Assembly (NCBI RefSeq): GCF_023101085.1
Contig: NZ_CP064703.1
Span: 4,836,001-4,900,000, forward strand
Origin: Bradyrhizobium sp. 170
GTDB lineage: Bacteria; Pseudomonadota; Alphaproteobacteria; Rhizobiales; Xanthobacteraceae
DNA: 64,000 nucleotides
Reading direction: 5' to 3'
The notes under the pieces were generated by a model. The model did no database searches and was not told where the DNA came from. It saw only the letters and a program-made list of their open reading frames with translations. Below are positions 1 to 64,000 of this stretch, piece by piece; the first letter of the stretch is position 1; each line of letters starts with the position of its first letter. The position numbers and the translations under genes are program-made.

Positions 1-171
1 TGCCTGATGCGGCTGCGCCGGGCGCTCGACGAGATGGTGGTCGACGGCATCGAAACCACCCTGCCGCTGTTCCGGGCGCTGGTCCGGGAGGCCGACATCA
101 TCAACGGCGACTACCACATCCACTGGCTCGAGCAGTACCTCGCCGGCCAGCTGGTGGATGGCAAGACCTGA
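1..171 (+). CDS. accC: Biotin carboxylase C-terminal fragment (acetyl-CoA carboxylase subunit), partial
   Basis: The window opens inside a reading frame encoding the last 56 residues of a protein and ending with TGA at 169-171. The segment with MVVDGIETTLPLF followed by INGDYHIHWLEQYL matches the C-terminus of biotin carboxylase, where the equivalent E. coli stretch reads IIDGIKTNVDL and then NIHYLEKKL. AccC carboxylates the biotin on AccB, the first half-reaction of malonyl-CoA synthesis in the cytoplasm. The catalytic ATP-grasp part lies outside the window. The next gene on this strand is a signalling kinase, not aat, which often follows accC in related bacteria. Confidence 0.85.
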   Translation, partial: CLMRLRRALDEMVVDGIETTLPLFRALVREADIINGDYHIHWLEQYLAGQLVDGKT

Positions 172-201
172 GCGACGCTCCCCTGAAATATTCGACGGGG
201 C

Positions 202-229
202 ATGGAACCGATGGGTTCCATCGCACGTT
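202..229 (+). promoter_or_regulatory. EcfG-type (general stress) promoter upstream of the sensor kinase operon
   Basis: GGAAC at 204-208 and CGTT at 226-229 are separated by exactly 17 bases, the spacing and motif reported for EcfG sigma factors of the PhyR-NepR-EcfG stress response in alphaproteobacteria. The GTG start of the kinase gene is about 58 bases downstream. The -35 element is part of a perfect 8-bp inverted repeat (ATGGAACC at 202-209, GGTTCCAT at 214-221), which could also be the 3' hairpin of accC, though no T-tract follows. Promoter function is inferred from motif match. Confidence 0.6.
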
Positions 230-287
230 GGGTGCAAAAGGGGGTGCCAGGGGCGCTTGTTCCGTTTGTCCATGACACGAGATCACC

Positions 288-1817
288 GTGACCGCTAATG
301 CCCAGCGCAAACGCGCCATGGGCCACATCCTGCTGCTTGCGGCGGGGCTTCTGGTGTTGACCGCGATCAGCGCCGGTTCGGTCCATCTGGTGAACGAGGC
401 GCGCGAGGACGCGCGCAAGGTTCAGCGTACCCTCGAGGTTGAAAACCAGATATCGCTCGTCCAACTGCAGTTGCGGCGTGCTGAAAGCGCACAGCGCGGC
501 TACCTCGCGACATTGCGGCCGGATTTCCAGACCGATTTTGAGCAAGCCCTATCCGAACTGACGCCGGCGCTGACACGATTGAGTCAGCTCATCAGCGACA
601 ATCCGGTTCAAAGGCGGCTCATCAACGAAATGATGCCGCTCTACGACCAGCGGATCGAGGAATTCCGCACGACGAACGAACTGGCCCGGTCGAAGCGCAT
701 GAGCGACGCCGCCAAGATCGTGCGCGAGGGCATCGGACGCGACACCATGAAACACATCGAAGATCTCGCGGTGCGGATGCGGGCCGAGGAGGACCGTCTG
801 TTTGTGGAGCGCACGACCAACGCCGATCGCAGCCAGACGCTGGCAGCCTCGATCACCGGCATCGGCTCGGGCTTCGTGGTCGTGCTGGCCGGCATCGCGA
901 TCTTCCTGGTTCGGCGTTCGTCGCACGCACGCGACCAGGCCGACGCCAGGCTGCGCGACAGCCATCTCAACCTCGAGGCCACGATCGACGAGCGCACCAC
1001 GGACCTTCGCGAAGCCAATGACGAGATCCAGCGCTTCGCCTACATCGTCAGCCACGATCTGCGCTCGCCGCTGGTGAACATCATGGGCTTCACCAGCGAA
1101 CTGGAGGAATTGCGCGGCGACATCTTCAAGCGAATCGCAGCGCTTTCCCGCGAGCAGTCCGCCGCGCCGCCTGCCCCGGAAAACGCCACCGATACCGCCG
1201 AGCCCGTGCTCGAGGGCTCCGACAAGCAACTCTCGGAAGACTTCTCCGAGGCGCTCGCCTTCATTAAATCGTCGATCGGCAAGATGGACCGGCTGATATC
1301 GGCGATTCTCAATCTCACCCGCGAGGGGCGGCGCGAGTTCGAGCCGGTCTGGATCGATACCAGGGAGCTGATCGAGGCCATCGTGACGACCGTGGCGCAT
1401 CAGGCCGCGGAAGCCCAGGCAGAGATCCGGATCGACGCGTTGCCGAATATCGTCAGCGATCGCCTTGCGCTGGAGCAGATCTTCTCCAATCTGATCGACA
1501 ATGCGCTCAAATACCTCAAGACCGGCGTCCCCGGCGAAATCACCGTGCGCGGCCGCACCAAGCTCGGCTTTGCGATTTTCGAGATCTCGGATAATGGCCG
1601 CGGCATCGATCCCAAGGACCATCAACGCATTTTCGAATTGTTCCGGCGCGCGGGAACCCAGGACAGGCCGGGACAGGGCATCGGCCTTGCCCATGTCCGC
1701 GCCTTGGTGCGCCGCTTGGGAGGAACCATGTCGGTCGCGTCGGAACTTCACCAGGGCAGCACGTTCACGATCACTTTACCCATTAATTGGTCTGCCAACC
1801 GGAACACACGGACATGA
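288..1817 (+). CDS. CHASE3-domain sensor histidine kinase
   Basis: This 509-residue membrane kinase has a first transmembrane helix at about 13-33, a periplasmic CHASE3 sensor at about 35-180 (the AESAQRGYLAT stretch is typical), a second helix at about 190-208, and a HisKA dimerisation region with the phospho-accepting His256 in SHDLRSPL. The C-terminal HATPase_c domain shows the N-box (DNALKYL), SDNGRGID and GQGIGLAHV. It should autophosphorylate and pass the phosphate to the response regulator encoded by the next gene, whose ATG overlaps this stop as ATGA. GTG at 288 gives a short cytoplasmic lead; ATG at 318 is an alternative start. A 45-residue insert lies inside the HisKA region, between about 280 and 325, where the sequence is Ala/Pro-rich. 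The signal sensed is unknown. Confidence 0.9.
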   Translation: MTANAQRKRAMGHILLLAAGLLVLTAISAGSVHLVNEAREDARKVQRTLEVENQISLVQLQLRRAESAQRGYLATLRPDFQTDFEQALSELTPALTRLSQLISDNPVQRRLINEMMPLYDQRIEEFRTTNELARSKRMSDAAKIVREGIGRDTMKHIEDLAVRMRAEEDRLFVERTTNADRSQTLAASITGIGSGFVVVLAGIAIFLVRRSSHARDQADARLRDSHLNLEATIDERTTDLREANDEIQRFAYIVSHDLRSPLVNIMGFTSELEELRGDIFKRIAALSREQSAAPPAPENATDTAEPVLEGSDKQLSEDFSEALAFIKSSIGKMDRLISAILNLTREGRREFEPVWIDTRELIEAIVTTVAHQAAEAQAEIRIDALPNIVSDRLALEQIFSNLIDNALKYLKTGVPGEITVRGRTKLGFAIFEISDNGRGIDPKDHQRIFELFRRAGTQDRPGQGIGLAHVRALVRRLGGTMSVASELHQGSTFTITLPINWSANRNTRT

Positions 1818-2254
1818 GTAATCCAGTCACCATCATCATGATCGAGGACGATGAGGGCCATGCCCGCCTGATCGAGCGCAATATACGCCGATCCGGTGTC
1901 AACAATGAGATAAAGCCGTTCACCAGCGGTACAGCCGCCCTGAACTACCTGTTCGGCAAGGACGGGACGGGTCTCGACCACAAGGGCAGCGCGTTCCTGA
2001 TCCTGCTCGACCTCAATTTGCCCGATACGACCGGCATCGACATTCTGAAGCGGGTCAAGGAAAACAAGTATCTCAAGACCACGCCGGTGGTGGTGCTGAC
2101 CACGACCGACGATTCCCACGAGATCAAGCGCTGCTACGAACTCGGTTGCAACGTCTACATTACCAAGCCCGTGAACTACGAAAGCTTCGCCAACGCCATT
2201 CGCCAGCTCGGTCTGTTCTTTTCCGTCATCCAGGTACCTCCTGCCGCCACATGA
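1814..2254 (+). CDS. Single-domain response regulator (Rcp1-like)
   Basis: The 146-residue product is a lone receiver domain with the acidic pocket EDD at 11-13, phospho-acceptor Asp66 in LILLDLNLPDTTG, a Thr in VVVLTTT and Lys118 in ITKPVN. There is no output domain, so it probably relays phosphate or acts through protein contacts. The conserved LILLDLNLP and YITKPVNYESF motifs resemble the Rcp1 class that partners phytochrome-type kinases. It overlaps both neighbours by four bases (ATGA at each end), so the three genes are probably translationally coupled and its kinase is likely the preceding CHASE3 protein. Confidence 0.9.
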   Translation: MSNPVTIIMIEDDEGHARLIERNIRRSGVNNEIKPFTSGTAALNYLFGKDGTGLDHKGSAFLILLDLNLPDTTGIDILKRVKENKYLKTTPVVVLTTTDDSHEIKRCYELGCNVYITKPVNYESFANAIRQLGLFFSVIQVPPAAT

Positions 2255-3342
2255 ACAAAGCGACGCCGACACTGCTGTATATCGATGACGACGCTGGCCT
2301 CGCCCGGCTGGTCGACCGCGGCCTGACGCGGGCAGGCTTCAAGGTCGTCCACGCGGCGGGCGGCGAGCAAGGGCTGGCGCGGCTGGCGCAAGGCGGCATC
2401 GATGTGATTGCGCTCGACCAGTACATGCCGGGTCTCGACGGCCTCGAAACGCTGGAACAGATCATGGCGATAGCGGGCGCCCCGCCCGTGGTGTTCGTCA
2501 CGGCCGCCCAGGATTCGGCGATCGCCGTCACGGCGCTGAAGGCCGGCGCCGCCGACTATCTGGTCAAGGATATCAGGGGCGATTTCATTCCGCTGCTCCA
2601 GGTCGCCGTCAACGGCGCCCTGCGGCAGGCCGAGCTTCAGCGCGCCCGCGACGAGGCCGAAGCCGAGGTCCACGCCTCGCGCGACCGCTATGCGGCGCTT
2701 GCCGCCGAACGCGAGGTGCTGCTGCGCGAAGTCAACCACCGCGTCGGCAACTCCCTGCAGATCATCGCCTCGCTGCTGCATTTGCAGGCCAATTCGACGA
2801 CCCAGGAGGACGTCAAGGCGGCGCTGACCAATGCGATGGGCCGCGTCGCCGCGGTCGCCCAGGTGCATCGACGTCTCTACACCTCGCACGACCTCAAGAG
2901 CGTGCTGCTGAACCAGTATCTCGAAGCCCTGCTGGAAGACCTCCGGCGTTCGGCCGAGGGCAACAGGATGTCGCGGCTGACGCTCAAGGCCGAACCGATC
3001 GAGATCGACCCGGACCGCGCGGTGGCGATCGGCATCATCGTCAACGAGCTGGTGATGAACGCCGTCAAATACGCCTATCCCGACGGCGCCGGTCCCATTC
3101 ACGTCGAGCTGAAGGCCGATGGCGACGATCTCGTGGTCGCGATTGCGGACGATGGCGTCGGCCTCAACGCCAAGGCCGACCCCCGCTCCACCGGCATGGG
3201 ACAACGCATCGTGAGCGCGATGGCCGCCAAGCTGGACGCCAGTGCCGAGCGCGATCCGGACCATCACGGCACCAGGATCGTGCTGCGCTTCCGCCGCATC
3301 CCGGCGGCGGCGCCGAAATCGACCAACGCCGCGGCGAGCTAA
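2251..3342 (+). CDS. Response regulator-histidine kinase fusion (receiver plus HisKA_2)
   Basis: A 363-residue soluble protein begins with a receiver domain (acidic IDDD at 11-14, phospho-acceptor Asp56, Lys106), continues through a helical linker at about 125-155 and has a HisKA_2 kinase core with His163 in EVNHRVGNSLQ and HATPase motifs (NELVMNAVKYA and ADDGVGL). HisKA_2/HWE kinases are the class used in alphaproteobacterial general-stress signalling (PhyK type), which fits the EcfG-type promoter of this operon. ATG 2251 was chosen over in-frame upstream codons because it overlaps the previous stop as ATGA. Receiver-first kinases of this kind can be output modules of a phosphorelay; the downstream partner is not visible here. 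Confidence 0.88.
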   Translation: MNKATPTLLYIDDDAGLARLVDRGLTRAGFKVVHAAGGEQGLARLAQGGIDVIALDQYMPGLDGLETLEQIMAIAGAPPVVFVTAAQDSAIAVTALKAGAADYLVKDIRGDFIPLLQVAVNGALRQAELQRARDEAEAEVHASRDRYAALAAEREVLLREVNHRVGNSLQIIASLLHLQANSTTQEDVKAALTNAMGRVAAVAQVHRRLYTSHDLKSVLLNQYLEALLEDLRRSAEGNRMSRLTLKAEPIEIDPDRAVAIGIIVNELVMNAVKYAYPDGAGPIHVELKADGDDLVVAIADDGVGLNAKADPRSTGMGQRIVSAMAAKLDASAERDPDHHGTRIVLRFRRIPAAAPKSTNAAAS

Positions 3343-3552
3343 GCCCCCGAGTTCGGCGCCCGAATCCCCCTCGATGGCGTATTGCCCGCATCGTAAGCTG
3401 CGGGAAGACGAGCAGCGCCTCGCGATCAAAGGCGACATTTCAATTATTAATATTTCGTAAAACCTTTTATTTTCATATACTTAAATAACAAATTGCATGA
3501 TTTTTCAATGATTAAACTTCCATCTCGGCCGTTTTGGCCTATTTTGCCTTAC

Positions 3553-4131
3553 ATGACTAAGCTCGAAGAGCTCAAAACCCACCTGAAGCCAGGTCAGGCG
3601 TACCGGCGTGCGGACCTGACCCGCTGGTCAACGTCGGTTGACCGGCACATCAAGCAATTGGTCGAAAGTGGCGTGCTCAAGAAGCTTTCCGGCGGACTTT
3701 ATATTTACCCGAAAGAGACGGCATTCGGCCCGGCTCCCGCTAGCGACAAGGATATCGTAAGCGCCTTTCTTAGGGATCATCGCTTCCTGCTGGCGTCGCC
3801 GAATGCCTACAACAGTCTCGGTGTCGGCACGACGCAGCTCTACGACAGGACCGTCGTCTACAATCACAAACGGCATGGCGAATTTCAGCTTGGCGGCCGC
3901 AAATATGCATTCCGCGTGAAACCGCGCTTTCCGAAGTCACTGACGACGGAGTTCCTGCTCGTCGATCTCGTCAACAACCTCGACCAGCTTGCCGAGACAA
4001 AGGACGAAGTCCTGAAGCGCGTGATGGAGCGCGCGGTGGCGGCCGACAAGCCGCGCCTGCGTCGCGCCGTTCGCGAATACGGAAACGAAAAAACGAAGCG
4101 ATTGTTCGAACACGCGCGGGGAAGCGGGTGA
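3553..4131 (+). CDS. AbiEi-like antitoxin / transcriptional regulator (DUF6088-type)
   Basis: The 192-residue protein has an N-terminal winged helix-turn-helix (about 1-60, ending in the wing GGLYIYPK), followed by the globular region found in AbiEi-type antitoxins. AbiE modules are type IV toxin-antitoxin systems in which the antitoxin represses its own promoter and counteracts a nucleotidyltransferase toxin. ATG 3553 was preferred to 3493 because the first 20 residues of the longer frame lack domain character. The preceding 110 bases are strikingly AT-rich for this genome and contain GGCCGTTTTGGCC, a possible operator. The toxin gene follows directly on the same strand. Confidence 0.8.
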   Translation: MTKLEELKTHLKPGQAYRRADLTRWSTSVDRHIKQLVESGVLKKLSGGLYIYPKETAFGPAPASDKDIVSAFLRDHRFLLASPNAYNSLGVGTTQLYDRTVVYNHKRHGEFQLGGRKYAFRVKPRFPKSLTTEFLLVDLVNNLDQLAETKDEVLKRVMERAVAADKPRLRRAVREYGNEKTKRLFEHARGSG

Positions 4132-4192
4132 ATTCCACCATGCCGCGCGGCTATTTGCACGACCATTCTCAGTTCGCGGATCTGATCGGATC

Positions 4193-5086
4193 GTGGCGGA
4201 CGAGAAGAGCATTGATCCGGCGCTGGTCGAAAAAGACTATTGGATCATGCACTGCCTCCATGGTCTCCAGCAGTTCGGATTCGTACTTCAGTTGAAGGGC
4301 GGCACGTCGCTGTCAAAGGGGCATCAGGCTATCGACCGGTTTTCGGAGGACATCGATATCCTCATCGAACCTCCGCCTGGTCACTACGTGAAAACGGGGC
4401 CCAATCAAAACAAACCGGCGCACGTCAAGACAAGAAAGGATTTCTACGACTGGCTCGCCCAGACGATCAAGATCGACGGCATTTTGAAGGTCGAACGCGA
4501 TACGGCCTTTGATGACACGCCGAACTATCGGAGCGCGGGCATCAGATTGAATTACGAAAGCGTCACCGAAGCACTGGAGGGCCTGCGCGAAGGTGTCCTG
4601 CTCGAAGTCGGCTTCGATACTGTCGCTCCCAACACGCCGAAGGACGTCAGCGCCTGGGCCTACGGCTACGCCAGCGACAAGGTGGACATCATCGACAACC
4701 GGGCAAAAGCTGTCCCGTGCTACGATATCGGCTATACCTTCGTCGAAAAACTTCAGACTGTCTCGACCAAGTTTCGCAAGCAGCAGGCCGGCGATGGCGC
4801 CCCCATAGAGTTCATGCGCCACTACTACGATATCTGGAGTCTGCTGAAGCGCCCAGAAGTTCAGAAGTTCATCGGCACTGAGGCCTACAAGGTTCACAAG
4901 CAGACGCGCTTCCGGCAAGCTGACAACCAGAACATCGCCGGAAACGAGGCTTTCGTTCTCAACAACAGCGCAACGCGCGCGCTCTACGCCAAGGCGTATG
5001 AAGATAGCGGTGCGCTCTACTATGCCGACAGACCGGCCTTCGCAGAGATGATGGCCGATATCGGAAAGTGGATCAGCAGGCTTTAG
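4193..5086 (+). CDS. AbiEii/AbiGii-type nucleotidyltransferase toxin, N-terminus frameshifted
   Basis: From GTG 4193 the 297-residue product carries the nucleotidyltransferase core of AbiEii toxins: LKGGTSLSKG at 34-43 and RFSEDIDILIEPP at 49-61. AbiEii enzymes transfer nucleotides to RNA targets and stop growth. The natural start seems to be ATG 4140 in another frame, which reads MPRGYLHDHSQFADLI, typical of family N-termini. Adding one C after 4187 would join it as ADLIRIVADEK to the rest. With the base absent, the ATG frame ends early and only the weakly initiated GTG frame stays open. The gene is therefore probably broken or mis-sequenced at one base. Its stop overlaps that of the convergent IclR gene by four bases. 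Confidence 0.75.
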   Translation: MADEKSIDPALVEKDYWIMHCLHGLQQFGFVLQLKGGTSLSKGHQAIDRFSEDIDILIEPPPGHYVKTGPNQNKPAHVKTRKDFYDWLAQTIKIDGILKVERDTAFDDTPNYRSAGIRLNYESVTEALEGLREGVLLEVGFDTVAPNTPKDVSAWAYGYASDKVDIIDNRAKAVPCYDIGYTFVEKLQTVSTKFRKQQAGDGAPIEFMRHYYDIWSLLKRPEVQKFIGTEAYKVHKQTRFRQADNQNIAGNEAFVLNNSATRALYAKAYEDSGALYYADRPAFAEMMADIGKWISRL

Positions 5087-5883
5087 GACGCTTCACGTGG
5101 CGTCGCCGCTTCTATCGCGCGCGCTGTAGCCAGGAGAACGTCCGCCACCTCGATCGCGCGACGCGGGCTCAACCTGTTTCGGATGGCAGAGAGCGTAATC
5201 GCGGCGGCAGGCTGGCCATCCGGCGTCCGGATCCAGGCCGAAAGCGACTTCGTCCCCTGCACGAGCCCGACGTCACGCAGATTGTAGCCCCTGCGGCGCG
5301 CGAGCTGGATCTGGCCGAGTACGGTGGCCGTATCGGTCCGATAGGCACCAAATCGCGTTTCGTTGGCGAGCACGATCTTGCGCGCCTCCGGTGCAGGCAT
5401 GGCGGCCAGGATTGCGACCCCGGCGCTGCTGACGCCCAGGGGACGCCGCACACCGACCTCGATCGACAACACCTGGATCGGATAACTGCCGATGCGGCGG
5501 GCCACGCACAAGGTGTCGAGCCCGGTACGCAGCGTCAGGAACAGGGTATCGCCGAGTTGTGCCGACACCGCCGCGAGATGTGGCTCGGCTGCAATCAGCA
5601 GTGGCGAACGCGAGGGACGCGCCAGCGCCAGTTCGGGCACCTGACGGCCGACAACGTAATTGCCTGTGCGGTCGCTGCGCTCGACAATCCCCTCTTCGAT
5701 CAGCACATGCACGATGCGATGTACCGTAGGGCGAGCGAGCGAGGTTGCTTGCACGACTTCCGCCAGAGGTACGCCTCTTTCCCCGCCAACCGCGAGCGTC
5801 CGCAACACGGCCAACGCGCGGCGGATCGCCTGCCCGCCCTGAAGCGGCTCGTGCCCGCGCGCCCTTAACCGGCCGTTTGTCAT
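5083..5883 (-). CDS. IclR-family transcriptional regulator
   Basis: The 266-residue protein has an N-terminal winged HTH (ALAVLRTLAVGGERGVPLAE, then LARPTVHRIVHVLIEEG and the wing YVVGRQ) and a C-terminal IclR effector domain with RIGSYPIQVLSIEVGVRRPLG-type ligand pocket residues. IclR proteins commonly control adjacent aromatic or carboxylate catabolism by binding a divergent intergenic operator. It is divergent from the transport/catabolic operon starting at 6054, and two matching palindromes lie directly upstream of its start. ATG 5883 is used; ATG 5889 is equally possible. Longer upstream frames run through the operator and are unlikely. Confidence 0.88.
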   Translation of the reverse strand: MTNGRLRARGHEPLQGGQAIRRALAVLRTLAVGGERGVPLAEVVQATSLARPTVHRIVHVLIEEGIVERSDRTGNYVVGRQVPELALARPSRSPLLIAAEPHLAAVSAQLGDTLFLTLRTGLDTLCVARRIGSYPIQVLSIEVGVRRPLGVSSAGVAILAAMPAPEARKIVLANETRFGAYRTDTATVLGQIQLARRRGYNLRDVGLVQGTKSLSAWIRTPDGQPAAAITLSAIRNRLSPRRAIEVADVLLATARAIEAATPREAS

Positions 5884-5896
5884 ACGCATTGTCCGC

Positions 5897-5930
5897 TGTC
5901 CACAATGTGGACAAAAACACCACAATTTGG
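5897..5930. promoter_or_regulatory. Tandem IclR operator in the divergent promoter region
   Basis: A perfect palindrome TGTCCACA-A-TGTGGACA occupies 5897-5913. A second copy of its core, CCACAATTTGG at 5920-5930, lies exactly 20 bases (about two helical turns) from the first core CCACAATGTGG at 5900-5910. Outside them CCGCTGTC (5893-5900) and GACAGCGG (5933-5940) form a wider inverted repeat. The sites sit 14 bases from the IclR start and about 125 bases from the operon start. Binding by the adjacent IclR is inferred. Confidence 0.6.
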
Positions 5931-6053
5931 TCGACAGCGGAAGGGCCGCGCGCAAGATCGCGGCGCGGAACAAATATAGGCGCGTGCCGCTGGGACGGGG
6001 CTCGCGCAAAACAAGAATGTAGCGGCAGATGCGCCGCTTTTCGGGAGAATGCG

Positions 6054-7031
6054 ATGAAATTTTTCGCGATCGCAGGCGTCGCTCTATCGGTACTGTCAGC
6101 GGCAGCGTTGAGCACGCCGGCCGACGCCCAGCAATGGCCGGCGCGGCAGGTCCGCCTGATCGTCCCTTATCCGGCAGGCGGCAATGTCGACAGCGCGGCG
6201 CGCGTCATTGCCGACAGGCTCCAGGCGAAGCTGGGCCAGCCTTTCATCGTCGAAAACAAGGCCGGCGCCGGCGGCCTGATCGCCGGCGAGGCGTTCGCGA
6301 AAATGGCGCCCGACGGCTACGCGTTGTTCGTGGGCGCCAACGGCCCGGTGCTGTTCGCGCCTGAGATCGCCAAGCGCGACGCCTATAACTGGAAGCGGGA
6401 TTTCGTCCCCATCACCTCGATCACGATGACGCCGCTGGTGCTCGAAGTGCATCCGTCGGTGGCGGCCAAGGATCTCAAGGAGTTCATCGAACTTGCCCGC
6501 CGCGATCCCGGCAAGCTGACGATGGCTTCGCCCGGCCAGGGCACCACCAACCATCTGCTCAGCGAGCTGATGCAGTCGACGCTCGGCCTGGAATGGTTGA
6601 CGGTGCACTACCGCGGCAACGCCCCTGCTCTCAACGACCTGATCGGCGGACAGGTGCAATTCGCGCTCGACCAGATCTCCGTCGGACTGCCGTCCATCAA
6701 GAGCGGCATGCTGCGCGCCCTCGCTGTCACCGGCACCCACCGCGCCTCCTGGCTTCCTGATGTCCCGACGTTCACCGAACTTGGCTACAAGGAATTTGAC
6801 GGCCAGACCTTCACCGGCCTGTTCGCGCCCGCGCGCACGCCGGCCGAGATCGTGACCAGGCTGAACGAGACCCTCGCGGAGATCCTGAAAGATCCCGCCA
6901 TCGTCGAGAAGTTCAACGCGCTCGGCGCCGAGGCGGTATCGATGACGCCGGCGGAGTTCACGAGCTATCTCGAGCGCGAGGACGCCAAGTGGATTCCGGT
7001 GGTCCGCAAGGCGAACATCAAGGCGGACTGA
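6054..7031 (+). CDS. Tripartite tricarboxylate transporter substrate-binding protein (Bug/TctC family)
   Basis: The 325-residue precursor has a signal peptide (about 1-25, ending TPADA-QQWP) and the Bug fold, recognised by VRLIVPYPAGG at about 33-43, the VENKAGAGG segment and the LPDVPTFTELGY signature late in the protein. Bug proteins capture carboxylates in the periplasm for a TctAB permease or act as sensors. No TctA/TctB genes are nearby, which is common for this family. It is the first gene of the operon controlled by the divergent IclR; the ATG is preceded by CGGGAGA. The likely ligand is the substrate of the downstream enzymes, an aromatic-derived acid, but that is inference. Confidence 0.88.
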   Translation: MKFFAIAGVALSVLSAAALSTPADAQQWPARQVRLIVPYPAGGNVDSAARVIADRLQAKLGQPFIVENKAGAGGLIAGEAFAKMAPDGYALFVGANGPVLFAPEIAKRDAYNWKRDFVPITSITMTPLVLEVHPSVAAKDLKEFIELARRDPGKLTMASPGQGTTNHLLSELMQSTLGLEWLTVHYRGNAPALNDLIGGQVQFALDQISVGLPSIKSGMLRALAVTGTHRASWLPDVPTFTELGYKEFDGQTFTGLFAPARTPAEIVTRLNETLAEILKDPAIVEKFNALGAEAVSMTPAEFTSYLEREDAKWIPVVRKANIKAD

Positions 7032-7034
7032 TCC

Positions 7035-7652
7035 ATGCAGATTGATCCCGGCGATCTCGGCGCGGAACGGATTTACCGGCTGATGACCGGCATCGTGGTG
7101 CCGCGTCCGATCGCCTGGGTGACGAGCCTGTCGCGCAAGGGTGTGCTCAACCTCGCCCCGTTCAGCGCCTTCACCTTCGTCTCGCAGAAGCCGCCGATGC
7201 TGGCCATCAGCGTCGGCCGCAAGGGCCCCGACTACAAGGATACGGCGCACAACATCCTCGACACCGAGGAGTACGTCATCCACATCGCCGACACGCCGCT
7301 GATGGCTGCGGTACATGACAGTTCGGTCGAGCATCCGCCCGAAGTCAGCGAGGTCGAAGAGCTCAACCTGGAAACGAGTCCCAGCGAGCGCATCAAGGTG
7401 CCCCGGCTTGCCGCCGCGCCGGTCGCGATGGAATGCGTGTTTCGGCAATGTCTCGAATTCGGCGAGGCGCGCAGCCGGCTCATCGTCGGTGAGGTCGTGA
7501 TGTTCCACATCCGCGACGGTCTCGTGGACAACGGCAAGGTCGAGACCGAAGCGCTCGACCCGATCGCCCGCATCGGTGGGCCCCGCTACGCCCGCCTCGG
7601 CGAGATCGTGACGCTGCGCGGCGTCTTCCAAACCCCGAAATCGACCGATTAG
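7035..7652 (+). CDS. Flavin reductase-like domain protein
   Basis: The 205-residue protein begins three bases after the Bug gene stop. It has the split-barrel FMN-binding fold of the flavin reductase-like family: MTGIVVPRPIAWVTS near 18-32, then LAPFSAFTFVSQKPPM and KDTAHNILDTEEYVI. Proteins of this kind either supply reduced flavin to a monooxygenase or are FMN-dependent enzymes themselves. No partner monooxygenase gene lies in the cluster, so a direct enzymatic role cannot be excluded. Close spacing suggests co-transcription. Confidence 0.82.
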   Translation: MQIDPGDLGAERIYRLMTGIVVPRPIAWVTSLSRKGVLNLAPFSAFTFVSQKPPMLAISVGRKGPDYKDTAHNILDTEEYVIHIADTPLMAAVHDSSVEHPPEVSEVEELNLETSPSERIKVPRLAAAPVAMECVFRQCLEFGEARSRLIVGEVVMFHIRDGLVDNGKVETEALDPIARIGGPRYARLGEIVTLRGVFQTPKSTD

Positions 7653-7725
7653 CGGTGGCAGCAATCCGTAGCGAGCTTGCTGACGCCGGACGCAGACCGA
7701 AGCAGAATTCTCGAAGAGGACGACA

Positions 7726-8586
7726 ATGCGACTGGTGAGCTATCTGGTGGAAGGTGAGCCGCGCTACGGCGCGGCAGTCGACAGCGGCGTCGTCGATCTG
7801 ACGAAGCGGATCGGCCCCGACTTTTCCGATGTGAAGGCGCTGATCGCGGCCAACGCGCTTGACGATGCCCGCGAGGCGGCGGCCGGACAGAAGCCGGATT
7901 ACGCACTCGAAAACATCACGCTGCTGCCGCCGATCCCCAACCCGGAAAAGCTCTGGTGCATCGGCGTCAACTACAAAGACCGCAACGCCGAGTACAAGGA
8001 CAATTCGGACCTGCCGAAATATCCGAGCCTGTTCGTCCGCAACCCCTCCTCGGTGGTCGGCTCCGGTCAGCCGATCGAGAAACCGAAGATCTCCGAACAG
8101 CTCGATTACGAGGGCGAGCTTGTGATCGTGATCGGCAAGGAAGGCCGGCACATTCCGCGAGAGCGCGCCTGGGAGCACATCTTCGGCATGACGCTGTGCA
8201 ACGAAGGCAGCGTCCGTGACTGGTTGCACCACGGCAAGTTCAACGTCACCCAGGGCAAGAATTTCGATCGCTCGGGCAGCATCGGGCCGTGGATCGTCAC
8301 GTCGGACGAATGCGATCCGCGCGGGCCGCACGACATCGTCACCCGCGTCAATGGCGAGACGCGCCAGAGCGATTCCACCGAGCGGCTGATGTTCCCGTTC
8401 GATTTCCTGATCGCTTACCTCTCCACGTTTGCCACCCTGAAACCCGGCGATATGATCGCGACCGGCACTCCGACCGGAGCCGGCGCCCGGTTCACGCCGC
8501 CGCGCTGGCTCAAGGTCGGCGACGTCGTGGAGGTGGAATCCAAAGGCATTGGCATCCTTCGCAACACCGTGGCGGAGGAGCAGTAG
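7726..8586 (+). CDS. Fumarylacetoacetate hydrolase family protein
   Basis: The 286-residue enzyme shows the FAH C-terminal fold: [27 protein letters not shown], the metal-binding acidic motif [11 protein letters not shown] and the GTPTGAGAR loop near the end. The family includes fumarylacetoacetate hydrolases and isomerase/decarboxylases of homoprotocatechuate meta-cleavage (HpaG type). Because the next gene encodes an HpaH-like hydratase, an HpaG-like decarboxylation or hydrolysis step on a ring-cleavage product is plausible. The 73-base gap upstream contains GAGGACGAC as a ribosome site. Exact substrate unknown. Confidence 0.85.
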
Positions 8587-8590
8587 GCCG

Positions 8591-9394
8591 ATGCTCGATC
8601 AACAAACCGTCGAACGGCTGGCGCAGCGCCTGGATGACGCCGAACGCAGCAAGTCGCTGATTACTGCGTTCACGCGCGAGTATCCTGATCTCACGATCGA
8701 GGACGCCTACGCCATCCAGCGCGCCTGGACAAAGCTGCAGCTCTCCCGCGGCCGCGTCGTCAGGGGGCACAAGATCGGCCTGACATCGAAAGCGATGCAG
8801 AACGCCGTCGGCATTTCCGAGCCGGACTACGGCGTCCTGTTCGCCGACATGTTCTATCCGGACGCGTCGCCGATCCCGTTCGACCGCTTCCACGCGCCGC
8901 GCATCGAGGTCGAACTGGCCTTCGTGCTGAAGACGCCGCTGAAGGGCCCCGATTGCACGCTGTTCGACGTGCTCAACGCCACCGACTATGTCACGCCGGC
9001 GCTCGAAATCCTGGAAACCCGGATGCATCGCGTCGATCCCGCGACCAAGGCGCCGCGCAAGGTGATGGACACGATTTCCGACAATGCCGCGAATGCGGCG
9101 CTGGTCGTCGGCGGCCGGCCTATTCGGCCGCTCGATTTCGATCTGCGCTGGATCGGCGCGCTGTTGTTTCGCAATGGCCAGATCGAGGAGACCGGGATCG
9201 CTGCCGGCGTCCTCAACCATCCCGCCAACGGCGTGGCCTGGCTCGCCGACCGGCTGGCGGCCCAGGGCGAGTATCTCGAAGCCGGCGAAGTGGTGCTGGC
9301 CGGATCGTTTACCCGCCCGGTCGAAATCATCAGGGGCGACACGTTTCATGCCGATTACGGCCAGTTCGGATCGGTGTCCTGCCAGTTCGTCTGA
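8591..9394 (+). CDS. 2-oxo-hept-4-ene-1,7-dioate / 2-oxopent-4-enoate hydratase family protein
   Basis: The 267-residue protein starts four bases after the previous stop. It matches the HpaH/MhpD hydratase family: [17 protein letters not shown] near 49-65, [12 protein letters not shown], the divalent-metal acidic motif [10 protein letters not shown] and the loop [11 protein letters not shown]. These enzymes add water to 2-oxo-enoate intermediates of meta-cleavage pathways. The size and motifs favour the homoprotocatechuate branch (HpaH), but specificity cannot be settled from sequence alone. Confidence 0.85.
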
Positions 9395-9422
9395 ACAAGA
9401 AAGCGTCCCAGGGAGAGAAGCG

Positions 9423-9803
9423 ATGACACGGCGCAAGAGCATTCATATCGGCGAGTTCAAGCACGCCAATCCCATTCCGAACGCCTGCCGCATCGGCAAT
9501 CTCCTGATGTCCGGTGTCATCCTCGGCCGCGACGCCACCGGCAAGATGCCGGAAAAGATCGAAGATCAGTGCGCCAACATGTTCGGCCACATGAAGGCGA
9601 TCGTGGAAGCCGGCGGCGGGACCACCGACGACATCATCAAGATGACGGTGTGGCTGCAGGATCGCACGCAACGCGCACCGGTGAACACCGAATGGCTGAA
9701 AATGTTTCCCGATGAGCATTCCCGCCCCGCCCGCCACGCGCTGCAGATGGACATGGAGAACGGCGCGCTCGTGCAATGCGATTTCACCGCCGTGATCGGC
9801 TGA
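9423..9803 (+). CDS. RidA/YjgF family enamine-imine deaminase
   Basis: A 126-residue Rid-fold protein with the characteristic HALQMDMENGALVQCDFTAVI C-terminus, the TTDDIIKMTVWL segment and RPARHA, whose Arg is the usual carboxylate-binding residue. Rid proteins hydrolyse reactive enamines or imines; dedicated members act as 2-aminomuconate deaminases in aminophenol degradation. Its place between a hydratase and an amidohydrolase suggests a pathway-specific deaminase rather than housekeeping RidA. GGAGAG precedes the ATG. Confidence 0.82.
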   Translation: MTRRKSIHIGEFKHANPIPNACRIGNLLMSGVILGRDATGKMPEKIEDQCANMFGHMKAIVEAGGGTTDDIIKMTVWLQDRTQRAPVNTEWLKMFPDEHSRPARHALQMDMENGALVQCDFTAVIG

Positions 9804-9827
9804 CCGCGACCAGTCAAGGAACCTGAC

Positions 9828-10703
9828 ATGCCGACCTATCTCCCGTTCGATCCGAACCCGCGCCGTCCCTCAAAACTGCCGCCGCCGAAGAGCATCGACA
9901 GCCAGTTTCACGTGCTGGGTCCGCTGGAGAAATATCCGGTGCGGCCGGGCGCTGCCTACCAGATGCCGACCGCGACCTGGGAAGCCGCACTTCGCGTCCA
10001 CAAGGCGCTCGGCATCGAGCGCGGCATCATCGTGCAGACCACGACCTATGGCGCCGATCATTCCGTGGTGCTCCACGCCCTCGCCGCGATGGGACCGAAC
10101 TACCGCGCTTGCGCCAACGCGCTGGTGTTTGCCGAAGCCGACGATGCCTATCTCGCAAAGCTTCACGACGCCGGCGTGCGCGGCGCCCGATTCAGTTTCC
10201 GGCAGGAACTCGGCGCGGTGCTCTCGGACAAGGATTTTGCCCGCGCGATCGCGCGAATGCGCGAACTCGGCTGGTACGCAAAAATCCAGCCGGAGAAGGA
10301 CGGCATCGTCTCCAGCGTCGCCAAATACGAAAACCTCGATGTACCCGTGCTGATCGATCACATGGCCCGTCCGGACCCTGTGCGCGGCAAGGAAGATCCG
10401 AATTTGCAAAAGATGCTGGAGCTTCTGTCGAAGGGCAATTTCTGGGTGATGTTGTCGCTCGGCGAAAAGACCTCGAAAAAGGGTCCACCCTGGGACGACG
10501 TCATTCCAATCGCGCGCGCCTATATCGAAGCCGCCCCCGACCGCTGCGTCTGGGCGAGCGACTGGCCGCACCCGGTTTCGGTGGTGCAGCCGCCCAACGA
10601 CGCCGACCTGCTCGAACTGCTTTATCGCTACGCGCCCGATGAGGCGGAGCTGAGGAAAATCCTGGTGACCAATCCCGCCAAGCTGTTCGGCTTCGAGGAC
10701 TAG
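9828..10703 (+). CDS. Amidohydrolase, LigI-like (2-pyrone-4,6-dicarboxylate lactonase family)
   Basis: The 291-residue TIM-barrel protein resembles 2-pyrone-4,6-dicarboxylate lactonases in layout: DSQFHVLGP near 24-32, GIIVQTTTYGADHSVVL, VRGARFSF, LIDHMARPDP and the C-terminal WASDWPHP. LigI homologues read DTHAHVFGP at the first site, so here the first His of the HxH pair is Gln, consistent with a metal-poor or metal-free active site. It is the last gene of the IclR-controlled operon and probably opens a cyclic intermediate. The AEC transporter beyond it is on the opposite strand. Confidence 0.8.
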   Translation: MPTYLPFDPNPRRPSKLPPPKSIDSQFHVLGPLEKYPVRPGAAYQMPTATWEAALRVHKALGIERGIIVQTTTYGADHSVVLHALAAMGPNYRACANALVFAEADDAYLAKLHDAGVRGARFSFRQELGAVLSDKDFARAIARMRELGWYAKIQPEKDGIVSSVAKYENLDVPVLIDHMARPDPVRGKEDPNLQKMLELLSKGNFWVMLSLGEKTSKKGPPWDDVIPIARAYIEAAPDRCVWASDWPHPVSVVQPPNDADLLELLYRYAPDEAELRKILVTNPAKLFGFED

Positions 10704-10725
10704 AATTGCGACTGATGTCGAGCGC

Positions 10726-11667
10726 CTAGCGCAGCGCGACCGTCACGAAGGCTACGATGACGGGCAACGTCACCGCGGCCAGGACCGTGCCAAGCGCCAC
10801 CGCGCCCGAGACGGCTTCGGTGAGCCGTCCGTACTGGGCCGAGAAGATGTAGGCATTGGCGCCGGTCGGCATCGCGGCAAACAGGACAATCACAGCGGCA
10901 GAAATGGGCGGCAAGGCCAGGACGTAGAACGCAAGGATCGCGGCAATGGCCGGCATCGCCAGCAGCTTGAGCGCGCACATCACGGCCATGCCGAGCGCCT
11001 GGCCCCTGATCTTGAATCCGAAGAGATTGATGCCGAGCGCAATCAAGGCCGTGGGCGAACCCGCCTGCGCCAGCAGTTCCAAAGTCTTGTCCGCAACGGG
11101 ATGCAGTCCCGATCCGGTAAGGCGCCAGAGAAAGCCGAAGCCGAGCGCGAGCATGATCGGGTTGCGCGCGATCTCGCGCACCGCCCGCAGCACCAGGAGC
11201 GGCGCTGACTCGGAAGGCTTCCGCTCAGCCCATGCCATCTGCAGCGTGCCGCAAAGCCAAAGCAGCGGCGTGTTGACCGACAGGATCAATGCCATCGAAC
11301 CGGCCGCCTGACTTCCCAGCGCCGACAACGTCAGGGGAAGGCCGAGCATCACGATGTTGCCGTAGATCGACCCGATCGCGAGGACCACGCCGTCGGCCCG
11401 GGATTGCCGAAGAACGGATGACGCCAGAAGCGCGACGATCCATGTCGCCGCCGTTGCCCCATAATAGGCGCCCCACACCGAAAAGGCGTTGACGGCGGGA
11501 AATTCCGCGACGACCACGATCCGGAACAGGAGCGCAGGAATGGCAATGCTGAAGGCGAACTCGGAAATGCCCTTGTGCGCCGTCGGGGAGATAAAGCGCA
11601 GCGCAACTGCGGCATAGCCGGCCGCAATCAAGGCGAACACCGGAACGACGATCAACACTGCGCTCAT
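10726..11667 (-). CDS. AEC family transporter (auxin efflux carrier type)
   Basis: The 313-residue integral membrane protein has about ten hydrophobic helices in two halves, with the conserved family segments GSIYGNIVMLGLPL and AAMPTGANAYIFSAQYG. AEC proteins export or import organic acids in bacteria. It faces the catabolic operon tail to tail, so it could serve the same pathway, but no shared regulation is visible. Start at 11667 gives the expected N-terminal helix MSAVLIVVPVFALIAAG. Confidence 0.88.
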   Translation of the reverse strand: MSAVLIVVPVFALIAAGYAAVALRFISPTAHKGISEFAFSIAIPALLFRIVVVAEFPAVNAFSVWGAYYGATAATWIVALLASSVLRQSRADGVVLAIGSIYGNIVMLGLPLTLSALGSQAAGSMALILSVNTPLLWLCGTLQMAWAERKPSESAPLLVLRAVREIARNPIMLALGFGFLWRLTGSGLHPVADKTLELLAQAGSPTALIALGINLFGFKIRGQALGMAVMCALKLLAMPAIAAILAFYVLALPPISAAVIVLFAAMPTGANAYIFSAQYGRLTEAVSGAVALGTVLAAVTLPVIVAFVTVALR

Positions 11668-11801
11668 GCTGCACTCATCTGCGGGAAGCCGGTCGGGCGG
11701 ATTGCCTTACCGTCATCCGTCTCGCATCGTGCGGCTACGGCTGCGCACTGATTGTTTGCGGAACGTAGCATAGGCCCCGTCCGTCCTGCTATCATCGGCG
11801 C

Positions 11802-12473
11802 ATGACCTCGCGCGAGTCAGCCGTTTCCGAAATCACGCCCGAAGTGCTGCTGCGGGCCTATGCCTGCGGCATCTTTCCGATGGCCGAGAGCGCCGGTGAC
11901 CCGACGCTGTTCTGGGTCGAGCCGGAAATGCGCGGCCTGATTCCGTTGGATGGCTTCCGCATCGCCTCGCGGCTGGCCCGCACGGTGCGCTCGGACGTCT
12001 TCACCGTTACCGTCGATACCGCCTTCAAGGCGGTCATCGCGGGCTGCGCGGCGCCGCAGCCGGGCCGCGACGACACCTGGATCAACAAGCGTATCCGCGA
12101 CCTCTATGTCGGGCTCTACGAGCTCGGGCACTGCCACAGCGTCGAGGTCTGGCAGGACGGCGACCTCGTCGGCGGCCTCTACGGTGTCAGCCTGGGACGC
12201 GCTTTCTTCGGCGAAAGCATGTTTCACCGTACCCGCGATGCGTCGAAAGTGGCGCTGGTGCATCTGGTGGCGCGGCTGATCGCGGGCGGGTTCGAACTGC
12301 TCGACACGCAATATGTCACCGAACATCTGCGCAGCTTCGGCGCGGTCGAAATTTCGCGGCGCCGCTATCGCGCCCTGCTCGACAAGGCGATCACAGGCGA
12401 GCCTGCGGATTTCATGCGATTACAAGCCAGCATCAGCGGCGAGGAAGCGCTCGCGATCATCGCACAGCGCTAG
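11802..12473 (+). CDS. aat: Leucyl/phenylalanyl-tRNA-protein transferase
   Basis: The 223-residue enzyme transfers Leu or Phe from tRNA to proteins with N-terminal Lys or Arg, marking them for ClpAP (N-degron pathway). Diagnostic stretches are [40 protein letters not shown] and the acceptor-site region [18 protein letters not shown] followed by [16 protein letters not shown]. Length matches the family. aat and the convergent DUF2155 gene are often found beside accC in alphaproteobacteria; here about 11.6 kb separates it from accC. Confidence 0.95.
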
Positions 12474-12477
12474 CCGC

Positions 12478-12562
12478 GTAGCCCGGATGGAGCGCAGCGC
12501 AATCCGGGGGCGGTCGTGCGGCGGGAAAGCCCCGGATTTCGCTTCGCTCCATCCGGGCTACG
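12478..12562. repeat. Palindromic repeat, GTAGCCCGGATG family (type 1)
   Basis: A long imperfect inverted repeat runs from GTAGCCCGGATGGAGCG to its complement CGCTCCATCCGGGCTAC. It lies between the convergent aat and DUF2155 genes. Other copies in the window are at 44464, 45776, 46370, 51177, 57732, 58502 and 61080. It can fold into a hairpin and may act as a two-way terminator between these genes. Confidence 0.85.
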
Positions 12563-12572
12563 TTCTTTGCGC

Positions 12573-13562
12573 TTAATTTCCGAACAATCCGCCAAACAGT
12601 CCACCCGGCCGCTGCTGCGGCGGGGGTGGCGGCGGCGGAGCCTGCTGCGGCTGCTGCTGGAACTGCGGCTGCGGCGGTAGTCCCGGTGGACGCGGCGCGG
12701 CCTGCTTCGGCGGCGGCGGACGCTTGGCGGCCGGCGGCGCCGCCGCCCCCTTCGGCGGATCGGGCTGCGCGCTGACGATGGTCTGGTCGGGGCCTTTGCA
12801 GTCGGTCAGCCAGATGTCGTAAACCGGGTGCTCGACGCCATGCAGGCCGGGGCTTGCCGCGTACATCCAGCCCGAGAAGATCCGCTTCACCTCGCCCTGC
12901 AGCGTGATCTCGTCGACCTCGACAAAGGCGTCGGTGTTGGCGGCTTCCGTCGATGGCCGCGTGTAGCAGGCACTGGTCTTCACGCGCAGCGCGCCGAACT
13001 GCACCGTCTCGCCGATATCCTCGTCGAAATTGATGATGCGGCCGGTGATCTTGTCGAGGCCGGAGAAGCTCGCCTTCTTGTTGGTGATCTTGGTGGCCGG
13101 CGGCTCGGACACGACCTCGTCGCCCGGCTGCAGCGTCGCCGGCGATTGCGGCACGCCCTTGGCTGGCGGCTGGCGCTGGCCCGGCGGCACGTTGGCGACG
13201 CCCGGCTGGCCCGGCTGCGGCGGCTGAACAGCAACACCCGGCTGCGTGCCCTGGGGAGCGACGGTCGTTCCCGGCGGCGGCGCCAGCGGCTGCGACTGGA
13301 AGCTTCCTGGCGGCGGAGCGCCCTGCCCCGGCGGCGGACGGTTCGGGGTCGGCAACAGGCGGCCGCGCGGCAGTTCCGGCACTTCCTCGTCGTCGTCGGG
13401 GAATGGTTGCTGCTGCTGATTGCCGCGAGGAATGGCGCCCGGCGGCCGCAGCGGCGGATCGGAAAAGATATTGCCGATCTGCGCCTGCGCCGGCGGCACA
13501 AGCGAGGTCGTGGTGGCGGCGATCAGGGCCGCAAGACCGGTCAGGGCAATGGTTCGAAGCAT
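12573..13562 (-). CDS. DUF2155 domain secreted protein with Pro/Gln-rich regions
   Basis: The 329-residue precursor has a signal peptide (MLRTIALTGLAALIAATTT to PPAQAQ), a long Pro/Gly/Gln-rich low-complexity region and a DUF2155 domain (FDEDIGETVQFGALRVKTSACY, GWMYAASPGLHGVEHPVYDIWLTDC), then another Pro/Gln-rich tail. ATG 13562 starts exactly at the signal peptide; 13598 is an in-frame alternative. The family is periplasmic, of unknown function, and in many alphaproteobacteria is encoded next to aat and NDUFA12, which points to the conserved chromosomal backbone. Two cysteines in the domain may form a disulfide. Confidence 0.85.
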   Translation of the reverse strand: MLRTIALTGLAALIAATTTSLVPPAQAQIGNIFSDPPLRPPGAIPRGNQQQQPFPDDDEEVPELPRGRLLPTPNRPPPGQGAPPPGSFQSQPLAPPPGTTVAPQGTQPGVAVQPPQPGQPGVANVPPGQRQPPAKGVPQSPATLQPGDEVVSEPPATKITNKKASFSGLDKITGRIINFDEDIGETVQFGALRVKTSACYTRPSTEAANTDAFVEVDEITLQGEVKRIFSGWMYAASPGLHGVEHPVYDIWLTDCKGPDQTIVSAQPDPPKGAAAPPAAKRPPPPKQAAPRPPGLPPQPQFQQQPQQAPPPPPPPQQRPGGLFGGLFGN

Positions 13563-13928
13563 CTCGCGGCTTTTACAGGCGAATCGGGCTCGCGACATAG
13601 TACAGACTATCCGCCGCTCGCGTCCCTCCCGGTTAACACGGCGAATACGGCGGGTTTGCGACAGACGGAATTTCCGCAGTAATTTCAAGGAATTTCATAC
13701 CATCTCTTCTCATCGTTTACCGGGTTTCCGGCATGTTACTGGTACGAAACTGGTACGGTGATGTCGGCTTTCGTGAACGGAATCCGGCAAGGGCGGTGCG
13801 CCTCACAAGAAGCATGGTTTGTACCCGCTTGTCGATGACGGTACCATTTTCTGCCATCTGATCAGGCATAAATGGGCATTATGCGACTGCGCGGCCGACC
13901 CAGCCAGGTCGGCCGACCACAAGGGATA
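13563..13928. other. Intergenic region: DUF2155 promoter side and left edge of accessory island
   Basis: No convincing gene lies here. The direct repeat ACTGGTACG occurs at 13738-13746 and 13749-13757 (11-base period). A perfect 9-bp hairpin, CGGCCGACC (13892-13900) and GGTCGGCCG (13907-13915), lies just before the next gene. The composition drops toward AT beyond 13680, which marks the transition to accessory DNA. No integrase or tRNA boundary was found. Confidence 0.5.
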
Positions 13929-15014
13929 ATGTTCGAGCGCCCCACCAAAAACGACTTGGACACGGCTTTGTCGATGCTGATGCACGAAAGTCGCCACAAG
14001 CTCATGGATCAGGTGAATCGCATTAAGGGCGATGCGATTAAGGCGGGTGCGCTTCAAAGTAACGGCGTCATCGTCACGGCGATCAGTGCGGCCGACGCCA
14101 TCCATAAGGAAGCGATGGAGCAGGCTCACACCATCCTGCTCAACTTCATCGAGCGGATGGAGCGCGCGCCGACAGAAATTGTCGGCTGGGCGCGTCCTCA
14201 TCTCGACAACCTCAACAACTCGGTTCTCGCCGTGGTGCCACCCAACGGATTTCCGCATGATCATCAGCGTCTCACAAACCAATATCGGGCAGTCTTTCAG
14301 CAGCGCTCCGACAACACGCTTCGCAATGTAGAGATCGGGCACCAGAAAGGGACGGGCTTTGCCCGCGCGGAAAAGGTGGAAAGCAAAGAAAAATGGATCA
14401 GCGCCGCCGAGGCCATCGGGCTTCTTGCCCCGGGAGGCAAAGACCAGTTCGCGGCCAAGATGGCCTTGTGCAAGCGCGCTCATGCGGGGATGGTGCGCTC
14501 GCGCGCGCAGCGGTTCATCATTGCAGGCAGAGTCCGAGACAATGTGGAGTTGCCGCCGGTTTTTTGGTGGGCTGAGGGGCACGAAGCTCTTCACCAAAAT
14601 TGGCACACAGGCGATTTCGATACATGGCCAGATAGCGGCTTGCTGAGCCGCGACCTTCGGCTCTCTGCTGGTAAGGTGCATCTAGAAGCTTTTGACGTCT
14701 CGTTCCTGCGTTCGGATCTTGAGAAAATGATACCGGCTGATCTCGCCCCTCCTCCGCCCCCGGCATTGAACTCGGCCGCAGCGGCCGAGCCAGCCCGCAA
14801 CAAGGGCGGCCGTCCTAGGCATGAGTTCTGGGAAGAGCTTTGGGTCGAAATCGCCAGGCAACTGTACATCGGCGACCTGAAGCCCAAGACCCAGGCCGAT
14901 ATCGAGGCGGCCATGCACCAGTGGATCGCCGATCAAGGACGTGAAGCAGGCGGCACGACCATCCGTGATCGCGCACGCATGCTGTGGCGCGCCATCGAAA
15001 AGGACGGAAACTAG
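13929..15014 (+). CDS. Uncharacterised accessory protein with C-terminal GGRP helix module
   Basis: Function is not recognised. The 361-residue protein has a helical N-terminus (about 1-100) with MHESRHKLMDQVNRIKGDAI, a charged middle and a C-terminal module beginning NKGGRPRHEFWEELWVEIA and ending TTIRDRARMLWRAIE. Similar GGRP modules recur at the ends of accessory-region proteins in Bradyrhizobium as far as I recall, and the GGRPR motif looks AT-hook-like, so DNA binding is possible. ATG 13929 is preceded by AAGGG and by a hairpin; ATG 13872 and 13881 in the same frame are alternatives that would run through that hairpin. Confidence 0.65.
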   Translation: MFERPTKNDLDTALSMLMHESRHKLMDQVNRIKGDAIKAGALQSNGVIVTAISAADAIHKEAMEQAHTILLNFIERMERAPTEIVGWARPHLDNLNNSVLAVVPPNGFPHDHQRLTNQYRAVFQQRSDNTLRNVEIGHQKGTGFARAEKVESKEKWISAAEAIGLLAPGGKDQFAAKMALCKRAHAGMVRSRAQRFIIAGRVRDNVELPPVFWWAEGHEALHQNWHTGDFDTWPDSGLLSRDLRLSAGKVHLEAFDVSFLRSDLEKMIPADLAPPPPPALNSAAAAEPARNKGGRPRHEFWEELWVEIARQLYIGDLKPKTQADIEAAMHQWIADQGREAGGTTIRDRARMLWRAIEKDGN

Positions 15015-15148
15015 GTTTTCGTCAGTTTCCGCTCCTTATCGGCCGACATCCGGCCGGTTAGCCGCCAATTTCCTCCCCATCACGGTGCGTTGTTGGCCGA
15101 TCGCGGATGCGATCAATGGAAGCCTCAACGCGAAATGCGGAGGCCCCT

Positions 15149-15274
15149 ATGTCGGGACATCTATCGATCGAAATTCTTGGGGTGCTGAAAGGCGCGGCTG
15201 ACGGGCCGTTTGCGATCGGCACCCTCGCCCTGATCGCGCTGGCGGCTACGGCGCGGCTATGGTTCCGGCGCTAA
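15149..15274 (+). CDS. Small single-helix membrane protein
   Basis: A 41-residue ORF starts with ATG seven bases after GCGGAGG, a strong ribosome-binding site. After a short polar N-terminus it has one hydrophobic segment (about 18-36, FAIGTLALIALAATARLW) and a basic end, as in small inner-membrane peptides. It sits between the GGRP protein and the convergent ABC-3C operon. No family is recognised, and coding status rests on the ribosome site and the membrane helix. Confidence 0.4.
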   Translation: MSGHLSIEILGVLKGAADGPFAIGTLALIALAATARLWFRR

Positions 15275-15291
15275 CGCCCGTGACGGCAGTC

Positions 15292-17221
15292 TCAAGAGGT
15301 TGTGCTCTCACCACTGTTGCTCTTTGCGCCAGCTTCAGTGCTTGCTTCTTTCGGGGCGACAAAATTCAGCGTTCCTTGCTGGAGGGTAGAAAACTTCCCG
15401 ACGAACAGGCTGGGGTCAATGTTCCGCCACGGCATGGCTGTTGCGAGAATGATTTGGTGCTCGACAGGGGCTATCGCGGAAATCTCAATGACTTGCCTCT
15501 GAAAGTTATGGCTGCGTTCCTGCTCCATTCCCTTGTCCTCCGTAATATCGATCATGAGAAAGCGCGGGTGACGGAACATCGGATCAATAAGGGCCGCGTT
15601 CAGGAAACCCATAAGGAAGGCCGTCTTTAGGACCACGCGAGAGCTGGCCGAGAAATAGGTGTGATCGTCTACCGTGATGGAGTTCTTGGCGAAAGAAAAC
15701 TCGACGCGTTTGGGGTCGCCGAAAGAATCTTGGCGCTTCAAGTCTCCGCGGAGTATCTTTACTATGTTTTTCTCAATACTTGCCTTTGCAGTCCTCAGGC
15801 GATCGGTCTGGCTGAGCTGCAGTGCGCTGATGCGAGCCCCAAGCGCCTGAATTTCTTCATCCAGCTTTGCCTTCTTTTCGGATAGATCACCAATCTTGTT
15901 AGCCAGTCTGACCTGTCTTTCGATGTCTTCAATGGACTTGTCTATGTAACCAAGCTTGCGCTGGAGTTCCCGTATCTCTTCGCGGGCCTTGGATGTAGGT
16001 ATGGCGCTCAGTTCTGTAAGCTCCTTTGATTTTAGTCGCCAGGTGCTCTGCAGCGAGCTTAGCGGATTGTTTAATTTGAATCGATAGCTCGTTGATGAGT
16101 CCCACGACCCGGCCACGCGCACGCTCCGAATCGAGCGGCGTCTTGCAAAGGTGACACGCAGCGGCTTCGCCCCCCTGCTCTAGGATCTCGGCGTAGCACG
16201 CAGGACAGGTACCAAAATGAATCGTACGAACAACTTCAGCAGCAAGGTCCGCATCTCTCAAGGCTTCGAGGCGCGCTTGCAGCGTGTTGATGAAAGCGGC
16301 GGAGTCCGAGATTTCGAATTCTATTGCATCCACCTCAGACTGCTTGTCCCGAATGTTTCCTTGAAGCTTTTGGACCTCCCGGTAGAGGTCCTTCTGCGCC
16401 TGAAGCGTGATCCGGTCTGACGATCGGTTGTCATAGAACGCCTCTTCAGCGACGGATAGTTGAGAAGTTACGATACCCCGTTCCTCAACCAAGGCCTTGC
16501 TACGCTGCTCGATCCAGTTGAGGTCCATACTTTCGTCACCGCCTCCAACCACGCGAAATATACTGCGAAGCTCGGCTGACGCCTCGGTGAAGTCCCGTTC
16601 TTTGGTTTTCTTCAGCTGTTGAAGCTCGTAAATTTCGGTATCGAAGGCTCCACACAGAAGATTTCCGACTGCCTCGCGCAAATTTTCTGGATCATACCCT
16701 TCAAATCGAAACAGGCTATCGGTTGGCGAAAGTTGATCGGCGTACAAGAGCCGCAAGACCTGATGAATGGTAAGGTTCGATGTTCCTTCGACTGCAACAT
16801 CCGGCATGTCGAGGAGGCGGAAAATTGCTTGGGAAAAGCTCTCTTGGTTCTTCTGACGAGCGTAGGGGTATCGGTTCCACGCTTCGATCGGTGCTCCCAC
16901 AGCCTGCGAATAGCGACCGCCGAATATCTCCATCGCGGACTGAGAAGAGGCATCGATCTTGCGGCGAAGTACCGCCGGATTTCCATTGAACTCGGCCTCT
17001 AACCAAACATGATCGCAAAGCAACGCATGCTCGCTCCAATCACTTCGGCTAAGGTCTCCGCCAAGGCCATAAAAAATAAAATTCAAAATGGTGGATTTGC
17101 CCGAGGAGTTATCACCTCGGATGATATTGACGCCGGCATGCAATACCTCGTCATAAGCAATCGCAGCACCGCGCTTTACGACCAGCCTCTTGACGATAAG
17201 ACAAGGATCAAACCGAGTCAT
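15292..17221 (-). pseudogene. ABC-three-component system ATPase (SMC/Rad50-like), split by a one-base frameshift
   Basis: Two overlapping frames make one protein of about 630 residues. The first (start 17221) has Walker A GDNSSGKST at 36-44, a coiled coil and a CPAC/CHLC pair resembling a zinc hook. The second frame carries the rest of the coiled coil, a degenerate signature (YFSASSRVVLK) and the Walker B region RFLMIDITEDKGME typical of ABC-3C ATPases. The frames join at 16021-16030: ATKIK of frame one should continue as ELTELSAIPT of frame two, which needs removal of one base from the AAAGGAG run. Unless this is a sequencing error, the ATPase is truncated after the coiled coil. It is the last gene of the operon and overlaps the middle component by 14 bases. 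Confidence 0.8.
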
Positions 17222-17729
17222 ATCTATACTCCAGAAGTCCCGTGCGATTCTTCAACCCATCACGGCCACCGAGGGCATATTTGGCCTTGATCTGGCAAAG
17301 TATGTTCATAATGTCGGCCATGCGCACATTCAGAGTAGTGCAGCGCGCAGCTAATAAAGTCGGCAGCTGAAGCGTGGTAAATGCTACCTCGTCTGTTTCC
17401 CAGGCCTCAGCGGATAGATGGCCGCTTTGGACGAGGCTGACTGCAGCGGCGCGCTGAAACAGCTCCATTCTAGCGAAAATCGAATTGTCATCAGGCATTG
17501 CGCCGTAGGGCGCACTATCTCCATAAGAGCGACTGATCTTCCGCCAACCCGTGTCTTCAGAATGAAGTCTGATCGCCTGAAGGCGAAAGGGAAACAGTAG
17601 ATAGAAGTCGAGGATGCGTAGCGTGTCGAACGGCATTTTCTTGTGAAGCTGGCACGCAGCGTTCAGTCGAATGAATCTGAATGCAGTATGATAGGGGTCG
17701 AATGCCTCGTTGTAGGTGAGCTGGGTCAT
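17208..17729 (-). CDS. ABC-three-component system middle component
   Basis: The 173-residue protein begins MTQLTYNEAFDPYHTAFRFI, contains a helix-rich middle with RILDFYLLFPFRLQAIRL and ends in LLEYRYDSV. This arrangement (short alpha-helical protein directly before an SMC-like ATPase and after a CTD protein) matches the middle component of the ABC-3C systems described by the Aravind group. Its start overlaps the upstream stop as ATGA, so translation is coupled. The role is thought to be linking the ATPase to the effector-bearing third component; this is a prediction for the family. Confidence 0.7.
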   Translation of the reverse strand: MTQLTYNEAFDPYHTAFRFIRLNAACQLHKKMPFDTLRILDFYLLFPFRLQAIRLHSEDTGWRKISRSYGDSAPYGAMPDDNSIFARMELFQRAAAVSLVQSGHLSAEAWETDEVAFTTLQLPTLLAARCTTLNVRMADIMNILCQIKAKYALGGRDGLKNRTGLLEYRYDSV

Positions 17730-18307
17730 GGCTGGACCGCGCTGTGGTGCCACTTGATGAAGCATTGTTCGGCGAGCCAATAGATCATACCCAGGACAAG
17801 GTTGTGGTTTACCGATATGAGATCACTGCCGCACTCTTCAACGATTGGATTTGCGATTCTCTCGATGACAAGTGCATTGATTTCCTCTGGAGTCTTCTGG
17901 GGAATCTGGCCGTAGATGACATGCGTGAACTCAGTCTCGGCCTTCGCTAGGATGTGCACGAAGATCAGCTGGGCTGATGAGTATAGAGACCAACGCTGCA
18001 ACAGCTTGGCGAACATCTCCTTTTTTTCGATAGCATCGTCGTAATATTGCGATCGCCCGCTGGCTTCCAGCTTTGCCTGCAGACCTGCAACGCCATCTGG
18101 GGCGCGCCGGATGTGATAGCGAGCAAGCTCATCGATGATCGTTTGGGTCTGCTCATTGCAGTCGTACTGCTCCTTAAGACGCAGGAGCAGCCTCTCGATC
18201 ATGCCCTTTTTGGTTTCGACGATTACCTTGTCGCGACCAACTATATCGCCGTGAGCGTGAGCGCCCTGCTGGCTGGAGATCGTACCTTGGCCGGTGGCGA
18301 TGTTCAT
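17726..18307 (-). CDS. ABC-three-component system C-terminal-domain component
   Basis: The 193-residue protein opens with a Gly/His-rich stretch ending HGDIVGRDK (about 20-28) and continues with a helical ABC-3C CTD: QTQTIIDELARYHIRRAPDG, YYDDAIEKKEMFAKLLQRW, then SAQLIFVHILAKAETEF. In the known layout this domain carries an N-terminal effector; here no enzymatic effector is fused. The preceding gene instead encodes a membrane peptide ending in the same GDIVGRDK motif, so the effector may be supplied separately. It is 24 bases after that gene. Confidence 0.75.
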   Translation of the reverse strand: MNIATGQGTISSQQGAHAHGDIVGRDKVIVETKKGMIERLLLRLKEQYDCNEQTQTIIDELARYHIRRAPDGVAGLQAKLEASGRSQYYDDAIEKKEMFAKLLQRWSLYSSAQLIFVHILAKAETEFTHVIYGQIPQKTPEEINALVIERIANPIVEECGSDLISVNHNLVLGMIYWLAEQCFIKWHHSAVQP

Positions 18308-18331
18308 GCGTGTCGTCGTGCTAGCGCGAAG

Positions 18332-18502
18332 CTAGTGCTTGTCTCGCCCGACAATGTCTCCTCCAGCACTTGCACGCGATTGATCAGTCGCTGTTCCATG
18401 CCGGTCCGCACGAACATTTTTTGTAAGCTGAAACGTCAACAGCGCTCCGCCCACTGCACCGGTCAGCAAGCCGCCCAAGAAATTCCATAGATCAAAACTC
18501 AT
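18332..18502 (-). CDS. Small transmembrane peptide with GDIVGRDK tail, first gene of the ABC-3C operon
   Basis: The 56-residue product has one Gly-rich transmembrane helix (about 6-26, LWNFLGGLLTGAVGGALLTF), a basic linker and a C-terminus reading SAGGDIVGRDKH. The last motif is nearly identical to one near the N-terminus of the next protein (HGDIVGRDKV). ATG 18502 is used because the longer frame upstream has no features. Inferred role: a membrane-acting effector or anchor of the ABC-3C system that associates with the CTD protein through the shared motif. No homologue is known to me. Confidence 0.6.
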   Translation of the reverse strand: MSFDLWNFLGGLLTGAVGGALLTFQLTKNVRADRHGTATDQSRASAGGDIVGRDKH

Positions 18503-18559
18503 TTGCGAATCCCCAGCCTCGTTCGTGAAACAACCATTGCCTGCCTTTATTGGGCGTCG

Positions 18560-18575
18560 CAACCGTTTACGGTTG
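18560..18575. promoter_or_regulatory. Palindrome upstream of the ABC-3C operon
   Basis: CAACCG and CGGTTG flank TTTA, giving a perfect 6-bp inverted repeat 58 bases before the first operon gene. AACGGTTGCA nearby at about 18608 repeats one half. This may be an operator, but no regulator gene is linked. Confidence 0.35.
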
Positions 18576-18585
18576 TGCACTGGAG

Positions 18586-18732
18586 TTAGCAGGAATCCTC
18601 GGGGAGCGATAACGGTTGCATCATACCGTCGATGTAGATTTCTCCTGTCTCAAGAGGCCGGTCTAGTCGTAGTGGGACATTGCAGGGCTTTCGTACGCGA
18701 AAGTTGCTCGATTGTTGCCCCGACCTAGTCAT
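18586..18732 (-). CDS. Small uncharacterised ORF upstream of the ABC-3C operon
   Basis: A 48-residue frame from ATG 18732 to TAA at 18586 encodes a basic N-terminus and LETGEIYIDGMMQPLSLPEDSC. No ribosome-binding site, family or conservation is visible, and it overlaps the likely promoter region of the ABC-3C genes. It is listed because the frame lies in a gap, but it may well be non-coding. Confidence 0.2.
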   Translation of the reverse strand: MTRSGQQSSNFRVRKPCNVPLRLDRPLETGEIYIDGMMQPLSLPEDSC

Positions 18733-18840
18733 GCCCCGTTTCAGATGAAATAGTCGCTCCCGTTCGCGCGAGGTGCCCACTCCTGGCGCGAAAACCACCA
18801 AAATCCGGGATAACCGGAGGAGCGAGAGGAAATCCCAGAT

Positions 18841-19620
18841 ATGCCCGATCGAATTCGCCTCGATGGCCGGGTTGCCGTCGTGACCGGCGCGGCCGGCGTC
18901 ATCGGAACCGCCACCATCGGCCTCCTGGCCGAACGCGGCGCCCGTATCGTCGCCGTCGACCGCAGGGAGCAGGATCTGGCGGCCGCCATCAAGGACCTGC
19001 CCGCCTCCGCCGAAGCGCTTGCGGTGACAGCTGACGTCACAAGCGAGGACGAAGTCGCGGAATATGTCCGCGCCACCGTCGACAGGTTCGGCACCATCGA
19101 TGCATTCTACAACAACGCCGGCATCGAGGGCGACATCAAGCCGATCCCGGAATATTCGCTGGAGAGTTTTCGCCGCGTGCTCGACGTCAATGTCGTCGGC
19201 GTCTTTCTCGGCATGAAGCATGTGCTGCCGGTGATGCTCAAACAAAACAAGGGCAGCATCATCAACACCGCCTCGATCGCCGGCCTGATGGGATCGCCGA
19301 TGATCGCGGTCTACAGCGCCAGCAAGCACGCGGTGATCGGGCTGACAAAAAGCGCCGCCTGGGAATGCACCGGCACCGGCGTGCGGGTCAATTGCGTTTG
19401 CCCCGGCCTGATCGACAGCCGGATGCTGAGCACGATCCTGCAGGGCCGCAATCCCGGCAACGAGCCGCCGCCGAACGAGAAGATCGTCGACCGGATTCCG
19501 GCGCGGCGGCTCGGACAGGCGTCCGAAGTCGCCTCCATCGTGGCGTTCCTCGCCTCCGACGAGGCGAGCTACGTTTCCGGCTCCGCCTATACCGTCGACG
19601 GCGGCCGCACCGCCGCCTGA
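18841..19620 (+). CDS. SDR family NAD(P)-dependent oxidoreductase
   Basis: The 259-residue classical short-chain dehydrogenase has the cofactor motif VTGAAGVIG at 14-22, AVDRREQD (the Asp favours NAD), NNAG near 94, catalytic Ser in NTASIAG and the YSASKHA Tyr/Lys pair near 158-162, and ends SGSAYTVDGGRTAA. It oxidises or reduces an alcohol/ketone; the substrate is unknown. The alpha/beta hydrolase follows 31 bases later, so the two are probably co-transcribed. A purine-rich ribosome site (GGAGCGAGAGG) precedes the ATG. Confidence 0.9.
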   Translation: MPDRIRLDGRVAVVTGAAGVIGTATIGLLAERGARIVAVDRREQDLAAAIKDLPASAEALAVTADVTSEDEVAEYVRATVDRFGTIDAFYNNAGIEGDIKPIPEYSLESFRRVLDVNVVGVFLGMKHVLPVMLKQNKGSIINTASIAGLMGSPMIAVYSASKHAVIGLTKSAAWECTGTGVRVNCVCPGLIDSRMLSTILQGRNPGNEPPPNEKIVDRIPARRLGQASEVASIVAFLASDEASYVSGSAYTVDGGRTAA

Positions 19621-19651
19621 TCTTTCAATCAACGCACGAGGTCTTCGCAAA

Positions 19652-20599
19652 ATGCCTGTCACGCTCGATCCCGATGCCGCCGCAGTCTACAAGGCTTTCC
19701 AGGAAGCTGGCCGTCCCGCCTATGAGACGCTGACCGCGCCGGAAGCGCGCGAATATTATCTGAACGCCCGCGTCGTCATGAACCCCGAGCCGCCCGCGCT
19801 CGAATCGAACAAGCCGCTGTCGATCCCCGCGCCGCACGGCGCGATCCCGGCGCGCATCTACACCCCGAAGACGCTGCGGAAGAACAACGGCCTTGCGCCG
19901 TGCCTGGTGTTCTTTCACGGCGGCGGCTGGGTAATCGGCGATCTCGATACCCATGAAGTGGCCTGCCAGAAGCTTGCCCATGAGGGCGAGTTGATCGTTA
20001 TCTCCGTCGACTACCGGCTGGCGCCCGAGCACAAATTCCCCGCCGCCGCCGATGACGCCATCACCGCGACGAAATGGGTTGCGGATAACGCCAAACAGCT
20101 CGGCATTGACGCGACGCACTTGCTGGTCGGTGGCGACAGCGCCGGCGGCAATCTTGCCGCCGTCGTGGCGCTGGCCGCGCGTGACGGCGACGGCCCAAAA
20201 CTCGCCGGCCAGGTGCTGATTTATCCCGCCACCGATTTTGCGATGAAGCATCCCTCGCACAGCGAACCCGAGACCAGCATCCTGCTGACGCACTCCGTGA
20301 TCAAATGGTTCTGCAACCACTATCTCAACGGCGCTGATGACATCGACCATTGGAAGGCCTCGCCCGCGCGCGCGAAAACGCTCGCCGGCCTGCCGCCGGC
20401 CTATGTGCTGACGGCGGGCGCCGATCCGTTGCGCGACGAGGGGGCCGAATATGCCGCGAGGCTCAAGGAAGCCGGCGTGCCCATGACCTATCGGCACTTC
20501 CCCGGCCAGTTCCACGGCTTCTTCACCATGGGCAAGCTTTTGCAGCAGGCCAATGTCGCGGTCAGCGAAATCGCCGCATGGCTGAAAGCGCTGAAATAA
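19652..20599 (+). CDS. Alpha/beta hydrolase of the hormone-sensitive lipase family
   Basis: The 315-residue esterase carries the HSL oxyanion motif FHGGGWVIG near 88-96, nucleophile elbow GGDSAGGN (Ser near 165), acidic TAGADPLRDEG and His in FPGQFHGFF. Such enzymes cleave short acyl esters or lactones in the cytoplasm. It follows an SDR gene closely, a pairing seen in small catabolic operons. No signal peptide is present. Confidence 0.9.
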   Translation: MPVTLDPDAAAVYKAFQEAGRPAYETLTAPEAREYYLNARVVMNPEPPALESNKPLSIPAPHGAIPARIYTPKTLRKNNGLAPCLVFFHGGGWVIGDLDTHEVACQKLAHEGELIVISVDYRLAPEHKFPAAADDAITATKWVADNAKQLGIDATHLLVGGDSAGGNLAAVVALAARDGDGPKLAGQVLIYPATDFAMKHPSHSEPETSILLTHSVIKWFCNHYLNGADDIDHWKASPARAKTLAGLPPAYVLTAGADPLRDEGAEYAARLKEAGVPMTYRHFPGQFHGFFTMGKLLQQANVAVSEIAAWLKALK

Positions 20600-20656
20600 C
20601 GCACATTGCAGATTGCGACCTGAACCCGTGAATTTCTCTCGCGCTTATCCGAGGCC

Positions 20657-21880
20657 GTGGTGATCGAACCCATCCTTGTATTCGGGATACCCGTCGACTT
20701 CATCCTGTTTGCGCTGACGCTGCTCGGCGTCGCGCTGTTTCATCACAAGACGCTTCAGGTCGCGCTGACCGGCCTTGCCGCGATTATCATCTACAAGCTG
20801 ATCTTCACCGGTTTCAAATACGGCACCGGCCTCAGCGGCCTCGGCCACCATATGGCGCATGAGTGGGTCACGCTCGGCAATCTGTTCCTGCTCTTGATGG
20901 GGTTTGCGCTGCTGTCCCGGCATTTCGAGGAAAGCCGGATTCCGGATGAGATGCCGGCGCTGTTGCCAGACGACTGGAAGGGCGGCGTTGTCCTGCTCGT
21001 CCTTGTGTTCGTGCTGTCGAGCTTCCTCGACAATATCGCGGCCGCCTTGATCGGCGGCACGGTTGCGCGCCACGTATTTCAAGGCAAGGTTCATATCGGC
21101 TATCTCGCCGCGATCGTCGCGGCCTCGAACGCCGGCGGAGCAGGCAGCGTCGTCGGCGACACCACCACCACCATGATGTGGATTGCCGGCGTCAGTCCCC
21201 TCGCGGTGGTGGAGGCCTATATCGCGGCCATCGTCGCCATGCTGATCTTTGCCGTGCCCGCCTCCATTCAGCAACAGCGCTACTCGCCGATCCAGAAGGA
21301 TGCGTCGAAAGGTCTGAAGATTGACCCGACGCGGGTTTTCATCGTCGCCGCCATTCTGATCGCCGCGCTGGCGGCCAACATCACCGCAAACCTCAAGTTC
21401 CCGGCTCTGCTCGATACCATCCCCGTTCTCGGCATCGCCGTCTGGGCGGTCATTCTGCTGACGGCTGGATTGCGCGCACCGGATTGGAAGGTGATGCCCG
21501 AAACCTTCAAGGGCACGATCTTCCTTCTGGCATTGGTCACCGCGGCCTCGTTGATGCCGGTCGAGAAACTACCCGCCGCTTCATGGCCGACCGCGCTGGG
21601 CTTAGGCTTCGTCTCCGCCGTGTTCGATAACATCCCCCTCACCGCGCTCGCGCTGAAACAAGGCGGCTACGATTGGGGCTATCTGGCCTACGCCGTCGGC
21701 TTCGGCGGATCGATGATCTGGTTCGGCTCGTCGGCGGGCGTCGCGCTGTCGAACATGTATCCGGAAGCCAAGTCGGTCGGACGCTGGGTCAGCCAGGGCT
21801 GGCCCATAGCTCTGGCGTATGTCGTCGGATTTTTCGTGATGCTGGCGGTACTCGGCTGGCACCCCGACGCGCCGCATTAG
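20657..21880 (+). CDS. NhaD/ArsB-superfamily ion permease
   Basis: The 407-residue protein has about eleven hydrophobic segments and the superfamily signatures SSFLDNIAAALIGGT near 117-131 and GGAGSVVGDTTTTMMWIAG near 155-173, which correspond to the discontinuous helices of NhaD-type Na+/H+ antiporters, and a second repeat FVSAVFDNIPLTALALKQGG. Substrate could be Na+/H+ or an organic anion such as citrate. GTG 20657 is the likely start; there is no ATG before the first helix. Spacing of 57 bases to the hydrolase leaves co-transcription open. Confidence 0.85.
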   Translation: MVIEPILVFGIPVDFILFALTLLGVALFHHKTLQVALTGLAAIIIYKLIFTGFKYGTGLSGLGHHMAHEWVTLGNLFLLLMGFALLSRHFEESRIPDEMPALLPDDWKGGVVLLVLVFVLSSFLDNIAAALIGGTVARHVFQGKVHIGYLAAIVAASNAGGAGSVVGDTTTTMMWIAGVSPLAVVEAYIAAIVAMLIFAVPASIQQQRYSPIQKDASKGLKIDPTRVFIVAAILIAALAANITANLKFPALLDTIPVLGIAVWAVILLTAGLRAPDWKVMPETFKGTIFLLALVTAASLMPVEKLPAASWPTALGLGFVSAVFDNIPLTALALKQGGYDWGYLAYAVGFGGSMIWFGSSAGVALSNMYPEAKSVGRWVSQGWPIALAYVVGFFVMLAVLGWHPDAPH

Positions 21881-22171
21881 CCGCTTTAAATTCTGACAGG
21901 CGAACGGCGGCGTCACGCCGCTCGAACGCGCGCATCTACGCCGCGCAAGATATTCAGAGCGCGCAACTTCCTGAAGCGGCACAACTGAGCGATGGCGCGC
22001 CTCAGTGCGCGCGCCCGAAGGTGGTGGCCGGCCTCGCGTCGGCCATCATCCCCATTGGTCGGCTCGGGTGCGCTGTACCGACTCAGGCCGCAATGTTATC
22101 TAACTTTCGTACTAGCTTTGGCACACAACGATCGGTCGGATGATTCGGCACACGATCGCGAGGAGAGAGCT

Positions 22172-23053
22172 ATGGCATTTTTCAAGCGCGAGCTCGGCCC
22201 GATCGAGCGCTTCGAGAACGCGCTGAAGGAAAAGCTGGCAGCGCGGCAGAAGCTGGCCGAGCGGTTGAGCGTCGCCGAAGCGGAACTTGCAGAAAAACGT
22301 ACCGCAGCCGAACGGCTGGCGGTGGCCGGGGCTGCCGCCGCCCGGCTCGATCGCGCAGAAGCCGCCATGCGCGCCGTCGAAGACCGCGCCAAGACATGGC
22401 GCGCCGAATTGGTGGAGTTCGACGAGCAAGTCGCCTCAGCCGAGCGCGCTTTGACTGATGCCAAGGCGCAGCGCGACCGCGACACCATGGCTGACCAGAT
22501 CGAAGCGATGGCTGCGGCGATCGAACGGGCAGCGCCCGGATTTGATGCCGGCGCCACCTCGCTGGTCGAGGCCGTCACCAAGGGTGCGCTGTCGATACCG
22601 GAAGCGACCAGGTTCTCGAGCAACGTGGATGCCGTGCGTCGCGAGGTTCTCTCCGCGGCAGACTTGATATGCTGGGAGCTGCGATCCGCCGCCGTGCGCA
22701 CACGTGCAGGCAACGCCAACCTCGCCAGCCTCACGCTGTCCGAATCGGAGCAGCCGCTATCGTCGGAGATCGAACGGCAGTTGATTTACACCCTCCATCC
22801 CTTGCTCTGGCGTGAGGACGGCGAGGTGCGCAAGGTTTCTGCCTTTACCCTGGTCGGGCTGCCCAAAGCGCTGCTGACGGTCGCGCTGCAGCATCAGCAT
22901 GTGGACCATCTCAACGCCCGCCGTGTGCAGACCCTGATGCATCTTCACGGCAGCGCAGGATTAGGCGAACCCGACGCTGACGATCCGCAGCTCGTCGATC
23001 TCGATGCCTTGCTCGCGGAGGGGACGCAGAGCGCACAAGCCGACGTTGCGTAA
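22172..23053 (+). CDS. Uncharacterised coiled-coil protein
   Basis: Not recognised. The 293-residue soluble protein has a long Ala/Glu-rich coiled coil (about 12-140), then a globular part containing CWELRSAAVRTRAGNANLASLTL and YTLHPLLWREDGEVRKVSAFTL, and an acidic C-terminus. AGGAGAG precedes ATG 22172 by eight bases, which decides this start over an upstream in-frame extension. The 290-base upstream gap holds no gene. The pattern of coiled coil plus small domain suggests a structural or adaptor role, which cannot be specified. Confidence 0.7.
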   Translation: MAFFKRELGPIERFENALKEKLAARQKLAERLSVAEAELAEKRTAAERLAVAGAAAARLDRAEAAMRAVEDRAKTWRAELVEFDEQVASAERALTDAKAQRDRDTMADQIEAMAAAIERAAPGFDAGATSLVEAVTKGALSIPEATRFSSNVDAVRREVLSAADLICWELRSAAVRTRAGNANLASLTLSESEQPLSSEIERQLIYTLHPLLWREDGEVRKVSAFTLVGLPKALLTVALQHQHVDHLNARRVQTLMHLHGSAGLGEPDADDPQLVDLDALLAEGTQSAQADVA

Positions 23054-23139
23054 GCCGGCGCAGATGACCACGGGCAAGTGCTGAACCAACGCTCCTGACG
23101 AACGTTGTCCGGGTTCATTCATGAATCCGGATTTCGGCG

Positions 23140-23976
23140 ATGCGGCTACGCGTTGTCACGCTCAACGTCTGGAATCGGCAAGGCGATCCGAAGCGAACCG
23201 GCTTGATCAACCGGGAACTACGCCGTCTCGCGCCCGATCTCGTGTCCTTCCAGGAAGTCGTCAAATCGCCGGACCGATCGCAGCTCGACGAATTGATTCA
23301 TGACACCGACCTGTATGGGACACATCAGGCTGACGTCTTGCGCAGTGTTCCGCCGCATGCCGATCGCTTCGGTGGCAGCGCCGTCGCGACGCGATGGCCG
23401 CATCAGGTCGAGGAAGTTCTGGACCTGCGCATGTCGGATGCGAACGACGTCCCCTGGTGCTCGCTGGCGGTAGCGGTGCCGCTGCCCGGCGAAGCCGACG
23501 TTTTGTTCATTGCGGCGACGACGTCGTGGCGGCTTGCCGCGGAATCGGCCCGGGAACGCCAGGTCGTTGCGCTGACGGATCTCGATGCGCGGCACCGGCG
23601 GGCGCTTCCCACCATCATCGCCGGCGATTTCAACGCGACGCCTGACGCGGCCAGCATTCGTTACATCAGGGGATTGCAGTCACTGGGCGGGCGGAGCGTG
23701 AGATATCACGACGCCTGGGAGGTCGCAGGCGAGGGTCATGGCCATACCTGGAGCGTCGACAATCCGAATGCAAAGTCGGAGATCGACATGATCGTTCGCC
23801 AGCCGCATCATCGCCGCAGGGTCGACTATGTGTTCGTGGCCTCCTGGGACGCCCATCCGAAGGCTGTCTGCGAGGTTCGAGCCGCATCTCTCGCGTTCGA
23901 CCAGCCGGTCGACGGCATCTGGCTCAGTGATCATTTTGGCGTTGTGGCCGATCTGGAAATCAGCGCCGCTCCCTGA
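23140..23976 (+). CDS. Endonuclease/exonuclease/phosphatase (EEP) family protein
   Basis: The 278-residue protein has all main EEP motifs: VVTLNVWNRQG near 5-15, FQEV with the metal-binding Glu near 41, IAGDFNATPDAAS near 165, and the terminal WLSDHFGVVADL with catalytic Asp-His. Members hydrolyse phosphodiesters in DNA, sphingomyelin, inositol phosphates or similar. No signal peptide is visible, so a cytoplasmic substrate is likely. TGAAC and CGTT with a 16-base gap lie at 23082-23106, a one-mismatch version of the EcfG promoter. Confidence 0.85.
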   Translation: MRLRVVTLNVWNRQGDPKRTGLINRELRRLAPDLVSFQEVVKSPDRSQLDELIHDTDLYGTHQADVLRSVPPHADRFGGSAVATRWPHQVEEVLDLRMSDANDVPWCSLAVAVPLPGEADVLFIAATTSWRLAAESARERQVVALTDLDARHRRALPTIIAGDFNATPDAASIRYIRGLQSLGGRSVRYHDAWEVAGEGHGHTWSVDNPNAKSEIDMIVRQPHHRRRVDYVFVASWDAHPKAVCEVRAASLAFDQPVDGIWLSDHFGVVADLEISAAP

Positions 23977-24105
23977 GGAATGGCCCTGCCCAAGGCTGTT
24001 TCCCCGGAATCGGGTGGCCGCCACGCCTCCATCCTGCGATCCCAACGTTCACGAAGCAGGCTGTGCCGTCCGGAGTGAAGCACGGCCGTGGCAGTGGAGA
24101 CACCA

Positions 24106-24618
24106 ATGAAATCCGAAAGCGCAAAGCGAACCGCCGTATCCGAAAACGATCCGGCAATCCGAAATCCGTTCGGCGTCATGGACGTTCCAAACCCCAACGA
24201 CGATGACGTGATGCAGTTTGCTCGCAACACGGCACCGGAAGAATCCGACGCCGACGAGAATGCAAAACCATGGGGCGCTCAAGGTACCAGTTACCAGCGC
24301 GACACGATCGAAGGCGAGTGGTCGAGCCGCTGGAAGGGTGCTGCGGACCCGACCATACCGGGCGATGCCCCCGATAAATGGAAACAGGGCCGGGGCGAAG
24401 CAAGAATCGTCGGAGACCGCGTGTACCTGTTATTCGACTGGGATTCCGGCAAGCGCAGGGGCCTCATCGACGCAAGGCGCGAAGGTCCGCGCCGGCTGGT
24501 GGGCAAGTATATCAACCTGAACAACCCGGAGATCACGGTCCCCTGGGTCGGGCTGGTGGTGAGCGATCAGAGAATAGACGGTTACTTCACGCAAGGCCGG
24601 GTGGATTTCCGCAGGTGA
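24106..24618 (+). CDS. Uncharacterised soluble protein
   Basis: Not recognised. The 170-residue acidic protein has a disordered N-terminal third (DENAKPWG) followed by a compact region containing IEGEWSSRWKG, VYLLFDWDSGKRRGLIDA and DQRIDGYFTQGRVDFR, which reads as a beta-rich barrel. ATG 24106 is used; GTG 24088 in frame is an alternative. It stands alone, with the GlxA regulator convergent at its 3' end. Confidence 0.6.
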   Translation: MKSESAKRTAVSENDPAIRNPFGVMDVPNPNDDDVMQFARNTAPEESDADENAKPWGAQGTSYQRDTIEGEWSSRWKGAADPTIPGDAPDKWKQGRGEARIVGDRVYLLFDWDSGKRRGLIDARREGPRRLVGKYINLNNPEITVPWVGLVVSDQRIDGYFTQGRVDFRR

Positions 24619-24635
24619 TGCCTTTCCAATGCCCC

Positions 24636-25574
24636 CTACCCGGCCCGAGCCGCGCGGCGCAGCGATTGCGGGGGCTGGCCGAAGGCGCGGATGAAAGCGC
24701 GGCGCATCCGCTCCGGATCGCGGAAGCCGGTGGTTTGCGCGACACGCTCGATCGCCTCGCTGGAGGACTGCACGCGCTGCCGCGCCACCTCGATGCGCAG
24801 CCGCTCCACCGCCTTTGACGGCGTGGTGCCGGTCTCTGCCATGAAGGCGCGGGTGAAATGCCGCGCACTCATGCCGGCCTGTTCGGCGAGATCTTCGACT
24901 GTGAGCGGCGCATCGAGATTCTCGCGGGCCCAGGCCAATAGCGGTCCGAACCGGCCGTTCGGGGCCTTCAATTCCAGCAACGAAGAGAATTGCGACTGGC
25001 CGCCGCTGCGGCGGTGATAGAGCACCAATTGCTTGGCGGTTTTCTGCGCGATCTCGTCGCCGTAATCCTCCGCGATCATCGCCAGCGACAGATCGATGCC
25101 CGCCGATATCCCGGCCGACGTCCAGATGTCGCCATCGCGGACGAAGATGCGATCGGGCTCCAGCTTCACCTGCGGATAGGCTTTGAGAAAATGCCGCGTG
25201 CGCTGCCAATGCGTGGTGGCGCGGCGGCCGTCGAGCAGGCCGGCCTCCGCGAGGATATAGGCGCCGGAGCAGACGCTGGCGATGCGGACGCCACGCCTCG
25301 CCATGGCGCGCACGAAGTCGAGTGTCTTCTCGCAGCTCGCTGCCTGCCGAACGCCCTCACCGCCCGCGACGATCAGCGTGCTGATCGCGCCCGACGGCTT
25401 TAGCCCGCGTGCGAGCATCTCGACGCCCGAGGATGAGCGCACCGGCCCCGGCGTCACCGCCACAACCCTGATCGAGGGTGCGTTTTCGGCGTAGCGCGCC
25501 CCGATCTCGAACACCGAAATCGGGCCGGCGGCGTCGAGCAACTGGAAATCCGGAAACACGAGAACGCCGATCAT
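24636..25574 (-). CDS. GlxA-type regulator (DJ-1/PfpI domain plus AraC HTH)
   Basis: The 312-residue protein combines an N-terminal class I glutamine-amidotransferase-like domain (MIGVLVFPDFQLLDAAGPI, SVCSGAYILAEAGLLDGRRATTHW with its nucleophile-elbow Cys) and a C-terminal AraC-type double HTH (LTVEDLAEQAGMSARHFTRAF, TGFRDPERMRRAFIRAFG). GlxA-like proteins activate transcription in response to small metabolites. ATG 25574 starts directly at the domain; a much longer frame upstream crosses the divergent gene and is not real. It is divergent from the gene at 25704, its most probable target. Confidence 0.9.
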   Translation of the reverse strand: MIGVLVFPDFQLLDAAGPISVFEIGARYAENAPSIRVVAVTPGPVRSSSGVEMLARGLKPSGAISTLIVAGGEGVRQAASCEKTLDFVRAMARRGVRIASVCSGAYILAEAGLLDGRRATTHWQRTRHFLKAYPQVKLEPDRIFVRDGDIWTSAGISAGIDLSLAMIAEDYGDEIAQKTAKQLVLYHRRSGGQSQFSSLLELKAPNGRFGPLLAWARENLDAPLTVEDLAEQAGMSARHFTRAFMAETGTTPSKAVERLRIEVARQRVQSSSEAIERVAQTTGFRDPERMRRAFIRAFGQPPQSLRRAARAG

Positions 25575-25703
25575 CTTGCAGCTCGCTTTTTGGCTGGGTC
25601 CTGATTTTGGCCCATGTCCTAAAATGAGGGAAATATGCCGTTTCGGACACGAGGCGACCATGTCAGGATGCCTCCCGTCAAGCCAAATTTTCCGGAGGTC
25701 ACG

Positions 25704-26408
25704 ATGTCCGCGCCGTCTCAAACTTCCACGCCGCTTCAGATCGGTCTCGTGCTGTTCCCAAAAGTCACCCAGCTTGATTTCACCGGTCCGTTGCAGGTGT
25801 TCTCCAGCCTGCCCGGCGCCAAGGTGCACTTGATCTGGAAGCGGATCGAGCCGGTCACGAGCGATTCCGTGCTGGTGCTGACGCCGACCACGACCTTTGC
25901 GGACTGCCCGCAGCTCGACGTCATCTGCGTGCCCGGCGGGTTCGGTACCGACGACATGATCAACGACGAGGAGATGCTGGCCTTCCTGCGCCAGCAGGCG
26001 CCGGGCGCAAAATACATCACCTCGGTCTGCACGGGTTCGCTGGTGCTCGGCGCCGCCGGCCTGCTCAAAGGCTATCGCGCGGCGACGCATTGGACGGCGA
26101 TGGATTTCCTCAGCGCTTTCGGCGCTATCCCGACCAAGACGCGCGTCTGCGTCGACCGCAACCGCGTCACCGGCGGCGGCGTCACTGCAGGCATCGATTT
26201 CGCGCTGACGCTGGTCTCGCTGCTGCACGACCAGAGGACCGCAGAGGCGATTCAGCTCCGCCTCGAATACAATCCCGCGCCACCGTTCAATTCCGGCTCG
26301 CCGGACACCGCGCCGCCGGAAGTCCTCGCCTTCATGAAAGACAGGATTGCGCCGGCGCAAATCCGCCGCGGCGAGATGATCGACCGCGCTGCCGCGCGGT
26401 TGGGGTAG
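25704..26408 (+). CDS. DJ-1/PfpI family protein, isonitrile hydratase-like
   Basis: The 234-residue protein has QIGLVLFPKVTQLDFTGPLQVF, VPGGFGTDDM and TSVCTGSLVLGAAGLLKGYRAATHW, the pattern of InhA-type isonitrile hydratases, with the active Cys in SVCTGS near 106. InhA hydrates isonitriles to N-formamides. ATG 25704 is preceded by CCGGAGG, which selects it over the longer frame from 25635. The divergent GlxA regulator shares 129 bases of promoter region. Confidence 0.88.
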   Translation: MSAPSQTSTPLQIGLVLFPKVTQLDFTGPLQVFSSLPGAKVHLIWKRIEPVTSDSVLVLTPTTTFADCPQLDVICVPGGFGTDDMINDEEMLAFLRQQAPGAKYITSVCTGSLVLGAAGLLKGYRAATHWTAMDFLSAFGAIPTKTRVCVDRNRVTGGGVTAGIDFALTLVSLLHDQRTAEAIQLRLEYNPAPPFNSGSPDTAPPEVLAFMKDRIAPAQIRRGEMIDRAAARLG

Positions 26409-26425
26409 ACGCTCGCTCTGCTGTC

Positions 26426-26445
26426 ATGCCCGCGAGGGCGGGCAT
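26426..26445. repeat. Short palindromic repeat (TGCCCGC...GCGGGCA)
   Basis: ATGCCCGC and GCGGGCAT form an 8-bp inverted repeat around four bases just after the DJ-1 family gene. Hairpins of this type (TCATGCCCGCGAnGGCGGGCATCCAGTA) are common dispersed repeats in Nitrobacteraceae as far as I recall. This is the only copy seen here. Confidence 0.5.
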
Positions 26446-26849
26446 CCAGTAATCGCCGATGTAAGCTGGAGCCGAGAAGCCGCAGGATACTAGATCGTCC
26501 GCCCCAGTGCGCAATTGCGCACAAGGCGGACGATGTCAAAACAACACACGATATTGCCCGCACAAAGAAAAAGGCCGCCTGGTTTCCCAGACGGCCTTTC
26601 CTTTCCTACGGCAGCCACACATTAGCGGGGCGATTTCAGAACGTCTGCACCAAGGGCCTATCTCCCGGCCGTATTCTGATCGGTAGCCGCTGCAAATCGG
26701 GGCAGTCGCGAACTGGAGCCCGACACCGACGCGATGGTTTCCCATCTCCGTAGGATGTCCCCATTGAACGGCGACCGCGCGGTTTGCGCAAGGCGGCGCC
26801 AAAGAATGTCCCCGCTGTTACCGTTGTCCACAGGCCGGGACCCTCATGA
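26446..26849. other. Gene-free stretch, possible minus-strand small RNA
   Basis: No credible CDS is present in 26446-26849. A strong minus-strand terminator at 26570-26599 lies about 250 bases beyond the end of the membrane protein gene, and the stretch between contains GC-rich segments that can pair, such as GGCGCC blocks near 26794. The terminator could end that gene's 3' UTR or a separate small RNA. A TTGTCCACA sequence at 26823 looks like a DnaA box variant, probably by chance. Confidence 0.3.
26570..26599 (-). terminator. Rho-independent terminator reading leftward
   Basis: AAAGGCCG (26570-26577) pairs with CGGCCTTT (26592-26599), extended by CTGG/CCAG with one mismatch around a TTTC loop. 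Read on the minus strand the stem is followed by a run of five T with TTTCTTTG, so it fits termination of leftward transcription. Confidence 0.75.
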
Positions 26850-27554
26850 TCATCGTTGCGACGCCTCCGCACCCCTGCCGGCCCAAGCCAGTTGGACGAA
26901 AATGACCGCGTGTACGATCAGGAACATCGGCACCAGTACGGTCGGGATCAGCGACCAAGGCAGCGTCTGCACGCCCGCCGAGCCAACGCCAGCGTGAATG
27001 ATCTGCAGCGGCGAACCATTCGCCGAGGTGATTCCGAGTGCAAGCGCGACCACGAGATCGAGCATCCCGAACGCATTCCAGCCCCAGACCAGCGCCTTGC
27101 CTTGTCCGCGCAACGCGAGCCAGGCCACCGGCAACGCGAGCGCGCCGGTGATGATATCGCCCCAGCCCGCCGAATATGGAAATGGCCCGGCAAGCCGGCC
27201 TTCGGCCGCGAGGAGCAGGAAGAAGCCTCCCCCCAGGCGCCAGACATTGAGACCGATCAGGAAGGGCATCGGCATCCCGAGCAGCGCAGCGCGCACCGAT
27301 GGCGAGATCGAAGCCGCAACGGCAGCCGCAACCAGCGGCGACACGATGACCATACCGATCATTGCTGGCCCTACCGACTTCGAACCGAGGAACAGGTTCG
27401 CGCCAGCGAGCGCGGCAGCCAGGCCCGTCCACAGACCGGCGCCGATCGAAAGGGCGAGACGTTGTGATGGGCTGACCGGCATCGCGCCGGTGAGCGCATT
27501 GATGCTGACGATGATTGCGGCAACAAGAACGATGGTTCCGATGAAGTCCAGCAT
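26850..27554 (-). CDS. Uncharacterised seven-helix membrane protein, probable MarR target
   Basis: Function not recognised. The 234-residue protein has about seven hydrophobic segments, for example MLDFIGTIVLVAAIIVSINAL, and short loops with FPYSAGWGDIITGALALPVAW. It has no catalytic motif. AAGGAGA precedes ATG 27554. Upstream at 27570-27581 lies GTGTAGTTACAC, a close copy of the operator found in front of the neighbouring MarR gene, so this gene is likely repressed by that regulator. Confidence 0.75.
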   Translation of the reverse strand: MLDFIGTIVLVAAIIVSINALTGAMPVSPSQRLALSIGAGLWTGLAAALAGANLFLGSKSVGPAMIGMVIVSPLVAAAVAASISPSVRAALLGMPMPFLIGLNVWRLGGGFFLLLAAEGRLAGPFPYSAGWGDIITGALALPVAWLALRGQGKALVWGWNAFGMLDLVVALALGITSANGSPLQIIHAGVGSAGVQTLPWSLIPTVLVPMFLIVHAVIFVQLAWAGRGAEASQR

Positions 27555-27569
27555 GACACATCTCCTTAC

Positions 27570-27581
27570 GTGTAGTTACAC
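27570..27581. promoter_or_regulatory. Probable MarR operator before the membrane protein gene
   Basis: GTGTAGTTACAC matches ten of twelve bases of GTGTATATACAC, which occurs twice at 28072-28096. It lies 16 bases before the start codon at 27554, where bound repressor would block initiation. Confidence 0.55.
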
Positions 27582-27623
27582 CTATCGAGATGAACGAAGC
27601 GTCGGCCAAACGTCCGGATCATC

Positions 27624-28064
27624 TCACTCCAGATTGCGCGAACTCAAAAGCTTCAACGCGGCCTCACCGTCGGCGCCCAGTATCTTTCCGATATGCGCCT
27701 GCGCCTTCGACCAATAGGGAAACCCGCGGCGAACGACGCCGCGCCCCTGCGCGGTAATGGCGATCATGCGCGCGCGCGGATCTTCGCCGGCGTTGATCGA
27801 AATCCAGCCCTTCCCTTCCAGCAGGGTCAGGTTGCGACTGAGCGTGGTGCGCTCCATCCCGAGAAAGCCCGCCAGCTTGCCTATCGGCATTTCGCCGCGG
27901 AGCAATAGTTGCGACAGGATCGTGAACTGCGTGGCGCGGACGCCGGAACCCTGCATGTAGCTATCGTAAAGCCGCGTGATCTTTCGCGCGGCCTGCCGGG
28001 ACGCCAGGCAGAAGCAGCCGGCGCAAGCCATGTAGTCGGTATCGCGATCGGAATGCTGTTTCAT
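27624..28064 (-). CDS. MarR-family transcriptional regulator
   Basis: The 146-residue protein has the MarR winged helix fold: QFTILSQLLLRGEMPIGKLAGFLGMERTTLSRNLTLLEGKGWI followed by the wing motif EDPRARMIAITAQGR. An N-terminal cysteine cluster (CAGCFC at about 14-19) is unusual and could be redox- or metal-responsive. ATG 28064 follows the tandem operators at 28072-28096 directly, so the gene is almost certainly autoregulated. The next gene downstream has a matching operator. Confidence 0.88.
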   Translation of the reverse strand: MKQHSDRDTDYMACAGCFCLASRQAARKITRLYDSYMQGSGVRATQFTILSQLLLRGEMPIGKLAGFLGMERTTLSRNLTLLEGKGWISINAGEDPRARMIAITAQGRGVVRRGFPYWSKAQAHIGKILGADGEAALKLLSSRNLE

Positions 28065-28071
28065 CCAATAA

Positions 28072-28096
28072 GTGTATATACACCGTGTATATACAC
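28072..28096. promoter_or_regulatory. Tandem MarR operators
   Basis: Two perfect copies of the palindrome GTGTATATACAC lie at 28072-28083 and 28085-28096, separated by one base and placed eight bases before the MarR start. The AT-rich core contrasts with the GC-rich surroundings. A third near-copy is at 27570. Confidence 0.7.
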
Positions 28097-28150
28097 CTAT
28101 AATGCGCAGCAAAACCGTGGCGGCGAGAAGCGGGTAAACTTATCGGGAGT

Positions 28151-28561
28151 TCAGCTTCCCGGCGTCCAGGCCTGGTAGTCGCCGGTCGCCTTGGGGCGGC
28201 GGCCGCTGGCGAGCGTCGAGCCGGAGGGACGATAGGCCGCGGGCGTGCCGGTCATGTTGGGAACATGCGGCTTTTCCCATTCCCGCGGCGTGTAGCTCTC
28301 CTCGGTCGGGGCGACATCGACCGTGTGATGCAGCCAGCCATGCCATGACGGCGGCACCCGGCTCGCCTCGGCATAGCCGTTATAGATCACCCAGCGCCGC
28401 TCGAAGCCGAGCGTCGGATCGATCTTGCGGCCCTTGGTGCGATAGTAGCGGTTGCCCTGCTCGTCCTGGCCGACCAGTTCGCCGAATCGCCACGTCCACA
28501 ATTGCGTGCCGAACGTCTGACCGCTCCACCAGGTGAAAAATTTCAGCAGAAACAGCTTCAT
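28151..28561 (-). CDS. NADH:ubiquinone oxidoreductase accessory subunit, NDUFA12 (17.2 kDa) type
   Basis: The 136-residue protein matches the complex I accessory subunit NDUFA12/B17.2: WWSGQTFGTQLWTWRFGE, GRKIDPTLGFERRWVIYNGYAEASRVPPSWHGWLHHT near 43-82 and the C-terminal EKPHVPNMTGTPAAYRPSGS. Alphaproteobacteria share this subunit with mitochondria; it stabilises the peripheral arm of complex I. ATG 28561 begins MKLFLLKFFTWW. The gene commonly neighbours DUF2155 and aat; here 14.5 kb of other genes separate them. Confidence 0.93.
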   Translation of the reverse strand: MKLFLLKFFTWWSGQTFGTQLWTWRFGELVGQDEQGNRYYRTKGRKIDPTLGFERRWVIYNGYAEASRVPPSWHGWLHHTVDVAPTEESYTPREWEKPHVPNMTGTPAAYRPSGSTLASGRRPKATGDYQAWTPGS

Positions 28562-28840
28562 GAGGGCTCGGCCGGTTCGAGATGTCGTGCCGCTCTGATG
28601 CCACCGGAGCGCCGGATTGTCCAGACAAAGGCTGATATTGCAGCCCTTATTGCTGCCCTGCCGGACCGGTACTTTGCACGGCCCATCGCGCCCGCGCATG
28701 GTCGCGGAATCGGCGCAATCCGTTCATTCCGCATACAGTTCCGACCTGACAGGCTCAGCTTGCGCGCAATCAATACGCGGGCTCGGGAACGTCCGCCCGC
28801 TGAACGGGTTAGGGCCTATATCCCGCAAATGGAGTCGACA
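28562..28840. other. Intergenic region between NDUFA12 and the BA14K gene
   Basis: No gene is supported here. GGAAC at 28783-28787 followed after 16 bases by GGTT is a one-mismatch EcfG-like promoter placed well for the BA14K gene. Otherwise nothing stands out. Confidence 0.35.
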
Positions 28841-29527
28841 ATGATCAGTCTGAAAGTTTTGAGTACAGCGGCGGCGATCGCGCTTGTGTTGCCGATGGTC
28901 GCGCCGGGCATCAGCGCCGCCCAGGCGCAGGATAGAGGCGGCGGCGCGGGCGGCGGCGGCGGTGCCAGGGCCGGCGGTGGTGGCGGCGGCGGCGCAGCTA
29001 TCGGCGGTGGCGGTGGCATGAGAGGCGGTGGCGGCGGCTCCGTTGCACCCGGCGGTGGTGGCGGCTTCCGAGGTGGCAGCATGGCCGTTGCACCTAGCGG
29101 CGGTGGCGGCTTCAGAGCCGGCGGGCCGGCCGTTGCACCCAGCGGCGATCGCGGCTTCAGACCTGGCGTCGTTGCCGGCGCGGACAGTCGCGGACCTGCC
29201 ATTGTTCGGCCCGGCGTCGGCGGAGGTACCGTCGCGGGTGGCGGCTGGCAAGGCGGCGGCTATCGCCATTATCATCGCCACCGTCACGGCGGCTTCTGGC
29301 CGGGTGTTGCGGTCGGTGTTGGCATCGGGTCGACCTATGGCTATTACGGCAGCCCCTCCTACTACGACGACTCGTATGGGTATTATGACGACAGCGTGGT
29401 CGCTGCGGCGCCCCCGGCCGACGATGATGCCGTGGCGTACTGCATGCAGCGATACCGATCCTACGATCCGGCGTCGGGAACCTATCTCGGCAATGACGGA
29501 CTACGGCATCCCTGCCCGGCGCAGTAG
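28841..29527 (+). CDS. Glycine-rich secreted BA14K-family protein
   Basis: The 228-residue precursor has a signal peptide (MISLKVLSTAAAIALVLPMV to AAQAQ), a long Gly-rich region with repeated VAPSGGGGFR units, a His/Tyr-rich stretch (YRHYHRHRHGG) and a C-terminal BA14K motif (AYCMQRYRSYDPASGTYLG). BA14K proteins are Brucella immunogens with lectin-like behaviour. ATG 28841 is chosen because GGAG at 28831 is correctly spaced; ATG 28829 is in frame. The repeats are near-identical at DNA level and may vary in number between strains. Confidence 0.8.
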   Translation: MISLKVLSTAAAIALVLPMVAPGISAAQAQDRGGGAGGGGGARAGGGGGGGAAIGGGGGMRGGGGGSVAPGGGGGFRGGSMAVAPSGGGGFRAGGPAVAPSGDRGFRPGVVAGADSRGPAIVRPGVGGGTVAGGGWQGGGYRHYHRHRHGGFWPGVAVGVGIGSTYGYYGSPSYYDDSYGYYDDSVVAAAPPADDDAVAYCMQRYRSYDPASGTYLGNDGLRHPCPAQ

Positions 29528-29549
29528 GACAATATCGTGAGTTCGAAGA

Positions 29550-29577
29550 GCGGCGCATTCCCCTGCGCCGCCCTTTT
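29550..29577 (+). terminator. Rho-independent terminator of the BA14K gene
   Basis: GCGGCGCA (29550-29557) pairs with TGCGCCGC (29564-29571) around TTCCCC, followed by CCTTTTG. It lies 23 bases after the stop codon. Confidence 0.75.
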
Positions 29578-29587
29578 GTTTGCGAAA

Positions 29588-30478
29588 TTACGCGCGTAGC
29601 GCCACCGCGACGCCACCGAGCGTGAACACCAGCGCGGCGAGTTCGCGGAGCCCGAGCGGCTCATGCAGCATCGCTGCCGCCGCAAGCACCCCGATGACGG
29701 GAACGAGCAAGGTTCCAATCGAGGCCGTCGCCGCCGGCAGCCGCTCCAGTGCGGCAAACCAGCACACGTAGCAAAGGCAGAACTGGATCAGCGTCATATA
29801 GAGCAGCGACACCCAGCCGACGTATGACAGCGCGGCCAGTTGCGGCTGCTCGACCGCGAGCCCGACGATCGCGATCGGCAGGCAGCCGAGCCCGATCTGC
29901 CAGGCGGCCAGCGACAGCGGCGGCATCGCCAGCGGGAAATGCTTGGTCAGCACGGTGCCGAGGCCGACGCACACCGCGCCAGCCAGCGCGCACGCGATCC
30001 CCGGCAGCTTCTCGACGCTGGCCTCGAGGCCGTTGCCGCCGATCAGCACGGCGATGCCGGCGAGCGCGACCGTCAGCGCGACGGCGCGCAGTGCCGACAG
30101 CCGTTCACCCAGGATCGGCCTTGCCAGAAACGCCACCCAGACCGGGATCGATATGCCGAGCACCGCGGCCTCGCTGGCATTGAGCCACAACAGCGCCAGC
30201 CCCATGAACGCAACCCAGCCGCCGATTGTCAGCATCGAGACCAGCAGCAACCGCAGCCACATCGGCCGCGGCACGCTCAATTTCTGCCGCCGCGCGAGCG
30301 CAAACAGCGCCAGTGCCGCGGCGCCGGCGATGCCGCACAGGCCGCGCGACGACAATGGCGGCCATTCCGTCAGCAAATGTTTCATGATCGGGAAATTGAG
30401 GCCCCACCCCACCGACGTAACGGCGAGCAGGATGAGCCCGAGCGGCGACAGCCGCCCCGCGCGATCGATCGGGGGCAT
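29588..30478 (-). CDS. EamA-family drug/metabolite transporter (copy 1)
   Basis: The 296-residue protein has ten transmembrane helices formed by two EamA repeats, with LILLAVTSVGWGLNFPIMKHLL at the start and VPVIGVLAAAAMLHEPLG near the end. Its closest relative in the window is the gene at 38333-39244, sharing many stretches such as LPGI/LPGM and ALVFTLGGVAVALRA. EamA carriers export amino acids or other metabolites. Start 30478 puts the first helix at about residue 13; longer frames overlap the divergent regulator's promoter. Confidence 0.88.
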   Translation of the reverse strand: MPPIDRAGRLSPLGLILLAVTSVGWGLNFPIMKHLLTEWPPLSSRGLCGIAGAAALALFALARRQKLSVPRPMWLRLLLVSMLTIGGWVAFMGLALLWLNASEAAVLGISIPVWVAFLARPILGERLSALRAVALTVALAGIAVLIGGNGLEASVEKLPGIACALAGAVCVGLGTVLTKHFPLAMPPLSLAAWQIGLGCLPIAIVGLAVEQPQLAALSYVGWVSLLYMTLIQFCLCYVCWFAALERLPAATASIGTLLVPVIGVLAAAAMLHEPLGLRELAALVFTLGGVAVALRA

Positions 30479-30658
30479 GGCGGGCTTAGATCCGGAACCG
30501 GACGTACATTTGTTCTCGTTCTGACACAGCGAAACGTAATTGCCCTCAACAACTTTTATGTGCACTCTATCATACAGACGACCTGTCGGCGTTTCGACTT
30601 AATCGTCACATGGGATGTGCTGGTCACCTGGCCGCCGCCCAAAGAAGAAGGAAGCATC

Positions 30659-31063
30659 GTGCCGCGCGTTCTCGTGGTCGATGACGACCCGATGGTCTGC
30701 GTTGCCATCGAGGTTTGTCTGACGCGCAAGGGTTTCGAGGTCACCGTTGCCGACGGTGGTGAAGCGGGAATGCGCGCACTCGAAGCTTGCGATTTCGACG
30801 TCATGCTGATCGACGTGTTCATGCCGCATATGCGCGGCTTCGAATCGATCCGAATGTTTCACGAGCGCAAGCCGGGCATATCGATCATCGCGATGTCGGG
30901 CTACGCCTTCGCCAACACCGAACGCGCGCCGGATTTCCTGCGGATGACTATCGAGCTCGGCGCGGCATGCTGCCTGCGCAAACCCTTCACGCCGGACGCG
31001 CTGTTGACCTCGGTCAATCAGTGCACCACCACACCGAAAGCTTCCGCGCGCCACTCGAAATAA
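30659..31063 (+). CDS. Single-domain response regulator
   Basis: The 134-residue protein is a lone receiver domain with VLVVDDDP at 4-11, phospho-acceptor Asp52 in VMLIDVFMPHMRG and Lys108 in CLRKPF. GTG 30659 is preceded by AAGAAGGAAG and starts right at the domain. The hybrid kinase gene begins 18 bases after the stop, so the pair likely forms a phosphorelay. The extra tail (about 120-134) is basic and short. Confidence 0.85.
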   Translation: MPRVLVVDDDPMVCVAIEVCLTRKGFEVTVADGGEAGMRALEACDFDVMLIDVFMPHMRGFESIRMFHERKPGISIIAMSGYAFANTERAPDFLRMTIELGAACCLRKPFTPDALLTSVNQCTTTPKASARHSK

Positions 31064-31081
31064 TGAAGTAAGCAACTGGCA

Positions 31082-33316
31082 ATGCCCTCGCAGCGTATCA
31101 TCCTTGGAATTGGCCTCGCTATCCTCCTCATTATCGGCGCTGCCTCGATTGGTTTGGACCTCAAGTCGCGGTCCGATAGCGCTTCCGTCGACCGTGCGCT
31201 TGGAATACTCGGGAAACTCTCCGACATGCGCCCGCAGCTGCGCCGGGCAGAAAGCGCGGCGCGCGCCTTCGCACTTACCAGCGATCAGCAATTCGCCAGG
31301 GAATACCGCGAGGCCAGCGACGCGATCCTGCTGGCGCTCGCGGCACTGATCGAAGCCGTCAAGGCCAATCCCACCGAAAAGCAGTTGATCGAAGAGACCA
31401 AGGCGCTGGTGGAGCGCCAGATAGCCGTCAATGGCGAGTTGATCAGGCTCCGCACCGCGGGAGACAACGTCGCCGTCGCAGCACTCGTCGGCCAGGAGGA
31501 TCGGGCGGCCACGGCCGCGATCGCCGGCAACCTCGAAAAAGCGGTGGCGGAAGAGCGCCGGCAGCTCTTCGCCAGACGCGCCGAATCCGAAACCAACGGA
31601 GCATTCCTGCTGGCGATCGATCTTGCCGGGGTCGCACTGATTCTGGTCCTCGCCACCGTACTGACGCTGGCGGCCCGCCGTTCGCGCCGGGAACTGCAGG
31701 ATTCGCTCAGCGCCACCCAGGCCACCAACGAGGCGCTGGAGGCCGCGGTCGCCGAGCGCACCGAGCATCTGGTTGCCGCGCATGACGAACTCAGGCTTTC
31801 GGCCGCCGTCCTGCGGAGCACCTTTCACAGCATGGCAGAGGCGGTGCTGGTCATCGACACCAAGGGAGAGATTTTGCTCTCCAATCCGGCCGCCGAGAAG
31901 ATGCTGCGCTTCCGGCCGGGAATGACGGTGGAACTGCTGCGCTCGCTCAGCACGGTGTTTCATGCCGACGGCGTCACGCCGCTGCTCGTCCATGACATGC
32001 CCGCCTCGCGCGCGCTGCGCGGCGAAGCGTTCGACGCCACCGAAATCGTGGTGCGCCCGGTCAGCGGCAATCCGCCCGTTCATCTCATGATCAGCGGCCG
32101 GCCGCTGCGCGATGGCTCGGGCGCCATCAGCGGCGCTGCGCTGGTCTATCACGACGCCACCGCCTCGCGCGAAACCGAACACAAGTTGCAGCAGTCGCAG
32201 AAACTCGACGCCATCGGCAAACTCACCGGCGGCGTCGCGCACGACTTCAACAACATGCTGACGGTGATCACCGGCACCACCGAAACGCTGGTCGCGGGCC
32301 TCGCGCATGAGCCGAAGTTGCAGAAGACGGCGGAATTGATCGACCAGGCGGCGGAACGCTGCAGCGAGCTGATCCAGCATCTGCTCGCCTTCGCCCGCCG
32401 CCAGCCGCTGCAGCCGCGCAATGTCGACATCAACGCCACCGTGCTCGACATCGCAAAGTTGCTTCGGCCGACACTTGGCGAGCAGGTTGAAGTCAACTCG
32501 ATCCTCGAGCAGGAAACGGCGACGGCCCATATCGACGCCTCGCAGCTTGCCAACTCCCTGCTCAACATGGCGATCAATGCCCGTGACGCGATGCCGGACG
32601 GCGGCAAGCTGCTGCTGGAGACGCGCAACGTCGTGCTCGACGAAGCCTATGCGCAGGCCAATCCGGACGCGAAGGCCGGCCCCTATGTGATGCTCGCGGT
32701 CAGCGACAATGGCACCGGCATGTCGCAGGACGTGCTGGACAAGGTGTTCGAGCCGTTCTTCACCACCAAGGAGGTCGGCAAGGGCTCGGGCCTCGGGCTC
32801 AGCATGGTCTACGGCTTTGTCAAGCAATCGGGCGGACACATCCGGATCTACAGCGAGGTCGGCCACGGCACCACGATCAAGCTCTATCTGCCGCCCGCCC
32901 GCGGCCAGGTCGAGGCCGCGCCAGCCGCGGTGGCGCCGCTGCCGCATGGCAACGAAACCATCATGGTCGTGGAAGACGACGCGCTGGTGCGCAATTTCGT
33001 CACTGCGCAATTGCAGAGCCTCGGCTACCGCACGGTGGGCGCCGCCAATGGACCGGCGGCGCTGAACCTGATCGAAGACGGCCAGGCGTTCGATCTGCTG
33101 TTCACCGACGTCATCATGCCCGGCGGCATGTCCGGCCGCGAACTGGCGGAGAAGGTGTCAAAGCTCCGGCCCGGCATCAAGGTGCTCTACACATCAGGCT
33201 ATACCGACAACGCCATCGTGCATCAGGGCCGCCTCGACCCCGGCGTGCTGCTGCTGACCAAGCCCTACCGGAAGTCCCAATTGGCTAACATGATCCGCCG
33301 CGCGCTGACGGGGTGA
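31082..33316 (+). CDS. Hybrid sensor histidine kinase (CHASE3-PAS-HisKA-HATPase-REC)
   Basis: The 744-residue protein has transmembrane helices at about 7-25 and 175-197 around a CHASE3 sensor (RRAESAARAFALTSDQQFA), a PAS domain (about 240-360), HisKA with His387 in GGVAHDFNNML, HATPase (N499, SDNGTGM, GKGSGLGLSMVYG) and a C-terminal receiver with Asp676 in LLFTDVIMPGG. Phosphate would move from His387 to Asp676 or to the separate regulator just upstream. It belongs to the large family of blue-light/stress-type hybrid kinases, but no chromophore-binding motif is present in its PAS domain. Confidence 0.9.
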   Translation: MPSQRIILGIGLAILLIIGAASIGLDLKSRSDSASVDRALGILGKLSDMRPQLRRAESAARAFALTSDQQFAREYREASDAILLALAALIEAVKANPTEKQLIEETKALVERQIAVNGELIRLRTAGDNVAVAALVGQEDRAATAAIAGNLEKAVAEERRQLFARRAESETNGAFLLAIDLAGVALILVLATVLTLAARRSRRELQDSLSATQATNEALEAAVAERTEHLVAAHDELRLSAAVLRSTFHSMAEAVLVIDTKGEILLSNPAAEKMLRFRPGMTVELLRSLSTVFHADGVTPLLVHDMPASRALRGEAFDATEIVVRPVSGNPPVHLMISGRPLRDGSGAISGAALVYHDATASRETEHKLQQSQKLDAIGKLTGGVAHDFNNMLTVITGTTETLVAGLAHEPKLQKTAELIDQAAERCSELIQHLLAFARRQPLQPRNVDINATVLDIAKLLRPTLGEQVEVNSILEQETATAHIDASQLANSLLNMAINARDAMPDGGKLLLETRNVVLDEAYAQANPDAKAGPYVMLAVSDNGTGMSQDVLDKVFEPFFTTKEVGKGSGLGLSMVYGFVKQSGGHIRIYSEVGHGTTIKLYLPPARGQVEAAPAAVAPLPHGNETIMVVEDDALVRNFVTAQLQSLGYRTVGAANGPAALNLIEDGQAFDLLFTDVIMPGGMSGRELAEKVSKLRPGIKVLYTSGYTDNAIVHQGRLDPGVLLLTKPYRKSQLANMIRRALTG

Positions 33317-33427
33317 ACTGGCGGAAGGCGCTAGCTTCTCCTCACTTGCTGCGGCGTCGTTTCAATGCCGATCTGGTGTATGGAGGAGGAAGACGTTCGG
33401 TGAAGGGATTCGGGGGAGTTCAGGCTA

Positions 33428-33760
33428 ATGGCCGACGTGATCTACAAGCGCTGCTATTTCGATTGGGGCGGGCGATGTGCCTACTGCGACGTTGGACTCC
33501 CCCGGATAAAGACGGGCGGCAAGGTCAAGGCCAGCATCGACCATTTCATCCCGCTCGCAAAGGGAGGTCCGAATAGCAGGAGCAACCGCGTACTGTCCTG
33601 CTACCCCTGCAATCTCGCCAAGGGCGACACCGACCCGCGCGAGACGAAGCAATGGGCCCACGTCGAACGGCGACTTGCCGAGATCGCCGCTTCGCCGCTC
33701 ATCAGTCACGGGCAGCTCAAGCAGCTTATTCCCGAACTGGTGAAGCAACTTGCCATCTAG
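33428..33760 (+). CDS. HNH endonuclease domain protein
   Basis: The 110-residue protein is an HNH nuclease with the treble-clef zinc cysteines Cys17/Cys20 (CAYC) and Cys58/Cys61 (CYPC), the catalytic region Asp38-His39 in IDHFIPLAKGG and Asn53 with the closing N/K of CNLAKGD. Small HNH proteins occur in restriction, phage and housekeeping contexts. No methylase or phage gene is adjacent. Start ATG 33428 follows GGGGGAGTTCAGGCTA. Confidence 0.85.
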   Translation: MADVIYKRCYFDWGGRCAYCDVGLPRIKTGGKVKASIDHFIPLAKGGPNSRSNRVLSCYPCNLAKGDTDPRETKQWAHVERRLAEIAASPLISHGQLKQLIPELVKQLAI

Positions 33761-34221
33761 GGGCATGATCCGCGCCCGAAGGGCGGCAGTGGCGCTGATC
33801 GCTATTATCTCTACTGCCTGAGGCGCCGTCAGTCGTCGCCAGCATTCATCGCGCTGGTCGCATTGAGAAGCCGGAAGTAGGCGAGGAAAAGACCCATGCG
33901 CCCCTGCATCATCTGCCATATGGGCGCGTCGATCGACCGGTCGCCTGCATCCGAGCCGCTTCACCTCGCCGGCGAAGGGCATCTCTCGAGATATCCTGCG
34001 CGGTCATTATGAACGCGTCCATGACCAGTTCGGCGCCGATGGATGGATCGTCGGCCGCAGATGAGCGAGATGCAAAGGGAGCGGAACGGCCGCCTGAAGA
34101 TGCACCCAAAGTCGCGCGCGAAGCCCATATTGCCGCGCGTAACGGACGCAAGCTTGCGGTTGCAAGGCCGCCGCCCAGCCAACTGCTCGACTTTGACGCC
34201 TCCCAACCTTATATTGTGGCC
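33761..34221. other. Gene-poor stretch before the ParDE-like module, with a possible gene remnant
   Basis: No intact CDS. On the minus strand, near 33830-33960, an open stretch without a start reads IDAPIWQMMQGRMGLFLAYF and ends in NAGDD before a stop, which looks like the tail of a decayed gene. The in-frame extension of the antitoxin upstream of 34222 lacks domain character. Confidence 0.3.
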
Positions 34222-34452
34222 ATGACAAAGCTCCTTGACGAAGCCATGGACGCCGTGCGTCGCCTACCCGCAGACGACCAGGATGACATCGCGCGCGCTA
34301 TCATGCGGCTTGCGGGCTCCGATCTAGCTGCGCCCGTTGTCCTTTCGCCCGATGAGCGCGAGGCGATTGCCCGTTCCAAGGCCGCTGCCGAGCGCGGCGA
34401 ATTTGCAACCGACGAACAGGTGCGGGCCGTATGGGCCAAGCACGGCCTATGA
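34222..34452 (+). CDS. Antitoxin of a type II toxin-antitoxin pair
   Basis: The 76-residue protein MTKLLDEAMDAVRRLPADDQ... has a helical N-terminus resembling the RelB/ParD-like antitoxins that precede RelE/ParE toxins and a C-terminal LSPDEREAIARSKAAAERGEFATDEQVRAVWAKHG that is typical of the toxin-wrapping segment. ATG 34222 is used; the frame extends further upstream without support. It ends in ATGA overlap with the toxin, the usual translational coupling. Confidence 0.82.
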   Translation: MTKLLDEAMDAVRRLPADDQDDIARAIMRLAGSDLAAPVVLSPDEREAIARSKAAAERGEFATDEQVRAVWAKHGL

Positions 34453-34742
34453 AGCTGCGTTATACGCTTCCCGCGCTCGCCGATCTTACATCGATTCTGG
34501 ACTACATCGCTGATCGTTCCCCGCAGGGAGCTGCGCGCATCCATACCCGAATTCGCGCGGTCATCGATCTGGTCCTGCAGTATCCGCTGGCTGGCGCCGT
34601 AACCGACGACTCTACCATTCGGCGCGTCGCAACGGCACCTTATCCATATCTCATCTTCTACGAGACGACCGACACTGAGATCATCATTCACGCGGTGCGT
34701 CACGGTGCGCGCGATCCTTCCGACAGGATACGATCGGAGTGA
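34449..34742 (+). CDS. RelE/ParE-family toxin
   Basis: The 97-residue protein has the compact RelE/ParE fold: KLRYTLPALADLTSILDYIA at the start, PLAGAVTDDSTIRRVATAPYPYLIFYE in the middle and IIIHAVRHGARDPS at the end, where the Arg-His and the final helix are typical. ParE members poison gyrase; RelE members cleave mRNA. The motif layout favours ParE-like activity, but this is not certain. The start overlaps the antitoxin stop. Confidence 0.85.
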   Translation: MKLRYTLPALADLTSILDYIADRSPQGAARIHTRIRAVIDLVLQYPLAGAVTDDSTIRRVATAPYPYLIFYETTDTEIIIHAVRHGARDPSDRIRSE

Positions 34743-34851
34743 GTTCGGGCCAGCATGCTTGGCCCAGAACTGGACGTAGCGTCTGGCTCCGCGGTGAATG
34801 GGTAGTGCCCATCCGCCGTGGCGCCCTTCCCGAGTTGCGCTTACGCGCTCC

Positions 34852-35916
34852 TCACTCCGAGCCGGATCCGCCCGCCACGATCTTCTCGTTCAGCTTCTGA
34901 TCGACGGTCTGGACCGTGCGGTCGATCTCGGCATTGGGCGCGCCAAGCTCATGCGAAATCAGCTTCACCAGGAGGTCGACCCGCTCGATGAAGGGCGCGC
35001 CGGCGGCAACCGCACGGGCCGCCGATGACGGCTTGAGCAGGCTTTCCGCCGCTTTGGCGTATTTCTCGAAAGGCACCTGATCCGACGGATCGGCGCCCAA
35101 ACGGCGGGCGATGCCGTCGACATGGTCATAGATCGCCTGCGAGAGTTTTAGATCGCCGTGCACGGCGTCGCGGATCGACTGCGGCTCGTGCGGCGTGATG
35201 CAGCGGTAATTCCCGGTCAGCAGCATCGACCATTTCGCCAGCGGAACGAACAGCGAGTCGAACACCTTGAGCTTCACCGGAACGTCCTTGCCATCCAGTG
35301 TCACCGCGTCGATATCGGCTTCGAGCTCGCGAAGCATCTTGTTGTGCTGCTCGTCTTCAAAGGCCGCGGCCTTGAAGTTTGTCGGCAGGCCGACATGAAG
35401 GACGTTCGCGGCCTCTTCCGGCGGACGGAAGGCCTGCGGATCGGGCGAGCAGAGCGACACCAGTCCCGGCTTGAACCGCTCCCATACCGACGCATTGGTA
35501 TAGGCCTCCTCCAGATCCATGTCCGCCAGCGCCGGGATGCGCTTGAGATAGGGCAAGGGCGGCATGTTCATGATCGAAAGGCAAGGAAGCCCCGCCGTAG
35601 CGATCTTGATCATCAGAACCCGGATCGTATGGTTGGTGTATTGCGGCTCCTGCATCGCAAGGCCGACCAGATCGTAGCGGGAAAGGTCGACCTCGGCGGG
35701 CGTGGTGGCGTCCAGCTTGCCGGGCAGATCGCGCGAGAAGATCGCGCGGTGCACCGCCTCGTCACGCAGCTTGATGCGAACCTCAGTGCCGTCGCGGTTG
35801 ATGAGGTCTGCCGTCTTCCTCCGGCAAACCAGGGTCACGTTGTGACCCGCCATCAAAAGCTTCGTCGCCAGCAAGGAGCCATAGGAGGCTCCAAGGATCA
35901 AAATGTTGCGCGCCAT
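34852..35916 (-). CDS. Ketopantoate reductase-like (ApbA/PanE N-terminal) protein
   Basis: The 354-residue protein begins MARNILILGASYGSLLATKLL with the Rossmann motif GxSxGS at about 9-14, followed by NVTLVCRR and the ketopantoate reductase-type C-terminal helical domain (FVPLAKWSMLLTGNYRCITP). It is longer than E. coli PanE (303) and departs from the GxGxxG pattern, so it may act on another 2-oxo acid. The neighbouring genes give no pathway clue. Confidence 0.75.
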   Translation of the reverse strand: MARNILILGASYGSLLATKLLMAGHNVTLVCRRKTADLINRDGTEVRIKLRDEAVHRAIFSRDLPGKLDATTPAEVDLSRYDLVGLAMQEPQYTNHTIRVLMIKIATAGLPCLSIMNMPPLPYLKRIPALADMDLEEAYTNASVWERFKPGLVSLCSPDPQAFRPPEEAANVLHVGLPTNFKAAAFEDEQHNKMLRELEADIDAVTLDGKDVPVKLKVFDSLFVPLAKWSMLLTGNYRCITPHEPQSIRDAVHGDLKLSQAIYDHVDGIARRLGADPSDQVPFEKYAKAAESLLKPSSAARAVAAGAPFIERVDLLVKLISHELGAPNAEIDRTVQTVDQKLNEKIVAGGSGSE

Positions 35917-36062
35917 ACTCTGTCTCTTTCACAAATGATGCCGGATTCTTCTTGACCGCCGACCCTGCGGGGACCGAAATTTCGCCCGTGGCATACAACG
36001 AATTGATAGGTGTTACAATCACATAGCGGTCCGCTAGGACGGAATTAAAAGGGAAGTATTCC

Positions 36063-36142
36063 TAGGACCGCGTTGCCGGCACCACGCCGGCCAGGGTGAA
36101 CACCAGCGCCATCACCTGCGTCACTCCGCGCGGCTCGCCAGG
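36063..36142 (-). pseudogene. Fragment of an EamA transporter gene (3' end only)
   Basis: About 80 bases match the 3' end of the EamA gene at 38333-39244, including the stretches encoding VTQ-VALVFTLAGVV. There is no upstream part. It directly abuts the 3' end of the MFS gene, as if the MFS gene and its regulator had been inserted into, or recombined next to, a former EamA gene. Confidence 0.6.
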
Positions 36143-36149
36143 CGAAACC

Positions 36150-37580
36150 TCAGGGCTTCCGCAGGTGGCGCAGGCGCAAGCCCGCCAGGCAGGCGATGGC
36201 CGCTGGCACGACGAAGCTTGCTGGCACCCAGAACGCCACTTGCATCATGTTTTCATCCGCAGCCCCGGCGGAGAAGCCACTGGCATTTGCAACCAGGCCC
36301 GCGAGCGCCGCGCCCAGGGCAAACCCGGTCTGCTGGACGGTGGGGACCGAGGAGGCCGCGACGACCTCATCACCCGCTTTGGCGCCGCTCATGATCCGGT
36401 GGGCGACAAAGGGCCAGCATTGGCCGATGCCCATTCCCAGCGCGACGATGGCCGGGATCAAGGCCAGCGTCGCCGCAGAGCTTGGGAGCAGCGACGCGAT
36501 AGCCATTAGGCCGATGCCCATCACCACCGGTCCGGCCAGCATGAATCGGTCTGGCCATGACCCGGATGCGCCGGCCGTGACAAGGGACGCGATCGTCCAT
36601 CCCAGTGAGCCGCTTGCAACCATGAAACCGGCCGCCAGTGGATCCAGTCCGCGCAAGTGCTGCAGGAAGATGGGCACGTATATCTGCAACGGGCTGAATG
36701 TGATGCAAAGCAGCAGCGCCAGCCACAACCCTACGCCGGTTGGCGTGTGCAATGAAAACGCATCGCTCGGCAGCAGCGGCGCCGCCGCGACACGATCAAG
36801 CCGCAGCATCGCCACCAGCGCGCCAATCGCAAGGACGATCAGGCCGGTTTTGGCAAACGATGCATCGACGATCGAGGCTGAAGACATCCCGGCGATCGCG
36901 AGCCAGATCAATGCGACGCGTCCGGCCGGCAGGCGTGCAGCGGGTGTCCGGCGTTCCGACGTGCCCGGCGGCAGGATGACATAGGCGCTGACAGCCAGTA
37001 TGCCTGCGACGATCGCGGTCGCGACGAACGCACCGCGCCAATTGCCGAAGCGGGCGAACATTCCGCCGACCAGCGGCCCCAGCAAGACAGACATGCTCCA
37101 ACTGGTCGACATCAATGCAATCGTCCGTGACCAGACGGCTTCCGGAAAAGTCGCTCGCACCGCGACATAGGCTGCGGCCGCCTCCAACCCACCGCCGAAT
37201 CCCTGTACCAGCCGGCCGATGACGATCCAGCCCATTGTTGGCGCGAGCGAACAAAGCAACGCTCCGAGACCGAATATCGTTACACCGGCGCAGTAGGCCG
37301 CCCGGGGACCGACCGCAGCCGCGAGCATGCCGGCACAGCTCGCCGCGACAATGGATGACGCAAGAAATGCGGTTGTCGGCCAACTCAACATGGCGACGCC
37401 GCCCAGTTCACCGGCGATGGACGGCAGCACGGTCGTCAGCATCAGAACGTTCATCGATTGAAGCAGCACACCGCCCAGCAGGATCCCGAGCGTAGGTATC
37501 CACTCCCATCTGAGGAGCGATCGCCATCCCTCGCGCCCCGGGTTCTGCTGCATGCCTGTTGCTTCCATTCCGGGACTCAT
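36150..37580 (-). CDS. MFS transporter, DHA2-like multidrug efflux type
   Basis: The 476-residue protein has about 14 transmembrane helices, with the DHA2-type opening LGGVLLQSMNVLMLTTVLPSIAGELG, the motif A-like RAAYCAGVTIFGLGALLCSLA and motif C-like SMSVLLGPLVGGMFA. Such pumps exchange protons for drugs or metabolites. It is divergent from an HTH regulator with a cysteine cluster, and an inverted repeat lies between them, so expression is likely controlled by that regulator. Start 37580 gives a short polar N-terminus. Confidence 0.88.
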   Translation of the reverse strand: MSPGMEATGMQQNPGREGWRSLLRWEWIPTLGILLGGVLLQSMNVLMLTTVLPSIAGELGGVAMLSWPTTAFLASSIVAASCAGMLAAAVGPRAAYCAGVTIFGLGALLCSLAPTMGWIVIGRLVQGFGGGLEAAAAYVAVRATFPEAVWSRTIALMSTSWSMSVLLGPLVGGMFARFGNWRGAFVATAIVAGILAVSAYVILPPGTSERRTPAARLPAGRVALIWLAIAGMSSASIVDASFAKTGLIVLAIGALVAMLRLDRVAAAPLLPSDAFSLHTPTGVGLWLALLLCITFSPLQIYVPIFLQHLRGLDPLAAGFMVASGSLGWTIASLVTAGASGSWPDRFMLAGPVVMGIGLMAIASLLPSSAATLALIPAIVALGMGIGQCWPFVAHRIMSGAKAGDEVVAASSVPTVQQTGFALGAALAGLVANASGFSAGAADENMMQVAFWVPASFVVPAAIACLAGLRLRHLRKP

Positions 37581-37615
37581 ACGCCGGGATTGCCAGCAAT
37601 CGACGTCCAGGTTAT

Positions 37616-37639
37616 TTTAGATAGTAATTTCTTTCTAAA
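37616..37639. promoter_or_regulatory. Inverted repeat between the MFS gene and its regulator
   Basis: TTTAGA (37616-37621) and TCTAAA (37634-37639) flank 12 bases in an AT-rich patch eleven bases before the regulator start. It is a reasonable operator for the adjacent HTH protein. Confidence 0.45.
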
Positions 37640-37649
37640 TCAAGGGCGC

Positions 37650-38291
37650 ATGAATCAAGACGAAGATCGCAGTCAGGATCGCATCCTGTTTCACCTGAAG
37701 ACCCTCGGATCGCAGACCGCGGCCGACGTCGGGGCACGCCTCGACATGACCGCGGCCGGCGCGCGTCAGCATCTCGTCAAGCTCGAAACGGCAGGTCTGG
37801 TGGAAAGCGAGGATCGGCACGAAGGACGGGGACGGCCAAGGAAATACTGGCGGCTGGCGCCGCGAGGTCACGAACGATTTCCCGACCGTCATTCCGATCT
37901 AACACTTGATCTGTTGCGGTCCATGCGCGACGTCTTTGGAGAGCGCGGATTGGAACGGCTGATCGAGCACCGCGAACATGCGAGCATTGCAGATTACCGC
38001 AAGCTCGTCGGAGAGCGACGCTCGCTTCATCAAAAGCTGACCGTCCTCGCAGAAATTCGAAGCCGCGAGGGCTACATGGCGAGCGTCGTCAAAGACACGC
38101 GAGAAAGCTTTCTGTTCGTCGAGAACCACTGCCCGGTTTGCGCGGCGGCGGCAGCCTGCCAGGGTCTCTGTCGTTCAGAACTGGCGATCTTCCGCGCCGT
38201 GCTGGGGACCGACGTCACCGTCGAGCGCATCGATCATATTCTCGCCGGTGCCCGTCGCTGCGCTTACCGGATTGGCAAGCGTCAGCAGTGA
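37650..38291 (+). CDS. HTH transcriptional regulator with C-terminal cysteine cluster (SufR/COG2345-like)
   Basis: The 213-residue protein has an N-terminal winged helix (LKTLGSQTAADVGARLDMTAAGARQHLVKLETAGLVE, then the wing GRGRPRKYWRLA) and a C-terminal domain with Cys161, Cys164, Cys170, Cys174 and Cys204, the pattern of the SufR-like regulators that bind an iron-sulfur cluster or metal. It probably controls the divergent MFS pump in response to redox or metal stress. ATG 37650 is used; the longer frame upstream overlaps the MFS gene. Confidence 0.82.
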   Translation: MNQDEDRSQDRILFHLKTLGSQTAADVGARLDMTAAGARQHLVKLETAGLVESEDRHEGRGRPRKYWRLAPRGHERFPDRHSDLTLDLLRSMRDVFGERGLERLIEHREHASIADYRKLVGERRSLHQKLTVLAEIRSREGYMASVVKDTRESFLFVENHCPVCAAAAACQGLCRSELAIFRAVLGTDVTVERIDHILAGARRCAYRIGKRQQ

Positions 38292-38332
38292 CAACTTGGG
38301 GGCGATGGCCCTCGCCTTCCCCAAGCTGGCGG

Positions 38333-39244
38333 CTAAGACCGCGTCGCCAGCACCACACCGGCGAGCGTAAACACCAGCGCCACGATCTGCGTCACGCCGA
38401 GCGGCTCGCCGAGCGCGATCGCCGATGCCACGACGCCGATCACCGGCACCGCCATGGTGCCGATCGCCGCCACCGAGGCCGGCAGGCGGGCGAGCGCCGC
38501 GAACCAGCTCACATAGGCGATGCAGAACTGGATCACGGTCGAATAGACCAGCAGCCACCAGCCGAGTTGCGTCACCTTCTCTATATGCGTGGTCTCGATG
38601 GCGAGGCCGATGATGACGATCGGAAAACATCCCAGCCCGATCTGCCAGGCCGCGGCCGGGATCGGCGGCAGCGGCACCGGCAGCTTCTTCGCCAGCACGG
38701 TGCCGAGCGCAAAACCGAGCGCGCCGCACAGCGCCATCACCATGCCCGGCAGTTTTTCGGTCGTGGCAGTAATGCCGTTGCCGCCCATGATGGCGGCAAG
38801 GCCCGCGAACGCCATCACCAGCGCGACCGTGCGCAGGACAGTCGGCCGCTCGCCGAGCACCGGCCAGGCCAGAAGCGAAGCCCATACCGGCATGGTGTAG
38901 GCGATCAGCGCCGCCTCGCTCGCCGGCAGCCACAACAGCGCCAGCCCCATCAGCACCATCCAGCCCGTGACGTTGAGCAGCGCTGCCAGCATCAGCCGCG
39001 GCCACAGATGCCGCTCGACCTTCAGGCTCTGGGCGCGCGCCAGCGCCAGCACGGCCAACAGCGCAGCGCCGATCACGCCGGTGGTGCCGCGCAGCGTCAG
39101 CGGCGGCAGCTCGCTCAGCAGGTATTTTGTGACCGGCCAATTAAAGCCCCAGCCCACCGAGGTGATGGCGAGGAACATCAGGCCGGCGGGCGCGATCCGC
39201 GCACCCGCACTGGTGGGTTTTGATTCTGTCATGGAGCCCGGCAA
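38333..39244 (-). CDS. EamA-family drug/metabolite transporter (copy 2)
   Basis: The 303-residue protein has two EamA repeats (ten helices) with FLAITSVGWGFNWPVTKYLL near the start and VPVIGVVASAIALGEPLGVTQIV near the end. It is a paralogue of the gene at 29588-30478 and is also the source of the fragment at 36063-36142. It ends 41 bases past the convergent regulator. Substrate unknown. Confidence 0.88.
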   Translation of the reverse strand: MPGSMTESKPTSAGARIAPAGLMFLAITSVGWGFNWPVTKYLLSELPPLTLRGTTGVIGAALLAVLALARAQSLKVERHLWPRLMLAALLNVTGWMVLMGLALLWLPASEAALIAYTMPVWASLLAWPVLGERPTVLRTVALVMAFAGLAAIMGGNGITATTEKLPGMVMALCGALGFALGTVLAKKLPVPLPPIPAAAWQIGLGCFPIVIIGLAIETTHIEKVTQLGWWLLVYSTVIQFCIAYVSWFAALARLPASVAAIGTMAVPVIGVVASAIALGEPLGVTQIVALVFTLAGVVLATRS

Positions 39245-39970
39245 GGGATGGAATCAGCCCGCACCATGGCGCGTATCTGCCCCTCCGGCCACGGGTGCGC
39301 GGACATGCCAGACCTCCCTCCCCGTAGCCATACGGAAGCGCGGTCCGTAGCCCTACGTGAGTCTCGGGAACGCAATCCCGGCGGCTGAAAAAATACCTGC
39401 CCTGTGAACAGCGGGGCGAAGCCAACTTTCCACACGCCCGAACATTTTTTTTCCCTTGGGAATCCCTGAGGACTCACTGATACTTGGCGGCATCACAGGG
39501 CGGCATCACCCCCTGTTATCCCTCACTTTCCACCATATTTAGTATTTGATTCAGGAACTCGTACTAGTCCTTGACGGGCGCGACGGGTTTGGCCTAGCCT
39601 TCTCCTGGACGGCGCGAGTGAGTTTTGGGTCCCGCCGATCGCTCCCAAATGGGTTCCTTAACGAGCACTCCGTCGGCCGGTCGAGGCACGGATCGAGGGC
39701 TTGTCTGCCTTTGAAACGGGGTGATCCGGGGGGACGAAAAACGGGCTGAAACTGGCCCAGGAGACAAGTTGCGGCGTTGAGTTGAGGGATTGGCCCCGTC
39801 GATCGGCGGGACCTCGGGGTGGCGAAGACAGAAACAGGGCCGGGTCTACCGGTAGAGCTTGCGGATCTCAGGCCCAAGGTTGTCCTCAACCTTGGTGCCG
39901 ATGGTTCGCTCATTGATAACATCCGGCAACCGCAAAAAAGCGGACCGGTCAAGAAGACGGGGCACGACCA
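39245..39970. other. Long leader region upstream of nrdJ
   Basis: No gene is supported in these 726 bases. The repeat GGCGGCATCAC occurs twice (39486-39496, 39499-39509). A perfect 9-bp hairpin with TCCT loop, CCAAGGTTG/CAACCTTGG, is at 39874-39895. A cobalamin riboswitch was looked for and not convincingly found. GGCCCAGGAGACAAGTTGC near 39757 only partly resembles a B12 box. AT-rich CCATATTTAGTATTTG near 39532 might be a promoter or NrdR-like site. Confidence 0.4.
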
Positions 39971-42900
39971 ATGCGAATCGAACGGCGCAACACCACTTCC
40001 GGCCAGTCACCCTATGCAGGGATTGATTTCAGGCTGACGACATCGGAGATCCGCAACCCCGACGGTTCGATCGTGTTCCGGCTGGAAAATGTCGAAGTGC
40101 CCCAGTTCTGGTCGCAGGTCGCCTCCGACGTGCTGGCCCAGAAGTATTTTCGTAAAGCGGGCGTCGCCGCGCGCCTGAAGAAGGTCGAGGAAGAGACCGT
40201 GCCGTCCTGGCTGTGGCGCTCGGTGCCCGACACCGAGGCGCTGGCGCTTCTCCCCGAATCCGAGCGTTTCGTCAGCGAACTCAGCGCCAAGCAGGTGTTC
40301 GATCGGCTCGCCGGCTGCTGGACCTATTGGGGCTGGAAGGGCAACTATTTCTCGTCAGAAGAAGACGCACAGGCGTTCTTCGACGAGCTGTGTTTCATGC
40401 TGGCCAAGCAGATGGTCGCGCCGAACTCGCCGCAGTGGTTCAACACCGGGCTTCACTGGGCCTACGGCGTCGATGGCCCCGGCCAGGGCCATTATTATGT
40501 CGATCCGTTCACGGGGAAGCTGACCAAGTCGAAGTCGGCTTACGAGCATCCGCAGCCGCACGCCTGCTTCATCCAGGGCGTGGGTGACGACCTCGTCAAC
40601 GAGGGCGGCATCATGGACCTCTGGGTGCGTGAAGCGCGCCTGTTCAAATACGGCTCCGGCACCGGCTCCAATTTCTCCCGTCTGCGCGGCGAAGGCGAAA
40701 AGCTTTCCGGCGGCGGCCGCTCGTCCGGCCTGATGAGCTTCCTCAAGATCGGCGACCGCGCCGCGGGCGCTATCAAGAGTGGCGGCACCACGCGCCGCGC
40801 GGCCAAGATGGTCGTGGTCGACGCCGACCATCCAGATATCGAGACCTATATCGACTGGAAGGTGAAGGAGGAGCAGAAGGTTGCCGCTCTCGTCACCGGC
40901 TCCAAGATCAACCAGAAGCACCTGAAAGCCGTGCTGAAGGCCTGCGTGAACTGCGAAGGCTCGGGCGACGACTGTTTTGATCCTGAGAAGAACCCGGCGC
41001 TGCGCCGCGAGATCAAGCTGGCGCGCCGTGCGCTGGTGTCCGACAACGTCATTAAGCGCGTCATCCAGTTCGCCAAACAAGGCTACAAGGACATCGACTT
41101 CCCGACCTACGACACCGATTGGGATTCGGAAGCCTATCTCACGGTATCCGGCCAGAACTCCAACAACTCGGTCTCGCTGAAGGACGACTTCCTCCGCGCG
41201 GTCGAGACCGACGGCGACTGGAACCTGATCGGCCGCACCAACAAGAAGATCACCAAGACGCTCAAGGCCCGCGAGCTCTGGGAGAAGATCGGCCACGCCG
41301 CCTGGGCCTCGGCCGATCCCGGCCTGCACTTCAACACCACCATGAACGACTGGCACACCTGCAAGGCGTCCGGCGACATCCGCGCGTCGAATCCGTGCTC
41401 GGAATACATGTTCCTGGACGACACGGCGTGCAACCTGGCGTCCGCCAACCTGATCACGTTCTATTCGACCACCACAAAGCGGTTCGACGTCGAATCCTAC
41501 GAGCATCTGTGCCGGCTCTGGACCATCGTGCTCGAAATCTCCGTCATGATGGCGCAGTTCCCCTCGAAGGCGATCGCCGAACTCTCCTACGAGTTCCGCA
41601 CGCTGGGCCTCGGCTTTGCCAACATCGGCGGTCTCTTGATGACCATGGGGCTGCCTTACGACTCGAAGGAAGGCCGCTCGCTGTGCGGCGCGCTGACCGC
41701 GATCATGACCGGCGTCGCCTATGCGACCTCGGCCGAGATGGCCAAGGAATTGGGCCCCTTCCCCGGCTACAAGAAGAACACCCAGCACATGCTGCGTGTG
41801 ATCCGCAACCATCGCCGTGCGGCGCATGGCGAGAGCCGCGGCTATGAGGCGCTGGCGGTCAATCCCGTGCCGCTCGATCACGCCTCCTGCCCGCAGGCCG
41901 ACGTCATCACCCACGCCAAGGCGGCCTGGGACAAGGCGCTCGAGCTCGGCGAGCTCAACGGCTACCGCAACGCGCAGACCACCGTGGTGGCGCCGACCGG
42001 CACCATCGGCCTCGTGATGGATTGCGACACGACCGGCATCGAGCCTGATTTCGCGCTGGTGAAGTTCAAAAAACTCGCCGGCGGCGGCTACTGGAAGATC
42101 ATCAACCAGGCGGTGCCGGTGGCGCTGCGGACGCTCGGCTACAGCGAGGCTGATATCGCGGAGATCGAGGCTTACGCTGTCGGCCACGGCTCGCTCTCCA
42201 ATGCACCCGGCATCAATGTTTCCACCCTGAGGGCAAAGGGCTTCACCGACGAAGCCCTGGCCAAGGTTGAAAAGGCGCTGCCGACCGCCTTCGACATCAA
42301 GTTCGCCTTCAACAAGTGGACCTTTGGCGAGGACTTTCTGCGCGAGACGCTCAACATCGCACCGGAAGCGATCGCAGCCCCCGGCTTCGACCTGCTCTCG
42401 GCTGTTGGATTCACCAAGCGCGAGATCGAGGCCGCCAACGTGCACATCTGCGGCGCGATGACGGTCGAGGGAGCTCCCCACCTCAAGGCAGAACATTATG
42501 CGGTGTTCGACTGCGCCAACCCCTGCGGCAAGATCGGCAAGCGTTACCTGTCGGTCGAAAGCCACATCCGCATGATGGCGGCGTCGCAGCCGTTCATCTC
42601 GGGCGCGATCTCGAAGACCATCAACATGCCGAACGACGCCACCGTCGAGGATTGCAAGTCGGCGTATCTGCTGTCCTGGAAGCTCGCGCTGAAGGCCAAC
42701 GCGCTCTACCGCGACGGCTCGAAGCTGAGCCAGCCCTTGAACTCGCAGCTCATCAGCGATGATGACGACGAGGAAGATGCGACCGAGGCGTATTACGAGA
42801 AGCCGATGGCGGCGCGTGCCGCGCAAGTTTCCGAGAAGATCGTCGAGAAGCTCGTGGAGCGCATCGTCGTGATGCGCGAGCGCGAGAAGATGCCTGACCG

Positions 42901-43705
42901 ACGCAAGGGTTACACCCAGAAGGCGGTCGTCGGCGGGCATAAGGTGTACTTGCGCACCGGCGAGTATGACGACGGCCGTATCGGCGAGATCTTCATCGAC
43001 ATGCACAAGGAAGGCGCCGCGCTCCGCTCCTTCATCAACAACTTTGCCATCGCGGTTTCGCTCGGCCTGCAATACGGCGTGCCGCTGGAAGAGTATGTCG
43101 ACGCCTTCACCTTCACCCGCTTCGAGCCGGCGGGCCCCGTGCAGGGCAACGACTCGATCAAGTACGCGACCTCGATCCTCGACTATGTGTTCCGCGAACT
43201 CGCGGTCAGCTACATGTCGCGCTTCGATCTCGCCCATGTCGATCCGACCGAGTCGAATTTCGACGCGCTCGGCAAGGGCGTCGAGGAAGGCAAGGAGCCG
43301 TCCGACAGCCACCAGGCCACCAAATATCTGTCCAAGGGCCTGACCCGCTCGCGCACGGATAATCTGGTCGTCATGCGCGGCGTCGACGCGGATGCCCGCG
43401 GCTCCCACAACGTCACCGCCATCGCCGGACATGGCCCCAGCGCCCGCGCCTCCGACGCCCATGAAGGCGCGGTCGCGCTAAAGCAGGAATCCCAGCACGA
43501 CCTGTCGCCGACAGAAAAGCTGCAGTGGAGCAAATCAGGCGCCGCCGCCCAGGCCATCGCCCCCTCCAAAGCCGAACGCCGCGCTGAAGCCAAAGCCAAA
43601 GGCTACGAAGGCGAGATGTGCTCGGAGTGCGGCAACTTCACGCTGGTGCGGAATGGGACCTGCATGAAGTGCGATACGTGTGGCAGTACGACGGGGTGTT
43701 CGTAA
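39971..43705 (+). CDS. nrdJ: Adenosylcobalamin-dependent (class II) ribonucleoside-diphosphate reductase
   Basis: The 1244-residue enzyme reduces ribonucleotides to deoxyribonucleotides with a B12 radical, in the cytoplasm. It has [16 protein letters not shown], the active-site loop NPCSE at 474-478, [19 protein letters not shown] and a C-terminal zinc finger with Cys1217, Cys1220, Cys1231, Cys1234, Cys1237 and Cys1243, whose final cysteines probably shuttle reducing equivalents. Length and motifs match the large bacterial NrdJ of Bradyrhizobium and relatives. The long upstream leader suggests post-transcriptional or multi-site control. Confidence 0.97.
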
Positions 43706-43732
43706 GCGTTAGCTGAACAAGAATCTCTAGGC

Positions 43733-44437
43733 GTGGCTCGGACGCCCCTACGAAAAGGCCGTCCAATCGGGCGCCTTCATTTCCGCGACAAGCAGACTGG
43801 GCAATTTCAGTATCCCGATGATGCTCAAACAAAGCAGTTGGAACCTTGGTTTGTTTGGCAGATTGAGCGCAGCTATCAGGATTTTGAAGCCGTCTTTCGT
43901 GCTGAGGTGCAGGCTGCGGCAACTTACTGGGTGCCGAAAAGAGGCTCATATAGCACCAGAGACCTCGTAGACTCATTTGAGCGCTCGTTCCTACCTGAGC
44001 TACATGAGATAATCGGACAAACTGCCCTGTCTGAGTATCGCAATGCTGGTCGATGCTTTGCGTTCGGTCTGTGGACTGCGGCAGGCTATCATTCATGCCG
44101 CGCCGTTGAGGCTGTTTTACGTCCTTACTACTGCGAGTTTACGGGCAAGGAAGACAAAGAAGGCAAGACTTGGCACGCTTTGATTGAAGGATTGGAGGGC
44201 GTTAAGGATGAACCGAGGCCCGCTGACAAAACGTTATTTTACCTTCGCCAACTCAAAGACAATGAGCGAAATCCGTTGATGCATGTCCGCGTAGTCCTAG
44301 ATGAGCAGGATGCAGACTTATTGCTTGGGTCAGCAAAAATCGTGATAGTTCATATGGCGCGAGAAACAATCGCACTGAGAGCTGAGAAAGCTGCAATGCC
44401 ACTTCTGCAAGCAGCTATGCCCTCGAAGGCATCGTAG
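43733..44437 (+). CDS. Probable HEPN-domain protein
   Basis: The 234-residue protein is uncharacterised but contains a helical region with AGYHSCRAVEAVLRPYYCEF at about 117-136 and the motif Arg179-Asn-Pro-Leu-Met-His184 (R-x4-H), which matches the RNase signature of HEPN domains, followed by a helix (DADLLLGSAKIVIVHMARETI). Lower GC and lack of neighbours indicate acquired DNA. GTG 43733 is the only plausible start. HEPN proteins are frequent RNase toxins; no antitoxin is visible beside it, and the assignment is a prediction. Confidence 0.6.
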   Translation: MARTPLRKGRPIGRLHFRDKQTGQFQYPDDAQTKQLEPWFVWQIERSYQDFEAVFRAEVQAAATYWVPKRGSYSTRDLVDSFERSFLPELHEIIGQTALSEYRNAGRCFAFGLWTAAGYHSCRAVEAVLRPYYCEFTGKEDKEGKTWHALIEGLEGVKDEPRPADKTLFYLRQLKDNERNPLMHVRVVLDEQDADLLLGSAKIVIVHMARETIALRAEKAAMPLLQAAMPSKAS

Positions 44438-44463
44438 GCAAGCTTCTGGGATGGGTTGAGCAA

Positions 44464-44538
44464 GTAGCCCGGATGAGCGCAGCGACATCCGGGACCACTC
44501 TACACCACCTCGGATTTCGCTGCGCTCATCCGGGCTAC
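44464..44538. repeat. Palindromic repeat, type 1
   Basis: GTAGCCCGGATGAGCGCAGCG and its complement at the other end form a long hairpin with a short variable centre. It immediately precedes a PaiB gene fragment. Confidence 0.85.
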
Positions 44539-44545
44539 GCTCGCT

Positions 44546-44639
44546 GGTTGAGCTTTGACTGGCCCTCGATCTGGTCGACGACGAGGTCAATGACTCGGAT
44601 GGCGGCGAGCGTCGTCCCACGCTTGGTGGGCTCCATTTG
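44546..44639 (-). pseudogene. Fragment of a PaiB-like FMN-binding regulator gene
   Basis: About 93 bases match the gene at 55887-56531 (region 56018-56110) at roughly 87 percent by hand count, encoding on the minus strand MEPTKR, RVIDLVVDEIEGQSKLNQ-type residues. The rest of the gene is missing. It lies next to a palindromic repeat, which may have mediated the rearrangement. On the same strand 44640-44740 holds a further open stretch beginning MQEDFPNWTAVAKNIAKSG that I cannot assign. Confidence 0.65.
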
Positions 44640-44781
44640 TGCCCAAGATCGCATCGCTCATCCAAGACTACTATGACACCGCCGGATTTGGCGATGTTCT
44701 TGGCCACCGCGGTCCAATTGGGGAAATCTTCTTGCATACGCGCAGGAGTTGCGGAAGAGTCACTCCGATGGGGGGTGCGTC

Positions 44782-45768
44782 ATGAAGGCAACTTTATGCG
44801 CTTTTTTGTGGCTGTCGCTGAGTTGCGGCCTTGTTCATCCGACCTTGGCCGCCGATTTTAGAAGCACTGCGGCGAAGGACGGAAGGGTCCTCGTTATATT
44901 GTCCGGCGAGGTAGTCGAGGGCGACACCGACACTTTGAAAGCGGCGATCAAATCGGCAAACGATGTAGGCAAGCTCGTTGCAAATATCCGCCTGAATTCT
45001 GACGGTGGGAATCTGCTGGAAGGAGTCAAGCTTGCGGATGCAGTGCGCTTTGCAAAAATCTCGACCAATGTCGGAAATAACGCAACTTGCGCGTCCGCAT
45101 GCTTTCTGATCTTTGCAGCCGGTCACACGAAGTTTGCAAATTATACCGCGCGAATTGGTGTGCACGGAGCCTCTGACAAAACAGGCTCTGAAACGGTTCA
45201 ATCGGGCGCTGCCACGGTTTCAATGGCACGCGTTGCAAAGGATTTGGGGGTCCCGCCGGCGATCATCGGGCGGATGGTTGTGACTCCGCCCAGCGAAATG
45301 GTCTGGCTCAGTCCTCAAGACCTTCAGTCGATGGGTGTGACGATGGTAGGTAAGCCTGCCCAGATTCCGCAGATTGCGGCTGAACCGCCCGCATCTCGTC
45401 AGACCTTGGATGAGCCCATTCAACTTGTGCCCGGGGGAGCCCAAGCTTCGAGGACCGTGCCAACGTGGAACGAAGTGGTTGAAAAGGCTACGAGCCTTTC
45501 AGCTAGTCAAAACAACGGCAAGCCCAACTTTGCGCGATTTTGCGAACCCGAACGTAAAACTTGTACGAGCGCAGTCACATTTACGTTCCGTAATGGGAAG
45601 GAGGGCTTTCTAAAAATCGTCGAAGACTTAAACGGAAAGACCATTCGACGGGAGACTTGCGAGCTTAACGAATTCAAAGATGTGAGGACGTGCCTGAATT
45701 GGGATAACGGCACAAGTCATCGAGACATGAAGAACACAAAGGGCGAATGGCATCAAGTAAGTGACTAG
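44782..45768 (+). CDS. Secreted ClpP-fold serine protease-like protein
   Basis: The 328-residue precursor has a signal peptide (MKATLCAFLWLSLSCGLVHP, ending LAADF) and a ClpP/crotonase-like core: LNSDGGNLLEG near 71-81, ATCASACFLIFAAG with candidate nucleophile Ser105 between two cysteines, and IGVHGA with His128. Secreted COG3904-like relatives are of unknown substrate. A C-terminal segment with three further cysteines could be a separate domain. ATG 44782 is used, preceded by GGGGGGTG. Composition is less GC-rich than the surroundings. Confidence 0.78.
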   Translation: MKATLCAFLWLSLSCGLVHPTLAADFRSTAAKDGRVLVILSGEVVEGDTDTLKAAIKSANDVGKLVANIRLNSDGGNLLEGVKLADAVRFAKISTNVGNNATCASACFLIFAAGHTKFANYTARIGVHGASDKTGSETVQSGAATVSMARVAKDLGVPPAIIGRMVVTPPSEMVWLSPQDLQSMGVTMVGKPAQIPQIAAEPPASRQTLDEPIQLVPGGAQASRTVPTWNEVVEKATSLSASQNNGKPNFARFCEPERKTCTSAVTFTFRNGKEGFLKIVEDLNGKTIRRETCELNEFKDVRTCLNWDNGTSHRDMKNTKGEWHQVSD

Positions 45769-45775
45769 CAAGCAA

Positions 45776-45851
45776 GTAGCCCGGATGAGCGAAGCGACAT
45801 CCGGGACTACTCTAACATCGCCCCGGATATCGCTGCGCTCATCCGGGCTAC
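45776..45851. repeat. Palindromic repeat, type 1
   Basis: Same family as at 44464: GTAGCCCGGATGAGCGAAGCG opposite CGCTGCGCTCATCCGGGCTAC. It begins eight bases after the stop codon of the ClpP-like gene. Confidence 0.85.
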
Positions 45852-45881
45852 GCTTGCTAACGCATCCATCGAAGCGATGGG

Positions 45882-45908
45882 AAGGCCGCTCGAAAGAGCG
45901 GCCTTTTG
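45882..45908 (+). terminator. Rho-independent terminator
   Basis: AAGGCCGCTC (45882-45891) pairs with GAGCGGCCTT (45896-45905) around GAAA, followed by TTGATT. It ends transcription of the ClpP-like gene. Confidence 0.75.
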
Positions 45909-45942
45909 ATTATAGGCGAATGAGTTTAAGTTGGGCGACAAC

Positions 45943-46257
45943 ATGAGAACATCCTTGTCTAGACTGTTCAAGGCGCTGAAATTTGTCGTGCCCGCCCTCT
46001 ATATCGCGGGAGCAATGGGTATCTGGCTGGCCTTTTCCAGATCGAACCCTGATGGGCTCGCCAATATTTGGATTGCAATCTACACCTTTCCAATGGTCAT
46101 GATCGGCACCTTCCTACTGCAAGGCGAGTTCCCATATCTGCCTGGCCGCTACTATGAAGCGCACGCCCTCTACTTCTGGCCAAGCGTTGCCCTTTTGGCT
46201 CTTGCATTGTTTTTCATTTTTCATGGATTGCAGCGACTAGCTCGTAAAGTGGAATAG
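45943..46257 (+). CDS. Small integral membrane protein
   Basis: The 104-residue protein has three hydrophobic segments (about 11-33, 42-62, 75-98), the first two separated by SRSNPDGLAN and the last followed by a basic end. A TTG upstream at 45931 in frame is less likely than ATG 45943. Family not recognised; the gene stands between two palindromic repeats. Confidence 0.6.
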   Translation: MRTSLSRLFKALKFVVPALYIAGAMGIWLAFSRSNPDGLANIWIAIYTFPMVMIGTFLLQGEFPYLPGRYYEAHALYFWPSVALLALALFFIFHGLQRLARKVE

Positions 46258-46369
46258 CGCGGCGTATTCCGCATTGTGCCCTGCGGCCCTCTTAGAGGAG
46301 AGCGAGCGCAGACGAAGTGGTAGGCAAGCCATGACGCAGAGAAGTCGTAGAATTCGCAACGAGTAGCGA

Positions 46370-46445
46370 GTAGCCCGGATGAGCGAAGCGACATCCGGGA
46401 CCACTTTAACACCGCCCCGGATTTCGCTACGCTCATCCGGGCTAC
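46370..46445. repeat. Palindromic repeat, type 1
   Basis: Third copy within 2 kb, with the same GTAGCCCGGATGAGCG arms as 44464 and 45776. It lies between the small membrane protein and the convergent secreted protein gene. Confidence 0.85.
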
Positions 46446-46475
46446 GATCCCTGAAGATGAAATTCAGCAGAAGAA

Positions 46476-46500
46476 AAGCCCGGCTGTGTTGGGCCGGGCT
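46476..46500 (-). terminator. Terminator of the secreted barrel-like protein gene
   Basis: AGCCCGGC (46477-46484) pairs with GCCGGGCT (46493-46500); on the minus strand the stem is followed by TTTTCTTC. It lies 47 bases beyond the stop of the gene ending at 46547. Confidence 0.65.
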
Positions 46501-46546
46501 CTCGTTAATTGTTGCCGCCCCCCGGTTCTGAGGGACATCGAGGTTC

Positions 46547-47113
46547 TTATTTGATTTCCCACGTCGTGTTGTGCGGGATGTCCATCGCGAAATAGCCGCC
46601 CGGGCCGGCTGGCGCAGGCATGGTTATGCAGGCAAATGGCTCACTCCCGGTGATCCCCTTATACTTCCCGGTACCGCCGGTGATGATGTGGGTGCCACAA
46701 TCCATTTTCGGCTGCGACTTATCGAGGTCGCGCGTATCGAAGGTCGAGAAAATCTTGTCACCGTCGCTGTCGGCCAGCACGCAGGCGCCGTCAATGTATT
46801 TCTTGTCGCCGGACGCCACGTTCAACGCGACGCAATGGGCCGACATCTTGTCCAGCATCTTCTCTCCCTTCATGTTTTGGGTAGTCCCGACCGCCTCCAG
46901 CGTGGTGGCCGTGCCGAGTCCTGAGATGTCAATGCTCTTCAACGGCTTAAAAATGAAGTGCGTCACGTAGGGCGTAGTCCCCTTCTTTTCAATCGGCTCT
47001 CCCAGGGCAACCGCGGTAGCAATGGCTAGCAGTGCCCCGGCGAGGAGCGTTGCTTTCGCAAGTGTCATCGCTGCGGCGGGTATCGCGTATTTGCTTGGGT
47101 TGATGAGCTTCAT
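46547..47113 (-). CDS. Secreted protein with dirigent/allene-oxide-cyclase-like barrel
   Basis: The 188-residue precursor has a hydrophobic signal region (TLAKATLLAGALLAIATAVALG) and a beta-rich domain containing GTGKYKGITGSEPF, the signature of dirigent/AOC-like eight-stranded barrels, and two conserved cysteines. ATG 47113 is preceded by GGGAGGAACC; Met16 is an alternative. Function unknown. Confidence 0.65.
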   Translation of the reverse strand: MKLINPSKYAIPAAAMTLAKATLLAGALLAIATAVALGEPIEKKGTTPYVTHFIFKPLKSIDISGLGTATTLEAVGTTQNMKGEKMLDKMSAHCVALNVASGDKKYIDGACVLADSDGDKIFSTFDTRDLDKSQPKMDCGTHIITGGTGKYKGITGSEPFACITMPAPAGPGGYFAMDIPHNTTWEIK

Positions 47114-47575
47114 TGGTTCCTCCCTGGATCAAGCGGCGGCTCACGCCTATGCCGCGAACTGCCGCGGAGTTAGAGACGACGTGCTGGCACATAAGACGTC
47201 CTTGCTGATGTCGAACTTCGCGCAGGCGCTGAACGCCGACGCGATCATGCTCTAACGACGCTTCGCCGCAGACGGACGAAGTATGTGGGAGATTGTGGCT
47301 CCGATCGCCGGTTCATGACGTTTCTCGTAGAACCGGACTTAAGACAGGGCCGATGAACGGTTTACACACCTGCAAGAAGGCATAACCCGCACGATCCGAG
47401 CGAGCGGCATGGTAGCATCAAGTGCGCCCGACGTCAGCCATCATGTCTGGAAAGCGCGGCGTGTATCGTCAACTGGCCTGACCTATCCCGCCATGCGGCT
47501 TGACCTTAGGTCCGTACGCAAGCGTAGATGAGGTAATAGGCCTCGGGCTGCCGCCAGAACATGGCAAAAACCAGA
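47114..47575. other. Gene-free stretch
   Basis: I see no supported gene in these 462 bases. A short plus-strand frame ending at 47255 has no ribosome site or family. No terminator, repeat or operator is obvious. Confidence 0.3.
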
Positions 47576-47872
47576 TCATGGCTGTTCTTGTAGGATCGGA
47601 GAACCGAGTTCATCGAAACGGAAGAGCTGAAAGACCCGCTGGCCGTTGAAGTCGAGGACCCTCAAATCATCAGTCTCGTGCAGATTGCTTTCGACCGCGT
47701 GAAAATGCCCGCCATAGCGCTCCTTGGCGAGCGACAATGGAACCTCAAACGCTACGAACTTGCCGATCCCTTTGTGCTTGAGCACCTCAAGAAGCTTCTG
47801 ATCGCGTAAGGACTCGTGCGATGTGAGAATGAGCAGCGGACCGCTCGCCGTGAGCAGCAAAAGCGATTTCAT
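47576..47872 (-). CDS. Uncharacterised small cytosolic protein
   Basis: The 98-residue protein reads MKSLLLLTASGPLLILTSHESLRDQKLLEVLKHKGIGKFVAFEVPL and ends in LFRFDELGSPILQEQP. It resembles a conserved hypothetical family of rhizobia that I cannot name. ATG 47872 is chosen over an upstream in-frame ATG because it starts the compact domain and is preceded by AAGGAG. No neighbour gives a functional clue. Confidence 0.6.
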   Translation of the reverse strand: MKSLLLLTASGPLLILTSHESLRDQKLLEVLKHKGIGKFVAFEVPLSLAKERYGGHFHAVESNLHETDDLRVLDFNGQRVFQLFRFDELGSPILQEQP

Positions 47873-47925
47873 CGGATACTCCTTCGCGATTGGACTGAAC
47901 TCACCCGTCATATCCAGTTTAGCGC

Positions 47926-47985
47926 ATAGGGCGGATTAGCGAGAGCATAATCCGCCGCTCTCTCGCGACAAGTCGGTGGGTGACG
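47926..47985. repeat. Palindromic repeat, GGCGGATTAGCG family (type 2), partial
   Basis: AGGGCGGATTAGCGAGAGCATAATCCGCC starts a type 2 unit as at 57443 and 59911, but the second half is degenerate. Confidence 0.6.
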
Positions 47986-48116
47986 CGGAGTTTATCATCG
48001 GGCGCGCACTCGCGCGCCCCGTTGGCTAACCAACCTATTCGCTGCGATTTGGGCATAGTTCGCCCGCGACCGTTGAGAAACGCGCAGCCCGTCAGGCCGC
48101 CAGCAACTGGTCGAGC

Positions 48117-48147
48117 AAAAAAAGCCCGGCTCAAGGCCGGGCTTTTT
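48117..48147 (-). terminator. Terminator of the SH3-domain protein gene
   Basis: AAAGCCCGGC (48121-48130) pairs with GCCGGGCTTT around a short loop. Seven A on the left give a T-tract on the minus strand, and the right side also has TTTTT, so it can work in both directions. It lies seven bases beyond the stop codon at 48154. Confidence 0.75.
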
Positions 48148-48153
48148 CGTTCA

Positions 48154-49197
48154 TTAGCGCCTGTCCTGACCGGGGCCTCCGCCACCACCGCCCGGTCCGC
48201 CGCCACCGCGCGGTGCGGCCTGCGGCGCGCCGCCCTGCGGCGTCGCGGGCGCTGCTGCGCGCGGGGCGGCCGGGGCCGGCGTCTGCTGCGCGCGTGCGCT
48301 CGTGGGCGGGCCACCGCCGCCGCGCGCCGCATCGGGCTGCGTCATGCGGGGCGTAGCACGCTCGATCCGTGGCGCAGCCGCACGCGGTTCGTCATGACCG
48401 CGGGCCACGACCGGCGGCGTCTGCGTGCGGGCGCGGGCCGTCGGCTGCTCGCGCACGGCCGCTCTCTCGCGCACGGTCGCTCTTGTATTCTCTCTTGCGC
48501 TCTCACGCGTCGTCCGCACGTTCTCGCGTGTCATGCGGGGCTGCACCGCCGCGCGTTCGCGCCCTTCGCGCGCGCTACGTGTAGCGATGTCTTTCTCCCG
48601 CGTCACGCGTTCCGTCACACCGGCGCGGGTCCGCTCCGTCGCACCGGCGCGGGTCCGTTCCTCGACACGGGCACGCGACCTCTCCTCGACGCCGACACGC
48701 GCCCTCCCCTCGGGGAGTGCAGCGTCGCGCGCTGCCGCCGCGCGGCCGATCCGGGCCGCCGAGCGGTCGATCGTCAACCGCGTCGCGAAACGCTCATGCG
48801 ATTGCCAGTAGCCGCCCCAGTGGGCGCGGCGGTGATACCAGGGACGTCCCGCATAGTAGCTGGACCAGTACGAGGTCAGCACGAACGGCACGATGGGAAC
48901 GTCGATCTCATCGACATAGTCGGGCAGATAGACGTAGCGGTTGCGGTAGAGATATTGGAGATATCGCGACGACACCCAGCCACGATCATCCGACCAGCTC
49001 ACATCGCACCAGGCCTTGCCTCTGAAGCATCCATGGATGTTGACACGGGCGCCGCCGGGAATGCGGTCGACCGTCGGAAAGCCTTCACCGGGCCCTGCCT
49101 TGAGGCTGACCGTGGTGGTGACGATGCCCGGCGCCGCCAATGCGGCGGTCGGCATCAGCAGCAAGGCTGCTGCGATAAACAATCCTCTCAGTTTCAT
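48154..49197 (-). CDS. Secreted SH3-domain protein with Arg/Glu-rich repeats
   Basis: The 347-residue precursor has a signal peptide (MKLRGLFIAAALLLMPTAALA), a bacterial SH3 domain (VSLKAGPGEGFPTVDRIPGGARVNI, WCDVSWSDDRGWVSSRYLQ) and then a long Arg/Glu/Thr-rich region with repeats such as ERTRAGATERTRAGVTERV, ending Pro/Gly-rich. SH3b proteins of this type bind the cell wall or envelope. A perfect EcfG-type promoter and GAGGAGGAAC ribosome site precede it, so it is probably induced by general stress. Confidence 0.82.
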   Translation of the reverse strand: MKLRGLFIAAALLLMPTAALAAPGIVTTTVSLKAGPGEGFPTVDRIPGGARVNIHGCFRGKAWCDVSWSDDRGWVSSRYLQYLYRNRYVYLPDYVDEIDVPIVPFVLTSYWSSYYAGRPWYHRRAHWGGYWQSHERFATRLTIDRSAARIGRAAAARDAALPEGRARVGVEERSRARVEERTRAGATERTRAGVTERVTREKDIATRSAREGRERAAVQPRMTRENVRTTRESARENTRATVRERAAVREQPTARARTQTPPVVARGHDEPRAAAPRIERATPRMTQPDAARGGGGPPTSARAQQTPAPAAPRAAAPATPQGGAPQAAPRGGGGPGGGGGGPGQDRR

Positions 49198-49625
49198 GGC
49201 GCGTTCCTCCTCTTGAGTTGGAACGCCGCAGCGAAACAGGAGTTCCCTAAAGGAGTGGTCGCGTTATCAGAAGGATGCAGGCGTCTCGCAAGCGCGAGAC
49301 GCGCCGCTCCCGTTTGTCATTCCGGTATGCGCCAATGGGTCGGCGCGTAGCGAGTAGCCCGGATGAATTCGCAGGACGGATTGGCGCAGCGTAATCCGCC
49401 GCGCTCTCATGACAAGCCGTCCACCCGGTAGATTTGTGGGTTCACGGCCTGGATCGCCGGAAGTCAGATTTTTCCGGCTTTTGCGCCGCAGACTCGCCGT
49501 AATTATCTCACCAGACTACCACAAGTAGAACCTCTGAAATCGCAGTAATTCCCTTAACGCAGCCGTCGCTCTGCAGGCCCCGCATCCGGCCGACGGATTT
49601 GAGCAATAACGCAAGGTAATGAGTG
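49198..49625. other. Intergenic region with EcfG promoter and a composite repeat
   Basis: Beyond the promoter at 49222-49246, a hybrid repeat at about 49353-49410 starts as type 1 (GTAGCCCGGATGA) and continues as type 2 (CGGATTGGCGCAGCGTAATCCGCC), consistent with recombination between families. No gene is supported. Confidence 0.45.
49222..49246 (-). promoter_or_regulatory. EcfG-type promoter of the SH3-domain gene
   Basis: On the minus strand GGAAC (complement of 49242-49246) and CGTT (complement of 49222-49225) are 16 bases apart, matching the EcfG consensus and spacing. The start codon is 25 bases downstream of the -10 element. Confidence 0.65.
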
Positions 49626-50564
49626 ATGAACATTCTTGTTTCGGCCATGGCCGTTATGCTTGCCATGTCGCTCTCGACGACGCCGCGGATGGGAATCGTC
49701 ACGGGTGGTGCGACCGGCACCTACATCAAGATTGGCGAGGACGTCAGGAAGATCGCCGAACCGAGCGGCATCTACTTGCAGGTGCTTGAATCGGCCGGCT
49801 CTATCCAGAACGTGTTCGACGTTCGCAAGAAGCGCGGTGTCCAACTCGGTATCGTGCAGTCGGACGTGCTCGAATATATCCGCGACATTTCTGACGACCA
49901 GGAACTGAAAGTTATCGCCACCAAGCTTGCCGCCGTTTATCCGCTTTACAAGGAGGAGGTCCACGTTCTCGGTGATCTTTCCCTGAAAACGCTGCAGGAC
50001 CTGCAAGGCAAACGTGTTGCGATAGGTCCTCAAAGAAGCGGCACATACCTGACTGCAAAGACGATTTTCTTCCAGACGGGAATCACGCCGTCGAAAGAGG
50101 TATTTCTCGGCGGCAAGGAAGCGCTGGATTCGCTGCGCAAGGGCGAAATCGATGCAATGTTCTATGTGGCTGGCGCGCCGGCAACGCTCTTTTCGGAGAA
50201 CACAACAGTCGACGATAAATTCCAGCTCATCGGGTTGGACGACAAAGCCCTCGACAGCTATCTCACGGCAGTCATCCCGGCCGGCACCTACAAATGGCAG
50301 GAATCCGAGGTGAGAACGGTAGCGGTCAAAGCCGTTCTGATAACGTTCAGCTACGCTGGCGAGCAGTGCCAGAATGTGGCCAAGGTGGCCAAAATTATCC
50401 GCGAGAACAAGGCCTGGCTGGATGTCAACGGACACCCGAAATGGCGCGAAGTGAATCTCGACGAGAAGTTGCCGAAGTGGCCGCAATATGAATGTGTGGC
50501 GGCAATGCAGGAGCGCGCGCAGCAGCCCAAGCCAAAGGGCCCGGATATCAAAATCGTGCGCTAG
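49626..50564 (+). CDS. TAXI-family TRAP transporter solute-binding protein
   Basis: The 312-residue protein has a short signal-like N-terminus and the TAXI fold: GIVTGGATGTYIKIGEDVRKIAE near 23-45, SIQNVFDVRKKRGVQLGIVQSDVLEYI, LQDLQGKRVAIGPQRSGTYLTAK and LRKGEIDAMFYVAGAPA. TAXI proteins bind small organic acids for TRAP permeases, but no permease gene is adjacent. The frame from GTG 49623 adds one residue; ATG 49626 is used. Confidence 0.8.
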   Translation: MNILVSAMAVMLAMSLSTTPRMGIVTGGATGTYIKIGEDVRKIAEPSGIYLQVLESAGSIQNVFDVRKKRGVQLGIVQSDVLEYIRDISDDQELKVIATKLAAVYPLYKEEVHVLGDLSLKTLQDLQGKRVAIGPQRSGTYLTAKTIFFQTGITPSKEVFLGGKEALDSLRKGEIDAMFYVAGAPATLFSENTTVDDKFQLIGLDDKALDSYLTAVIPAGTYKWQESEVRTVAVKAVLITFSYAGEQCQNVAKVAKIIRENKAWLDVNGHPKWREVNLDEKLPKWPQYECVAAMQERAQQPKPKGPDIKIVR

Positions 50565-50799
50565 ATCAGCGAATGCAGCGCGCGCTGCTCCTCGCAGCGA
50601 GTAACCCGCATCCGCCCTGCCCGCTGATTTGCTTTGCGCGCAAGTCAAATCTGGCCGCATCACATGCGGCAAAACAACACGACGGGCAAATCACCTGAAA
50701 CCTGTCGAGTCCCCTTTGCAAAAATATTCCGCTTTCGTTGTCGGGCAAATCAATGGTTTGACTCCGCGCGTCTCACCCGATGAGAGGGGCGTGCGCACG

Positions 50800-51180
50800 T
50801 CACGAACGCGCGGTGGGATGCGGTGGACGCGAAAGGCGCGATAGACGTACGCGCCTGATGCGTACGGCGAAGTCGTGTGGTTCGGGCGCCGCGGTGCTGG
50901 CGCTAAATTGGCGGGAAGTATCCCGCCGACGACGGAGGCAAAAGAGCCGTTCTCCGGGAAGAGCACGAAGTAAGCCGTAAAGCCACTGCGCAGGGAAGGC
51001 CGGGATGCTCCGCCTGTACCTGTATGCTCGTGTGCATTTTCTTAGCGCAAATCGCACACGAGACCGCGGGTGCAGCAAGCACCCGGTCTTCCCTGCGCCC
51101 TCTATTCAAGAGGAGGGCAACGAAGATGCAAACCTCGGGCGATCAGCGCCGCGAGATCGCGGAGGTGTGTCAGCCCGTAG
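50800..51180 (+). repeat. Structured element with short ORFs, probably a dispersed repeat
   Basis: The stretch has strong secondary structure: GGCGGGA/TCCCGCC around AGTA near 50917, and a three-way junction with outer stem GCGCAGGGAAG (50988-50998) and CTTCCCTGCGC (51088-51098) enclosing hairpins CTCGTGTGC/GCACACGAG (51027-51035, 51054-51062) and CGGGTGC/GCACCCG (51067-51073, 51079-51085). It contains a 40-residue ORF (50858-50980, MRTAKSCGSG...) and a second ORF from ATG 51126 after AGAGGAGGG (MQTSGDQRRE...). I recall similar elements in many Bradyrhizobium genomes, which could not be checked here. Confidence 0.5.
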
Positions 51181-51263
51181 CCCGGATGGAGCGCAGCGCA
51201 ATCCGGGGACTTTCGCACAGGTGGTCACCGCCCCCGGATTACGCTTCGCTCCATCCGGGCTAC
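51177..51263. repeat. Palindromic repeat, type 1
   Basis: GTAGCCCGGATGGAGCGCAGCG opposite CGCTCCATCCGGGCTAC, closest in arms to the copy at 12478. It joins the 3' end of the structured element directly, so the ORF from 51126 reads through it. Confidence 0.85.
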
Positions 51264-51449
51264 GCTCGCTTTGATTGTGGAACGACACTTTTCGCTGTTT
51301 TGGCGCCAGGCCTCAAGACGCGTGGTGTGGCAGCCGGCACACACTCTCGGTGTTAAGCGCGTCGTCGCTCGCGAAAGAGCCGTACTGTTCACAGACTTGC
51401 CGCAAATGCGTGTGGAACTTTCACGGGGACATTAGCCGAGTATCAATCC

Positions 51450-52082
51450 ATGCGTTTGTCAGTTCTATCGACCGCCGTCGCCGAGCGCGCCGGCGTGCTG
51501 TGTTGTGTCTTGTTTATGGTGATAAGCGCTCAAGCGCTCGCGCAGACATCGGCCACGGACAATCCGAGCCCGACCGCAGCGCAGCCTTCGGAGCCCGCGC
51601 AGGAAAAGCCTGCGGCCGCTGCCGAAGAGAAACCGCCTGCCGCGGACGACAAGCCCGCCACCGCCGAGCAGAAGCCGGCTCCCGCGGAGGAGAAACCAGC
51701 AATCGCGCAGGACAAGCCCGCTTCTGTCGAGGAGAAGTCGGCTGCCGCGAACGACAAGCCTGCCATCGTCGAGCAGAAGCCGGCCGTCGCGGACGCGAAG
51801 CCTGCGGTTGTCGAGCAGAAGCCCGCTCCTGCCGAGGAAAAACCAGCGATTGCGCACAAGAAGCCCGCCTTGAAGCAGAACATTGTCGCCAGGCAATCAG
51901 CAAGCGCTGTCCAAAGCAAAGGGGCAGAGCACAGTAAATCGGTGCAACCGGCCAAGGCAGCCAAGGCAGCCCACAAGCCGCGCGAACGGACCATGGTCAT
52001 GGTCTGCACCCAATTCCGCACCTACAATCCGTCGTCCGGGACTTACCGAGGCTACGACGGCCAGACGCATTCTTGCCGATAG
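51450..52082 (+). CDS. Secreted KPA-repeat protein with BA14K-like C-terminus
   Basis: The 210-residue precursor has a signal segment (about 10-33), an Ala/Pro/Lys/Glu-rich region made of 8- to 9-residue repeats around EEKPA, DKPA and EQKPA (about 50-150), and ends MVCTQFRTYNPSSGTYRGYDG, matching the BA14K motif of the protein at 28841. The repeat region should be extended and wall-spanning, as in TonB-like linkers. Function unknown. A GGAAC in the upstream region has no matching CGTT. Confidence 0.7.
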   Translation: MRLSVLSTAVAERAGVLCCVLFMVISAQALAQTSATDNPSPTAAQPSEPAQEKPAAAAEEKPPAADDKPATAEQKPAPAEEKPAIAQDKPASVEEKSAAANDKPAIVEQKPAVADAKPAVVEQKPAPAEEKPAIAHKKPALKQNIVARQSASAVQSKGAEHSKSVQPAKAAKAAHKPRERTMVMVCTQFRTYNPSSGTYRGYDGQTHSCR

Positions 52083-52084
52083 AA

Positions 52085-53029
52085 TCATTCCATCATCGGC
52101 CGGCCGATCCAGAGCCGGTTGAGCCAGCGCACGGCAAGGTCCGGCTGCTTGTCGCCTTGCAAGCGCGCCAGCGCCTCCTGGTAAGGGCCCACCGCGCGCA
52201 GGCGCATGGGAAGCCTCGGATAGATGCGCCGGATCCACGTCAGCGCCCGGTTCATGCTGTGCGCTTCGCGTTCGCCGAACTCAAATCCGAATTCCCGGGC
52301 CAGCCGCTCCGGCAGCAGATGGGCCGTCAGCGCGCGATACCATCTGGGCACGCGCAGTCCGGTGGCGGAGCCTGAAAAGATCTGCTGCGCGATGTCGCGG
52401 GCGGCGGGGCTGACCGCGAGAATATCCGAGCGCGACATCGCCTCCGTGTAGGCGGTGAACGACGTCCAGTCCGCCAGCAAATCGGTCGGTCGTACGCCGA
52501 ACAACGCCGCGTACAGCTTCGCCTCGGCCCAGTATTGCTCGCGCTCGCTGTTGCTGAGTGCAGGCAGGACGAGGTCATGCGTCTGCAAGGCGGTTTCCAC
52601 CAGTGTGGCGTGAACCCAGCGCAGCGCCGAGACCTCATTGGCGTGGTACGCCGAACCGGCTTCGAAGCGGCCTGCCGCCTGTGGCAATGTCCCGGTTATC
52701 GCAGCGTGACGCCGATGCAGGCGGCGGCTTGCGGCCAGCGCCTGATCGAGCGTGCCGAACACCATCGTGAACGTGATGTTGAATGTCCGGTGAAACCGGC
52801 CAACCGGATCGGCAAAGGTCCGTGAATGCTCCGAGATGGCGGCGGCGACCCAGGGGTGCGCCAACTGCAGCAACAGCGCCCGCCCGGCGCCAAGGAAGAT
52901 CGCCGCTTCGCGGTCGACCCGCCACGTCAGGGACTCGGGGCCAAAGATTCCGTTGACGGGTCCGGCCGCCGCCGCGCGAACGGCGTCGAGACTGTTTTCG
53001 AAATCATCGTCGGACAACAACAACGGCAT
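52085..53029 (-). CDS. Oxygenase MpaB-family protein (DUF2236)
   Basis: The 314-residue protein shows the DUF2236 pattern: WRVDREAAIFLGAGRALLLQLAHPWVAAAI near 36-65, HEANEV-like HANEVSALRWVHATLVETAL and LWIGRPMME at the end. The family includes rubber oxygenase Lcp, and conserved His/Asp residues bind heme. ATG 53029 is used; a TTG start three codons upstream is possible. It ends two bases from the convergent KPA-repeat gene. Confidence 0.8.
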   Translation of the reverse strand: MPLLLSDDDFENSLDAVRAAAAGPVNGIFGPESLTWRVDREAAIFLGAGRALLLQLAHPWVAAAISEHSRTFADPVGRFHRTFNITFTMVFGTLDQALAASRRLHRRHAAITGTLPQAAGRFEAGSAYHANEVSALRWVHATLVETALQTHDLVLPALSNSEREQYWAEAKLYAALFGVRPTDLLADWTSFTAYTEAMSRSDILAVSPAARDIAQQIFSGSATGLRVPRWYRALTAHLLPERLAREFGFEFGEREAHSMNRALTWIRRIYPRLPMRLRAVGPYQEALARLQGDKQPDLAVRWLNRLWIGRPMME

Positions 53030-53053
53030 GTCCCTCAAGCGGGCCCGCCTCCC

Positions 53054-54052
53054 TCACCCGCCCTCCGGCTTGATTCCGGCCGCCTTCATGATCGGTAGCA
53101 GCCGCGCTTCCTCGCTGTCGCGATAGGCTGATATCTCCTGCGGCGTGGTCGGCCAGGTAGTGGCGCCGAGGTCGGCGTAGCGCTGCTTCACCCAGGGATC
53201 CTTCAACGCCTTCACGGTGAGCGCGTTGATTTGCGCGACGAGGTCGGCGGGCATGTTGGCGGGACCGATCAGTGCGGTCCATGAGGTCATCTCGTAGCCG
53301 GGCAACAGTTCGGCGAACGCGGGCACATCGGGAAGCTCCGCCAGCCGCTTTTTCGCGGTGACCGCGACCGGCCGGATCGCGCCGGAACGCACGCTCGGCA
53401 GCGAGCCCGGCAGATTGTCGAACAGCAGATCGACATTGCCGCCGAGCAGGTCGTTCAGCGCCGGCGCGGCGCCGCGATAGGGCACGTGGCGGACCTGCAC
53501 GCCCGCCATGCTGTTCATCATCTCGCCGGAGAGATGCAGCGTGGTGCCGAAGCCGGCGGACGCGTAGGTGTATTTGCCCGGGTCCTTCCTGAACGCCGCG
53601 AGCAATTCCTTGATATCCGCGGAGAACAGGTCCTTTTTCGCGGTCAGGATGTTCGGCAATTGCCACATGCCGGAGATGAAGGTGAAATCCTCGCGCGGAT
53701 GATACGGCAGCCTGGCGTAGCTGCCGATCGCAAGCACGTTGCTGGCGATGCCGCCGAGCCCGACCGTGTAGCCGTCCGCCGCCGCCTTTGCGATCGCATC
53801 CGCGCCCAGCACGCCGCCGGCGCCGGCCTTGTTCTCGACCACGAAGGTTTGCCCGGATAGTTCGCTCATCTTCTGGCAGAGCACGCGCGACAGCGTGTCG
53901 GTGGCGCCGCCGGCCGGAAAGCCGTTGACGTAGCGCACCTGGCGGATCGGCCAGGCCTCTGCCGCCCGGCCTACACGTGGCGCCAGAAACGGCGCGGCGA
54001 CGAAAGAGCTGATGGTCGCAAGCGCGCGACGGCGGTCGATAGACAGCAGCAT
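53054..54052 (-). CDS. Tripartite tricarboxylate transporter substrate-binding protein (Bug family), Tat-type signal
   Basis: The 332-residue precursor opens MLLSIDRRRALATISSFVAA, with a basic RRR followed by a hydrophobic segment, resembling a Tat signal. The Bug signatures are YVNGFPAGGATDTLSRV, VVENKAGAGGVLGADAIAKA and LPDVPAFAELLPGYE. It is 24 bases downstream of the MpaB gene's start but on the same strand, so the two may be co-transcribed. The ligand is unknown and no TctAB is nearby. Confidence 0.85.
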   Translation of the reverse strand: MLLSIDRRRALATISSFVAAPFLAPRVGRAAEAWPIRQVRYVNGFPAGGATDTLSRVLCQKMSELSGQTFVVENKAGAGGVLGADAIAKAAADGYTVGLGGIASNVLAIGSYARLPYHPREDFTFISGMWQLPNILTAKKDLFSADIKELLAAFRKDPGKYTYASAGFGTTLHLSGEMMNSMAGVQVRHVPYRGAAPALNDLLGGNVDLLFDNLPGSLPSVRSGAIRPVAVTAKKRLAELPDVPAFAELLPGYEMTSWTALIGPANMPADLVAQINALTVKALKDPWVKQRYADLGATTWPTTPQEISAYRDSEEARLLPIMKAAGIKPEGG

Positions 54053-54210
54053 CGGTGTCCTCCCCTTGCACGCCATGCGCCACGTCGCAGCTTTGCTGCT
54101 GTTCTTTTCTCCTTACCTCCGGCCTTCGATTGATGACCGGAGGTGGGGCGCGTTCGGCTGACCTCAGCTTATGAGGTGCGAGCGAAACTGCAAAGCCTGC
54201 TTTTCGCGAC

Positions 54211-54239
54211 AAAAGCCCGCGAGGACATCGCGGGCTTTC
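54211..54239 (-). terminator. Probable terminator downstream of the cupin gene
   Basis: AAAGCCCGCGA (54212-54222) pairs perfectly with TCGCGGGCTTT (54228-54238) around GGACA. The minus-strand side continues TTTTGTCG, so leftward termination from the cupin gene is favoured. Confidence 0.6.
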
Positions 54240-54336
54240 TGCTGGATGGAAAATGTTCGCTCGACGGCGCCAACTCACGCGCCGATCAAGCGGCTGTCCT
54301 CACTGAGTGGCGCGGCCGACGGTTTCGATGCGGCCT

Positions 54337-54723
54337 TCACCTCTCCTCCGCCGTAAAAAACTTCGTCCCATCGAAAAATCGGTTCGGCCTGTTGAATATC
54401 GCCAGGAACGTCGCCCCGTCAGGAGCGTGGGCGACGTGGATGTTGCCGCCCGGTCGCCACACGAAGTCGCCGGCGCCGCAGCGCCCCTCGGCGTCTTCCG
54501 GCGAGCCTTCGAGCATGAAGGTCTGTTCGAGCGCGGTGTGCTCGTGCAGCGGCACGACTGCGCCGGGCGCCATCTTGAACAGGATAGTGGAGCGCCCCTC
54601 GTCATCTTGATAGAGGATCTTCATCTCGATGCCTTCGAACTGCGTCGGCTGCCAGGGCATCTTCGACGCCGCTACGATGTGCGAGCGAAGTTCGGGCGGG
54701 TTGACGGGCACGGGCTGATTCAT
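54337..54723 (-). CDS. Cupin domain protein (ChrR-like)
   Basis: The 128-residue protein is a single cupin barrel with VPLHEHTALEQTFMLEGS (metal-binding His/His/Glu) near 62-79 and FVWRPGGNIHVAHAPDGATFLAIF with the final His. It resembles the cupin of ChrR anti-sigma factors but lacks their zinc-binding N-terminus, so an enzyme or sensor role is open. No sigma factor gene is adjacent. Confidence 0.8.
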   Translation of the reverse strand: MNQPVPVNPPELRSHIVAASKMPWQPTQFEGIEMKILYQDDEGRSTILFKMAPGAVVPLHEHTALEQTFMLEGSPEDAEGRCGAGDFVWRPGGNIHVAHAPDGATFLAIFNRPNRFFDGTKFFTAEER

Positions 54724-54952
54724 GGCTCTTGCTCCGGAAAAGGTGGCTCATTCCAGTTCGCCAAGGGGACCGATCCTAGCATGTTCTTCCGGTGGGCGAA
54801 CTGCACATCTCGGCACATCGACCGGCCCAGAGCGAGCGGCCCGGATGAGTGCCTCGACGTTCCGGGCCGGGTGGAATTAGTATCGGGAAACTGCCGAGCC
54901 TGTCATATCGCCCGCTCACGGCCCATGCGCTGACGCCGCCAGGACGCATTCT

Positions 54953-55666
54953 CTATCGCCGTGCGCCGGACGGTCTGACCGCCCCCTTCTTCCACAGCCG
55001 AAATCCGCCCTCGAACGCGTCGGCGTTGTCGCCTAGCCGAACCTTGCGCGGCAGATTGTCGATCTTGTCGGCGTTTCCGCCACCCAGCATGACGTAATCC
55101 GGCTCCAGTGCGGCGAGCAGACGCGCCAGGACGTCATCGACAGCGCGTTGCCACTTCTTCTTTCCAACGCGCTTGAGGGCTGCGGCGCCGACGCATTGCT
55201 CGAACGTCTTTCCGTTGCGGTACGGCAGGTGAGCTAGCTCCATCGGTTCCAGAATGCCATCCACGATCATCGCGGAGCCAAGACCCGTTCCCAGGCCCAG
55301 GAACAGCATCCGGCCGCCCTGGTAGCTGCCGATTGCCTGCATCAGCGCATCGTTGACGACCCTCGTCGGGCAGCCGAAGGCCTTTTCGAAATTGAAACCG
55401 GCCCATCCCCTGCCGAGATTGTGAGGCTCCGACAAGGGCCGGTTGTTGATCACAGGCCCCGGATATCCGATCGAGATGACGTCATAGGACCAGTCTTTCG
55501 TCAGCGTCTTGACCTTCGTCACCATCGCTTTCGCAGAAAGATCAGGACCGGACGCAAACGCGCGTTTGGTTCGCTCCTTGTCAGTCATGAACTTCACGCG
55601 CGAACCGCCGACGTCGATCGCCAGGATCGTGTGTCGCGATGCACGCTTGCCCGTTTTCCTCACCAT
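54953..55666 (-). CDS. ROK-family polyphosphate glucokinase-like kinase
   Basis: The 237-residue protein has HTILAIDVGGSRVKFM near 11-26 (ATP-binding phosphate loop), SIGYPGPVINNRP, FGCPTRVVNDALMQAIGSYQG and LFLGLGTGLGSAMIVDG. This matches polyphosphate/ATP glucokinases of the ROK family rather than full-length ROK repressors. It lacks a DNA-binding domain. ATG 55666 directly precedes the domain. Confidence 0.82.
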   Translation of the reverse strand: MVRKTGKRASRHTILAIDVGGSRVKFMTDKERTKRAFASGPDLSAKAMVTKVKTLTKDWSYDVISIGYPGPVINNRPLSEPHNLGRGWAGFNFEKAFGCPTRVVNDALMQAIGSYQGGRMLFLGLGTGLGSAMIVDGILEPMELAHLPYRNGKTFEQCVGAAALKRVGKKKWQRAVDDVLARLLAALEPDYVMLGGGNADKIDNLPRKVRLGDNADAFEGGFRLWKKGAVRPSGARR

Positions 55667-55726
55667 GAATTCGCGCCCTGCGCTATCGGACGAGCGCAAC
55701 TATAGCCGATACTCTGCCGAGGTAGC

Positions 55727-55837
55727 GAAACAAACAGCACCACAGCTTTGTTCTCCATCCGACTCCATTTTGTTCGCAAAGAACGAATCGGAATCGTGCA
55801 AATCGGCGCGAGCCAATTCTTAACAACGCGTTTGCTT
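55727..55837. repeat. Duplicated 111-bp block, copy 1
   Basis: The block shares about 90 percent of bases with 57841-57951. It contains TTGTTCGCAAAGAACGAA, a small inverted repeat, and ends TTAACAACGCGTTTGCTT. No gene is supported in it, and it lies upstream of the glucokinase-like gene on the opposite strand. Confidence 0.7.
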
Positions 55838-55886
55838 CGTACTTGCGCAGCACGGATGCCGTGCTCGACCCGTTGGCTCATCCGCG

Positions 55887-56531
55887 CTACTGCTCAACAT
55901 CATACCCAAGCCCCGGCCGCAGCGCCCGCATCTTCCCGGCCAACCTTCTGCTCCCCGTCTCCTCCGCGCGGGCCAACTGGTTGGCGACCGCCACGTGATC
56001 CTCATCGCACTTGTGCTGGTTGAGCTTTGACTGGCCCTCGATCTCATCGACGACGAGATCGATGACGCGGATCGAGGCCAGCATCGTCTCGCGCTTGGTG
56101 GGCTCCATCTGGGTGAGTTCCCAGGGCTGTTTCGGCAGGCGCGCCTCGGAGACCGCGAGCAGGGTGTCGCCGTGGGCGCGGTTGTCGTCGCGCTCACGTA
56201 AGTACGCGATGCCGGAGAGATGCACGGCCTGATAGAGCCAGGTCGAGACGTTGTCGCGCGAGGCATACCAGTCGTTGGAGACATAGGCGTCGTCGCCGGA
56301 GACGATCAGGAGGAAGCGCCTGCTGCCGTCGGCGAGCGGCACAAGCGGATTTTTCGCTGTCAGATGAATCTGGACGATCACCCGATCGTCGCGCCGCAGG
56401 ATCACGAGCGGCACGTGGGAGGCGCGCGGGCCGCGCTCATCCGCGGCCACGATCACGCCAAAACCACGCTCGGCAGCAAAAGCGAGCGCGCGCTCCTCCT
56501 CGATGCGAAACTGGGGTCGAAGAATGTGCAT
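55887..56531 (-). CDS. FMN-binding negative transcriptional regulator, PaiB-like
   Basis: The 214-residue protein has a split-barrel FMN-binding fold: MHILRPQFRIEEERALAFAAERGFGVIVAADERGPRASHVPLV at the start, NPLVPLADGSRRFLLIVSGDDAYVSNDWYAS, then AVHLSGIAYLRERDDN and MEPTKRETMLASIRVIDLVVDEIEGQSKLNQHK. PaiB proteins repress sporulation and protease genes in Bacillus; in proteobacteria they are probably FMN or heme-linked enzymes. A 93-base fragment of a relative is at 44546. Confidence 0.85.
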   Translation of the reverse strand: MHILRPQFRIEEERALAFAAERGFGVIVAADERGPRASHVPLVILRRDDRVIVQIHLTAKNPLVPLADGSRRFLLIVSGDDAYVSNDWYASRDNVSTWLYQAVHLSGIAYLRERDDNRAHGDTLLAVSEARLPKQPWELTQMEPTKRETMLASIRVIDLVVDEIEGQSKLNQHKCDEDHVAVANQLARAEETGSRRLAGKMRALRPGLGYDVEQ

Positions 56532-56709
56532 GGCCAGGCGCTCGAACGGCTGGAGGATGGAGGGGTTCCGTAAAGGCTAACCTATTCGGCCTGATATCAC
56601 CAACCTGCTCCAGGGTACGTTCCAACCGCAAGGCAACTGCGATATGAGGCTTCATGACACCTCATTCGACCGTTCCCCGAAATCCAGTCTGCCAATTGAG
56701 TCCGACGCC

Positions 56710-57054
56710 ATGCCCCCGCTAAAGCCCCCGGCCACCTACGACGATTTCGCCCGCCTCGACATCCGGATCGGCAAGGTCGTGGACGTCCAGCCGTTTCCCC
56801 GCGCGCGCAACCCATCCTACAAGGTCGGCGTCGACGTCGGCGCTGACAGGATCATGTGGTCGAGCGCGCAGATCACGAACTACGATCCGGCAGCGCTGCT
56901 CGGCTCGCTGGTTGTGTGCGTCTGCAATCTCGGTGCGAAGAACATCGCGGGCTTCACGTCCGAACTCTTGATCCTCGGCGCCAAGGACGCGAACGGTAAT
57001 GTGATCGTGCTCGACCCGCGCAGCGAGGTGGCGATCGGCGAGCCGATTTTTTGA
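56710..57054 (+). CDS. csaA: CsaA-like tRNA-binding protein
   Basis: The 114-residue protein is a single EMAP-II/CsaA OB-fold: YDDFARLDIRIGKVVDVQPFPRARNPSYKV near 9-38, ITNYDPAALLGSLVVCVCNL and the terminal EVAIGEPIF. CsaA acts as a secretion-linked chaperone and binds tRNA in Bacillus. ATG 56710 begins the domain; 22 upstream residues in the longer frame have no counterpart. Confidence 0.9.
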   Translation: MPPLKPPATYDDFARLDIRIGKVVDVQPFPRARNPSYKVGVDVGADRIMWSSAQITNYDPAALLGSLVVCVCNLGAKNIAGFTSELLILGAKDANGNVIVLDPRSEVAIGEPIF

Positions 57055-57086
57055 CGCCTATCGGGCGCGCATTCGCGCGACCCGGG

Positions 57087-57387
57087 CTACGCTCGCTGCC
57101 TTTGCGCCAGATAGAATCCGAACAGCACCGTCACCAGTCCCGCCGCCTGCAGCGCGGTCGGGGGCTCGCCGAGCAGGAGCCAGCCGATGAGTATCGTCAG
57201 CGCCGGCACAGTCGCCGGGAAGACCGCGGCGCGGGCGACGCCGATGGTCTGGATCGAGAACGCAAAAAGATAGAGCGCGGCGGGGCCGGCCAGGATGCCC
57301 CGCGCCAGCGCCGCACGCGACCCCAAGCAGGGCCAGTTTCGGATCCGATTTTTTGATGGAAACAGGGCCGCCGGTCGGCTCGTTCAT
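57087..57387 (-). pseudogene. EamA transporter remnant with internal deletion
   Basis: On the minus strand, a start codon at 57387 opens an EamA-like N-terminus (MNEPTGGPVSIKKSDPKLALLG), while another frame ending at 57087 encodes the EamA C-terminus (IGVARAAVFPATVPALTILIGWLLLGEPPT...FGFYLAQRQRA). Most of the gene, about 180 codons, is missing at the junction near 57320. It is a third EamA locus in the window in addition to the two intact ones. Confidence 0.7.
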
Positions 57388-57442
57388 CGCGGACGCTTAA
57401 CTTGGGCCGCACAGCGGTTCAACCCACGCCCACGCAGGGCTC

Positions 57443-57520
57443 GTAGGGCGGATTAGCGGAGCGTAATCCGCCATTCCCTCGCCCTGGATCGGTGGGTTAC
57501 GCTGCGCTAACCCACGCTAC
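57443..57520. repeat. Palindromic repeat, type 2 (GGCGGATTAGCG)
   Basis: GTAGGGCGGATTAGCGGAGCGTAATCCGCC and GGTGGGTTACGCTGCGCTAACCCACGCTAC are two hairpins in a row, making a two-arm unit. Copies at 58595 and 59911 are related. Confidence 0.8.
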
Positions 57521-57542
57521 TCGCTACTCGGGAAGGATCGCC

Positions 57543-57716
57543 ATGAACGGAAATCGATACTACGGGGTTCGCGTCGAGGGCGCAAAATACGGCGTGGGTT
57601 TTGGCTCGGCACTCGCCATCGCGATCTCCTACACCAACAACCACTCGATCCTCTGGGCGATCATCCACGGCATCCTGGGCTGGCTCTACGTGATCTATTT
57701 CGCGCTGTTTCGGTGA
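57543..57716 (+). CDS. Small membrane protein
   Basis: The 57-residue protein starts MNGNRYYGVRVEGAKYG, followed by two hydrophobic stretches (about 19-30 and 38-55, ending GWLYVIYFALFR). GGGAAGG precedes the ATG with good spacing. No family is recognised. Repeats flank it on both sides. Confidence 0.55.
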   Translation: MNGNRYYGVRVEGAKYGVGFGSALAIAISYTNNHSILWAIIHGILGWLYVIYFALFR

Positions 57717-57731
57717 GCCTGCCTGCAGCAT

Positions 57732-57789
57732 GTAGCGCGGATGAGCGCAGCGATATCGTCCCGGGTATCGCTGCGCTCATCCGGGCCAC
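57732..57789. repeat. Palindromic repeat, type 1, short form
   Basis: GTAGCGCGGATGAGCGCAGCGATA opposite TATCGCTGCGCTCATCCGGGCCAC. The central spacer of the other copies is almost absent. Confidence 0.8.
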
Positions 57790-57840
57790 GCTCGCTATGA
57801 CGCGGGTACGGATCGAACAGATAGCGACGGCGTCGGCAGA

Positions 57841-57951
57841 GAAACACGCAGCACCACAGTTTTGTTCTCCATCCGACTCCAATTTGTTCGCAAGGAACGA
57901 ATCGGAATCACACAAATCAGCGCGGGCCAATTCTTAACGACGCGTTTGCTT
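57841..57951. repeat. Duplicated 111-bp block, copy 2
   Basis: Second copy of the block at 55727-55837, about 2.1 kb away in the same orientation. Lying between palindromic repeats and upstream of a convergent secreted-protein gene. Confidence 0.7.
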
Positions 57952-58006
57952 CTTGCTCCGCGCGGGGATATCGCGGAGAAACTTGCGACGAAGCTGCGCC
58001 GCGCCC

Positions 58007-58273
58007 TTAGCGAATGGCGTAACCGACGGTTTCGCTCGAGCCTTGTGCGGTCGTGATCCTGTTCCGCGACGTCAGAACGGTCAGCTGAACGGCCGTGGCC
58101 GACGTGGTGACCGGCGCCGCTTCCTGGACGCTCTCAGCGCCCATGACCTGAAGCTGTACGGGCGAGACCGGAAAGCCCGCCTTTTCGTAGGTCGGCAACT
58201 CGGCAGCGACACTGGCGGTGGCAGCCGTCATCGCGAGCACAGCGGCGGCAGCGGCGAGGGAAATCTTCTTCAC
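58007..58273 (-). CDS. Small secreted protein
   Basis: The 88-residue precursor has a signal peptide (MKKISLAAAAAVLAMTAATASVAA) and a short mature part (ELPTYEKAGFPVSPVQLQVMG... TVGYAIR). AGGAGAATT precedes the ATG. Similar small secreted Ala/Thr proteins are common in Bradyrhizobium; no function is known to me. Confidence 0.65.
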   Translation of the reverse strand: MKKISLAAAAAVLAMTAATASVAAELPTYEKAGFPVSPVQLQVMGAESVQEAAPVTTSATAVQLTVLTSRNRITTAQGSSETVGYAIR

Positions 58274-58501
58274 GTCAATTCTCCTGGAATAGCTTTGAAA
58301 TACAGGCTTGGTGGTCGTTTGGCGCGTTGCAATGGTTCACTGCTGCAATGAATAATCAGGTGATACAGAACGCGGAAACCATGCGTTGGTCGCACGACCA
58401 GCCGCGAAGGTTCGCTGGAATTTTTGTATGATCCGCGGCCCGCGGATCGAGATCGGCGCGCTTACGCGCTGCAGAGTGATGCGTTTGCTTATGTTGAGCA
58501 A

Positions 58502-58578
58502 GTAGCCCGGATGAGCGCAGCGACATTCGGGACAACTCTAACACCGCCCCCGGATATCGCTGCGCTCATCCGGGCTAC
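58502..58578. repeat. Palindromic repeat, type 1
   Basis: GTAGCCCGGATGAGCGCAGCGACA opposite TATCGCTGCGCTCATCCGGGCTAC, as at 44464. Confidence 0.85.
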
Positions 58579-58594
58579 AATCCGCGTTCGCTGC

Positions 58595-58670
58595 GTAGGG
58601 CGGATCAGCGTAGGGTAAACCGACGCTCTCTCGCGGCAAGGTGGTGGGTTACGCTTACGCTAACCCACCC
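58595..58670. repeat. Palindromic repeat, type 2
   Basis: GTAGGGCGGATCAGCGTAGGG followed by GTGGGTTACGCTTACGCTAACCCACC, a second member of the two-arm family seen at 57443 and 59911. It ends 15 bases before the stop of the GapR-like gene. Confidence 0.75.
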
Positions 58671-58685
58671 GACTCTTTGCCTCGC

Positions 58686-58955
58686 TCAGGCCGCCTTCGC
58701 GGTCTTCTCCGGCGGCGCGGTTTCCATAGCGCGCATGTAGAGATCGAGCAGGCTTTCGCGCTCGTCACGCTCGTCCTGGTCCTGCTTCCGCAGCTTGATG
58801 ATCTCCCGGAGGATCTTCACATCGAACCCCTCGCCCTTGGCCTCCGAAAACACTTCCTTCTTCTGCTCGTTCAGTTCAGCCAATTCGGTGTCGATGTTCT
58901 CGATCCGCTCGACGAAAGAACGAATCCGGCCGCCGGGAATGGTGACGTCAGACAT
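58686..58955 (-). CDS. gapR: GapR-like nucleoid-associated protein (DUF2312)
   Basis: The 89-residue protein is a DUF2312 member with RIRSFVERIENIDTELAELNEQKKEVFSEAKGEGFDVKILREIIKLRKQDQDER, which matches GapR of Caulobacter in length and in the coiled-coil plus basic tail architecture. GapR is a clamp that binds overtwisted DNA ahead of replication forks and transcription and helps topoisomerases. GGGAGGCACC precedes the ATG. Confidence 0.93.
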   Translation of the reverse strand: MSDVTIPGGRIRSFVERIENIDTELAELNEQKKEVFSEAKGEGFDVKILREIIKLRKQDQDERDERESLLDLYMRAMETAPPEKTAKAA

Positions 58956-59065
58956 GGTGCCTCCCTGTTTAATGAGGTCGTGAAAATGCCCGCAAACAAA
59001 TAACCAATGTGTTAACCTCGGAGAGTTCCCGTCCCCATAACTCGATAATCCCCAGACTTGACCAC

Positions 59066-59914
59066 ATGAACGTGATTTCTATCCAGTCGCAGGTCGCCTA
59101 CGGCCATGTCGGCAACAGCGCCGCGGTCTTTCCCATGCAGATGCATGGAATCGACGTGGTGGCGGTGCCGACCACGCTGCTCAGCAACCGGCCGGGCTAC
59201 CCGACCGTCCGCGGCCGGGTGCTCGATGCAGAACTCGTCGCCGATCTCCTGCGCGGCATCGAGGAGCGCGGCGCGGTCGATGCGGCGCAGTTGATTTTGT
59301 CGGGCTATCTCGGCTCGGCTGACAACGCCACCGTGGTCGCGGACTTCGTCGCGCGCGCCAAGGCCAAAAATCCCGCGCTGCTTTATTGCTGCGATCCTGT
59401 GCTCGGGGATCGCGACCGCGGCCTGTTCGTCCATGCCGATATTCCGCCGCTGGTGCGCGATCTTCTGTGTTCGCTTGCCGATATCATCACGCCCAATCAT
59501 TTCGAGTTCGAATGGCTGTGCGGGGCGAAGGCTGCTACGATCGATCAGGTGCTCAAGGCGGCGCGCGCGTTCATGGCGCGCGGGACGGTCGTCGTCACCA
59601 GCGCCGAGCTTGCCGACACACCTGCGGGCGAGATCGAGACCCTGGCCGTCGAACGCGCAAAATCCTTTCGCGTGCGCACGCCAAAACTGCCAATCAGCCC
59701 GAACGGCACCGGCGATCTGTTTGCCGCGCTTTTGGTCGCCGCGCGCCTCCGCGGCGACGATACGCCGGATGCGCTCAGCCACGCCGCGTCAGCCATCTTC
59801 GCCGTGCTGGAACGCACTGCAGCCGCTGGCACCGAGGAAATGCGCATCGTCGAGAGTGCCGAGTTGCTCGTTCATCCGCAGCGCAAGTTCGAATGTATCG
59901 CGATCAGCCCGTAG
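59066..59914 (+). CDS. pdxY: Pyridoxal kinase
   Basis: The 282-residue ribokinase-like enzyme phosphorylates pyridoxal in vitamin B6 salvage. Family markers are VISIQSQVAYGHVGNSAAVFPMQ near 3-25, TTLLSNRPGYPTVRG, CDPVLGDRDRGLFV and the catalytic anion hole PNGTGDLFAALLVA near 212. ATG 59066 is used. The stop codon TAG at 59912-59914 is part of a type 2 palindromic repeat starting at 59911, so the C-terminus (AISP) was fixed by repeat insertion. Confidence 0.93.
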   Translation: MNVISIQSQVAYGHVGNSAAVFPMQMHGIDVVAVPTTLLSNRPGYPTVRGRVLDAELVADLLRGIEERGAVDAAQLILSGYLGSADNATVVADFVARAKAKNPALLYCCDPVLGDRDRGLFVHADIPPLVRDLLCSLADIITPNHFEFEWLCGAKAATIDQVLKAARAFMARGTVVVTSAELADTPAGEIETLAVERAKSFRVRTPKLPISPNGTGDLFAALLVAARLRGDDTPDALSHAASAIFAVLERTAAAGTEEMRIVESAELLVHPQRKFECIAISP

Positions 59915-59988
59915 GGCGGATTAGCGAAGCGTAATCCGCCATTCATCCGCAACCAATCGGCGGATTACGCTTCGCTAATCCGTCCTAC
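59911..59988. repeat. Palindromic repeat, type 2
   Basis: GTAGGGCGGATTAGCGAAGCGTAATCCGCC and CGGCGGATTACGCTTCGCTAATCCGTCCTAC form a hairpin with two arms. It includes the pdxY stop codon and lies between pdxY and hisC. Confidence 0.85.
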
Positions 59989-60010
59989 TTGCCACTCGCC
60001 GGAGAGAACA

Positions 60011-61090
60011 ATGAGCCGTTTCTGGAGCAGCCTGACGCACGACCTGAAACCCTATGTGCCGGGCGAACAGCCCCGCATGGCGGAACTGGTCAAGCTCAAC
60101 ACCAATGAAAGTCCGTTTGGTCCTTCCCCACGCGCGTTGGAAGCCATTCGCGGCGAGGCGACTGACACGCTGCGTCTTTATCCGGACCCACAGGCGTCAG
60201 CGCTGCGGGACGCTCTGGCCGCCTACCACCAGGTACGATCAGAACAAGTGTTCGTCGGCAACGGCTCGGACGAGGTGCTGGCGCACGCCTTCGCCGCGCT
60301 GCTGAAGCATGATGCGCCGTTGCTCTTTCCTGACATCACCTACAGTTTCTACCCGGTCTATTGCCGCCTGTTCGGCATCGCTTACGAAACCGTCCCGCTC
60401 GATCAGGCCATGCACATCCGCTGTTCCGACTATCGCCGGTCGGCCGGCGCGCTAATCCTTCCCAATCCGAATGCGCCGACCGGGGTCGCGTTGTCACGGG
60501 CCGAGATCGTTACCCTGCTGGAGCAGCATCCAGACGCCCCCGTTGTGATCGACGAGGCCTATGTCGATTTCGGCGCCGAGACCGCGATCCCACTGGTCGC
60601 CTCCTACCCGAACCTTCTGGTCGTTCAAACCATGTCCAAGTCCCGGGCCCTGGCGGGTTTGCGGGTCGGCTATGCGATCGGCGACGCCGACCTGATCGAG
60701 GCGCTCACCCGGGTGAAGGACAGCTTCAACTCCTATCCCCTTGGCCGCCCCGCCCAGGCCGGCGCCATCGCCTCGCTGGAGGACGAAGCCTATTTTCAAC
60801 AGAGCCGCGCGCGCGTGATCGAAGGCCGCGAGCGGCTAAACCGCGGCCTGGTCGGGCTCGGCTTCGAGGTGCTGCCATCTTCCGCCAACTTCGTCTTCGC
60901 GCGTCATCCGGCGCACCAAGGCGCGGCGCTGGCCGCCGCGTTGCGCCAACGGGCGGTGATCGTCCGCCATTTTTCCGCGCCTCGTATCGCCGACTATCTG
61001 CGGATAAGTGTAGGCACAGACGGGCAAATCGAGCGGCTGTTGTCGGCGCTGTCGGATATCCTGGGCGGCCCGTTACAGAAGCCCGGATGA
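60011..61090 (+). CDS. hisC: Histidinol-phosphate aminotransferase
   Basis: The 359-residue PLP enzyme has [12 protein letters not shown] near 29-40, [21 protein letters not shown] and [16 protein letters not shown] with the Schiff-base Lys. It converts imidazole-acetol phosphate to histidinol phosphate, or a related aromatic transamination. It is outside any his operon, so it may be a second hisC or a specialised paralogue. The last codons and TGA come from a type 1 repeat (the end reads QKPG* from AGAAGCCCGGATGA). Confidence 0.9.
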
Positions 61091-61217
61091 GCGCAGCGAC
61101 ATCCGGGACCACTCTGACACCGCCCCGGATATCGCGGAGCCTGTCATCACCGCGCGAGCGCAATTGCGCTCGTCGCGGGGCGCGCATTCGCGCGACCCGT
61201 TGGCTCATCCGCCTACT
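61080..61217. repeat. Palindromic repeat, type 1, interrupted
   Basis: AAGCCCGGATGAGCGCAGCGACA starts a type 1 unit inside the hisC stop, but after CCGGATATCGC the arm is replaced by GC-rich sequence (GCGCGAGCGCAATTGCGCTCG and GCGCGCATTCGCGCG, both palindromic) and rejoins TGGCTCATCCGCCTAC. It appears to be a unit disrupted by another repeat. Confidence 0.7.
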
Positions 61218-61223
61218 CGCTGA

Positions 61224-61748
61224 TCAACTTGAAGCAGGCCAGGACGACTGGTCCTTTGGCAAACGTCCGGCTGGATCGTGCACTTGAACCAGATGGGGAG
61301 ACGCCCCCCAACGCCACAGGACAAGATTCGACATGTCTGGCCGAGCGCCATTCGCGAAGGATGGCACCAGAACTCCGGCAGCGCCTTTTGCAATCAGACG
61401 CGTGGCAATATCCCACGACGCGGGAGTCCGACCGTTGGCGCGATCGTAAGCCCATGCACAGGACAACGCCGCGAGATCGATATCCTCGGTGGCGCGCGCC
61501 GCGTCGGTTCGCAGATCGATGATATCTTCGACGTCGACGTTGTAGGAGCAGATGGTGAGCGGGTCGATGCGATGCCCGAAGCCATGGCCCATCTCGGTCA
61601 ACATTCCCTCAATCGTCAGCGCCAGGTAAAGCGCGGGTGTACCGACCGGATTGAACCGTCCGCCCTTCGCCGCCGCACCATCGCCCGACGTCGGCGACCA
61701 CGCCCACCTCGGATCATGTCCGCGATAGCAAACGCCCTGCCATCTCAA
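61224..61748 (-). CDS. RES-domain toxin (NAD+ phosphorylase family)
   Basis: The 174-residue protein matches the RES family, which depletes NAD+ by phosphorolysis: CYRGHDPRWAWSPTSGDGAAAKGGRFNPVGTPALYLALTIEGMLTEMG contains the conserved Arg and Glu, and the conserved Ser is in SFANGARPDMSN. It overlaps the upstream Xre antitoxin gene by four bases (ATGA). The pair is a RES-Xre type II toxin-antitoxin module. Confidence 0.88.
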   Translation of the reverse strand: MRWQGVCYRGHDPRWAWSPTSGDGAAAKGGRFNPVGTPALYLALTIEGMLTEMGHGFGHRIDPLTICSYNVDVEDIIDLRTDAARATEDIDLAALSCAWAYDRANGRTPASWDIATRLIAKGAAGVLVPSFANGARPDMSNLVLWRWGASPHLVQVHDPAGRLPKDQSSWPASS

Positions 61749-62227
61749 GCAAAGCCGCCAGTGGCGATGTGATCAAGATAATCGCGGACAGCAGCCGCCT
61801 TGCCTTCCTTCACCAGGGATTCGGCGGTGCGACCGCCAAAGGCAGCGATCGGCTCCGCGCGATACCACGCCATCGCTTGTTTTTCGCCGCCAGCCCAACC
61901 GGCGATGCGGCCGACGATTTCCAGCATTTCGGTGGCGCGGGCCTGCGTTTTCGGGGCCGAAACACGTGTCACGCGATACACCGTCTCGGGCTTGACGCCG
62001 ATGGTTTCGGCGAACTGCTGCTTGGACATGCCAAAGCGTTCCGCGACTCGATCGACGATCACGAAGCCCTTGGGATCGAAGAATTGGGAGACGAGAGGCT
62101 TGCTCAGCATCACGGGCTTATCTGACTTGCGAGCTGCAGCGGCGCTGCCCTTGTGCAGCGATTTGGCTCGCGCGGCAATCCCGCGTACGGTTTTGCCGCC
62201 GCGCGTTGGGTGTTTTGATGCAGTCAT
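61745..62227 (-). CDS. Xre/MbcA/ParS-type antitoxin of the RES module
   Basis: The 160-residue protein has an Xre HTH (VDRVAERFGMSKQQFAETIGVKPETVYR near 58-85) and a C-terminal DUF2384/MbcA-ParS-Xre toxin-binding domain (MLEIVGRIAGWAGGEKQAMAWYRAEPIAAFGGRTAESLVKEG). It should bind the RES toxin and repress its own promoter. Two operator-like half-sites lie just upstream. Confidence 0.9.
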   Translation of the reverse strand: MTASKHPTRGGKTVRGIAARAKSLHKGSAAAARKSDKPVMLSKPLVSQFFDPKGFVIVDRVAERFGMSKQQFAETIGVKPETVYRVTRVSAPKTQARATEMLEIVGRIAGWAGGEKQAMAWYRAEPIAAFGGRTAESLVKEGKAAAVRDYLDHIATGGFA

Positions 62228-62241
62228 GGCAGCTACCTGAC

Positions 62242-62269
62242 GCCATAAATATATGGCATTCTATATGGC
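62242..62269. promoter_or_regulatory. Operator-like palindrome upstream of the Xre-RES pair
   Basis: GCCATA-AATA-TATGGC at 62242-62257 is a perfect inverted repeat, and another TATGGC half-site follows at 62264-62269. The first lies 15 bases before the Xre start, consistent with autorepression by Xre. Confidence 0.6.
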
Positions 62270-62344
62270 ACGGATTCCTGGTTTTGTCCACCTTTCGCTG
62301 GCCAGGCTACCCGAGCCCGGCCAAGCCCCCGCGCGCCTCGTCAG

Positions 62345-62935
62345 CTACTGCACGACGTCGAGTTTGACCTTGGCGACACCCTTCCCCACCATTCCCAGCG
62401 CGTCGGCCGCGGAATAGGAGACGTCGACAACACGCCCCTGAACATAGGGACCGCGGTCATTGACCCGCACCGTCACCGACTGGCCGCTCGCGACGTTTGT
62501 CACGCGCAACTTGGTGCCGAAGGGCAACGTTGGATGGGCGGCGGTCATGTCGAGCGTGTTGAACTTTTCGCCGCTCGCGGTCTTGGTTCCCTCGGTGTAG
62601 AAGCTGGCAACCCCATGCGAGGCCGTTTTGACGCCGCCTGCATCCCCGCGCGACGCGAACGGGGTGTGCTTTCTCAACGCCACCACGCGCCTCTTCATCA
62701 TGGACGATGTCGTTCGATCGTGGTCCACCGACGCCTGCCGGCTGGCGCGAAGTTCGGATTTCTGGGTGACGACCGAGGACTGCGCGCAGGCCGCAAGCGA
62801 TGCGGCTGCGAGCGTGACAGCAAGCAGCCGTATGAACTTCCCGGCACACGCGGCCGGGATTAACGGCGCTTCAAGTTGAGTATGGCCTGCCCTGACGTCG
62901 ACGCACGAAGTACTGATGCAGCCAATGGAAGACAT
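62345..62935 (-). CDS. rlpA: RlpA-like septal ring lipoprotein
   Basis: The 196-residue product has a lipobox (VTLAAASLAAC near 59) and the RlpA double-psi beta-barrel: GVASFYTEGTKTASGEKFNTLDMTAAHPTLPFGTKLRVTN and VRVNDRGPY with its conserved Asp. RlpA is a lytic transglycosylase acting on denuded peptidoglycan at the septum in some bacteria. There is no SPOR domain in this short form, which often means a different role. The start is uncertain: ATG 62935 gives a short N-terminal lead before the hydrophobic segment. Confidence 0.85.
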   Translation of the reverse strand: MSSIGCISTSCVDVRAGHTQLEAPLIPAACAGKFIRLLAVTLAAASLAACAQSSVVTQKSELRASRQASVDHDRTTSSMMKRRVVALRKHTPFASRGDAGGVKTASHGVASFYTEGTKTASGEKFNTLDMTAAHPTLPFGTKLRVTNVASGQSVTVRVNDRGPYVQGRVVDVSYSAADALGMVGKGVAKVKLDVVQ

Positions 62936-63120
62936 GTTGCAATCCCCCGCTCGCGCCCCAGCCCAAGCCGAAAACCAACACGCGGCAATGGCGGGACCGA
63001 ATCCGGGCGGAAGCGTGGCCGGACGCGAACAGCCACGATTTCCACAGCGCAATTCCGTTCGAGTGTGGTGATTGCGTCACAGGATTTGCTGGATCCTGTA
63101 GCCACTACCAGCGAGCTATG

Positions 63121-64000
63121 TCAGGAAATCTCGTAGACCGACACCTTGTCCGCGATGCCGCTCAACGCCACGCGTCTCGTCGCCGGCTTCAGCCCGTTGC
63201 TCTCGAGCAGGGCCCGGGCATGGGCGTTCTCCACCACCTGCTCCGTCACCACGATCGAGCGTGAGGCCGCAAGGCCCTGGACCCGCGACGCGATATTGAC
63301 CGTCTGGCCAAAATAGTCCTGCTGGCCATTGAGCGTGACCGCGAGGCATGAGCCTTCGTGGATGCCCATCTTCAGCCGCAGGCTCTGGTGCTGACGCTCG
63401 GCGCCAAGATCGCTCATCGCCTCGCGCATGCGGATTGCAGCGGCAATGGCGCGGTCGGGCGTCTCGAAGGTCGCCATGATGGCATCGCCGATGGTCTTCA
63501 CCACCGCCCCCCTTTCGGACACGATGATCTCCTGCAGCAGCCTGAAATGCTCGTTGACGAGATCGAAGGCTGTGAGGTCACCGACGCGCTCGTAGAGCTC
63601 GGTGGAATCCTTGAGATCGCTGAACAGGAAAGTCAGGCTCAGGATCTTGAGGCGCTGACCGATGGCGAGCGTGTCGGTCCGGTAGATATCGCGAAAAGTC
63701 TGATTGGTGAGGAGACGCGTTGCCGTGAGAACCGATTTTCGTCGCTTCAGGAGGTCATCCAGCGTCGGGTTCGCCACCCATACCGCCGGCAACACGCGAC
63801 CGTCGGTGCGGTTGTCCAACGCCAGGCGCAGTGGCCCGGGGCGCAGGGTAACGTTGTCGACGGGAACCTGGATCTTGTTGAAGATCACGGACAGGTTCTG
63901 GCGCTCGCTGGTCTCTTCGCCGCTGACCTCCAGGAATTGGGCCGCATGCGTCACGGGATCGAACATGATCAGCGTGCCCTGCGGCACCTGCAGGGAAAGG
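63121..64000 (-). CDS. Class III adenylate/guanylate cyclase, partial
   Basis: The reading frame runs off the right edge of the window. The visible 293 residues contain an N-terminal DUF5939-like region and a C-terminal class III cyclase domain: LTFLFSDLKDSTELYERVGD with the metal Asp, and VVKTIGDAIMATFETPDRA, then KMGIHEGSCLAVTLNGQQDYFGQTVNIASR. Such cyclases make cAMP or cGMP. The domain lacks a membrane segment in the visible part, so its sensor lies beyond the window or in the DUF5939 region. Confidence 0.85.
   Translation of the reverse strand, partial: LSLQVPQGTLIMFDPVTHAAQFLEVSGEETSERQNLSVIFNKIQVPVDNVTLRPGPLRLALDNRTDGRVLPAVWVANPTLDDLLKRRKSVLTATRLLTNQTFRDIYRTDTLAIGQRLKILSLTFLFSDLKDSTELYERVGDLTAFDLVNEHFRLLQEIIVSERGAVVKTIGDAIMATFETPDRAIAAAIRMREAMSDLGAERQHQSLRLKMGIHEGSCLAVTLNGQQDYFGQTVNIASRVQGLAASRSIVVTEQVVENAHARALLESNGLKPATRRVALSGIADKVSVYEIS

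Follow-up and report, generated by a model that had tools for sequence, protein, structure and literature searches.

Related systems

The systems closest to the locus analysed here are those of the Lamassu superfamily (LmuABC, DdmABC and ABC-3C), in which a review places the ABC-3C systems (PMC10586767; see also PMC12409362). The Lamassu effectors described in that review are enzymes located at the N-terminus of LmuA (PMC10586767), and LmuA is reported to be liberated upon activation and to form a tetramer, which switches the nuclease on (PMC12409362). In another report a nuclease gene lies upstream of a protease-LmuA fusion, and the protease activates the nuclease (PMC12799240). Bacterial amyloid signalling motifs are defined by an end-to-end layout, in which the C-terminus of the effector and the N-terminus on the sensor side bear the motif (PMC8086366, PMC12261475). 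The sensor of these pairs is an NLR and the effector a Bell protein, and the review that describes them asks whether signalling amyloids also occur in NLR-independent pathways (PMC7889193). In the fungal HET-s/HELL and animal RHIM signalosomes, a homotypic short motif likewise carries the signal on to a protein that disrupts membranes (PMC7889193, PMC12881547).

The cassette studied here shares with the Lamassu superfamily the order CTD protein, middle component and SMC-like ATPase and a match to the LmuB profile, and its hydrolase-fused CTD9 relatives show the usual enzyme-CTD layout. A likeness of the CTD9 fold to LmuA is suggested by the model, which aligns best with LmuA. Unlike Lamassu, its CTD protein has no enzyme domain and is preceded by a separate membrane peptide with a shared, covarying motif. 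In the nuclease-protease pairs that Lamassu and other systems have acquired, the effector has its own gene ahead of the one for an LmuA fusion (PMC12799240). The putative effector of the cassette is likewise encoded on its own, but the cassette has no protease, the shared motif alone being present. Separately encoded Lamassu effectors are already known in the form given in that report, not as a membrane peptide with a common motif. With the NLR/Bell BASS pairs the cassette has in common similar motifs at the C-terminus of a membrane effector and at the N-terminus on the sensor side, encoded by adjoining genes (PMC8086366, PMC12261475, PMC7889193). However, there is no NLR here: the motif carrier is the CTD9 protein, the sensor would be the SMC/Rad50-like ATPase complex, and the candidate effector is a peptide of 50-110 aa without convincing Pfam match. 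The signalosomes of fungi and animals belong to other kingdoms and use other sensors, and resemble the cassette in the motif principle.

Gene content of the cassette

The window, that is, the whole 64,000-nucleotide stretch of DNA that was analysed, comes from a Bradyrhizobium genome that consists of a single 9.2-Mb contig. The cassette is encoded on the minus strand, in the order 56-aa peptide (18332..18502), 193-aa protein (17726..18307), 173-aa protein (17208..17729) and ATPase, with each start near or inside the end of the preceding gene. A Pfam profile search assigned the 193-aa protein to CTD9 (PF20285; E 8.3e-34, 116.9 bits, cut-off 27.9), which is the sole Pfam domain found in it, and we describe it as a putative LmuA-like adaptor without enzyme domain. 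The 173-aa protein, in the position of LmuC, is the middle component MC5 (PF20291; E 4.3e-53, 180 bits, cut-off 25). The MC5 ORF overlaps the stop of the CTD9 ORF, and the ATPase ORFs begin at 17221. The same operon ends with a homologue of the SMC/Rad50-like ABC ATPases, split over two frames, whose N-terminal piece matches LmuB (E 3e-33).

These profile matches indicate that the four-gene cassette is real and of the ABC-3C kind, in agreement with the original prediction. The four nearly overlapping leftward genes that it described were recovered as far as the peptide, the CTD protein and the middle component are concerned, but its SMC-like ATPase is not one gene. It had also presented ABC-3C as a predicted conflict system; the kind is confirmed, but prediction is no longer its only basis, since the review assigns ABC-3C to Lamassu, a superfamily that has been studied by experiment (PMC10586767). 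Since the CTD9 protein lacks an N-terminal enzyme, we filed the cassette as ABC-3C, Lamassu-like, and not as standard LmuABC. A scan for promoters and terminators gave a count no higher than in shuffled sequences.

A 50-bp loss in the ATPase gene

The N-terminal part of the LmuB-like ATPase (15929..17221, minus strand; AAA_23 E 2.5e-6, LmuB match from PADLOC) contains a Walker A sequence, GDNSSGKST (17090-17116, minus strand), and a CxxC...CxxC region, both read by eye, and its frame ends past a deletion. The C-terminal part lies in the other frame, as a GTG ORF of 276 aa (15292..16122, minus strand) that matches PADLOC LmuB with E 1.4e-8 for 15292-16041. As reference we used the Bradyrhizobium erythrophlei copy (L007), whose ATPase has 659 aa without stop and whose C-terminal half is 94% identical to that of the window. 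Alignment to this copy revealed that 50 bp are absent from the window at the junction 16063..16064 (minus strand), after the CxxC...CxxC region, causing a frame shift. Intact ATPases match PADLOC LmuB with E 4.8e-47 (L007) and 3.2e-49 (L084), and relatives with an intact operon include Sphingopyxis bauzanensis (L009) and Pseudooceanicola endophyticus (L008). The N-terminal piece gave no match in a PDB sequence search, and the L084 ATPase matched weakly to Rad50 and AriA alone (best E 0.022).

The window copy is a degraded ABC-3C member. Because its ATPase is frameshifted, the enzyme is probably dead and the cassette probably inactive in this strain. It is quite probable, indeed, that the copy is a decayed relic, idle in its host, a reading compatible with our preferred explanation of the family. 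The missing 50 bp point to decay, as do broken frames at other loci (L010, L015, L033, L034 and L045). However, the window has unbroken frames for the peptide, CTD9 and MC5, its ATPase might in principle be produced as two separate pieces, and both ATPase halves lie in one frame in 27 of the 30 relatives where both were found (exceptions L015, L034 and L045).

The membrane peptide and the CTD9 tail

The 56-aa peptide, the proposed effector, has one hydrophobic segment and ends in GDIVGRDKH. AF2 modelled residues 2-32 (18407..18499, minus strand) as a hydrophobic glycine-rich helix, with a mean pLDDT of 88 for residues 1-10, 90 for residues 11-20 and 76 for residues 21-30, and gave the tail low confidence. 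The peptide belongs to no NCBIfam or PADLOC family, its best Pfam match (PsaL, E 0.18) being far below the cut-off, and 23 peptides of CTD9 loci, 50-110 aa long, had no convincing match in Pfam either, a transmembrane family being the best with E 0.011. In 38/38 peptides examined, the net charge is higher past the hydrophobic segment than ahead of it; for several peptides and CTDs the start codon was set by hand.

The ORFs confirm that GDIVGRDK is common to the C-terminus of the peptide (18338..18361, minus strand) and the N-terminal tail of the CTD9 protein (18227..18250, minus strand), where it occupies residues 20-27. Residues 1-31 of the latter, the motif included, are predicted to be disordered (pLDDT <50). 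The best alignment of the modelled CTD9 fold was to LmuA, and Foldseek alone gave no LmuA. A PDB search with the CTD profile yielded one chance-like match, to 18 residues of multicystatin (E 0.0036).

Covariation of the motif pair

CTD9 loci were gathered from genomes, plasmids and IMG/VR, and 39 unfused ones were counted, two found through the motif not being included. Also left out of the counts were L053 (sub-threshold), L061 (contig edge), H8 (not fetched) and the duplicates L020, L058, L080 and L083, and out of the alignment statistics L010, L033 and L038. An upstream frame with a C-terminal motif matching the tail of its own CTD9 is kept in 38 of the 39 loci, so homologous loci lacking the peptide or the repeat, raised in the original prediction, are not the rule. 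Complete peptides with a hydrophobic segment are present in 36 of these 38; L033 has a frameshift between hydrophobic segment and motif, and L038 has the tail alone, at a contig edge. The exception is L041, with neither peptide nor motif.

The motif varies beyond GDIVGRDK between loci. In peptide and CTD, respectively, it reads GNTVRGHMSGRDVNV and GNTVHGHMGGRDVNV in L047, AGGHIAAGNVTT and AGGHIAGGSVST in L037, VGGDFTIG and VGGDLIIG in L063, and GGDQIVGDKY and SGDQVIGGKY in L060, while L069 has AGGDVAGGNIDKS in both. For the covariation test, the last 34 residues of the peptide were aligned to the first 60 residues of the CTD in 35 pairs, ties being taken as best matches. Among ten representatives with CTD cores <40% identical, own pairs had a mean score of 63.2 and foreign pairs of 28.8; 10/10 peptides and 10/10 CTDs matched their own partner best, and the observed own-pair sum was reached in 1 of 100000 shuffles. 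With 16 and 22 representatives this sum was reached in 0 of 100000 shuffles each, and the own CTD was the best match for 12/16 and 12/22 peptides, a drop that is due to several pairs sharing a consensus. A partial Mantel test given the CTD core identity gave r 0.61 (0/5000 permutations), in a set that includes two cut CTDs (L015 and L034). In the same set, the membrane part of the peptide carried no signal against the CTD tail (16.8 own, 17.2 foreign), and the peptide tail scored slightly higher against the own CTD core (23.3) than against foreign ones (19.9), a difference much smaller than that of the motif (65.1 own versus 30.9 foreign).

By these alignments the motif covaries between the peptide and its own CTD in bacteria that differ widely, and it may be by tag-to-tag contact that the sensor switches on the membrane peptide. 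The proposal that the membrane effector is split off holds, with more in its favour than when it was put forward.

Specificity of the motif and of the peptide

The two GDIVGRDK copies of the window differ in DNA in 6 of 8 codons, all synonymously, which indicates conservation at the protein level and rules out a recent duplication of the DNA. A degenerate DNA pattern for GDIVGRDK occurred 3 times in 146 genus genomes, always in CTD9 loci: twice in the window and once in G800. The reversed control pattern occurred 0 times in any row of the same search. This rarity and the covariation test rule out a chance repeat. In IMG/VR the degenerate pattern was found in 6 contigs. Four of them represent CTD9 loci, 2 of these known before, and in the remaining 2 the match is to a single phage gene reading GDIVGSDK, which the pattern permits; a widespread unrelated motif was rejected on these matches.

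A profile built from 23 peptides was searched in 195 genus genomes, with up to 31 candidates scored per genome. It matched in 6 of them, always beside CTD9, three secondary matches being CTD tails, and among the candidates scored no peptide was found outside CTD9 loci. Plasmids yielded 2 matches, both beside CTD9, in a weak test that recovered 2 of 6 plasmid loci known to have the peptide. No peptide was found in phage records. In open-licence papers, searched by titles and abstract starts, we found no description of the peptide-CTD pair, the priority of which is uncertain, and four GDIVGRDK-type strings had no match in open-licence papers.

Peptide or fused hydrolase

In six loci (L036, L049, L050, L051, L056 and L057) CTD9 is fused to an alpha/beta-hydrolase-like region at its N-terminus, giving a protein of about 400-460 residues. 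All three fusions that were scanned (L036, L049 and L056) contain Pfam DUF676, and the fusion in the other three was judged by eye. By profile, the peptide was found in 0/6 of these loci. The Fisher test compared 40/41 unfused with 0/6 fused loci, counting the two motif-found loci (38/39 without them), and the loci are not independent. Peptide and fused enzyme look interchangeable in these sequences, and the absence of the peptide where the hydrolase is fused is the main reason to call it an effector. We infer that the peptide would be the effector and the motif its dock.

Alternatively, the peptide could be a membrane tether that uses motif contact to keep the complex of CTD9, MC5 and ATPase at the inner membrane, perhaps close to DNA entering the cell, with CTD9 or an unlinked protein as effector. 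For this it would be enough that a single-pass helix has a motif tail in the cytoplasm, and covariation shows pairing, no more. We nevertheless consider the tether unlikely: the CTD9 protein of the window has no enzyme domain and its tail is disordered, so that the effector would be missing, and the distribution among hydrolase-fused loci fits an effector better. Even less probable, in our judgement, is a constitutive membrane toxin that CTD9 holds inactive via the common motif and that sensing frees, with no clustering. A small hydrophobic peptide, first in the operon and with a matching motif in its partner, would fit such an arrangement, but the same self-like motif in both partners points to co-assembly instead of an inhibitor interface, and the activation reported for LmuA is release plus oligomerisation (PMC12409362).

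Other CTD families were sampled in 75 genus genomes each, and CTD6 was found in 10, CTD7 in 5 and CTD10 in 1. An open frame of at least 290 aa lies at the locus centre in 14 of the 16 loci fetched, and no peptide was seen upstream at the three loci with a frame of <300 aa, the ones inspected.

Proposed working

We consider it likely that the family is a Lamassu-like ABC-3C variant in which CTD9 carries an adhesive tail in place of an enzyme and recruits or nucleates a separate membrane-peptide effector. By analogy with Lamassu, the LmuB-type ATPase and MC5 would sense foreign or damaged DNA, and CTD9 would then be freed and oligomerise, as reported for LmuA, its presumed homologue. Oligomerisation would gather several tails, each with an adhesive motif of about 17 residues, and these could bind the matching tails of the membrane peptides, perhaps as an amyloid-like template. 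The effector would be the separate 56-residue single-pass membrane peptide, with a cytoplasmic C-terminus ending in the motif, and the gathered helices might damage the membrane so that the infection is aborted. The analysis shows the gene content, the pairing, the covariation of the motif and its specificity in the searched sets, as well as the absence of the peptide with the fused hydrolase, the predicted disorder of the tail and LmuA as the fold that aligns best. The sensing of DNA, the release of CTD9, the clustering and the killing are steps that we infer.

The two tails might also pack into an ordered heteromer of small size that does not propagate itself, for instance a short beta-solenoid or a pair of beta-arches. 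We give this plain docking a little less than an even chance; it is compatible with recruitment of the peptide by CTD9 in all but the templating. The motif is short and has regularly spaced G, D and N residues, and disorder is predicted for the isolated chains alone, both of which would suit a heteromer, but the end-to-end layout, with effector C-terminus, sensor-side N-terminus and adjoining genes, is that of the amyloid signalling pairs of bacteria and fungi (PMC8086366, PMC12261475, PMC7889193). More tentatively, and with some doubt, the CTD9 systems could represent a new, non-NLR class of amyloid-type signalling in bacteria, based on self-templating motifs. The SMC-like complex that senses DNA would nucleate the assembly of the motifs, which would activate a minimal membrane killer with a single helix, and many motif specificities would have co-evolved.

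If an enzyme is indeed replaced by a peptide about 56 residues long, which a covarying motif pairs with its partner, the effector would be modular and very small, and SMC-type DNA surveillance would be linked to membrane killing. The 22 pairs with CTDs <60% identical offer material, natural specificity controls included, for a direct test of the question of NLR-independent signalling amyloids raised in the review (PMC7889193).

Genomic context

The cassette lies in an inserted island of about 5.07 kb (13655..18721), together with a 380-aa ORF (13872-15014) on the strand opposite to the cassette. In 6/6 fetched relatives the two flanks of the island lie within about 150 bp of each other. The DNA is 91.6% identical to the B. 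erythrophlei copy over 15286-18590, and the similarity is confined to that span in the 12.6 kb compared. The cassette behaves as a mobile unit. Among the four annotated unfused plasmid loci, defence-type genes adjoin two (L031 and L032) and not clearly the others (L033 and L034). The GC content is 51-55% at 15000-18000 and 57.5% at 18000-18999, and 60-68% in the other kilobases shown.

Decay and variation among the related loci

Analysis of the related loci revealed that the CTD9 or ATPase genes of four of them (L010, L015, L034 and L045) carry premature stops or frameshifts, which suggests that the system is costly or is turned over quickly. In the locus of an Agrobacterium plasmid (L033, 5549-9144), the peptide is frameshifted and the middle component was found only as its first 29 residues, followed by genes for a Mu-transposase, TniB and TniQ; this middle component looks as if it had been cut by a transposon.

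The membrane peptide also varies in length and in the number of its motifs. The peptides of three related loci (L042, L063 and L064) are longer, with 97-110 aa, and seem to contain two hydrophobic segments each, but the C-terminal motif logic is unchanged. The peptide of another relative (L067, 738-1010) displays the motif twice, as GGSIAGGS and AGDIAGGD, an arrangement that we take to be reminiscent of two-repeat amyloid signalling domains.

Among the unfused CTD9 loci, a single one (L041, 4857-5348) has neither peptide nor motif, and inspection by eye showed a helix-turn-helix-like stretch upstream of it. The CTD6 protein of locus L107 is encoded by a frame of 176 aa; on inspection by eye, the stretch directly upstream resembles a remnant of the protein's N-terminal region in a different frame.

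Genomic surroundings of the cassette

Within the insertion, a 380-aa ORF (window 13872-15014, plus strand) is located back to back with the cassette, and a Pfam scan at E-values up to 0.01 returned no match for it. A tRNA-Pro (ggg) predicted by ARAGORN on the minus strand (window 19789-19882) lies inside an esterase ORF (19652-20599) and is probably a false positive. The closest relative of the window cassette, from B. erythrophlei, is borne by an 84-kb stretch of that genome that was entered in IMG/VR as a viral contig (L058, corresponding to the genomic copy L007).
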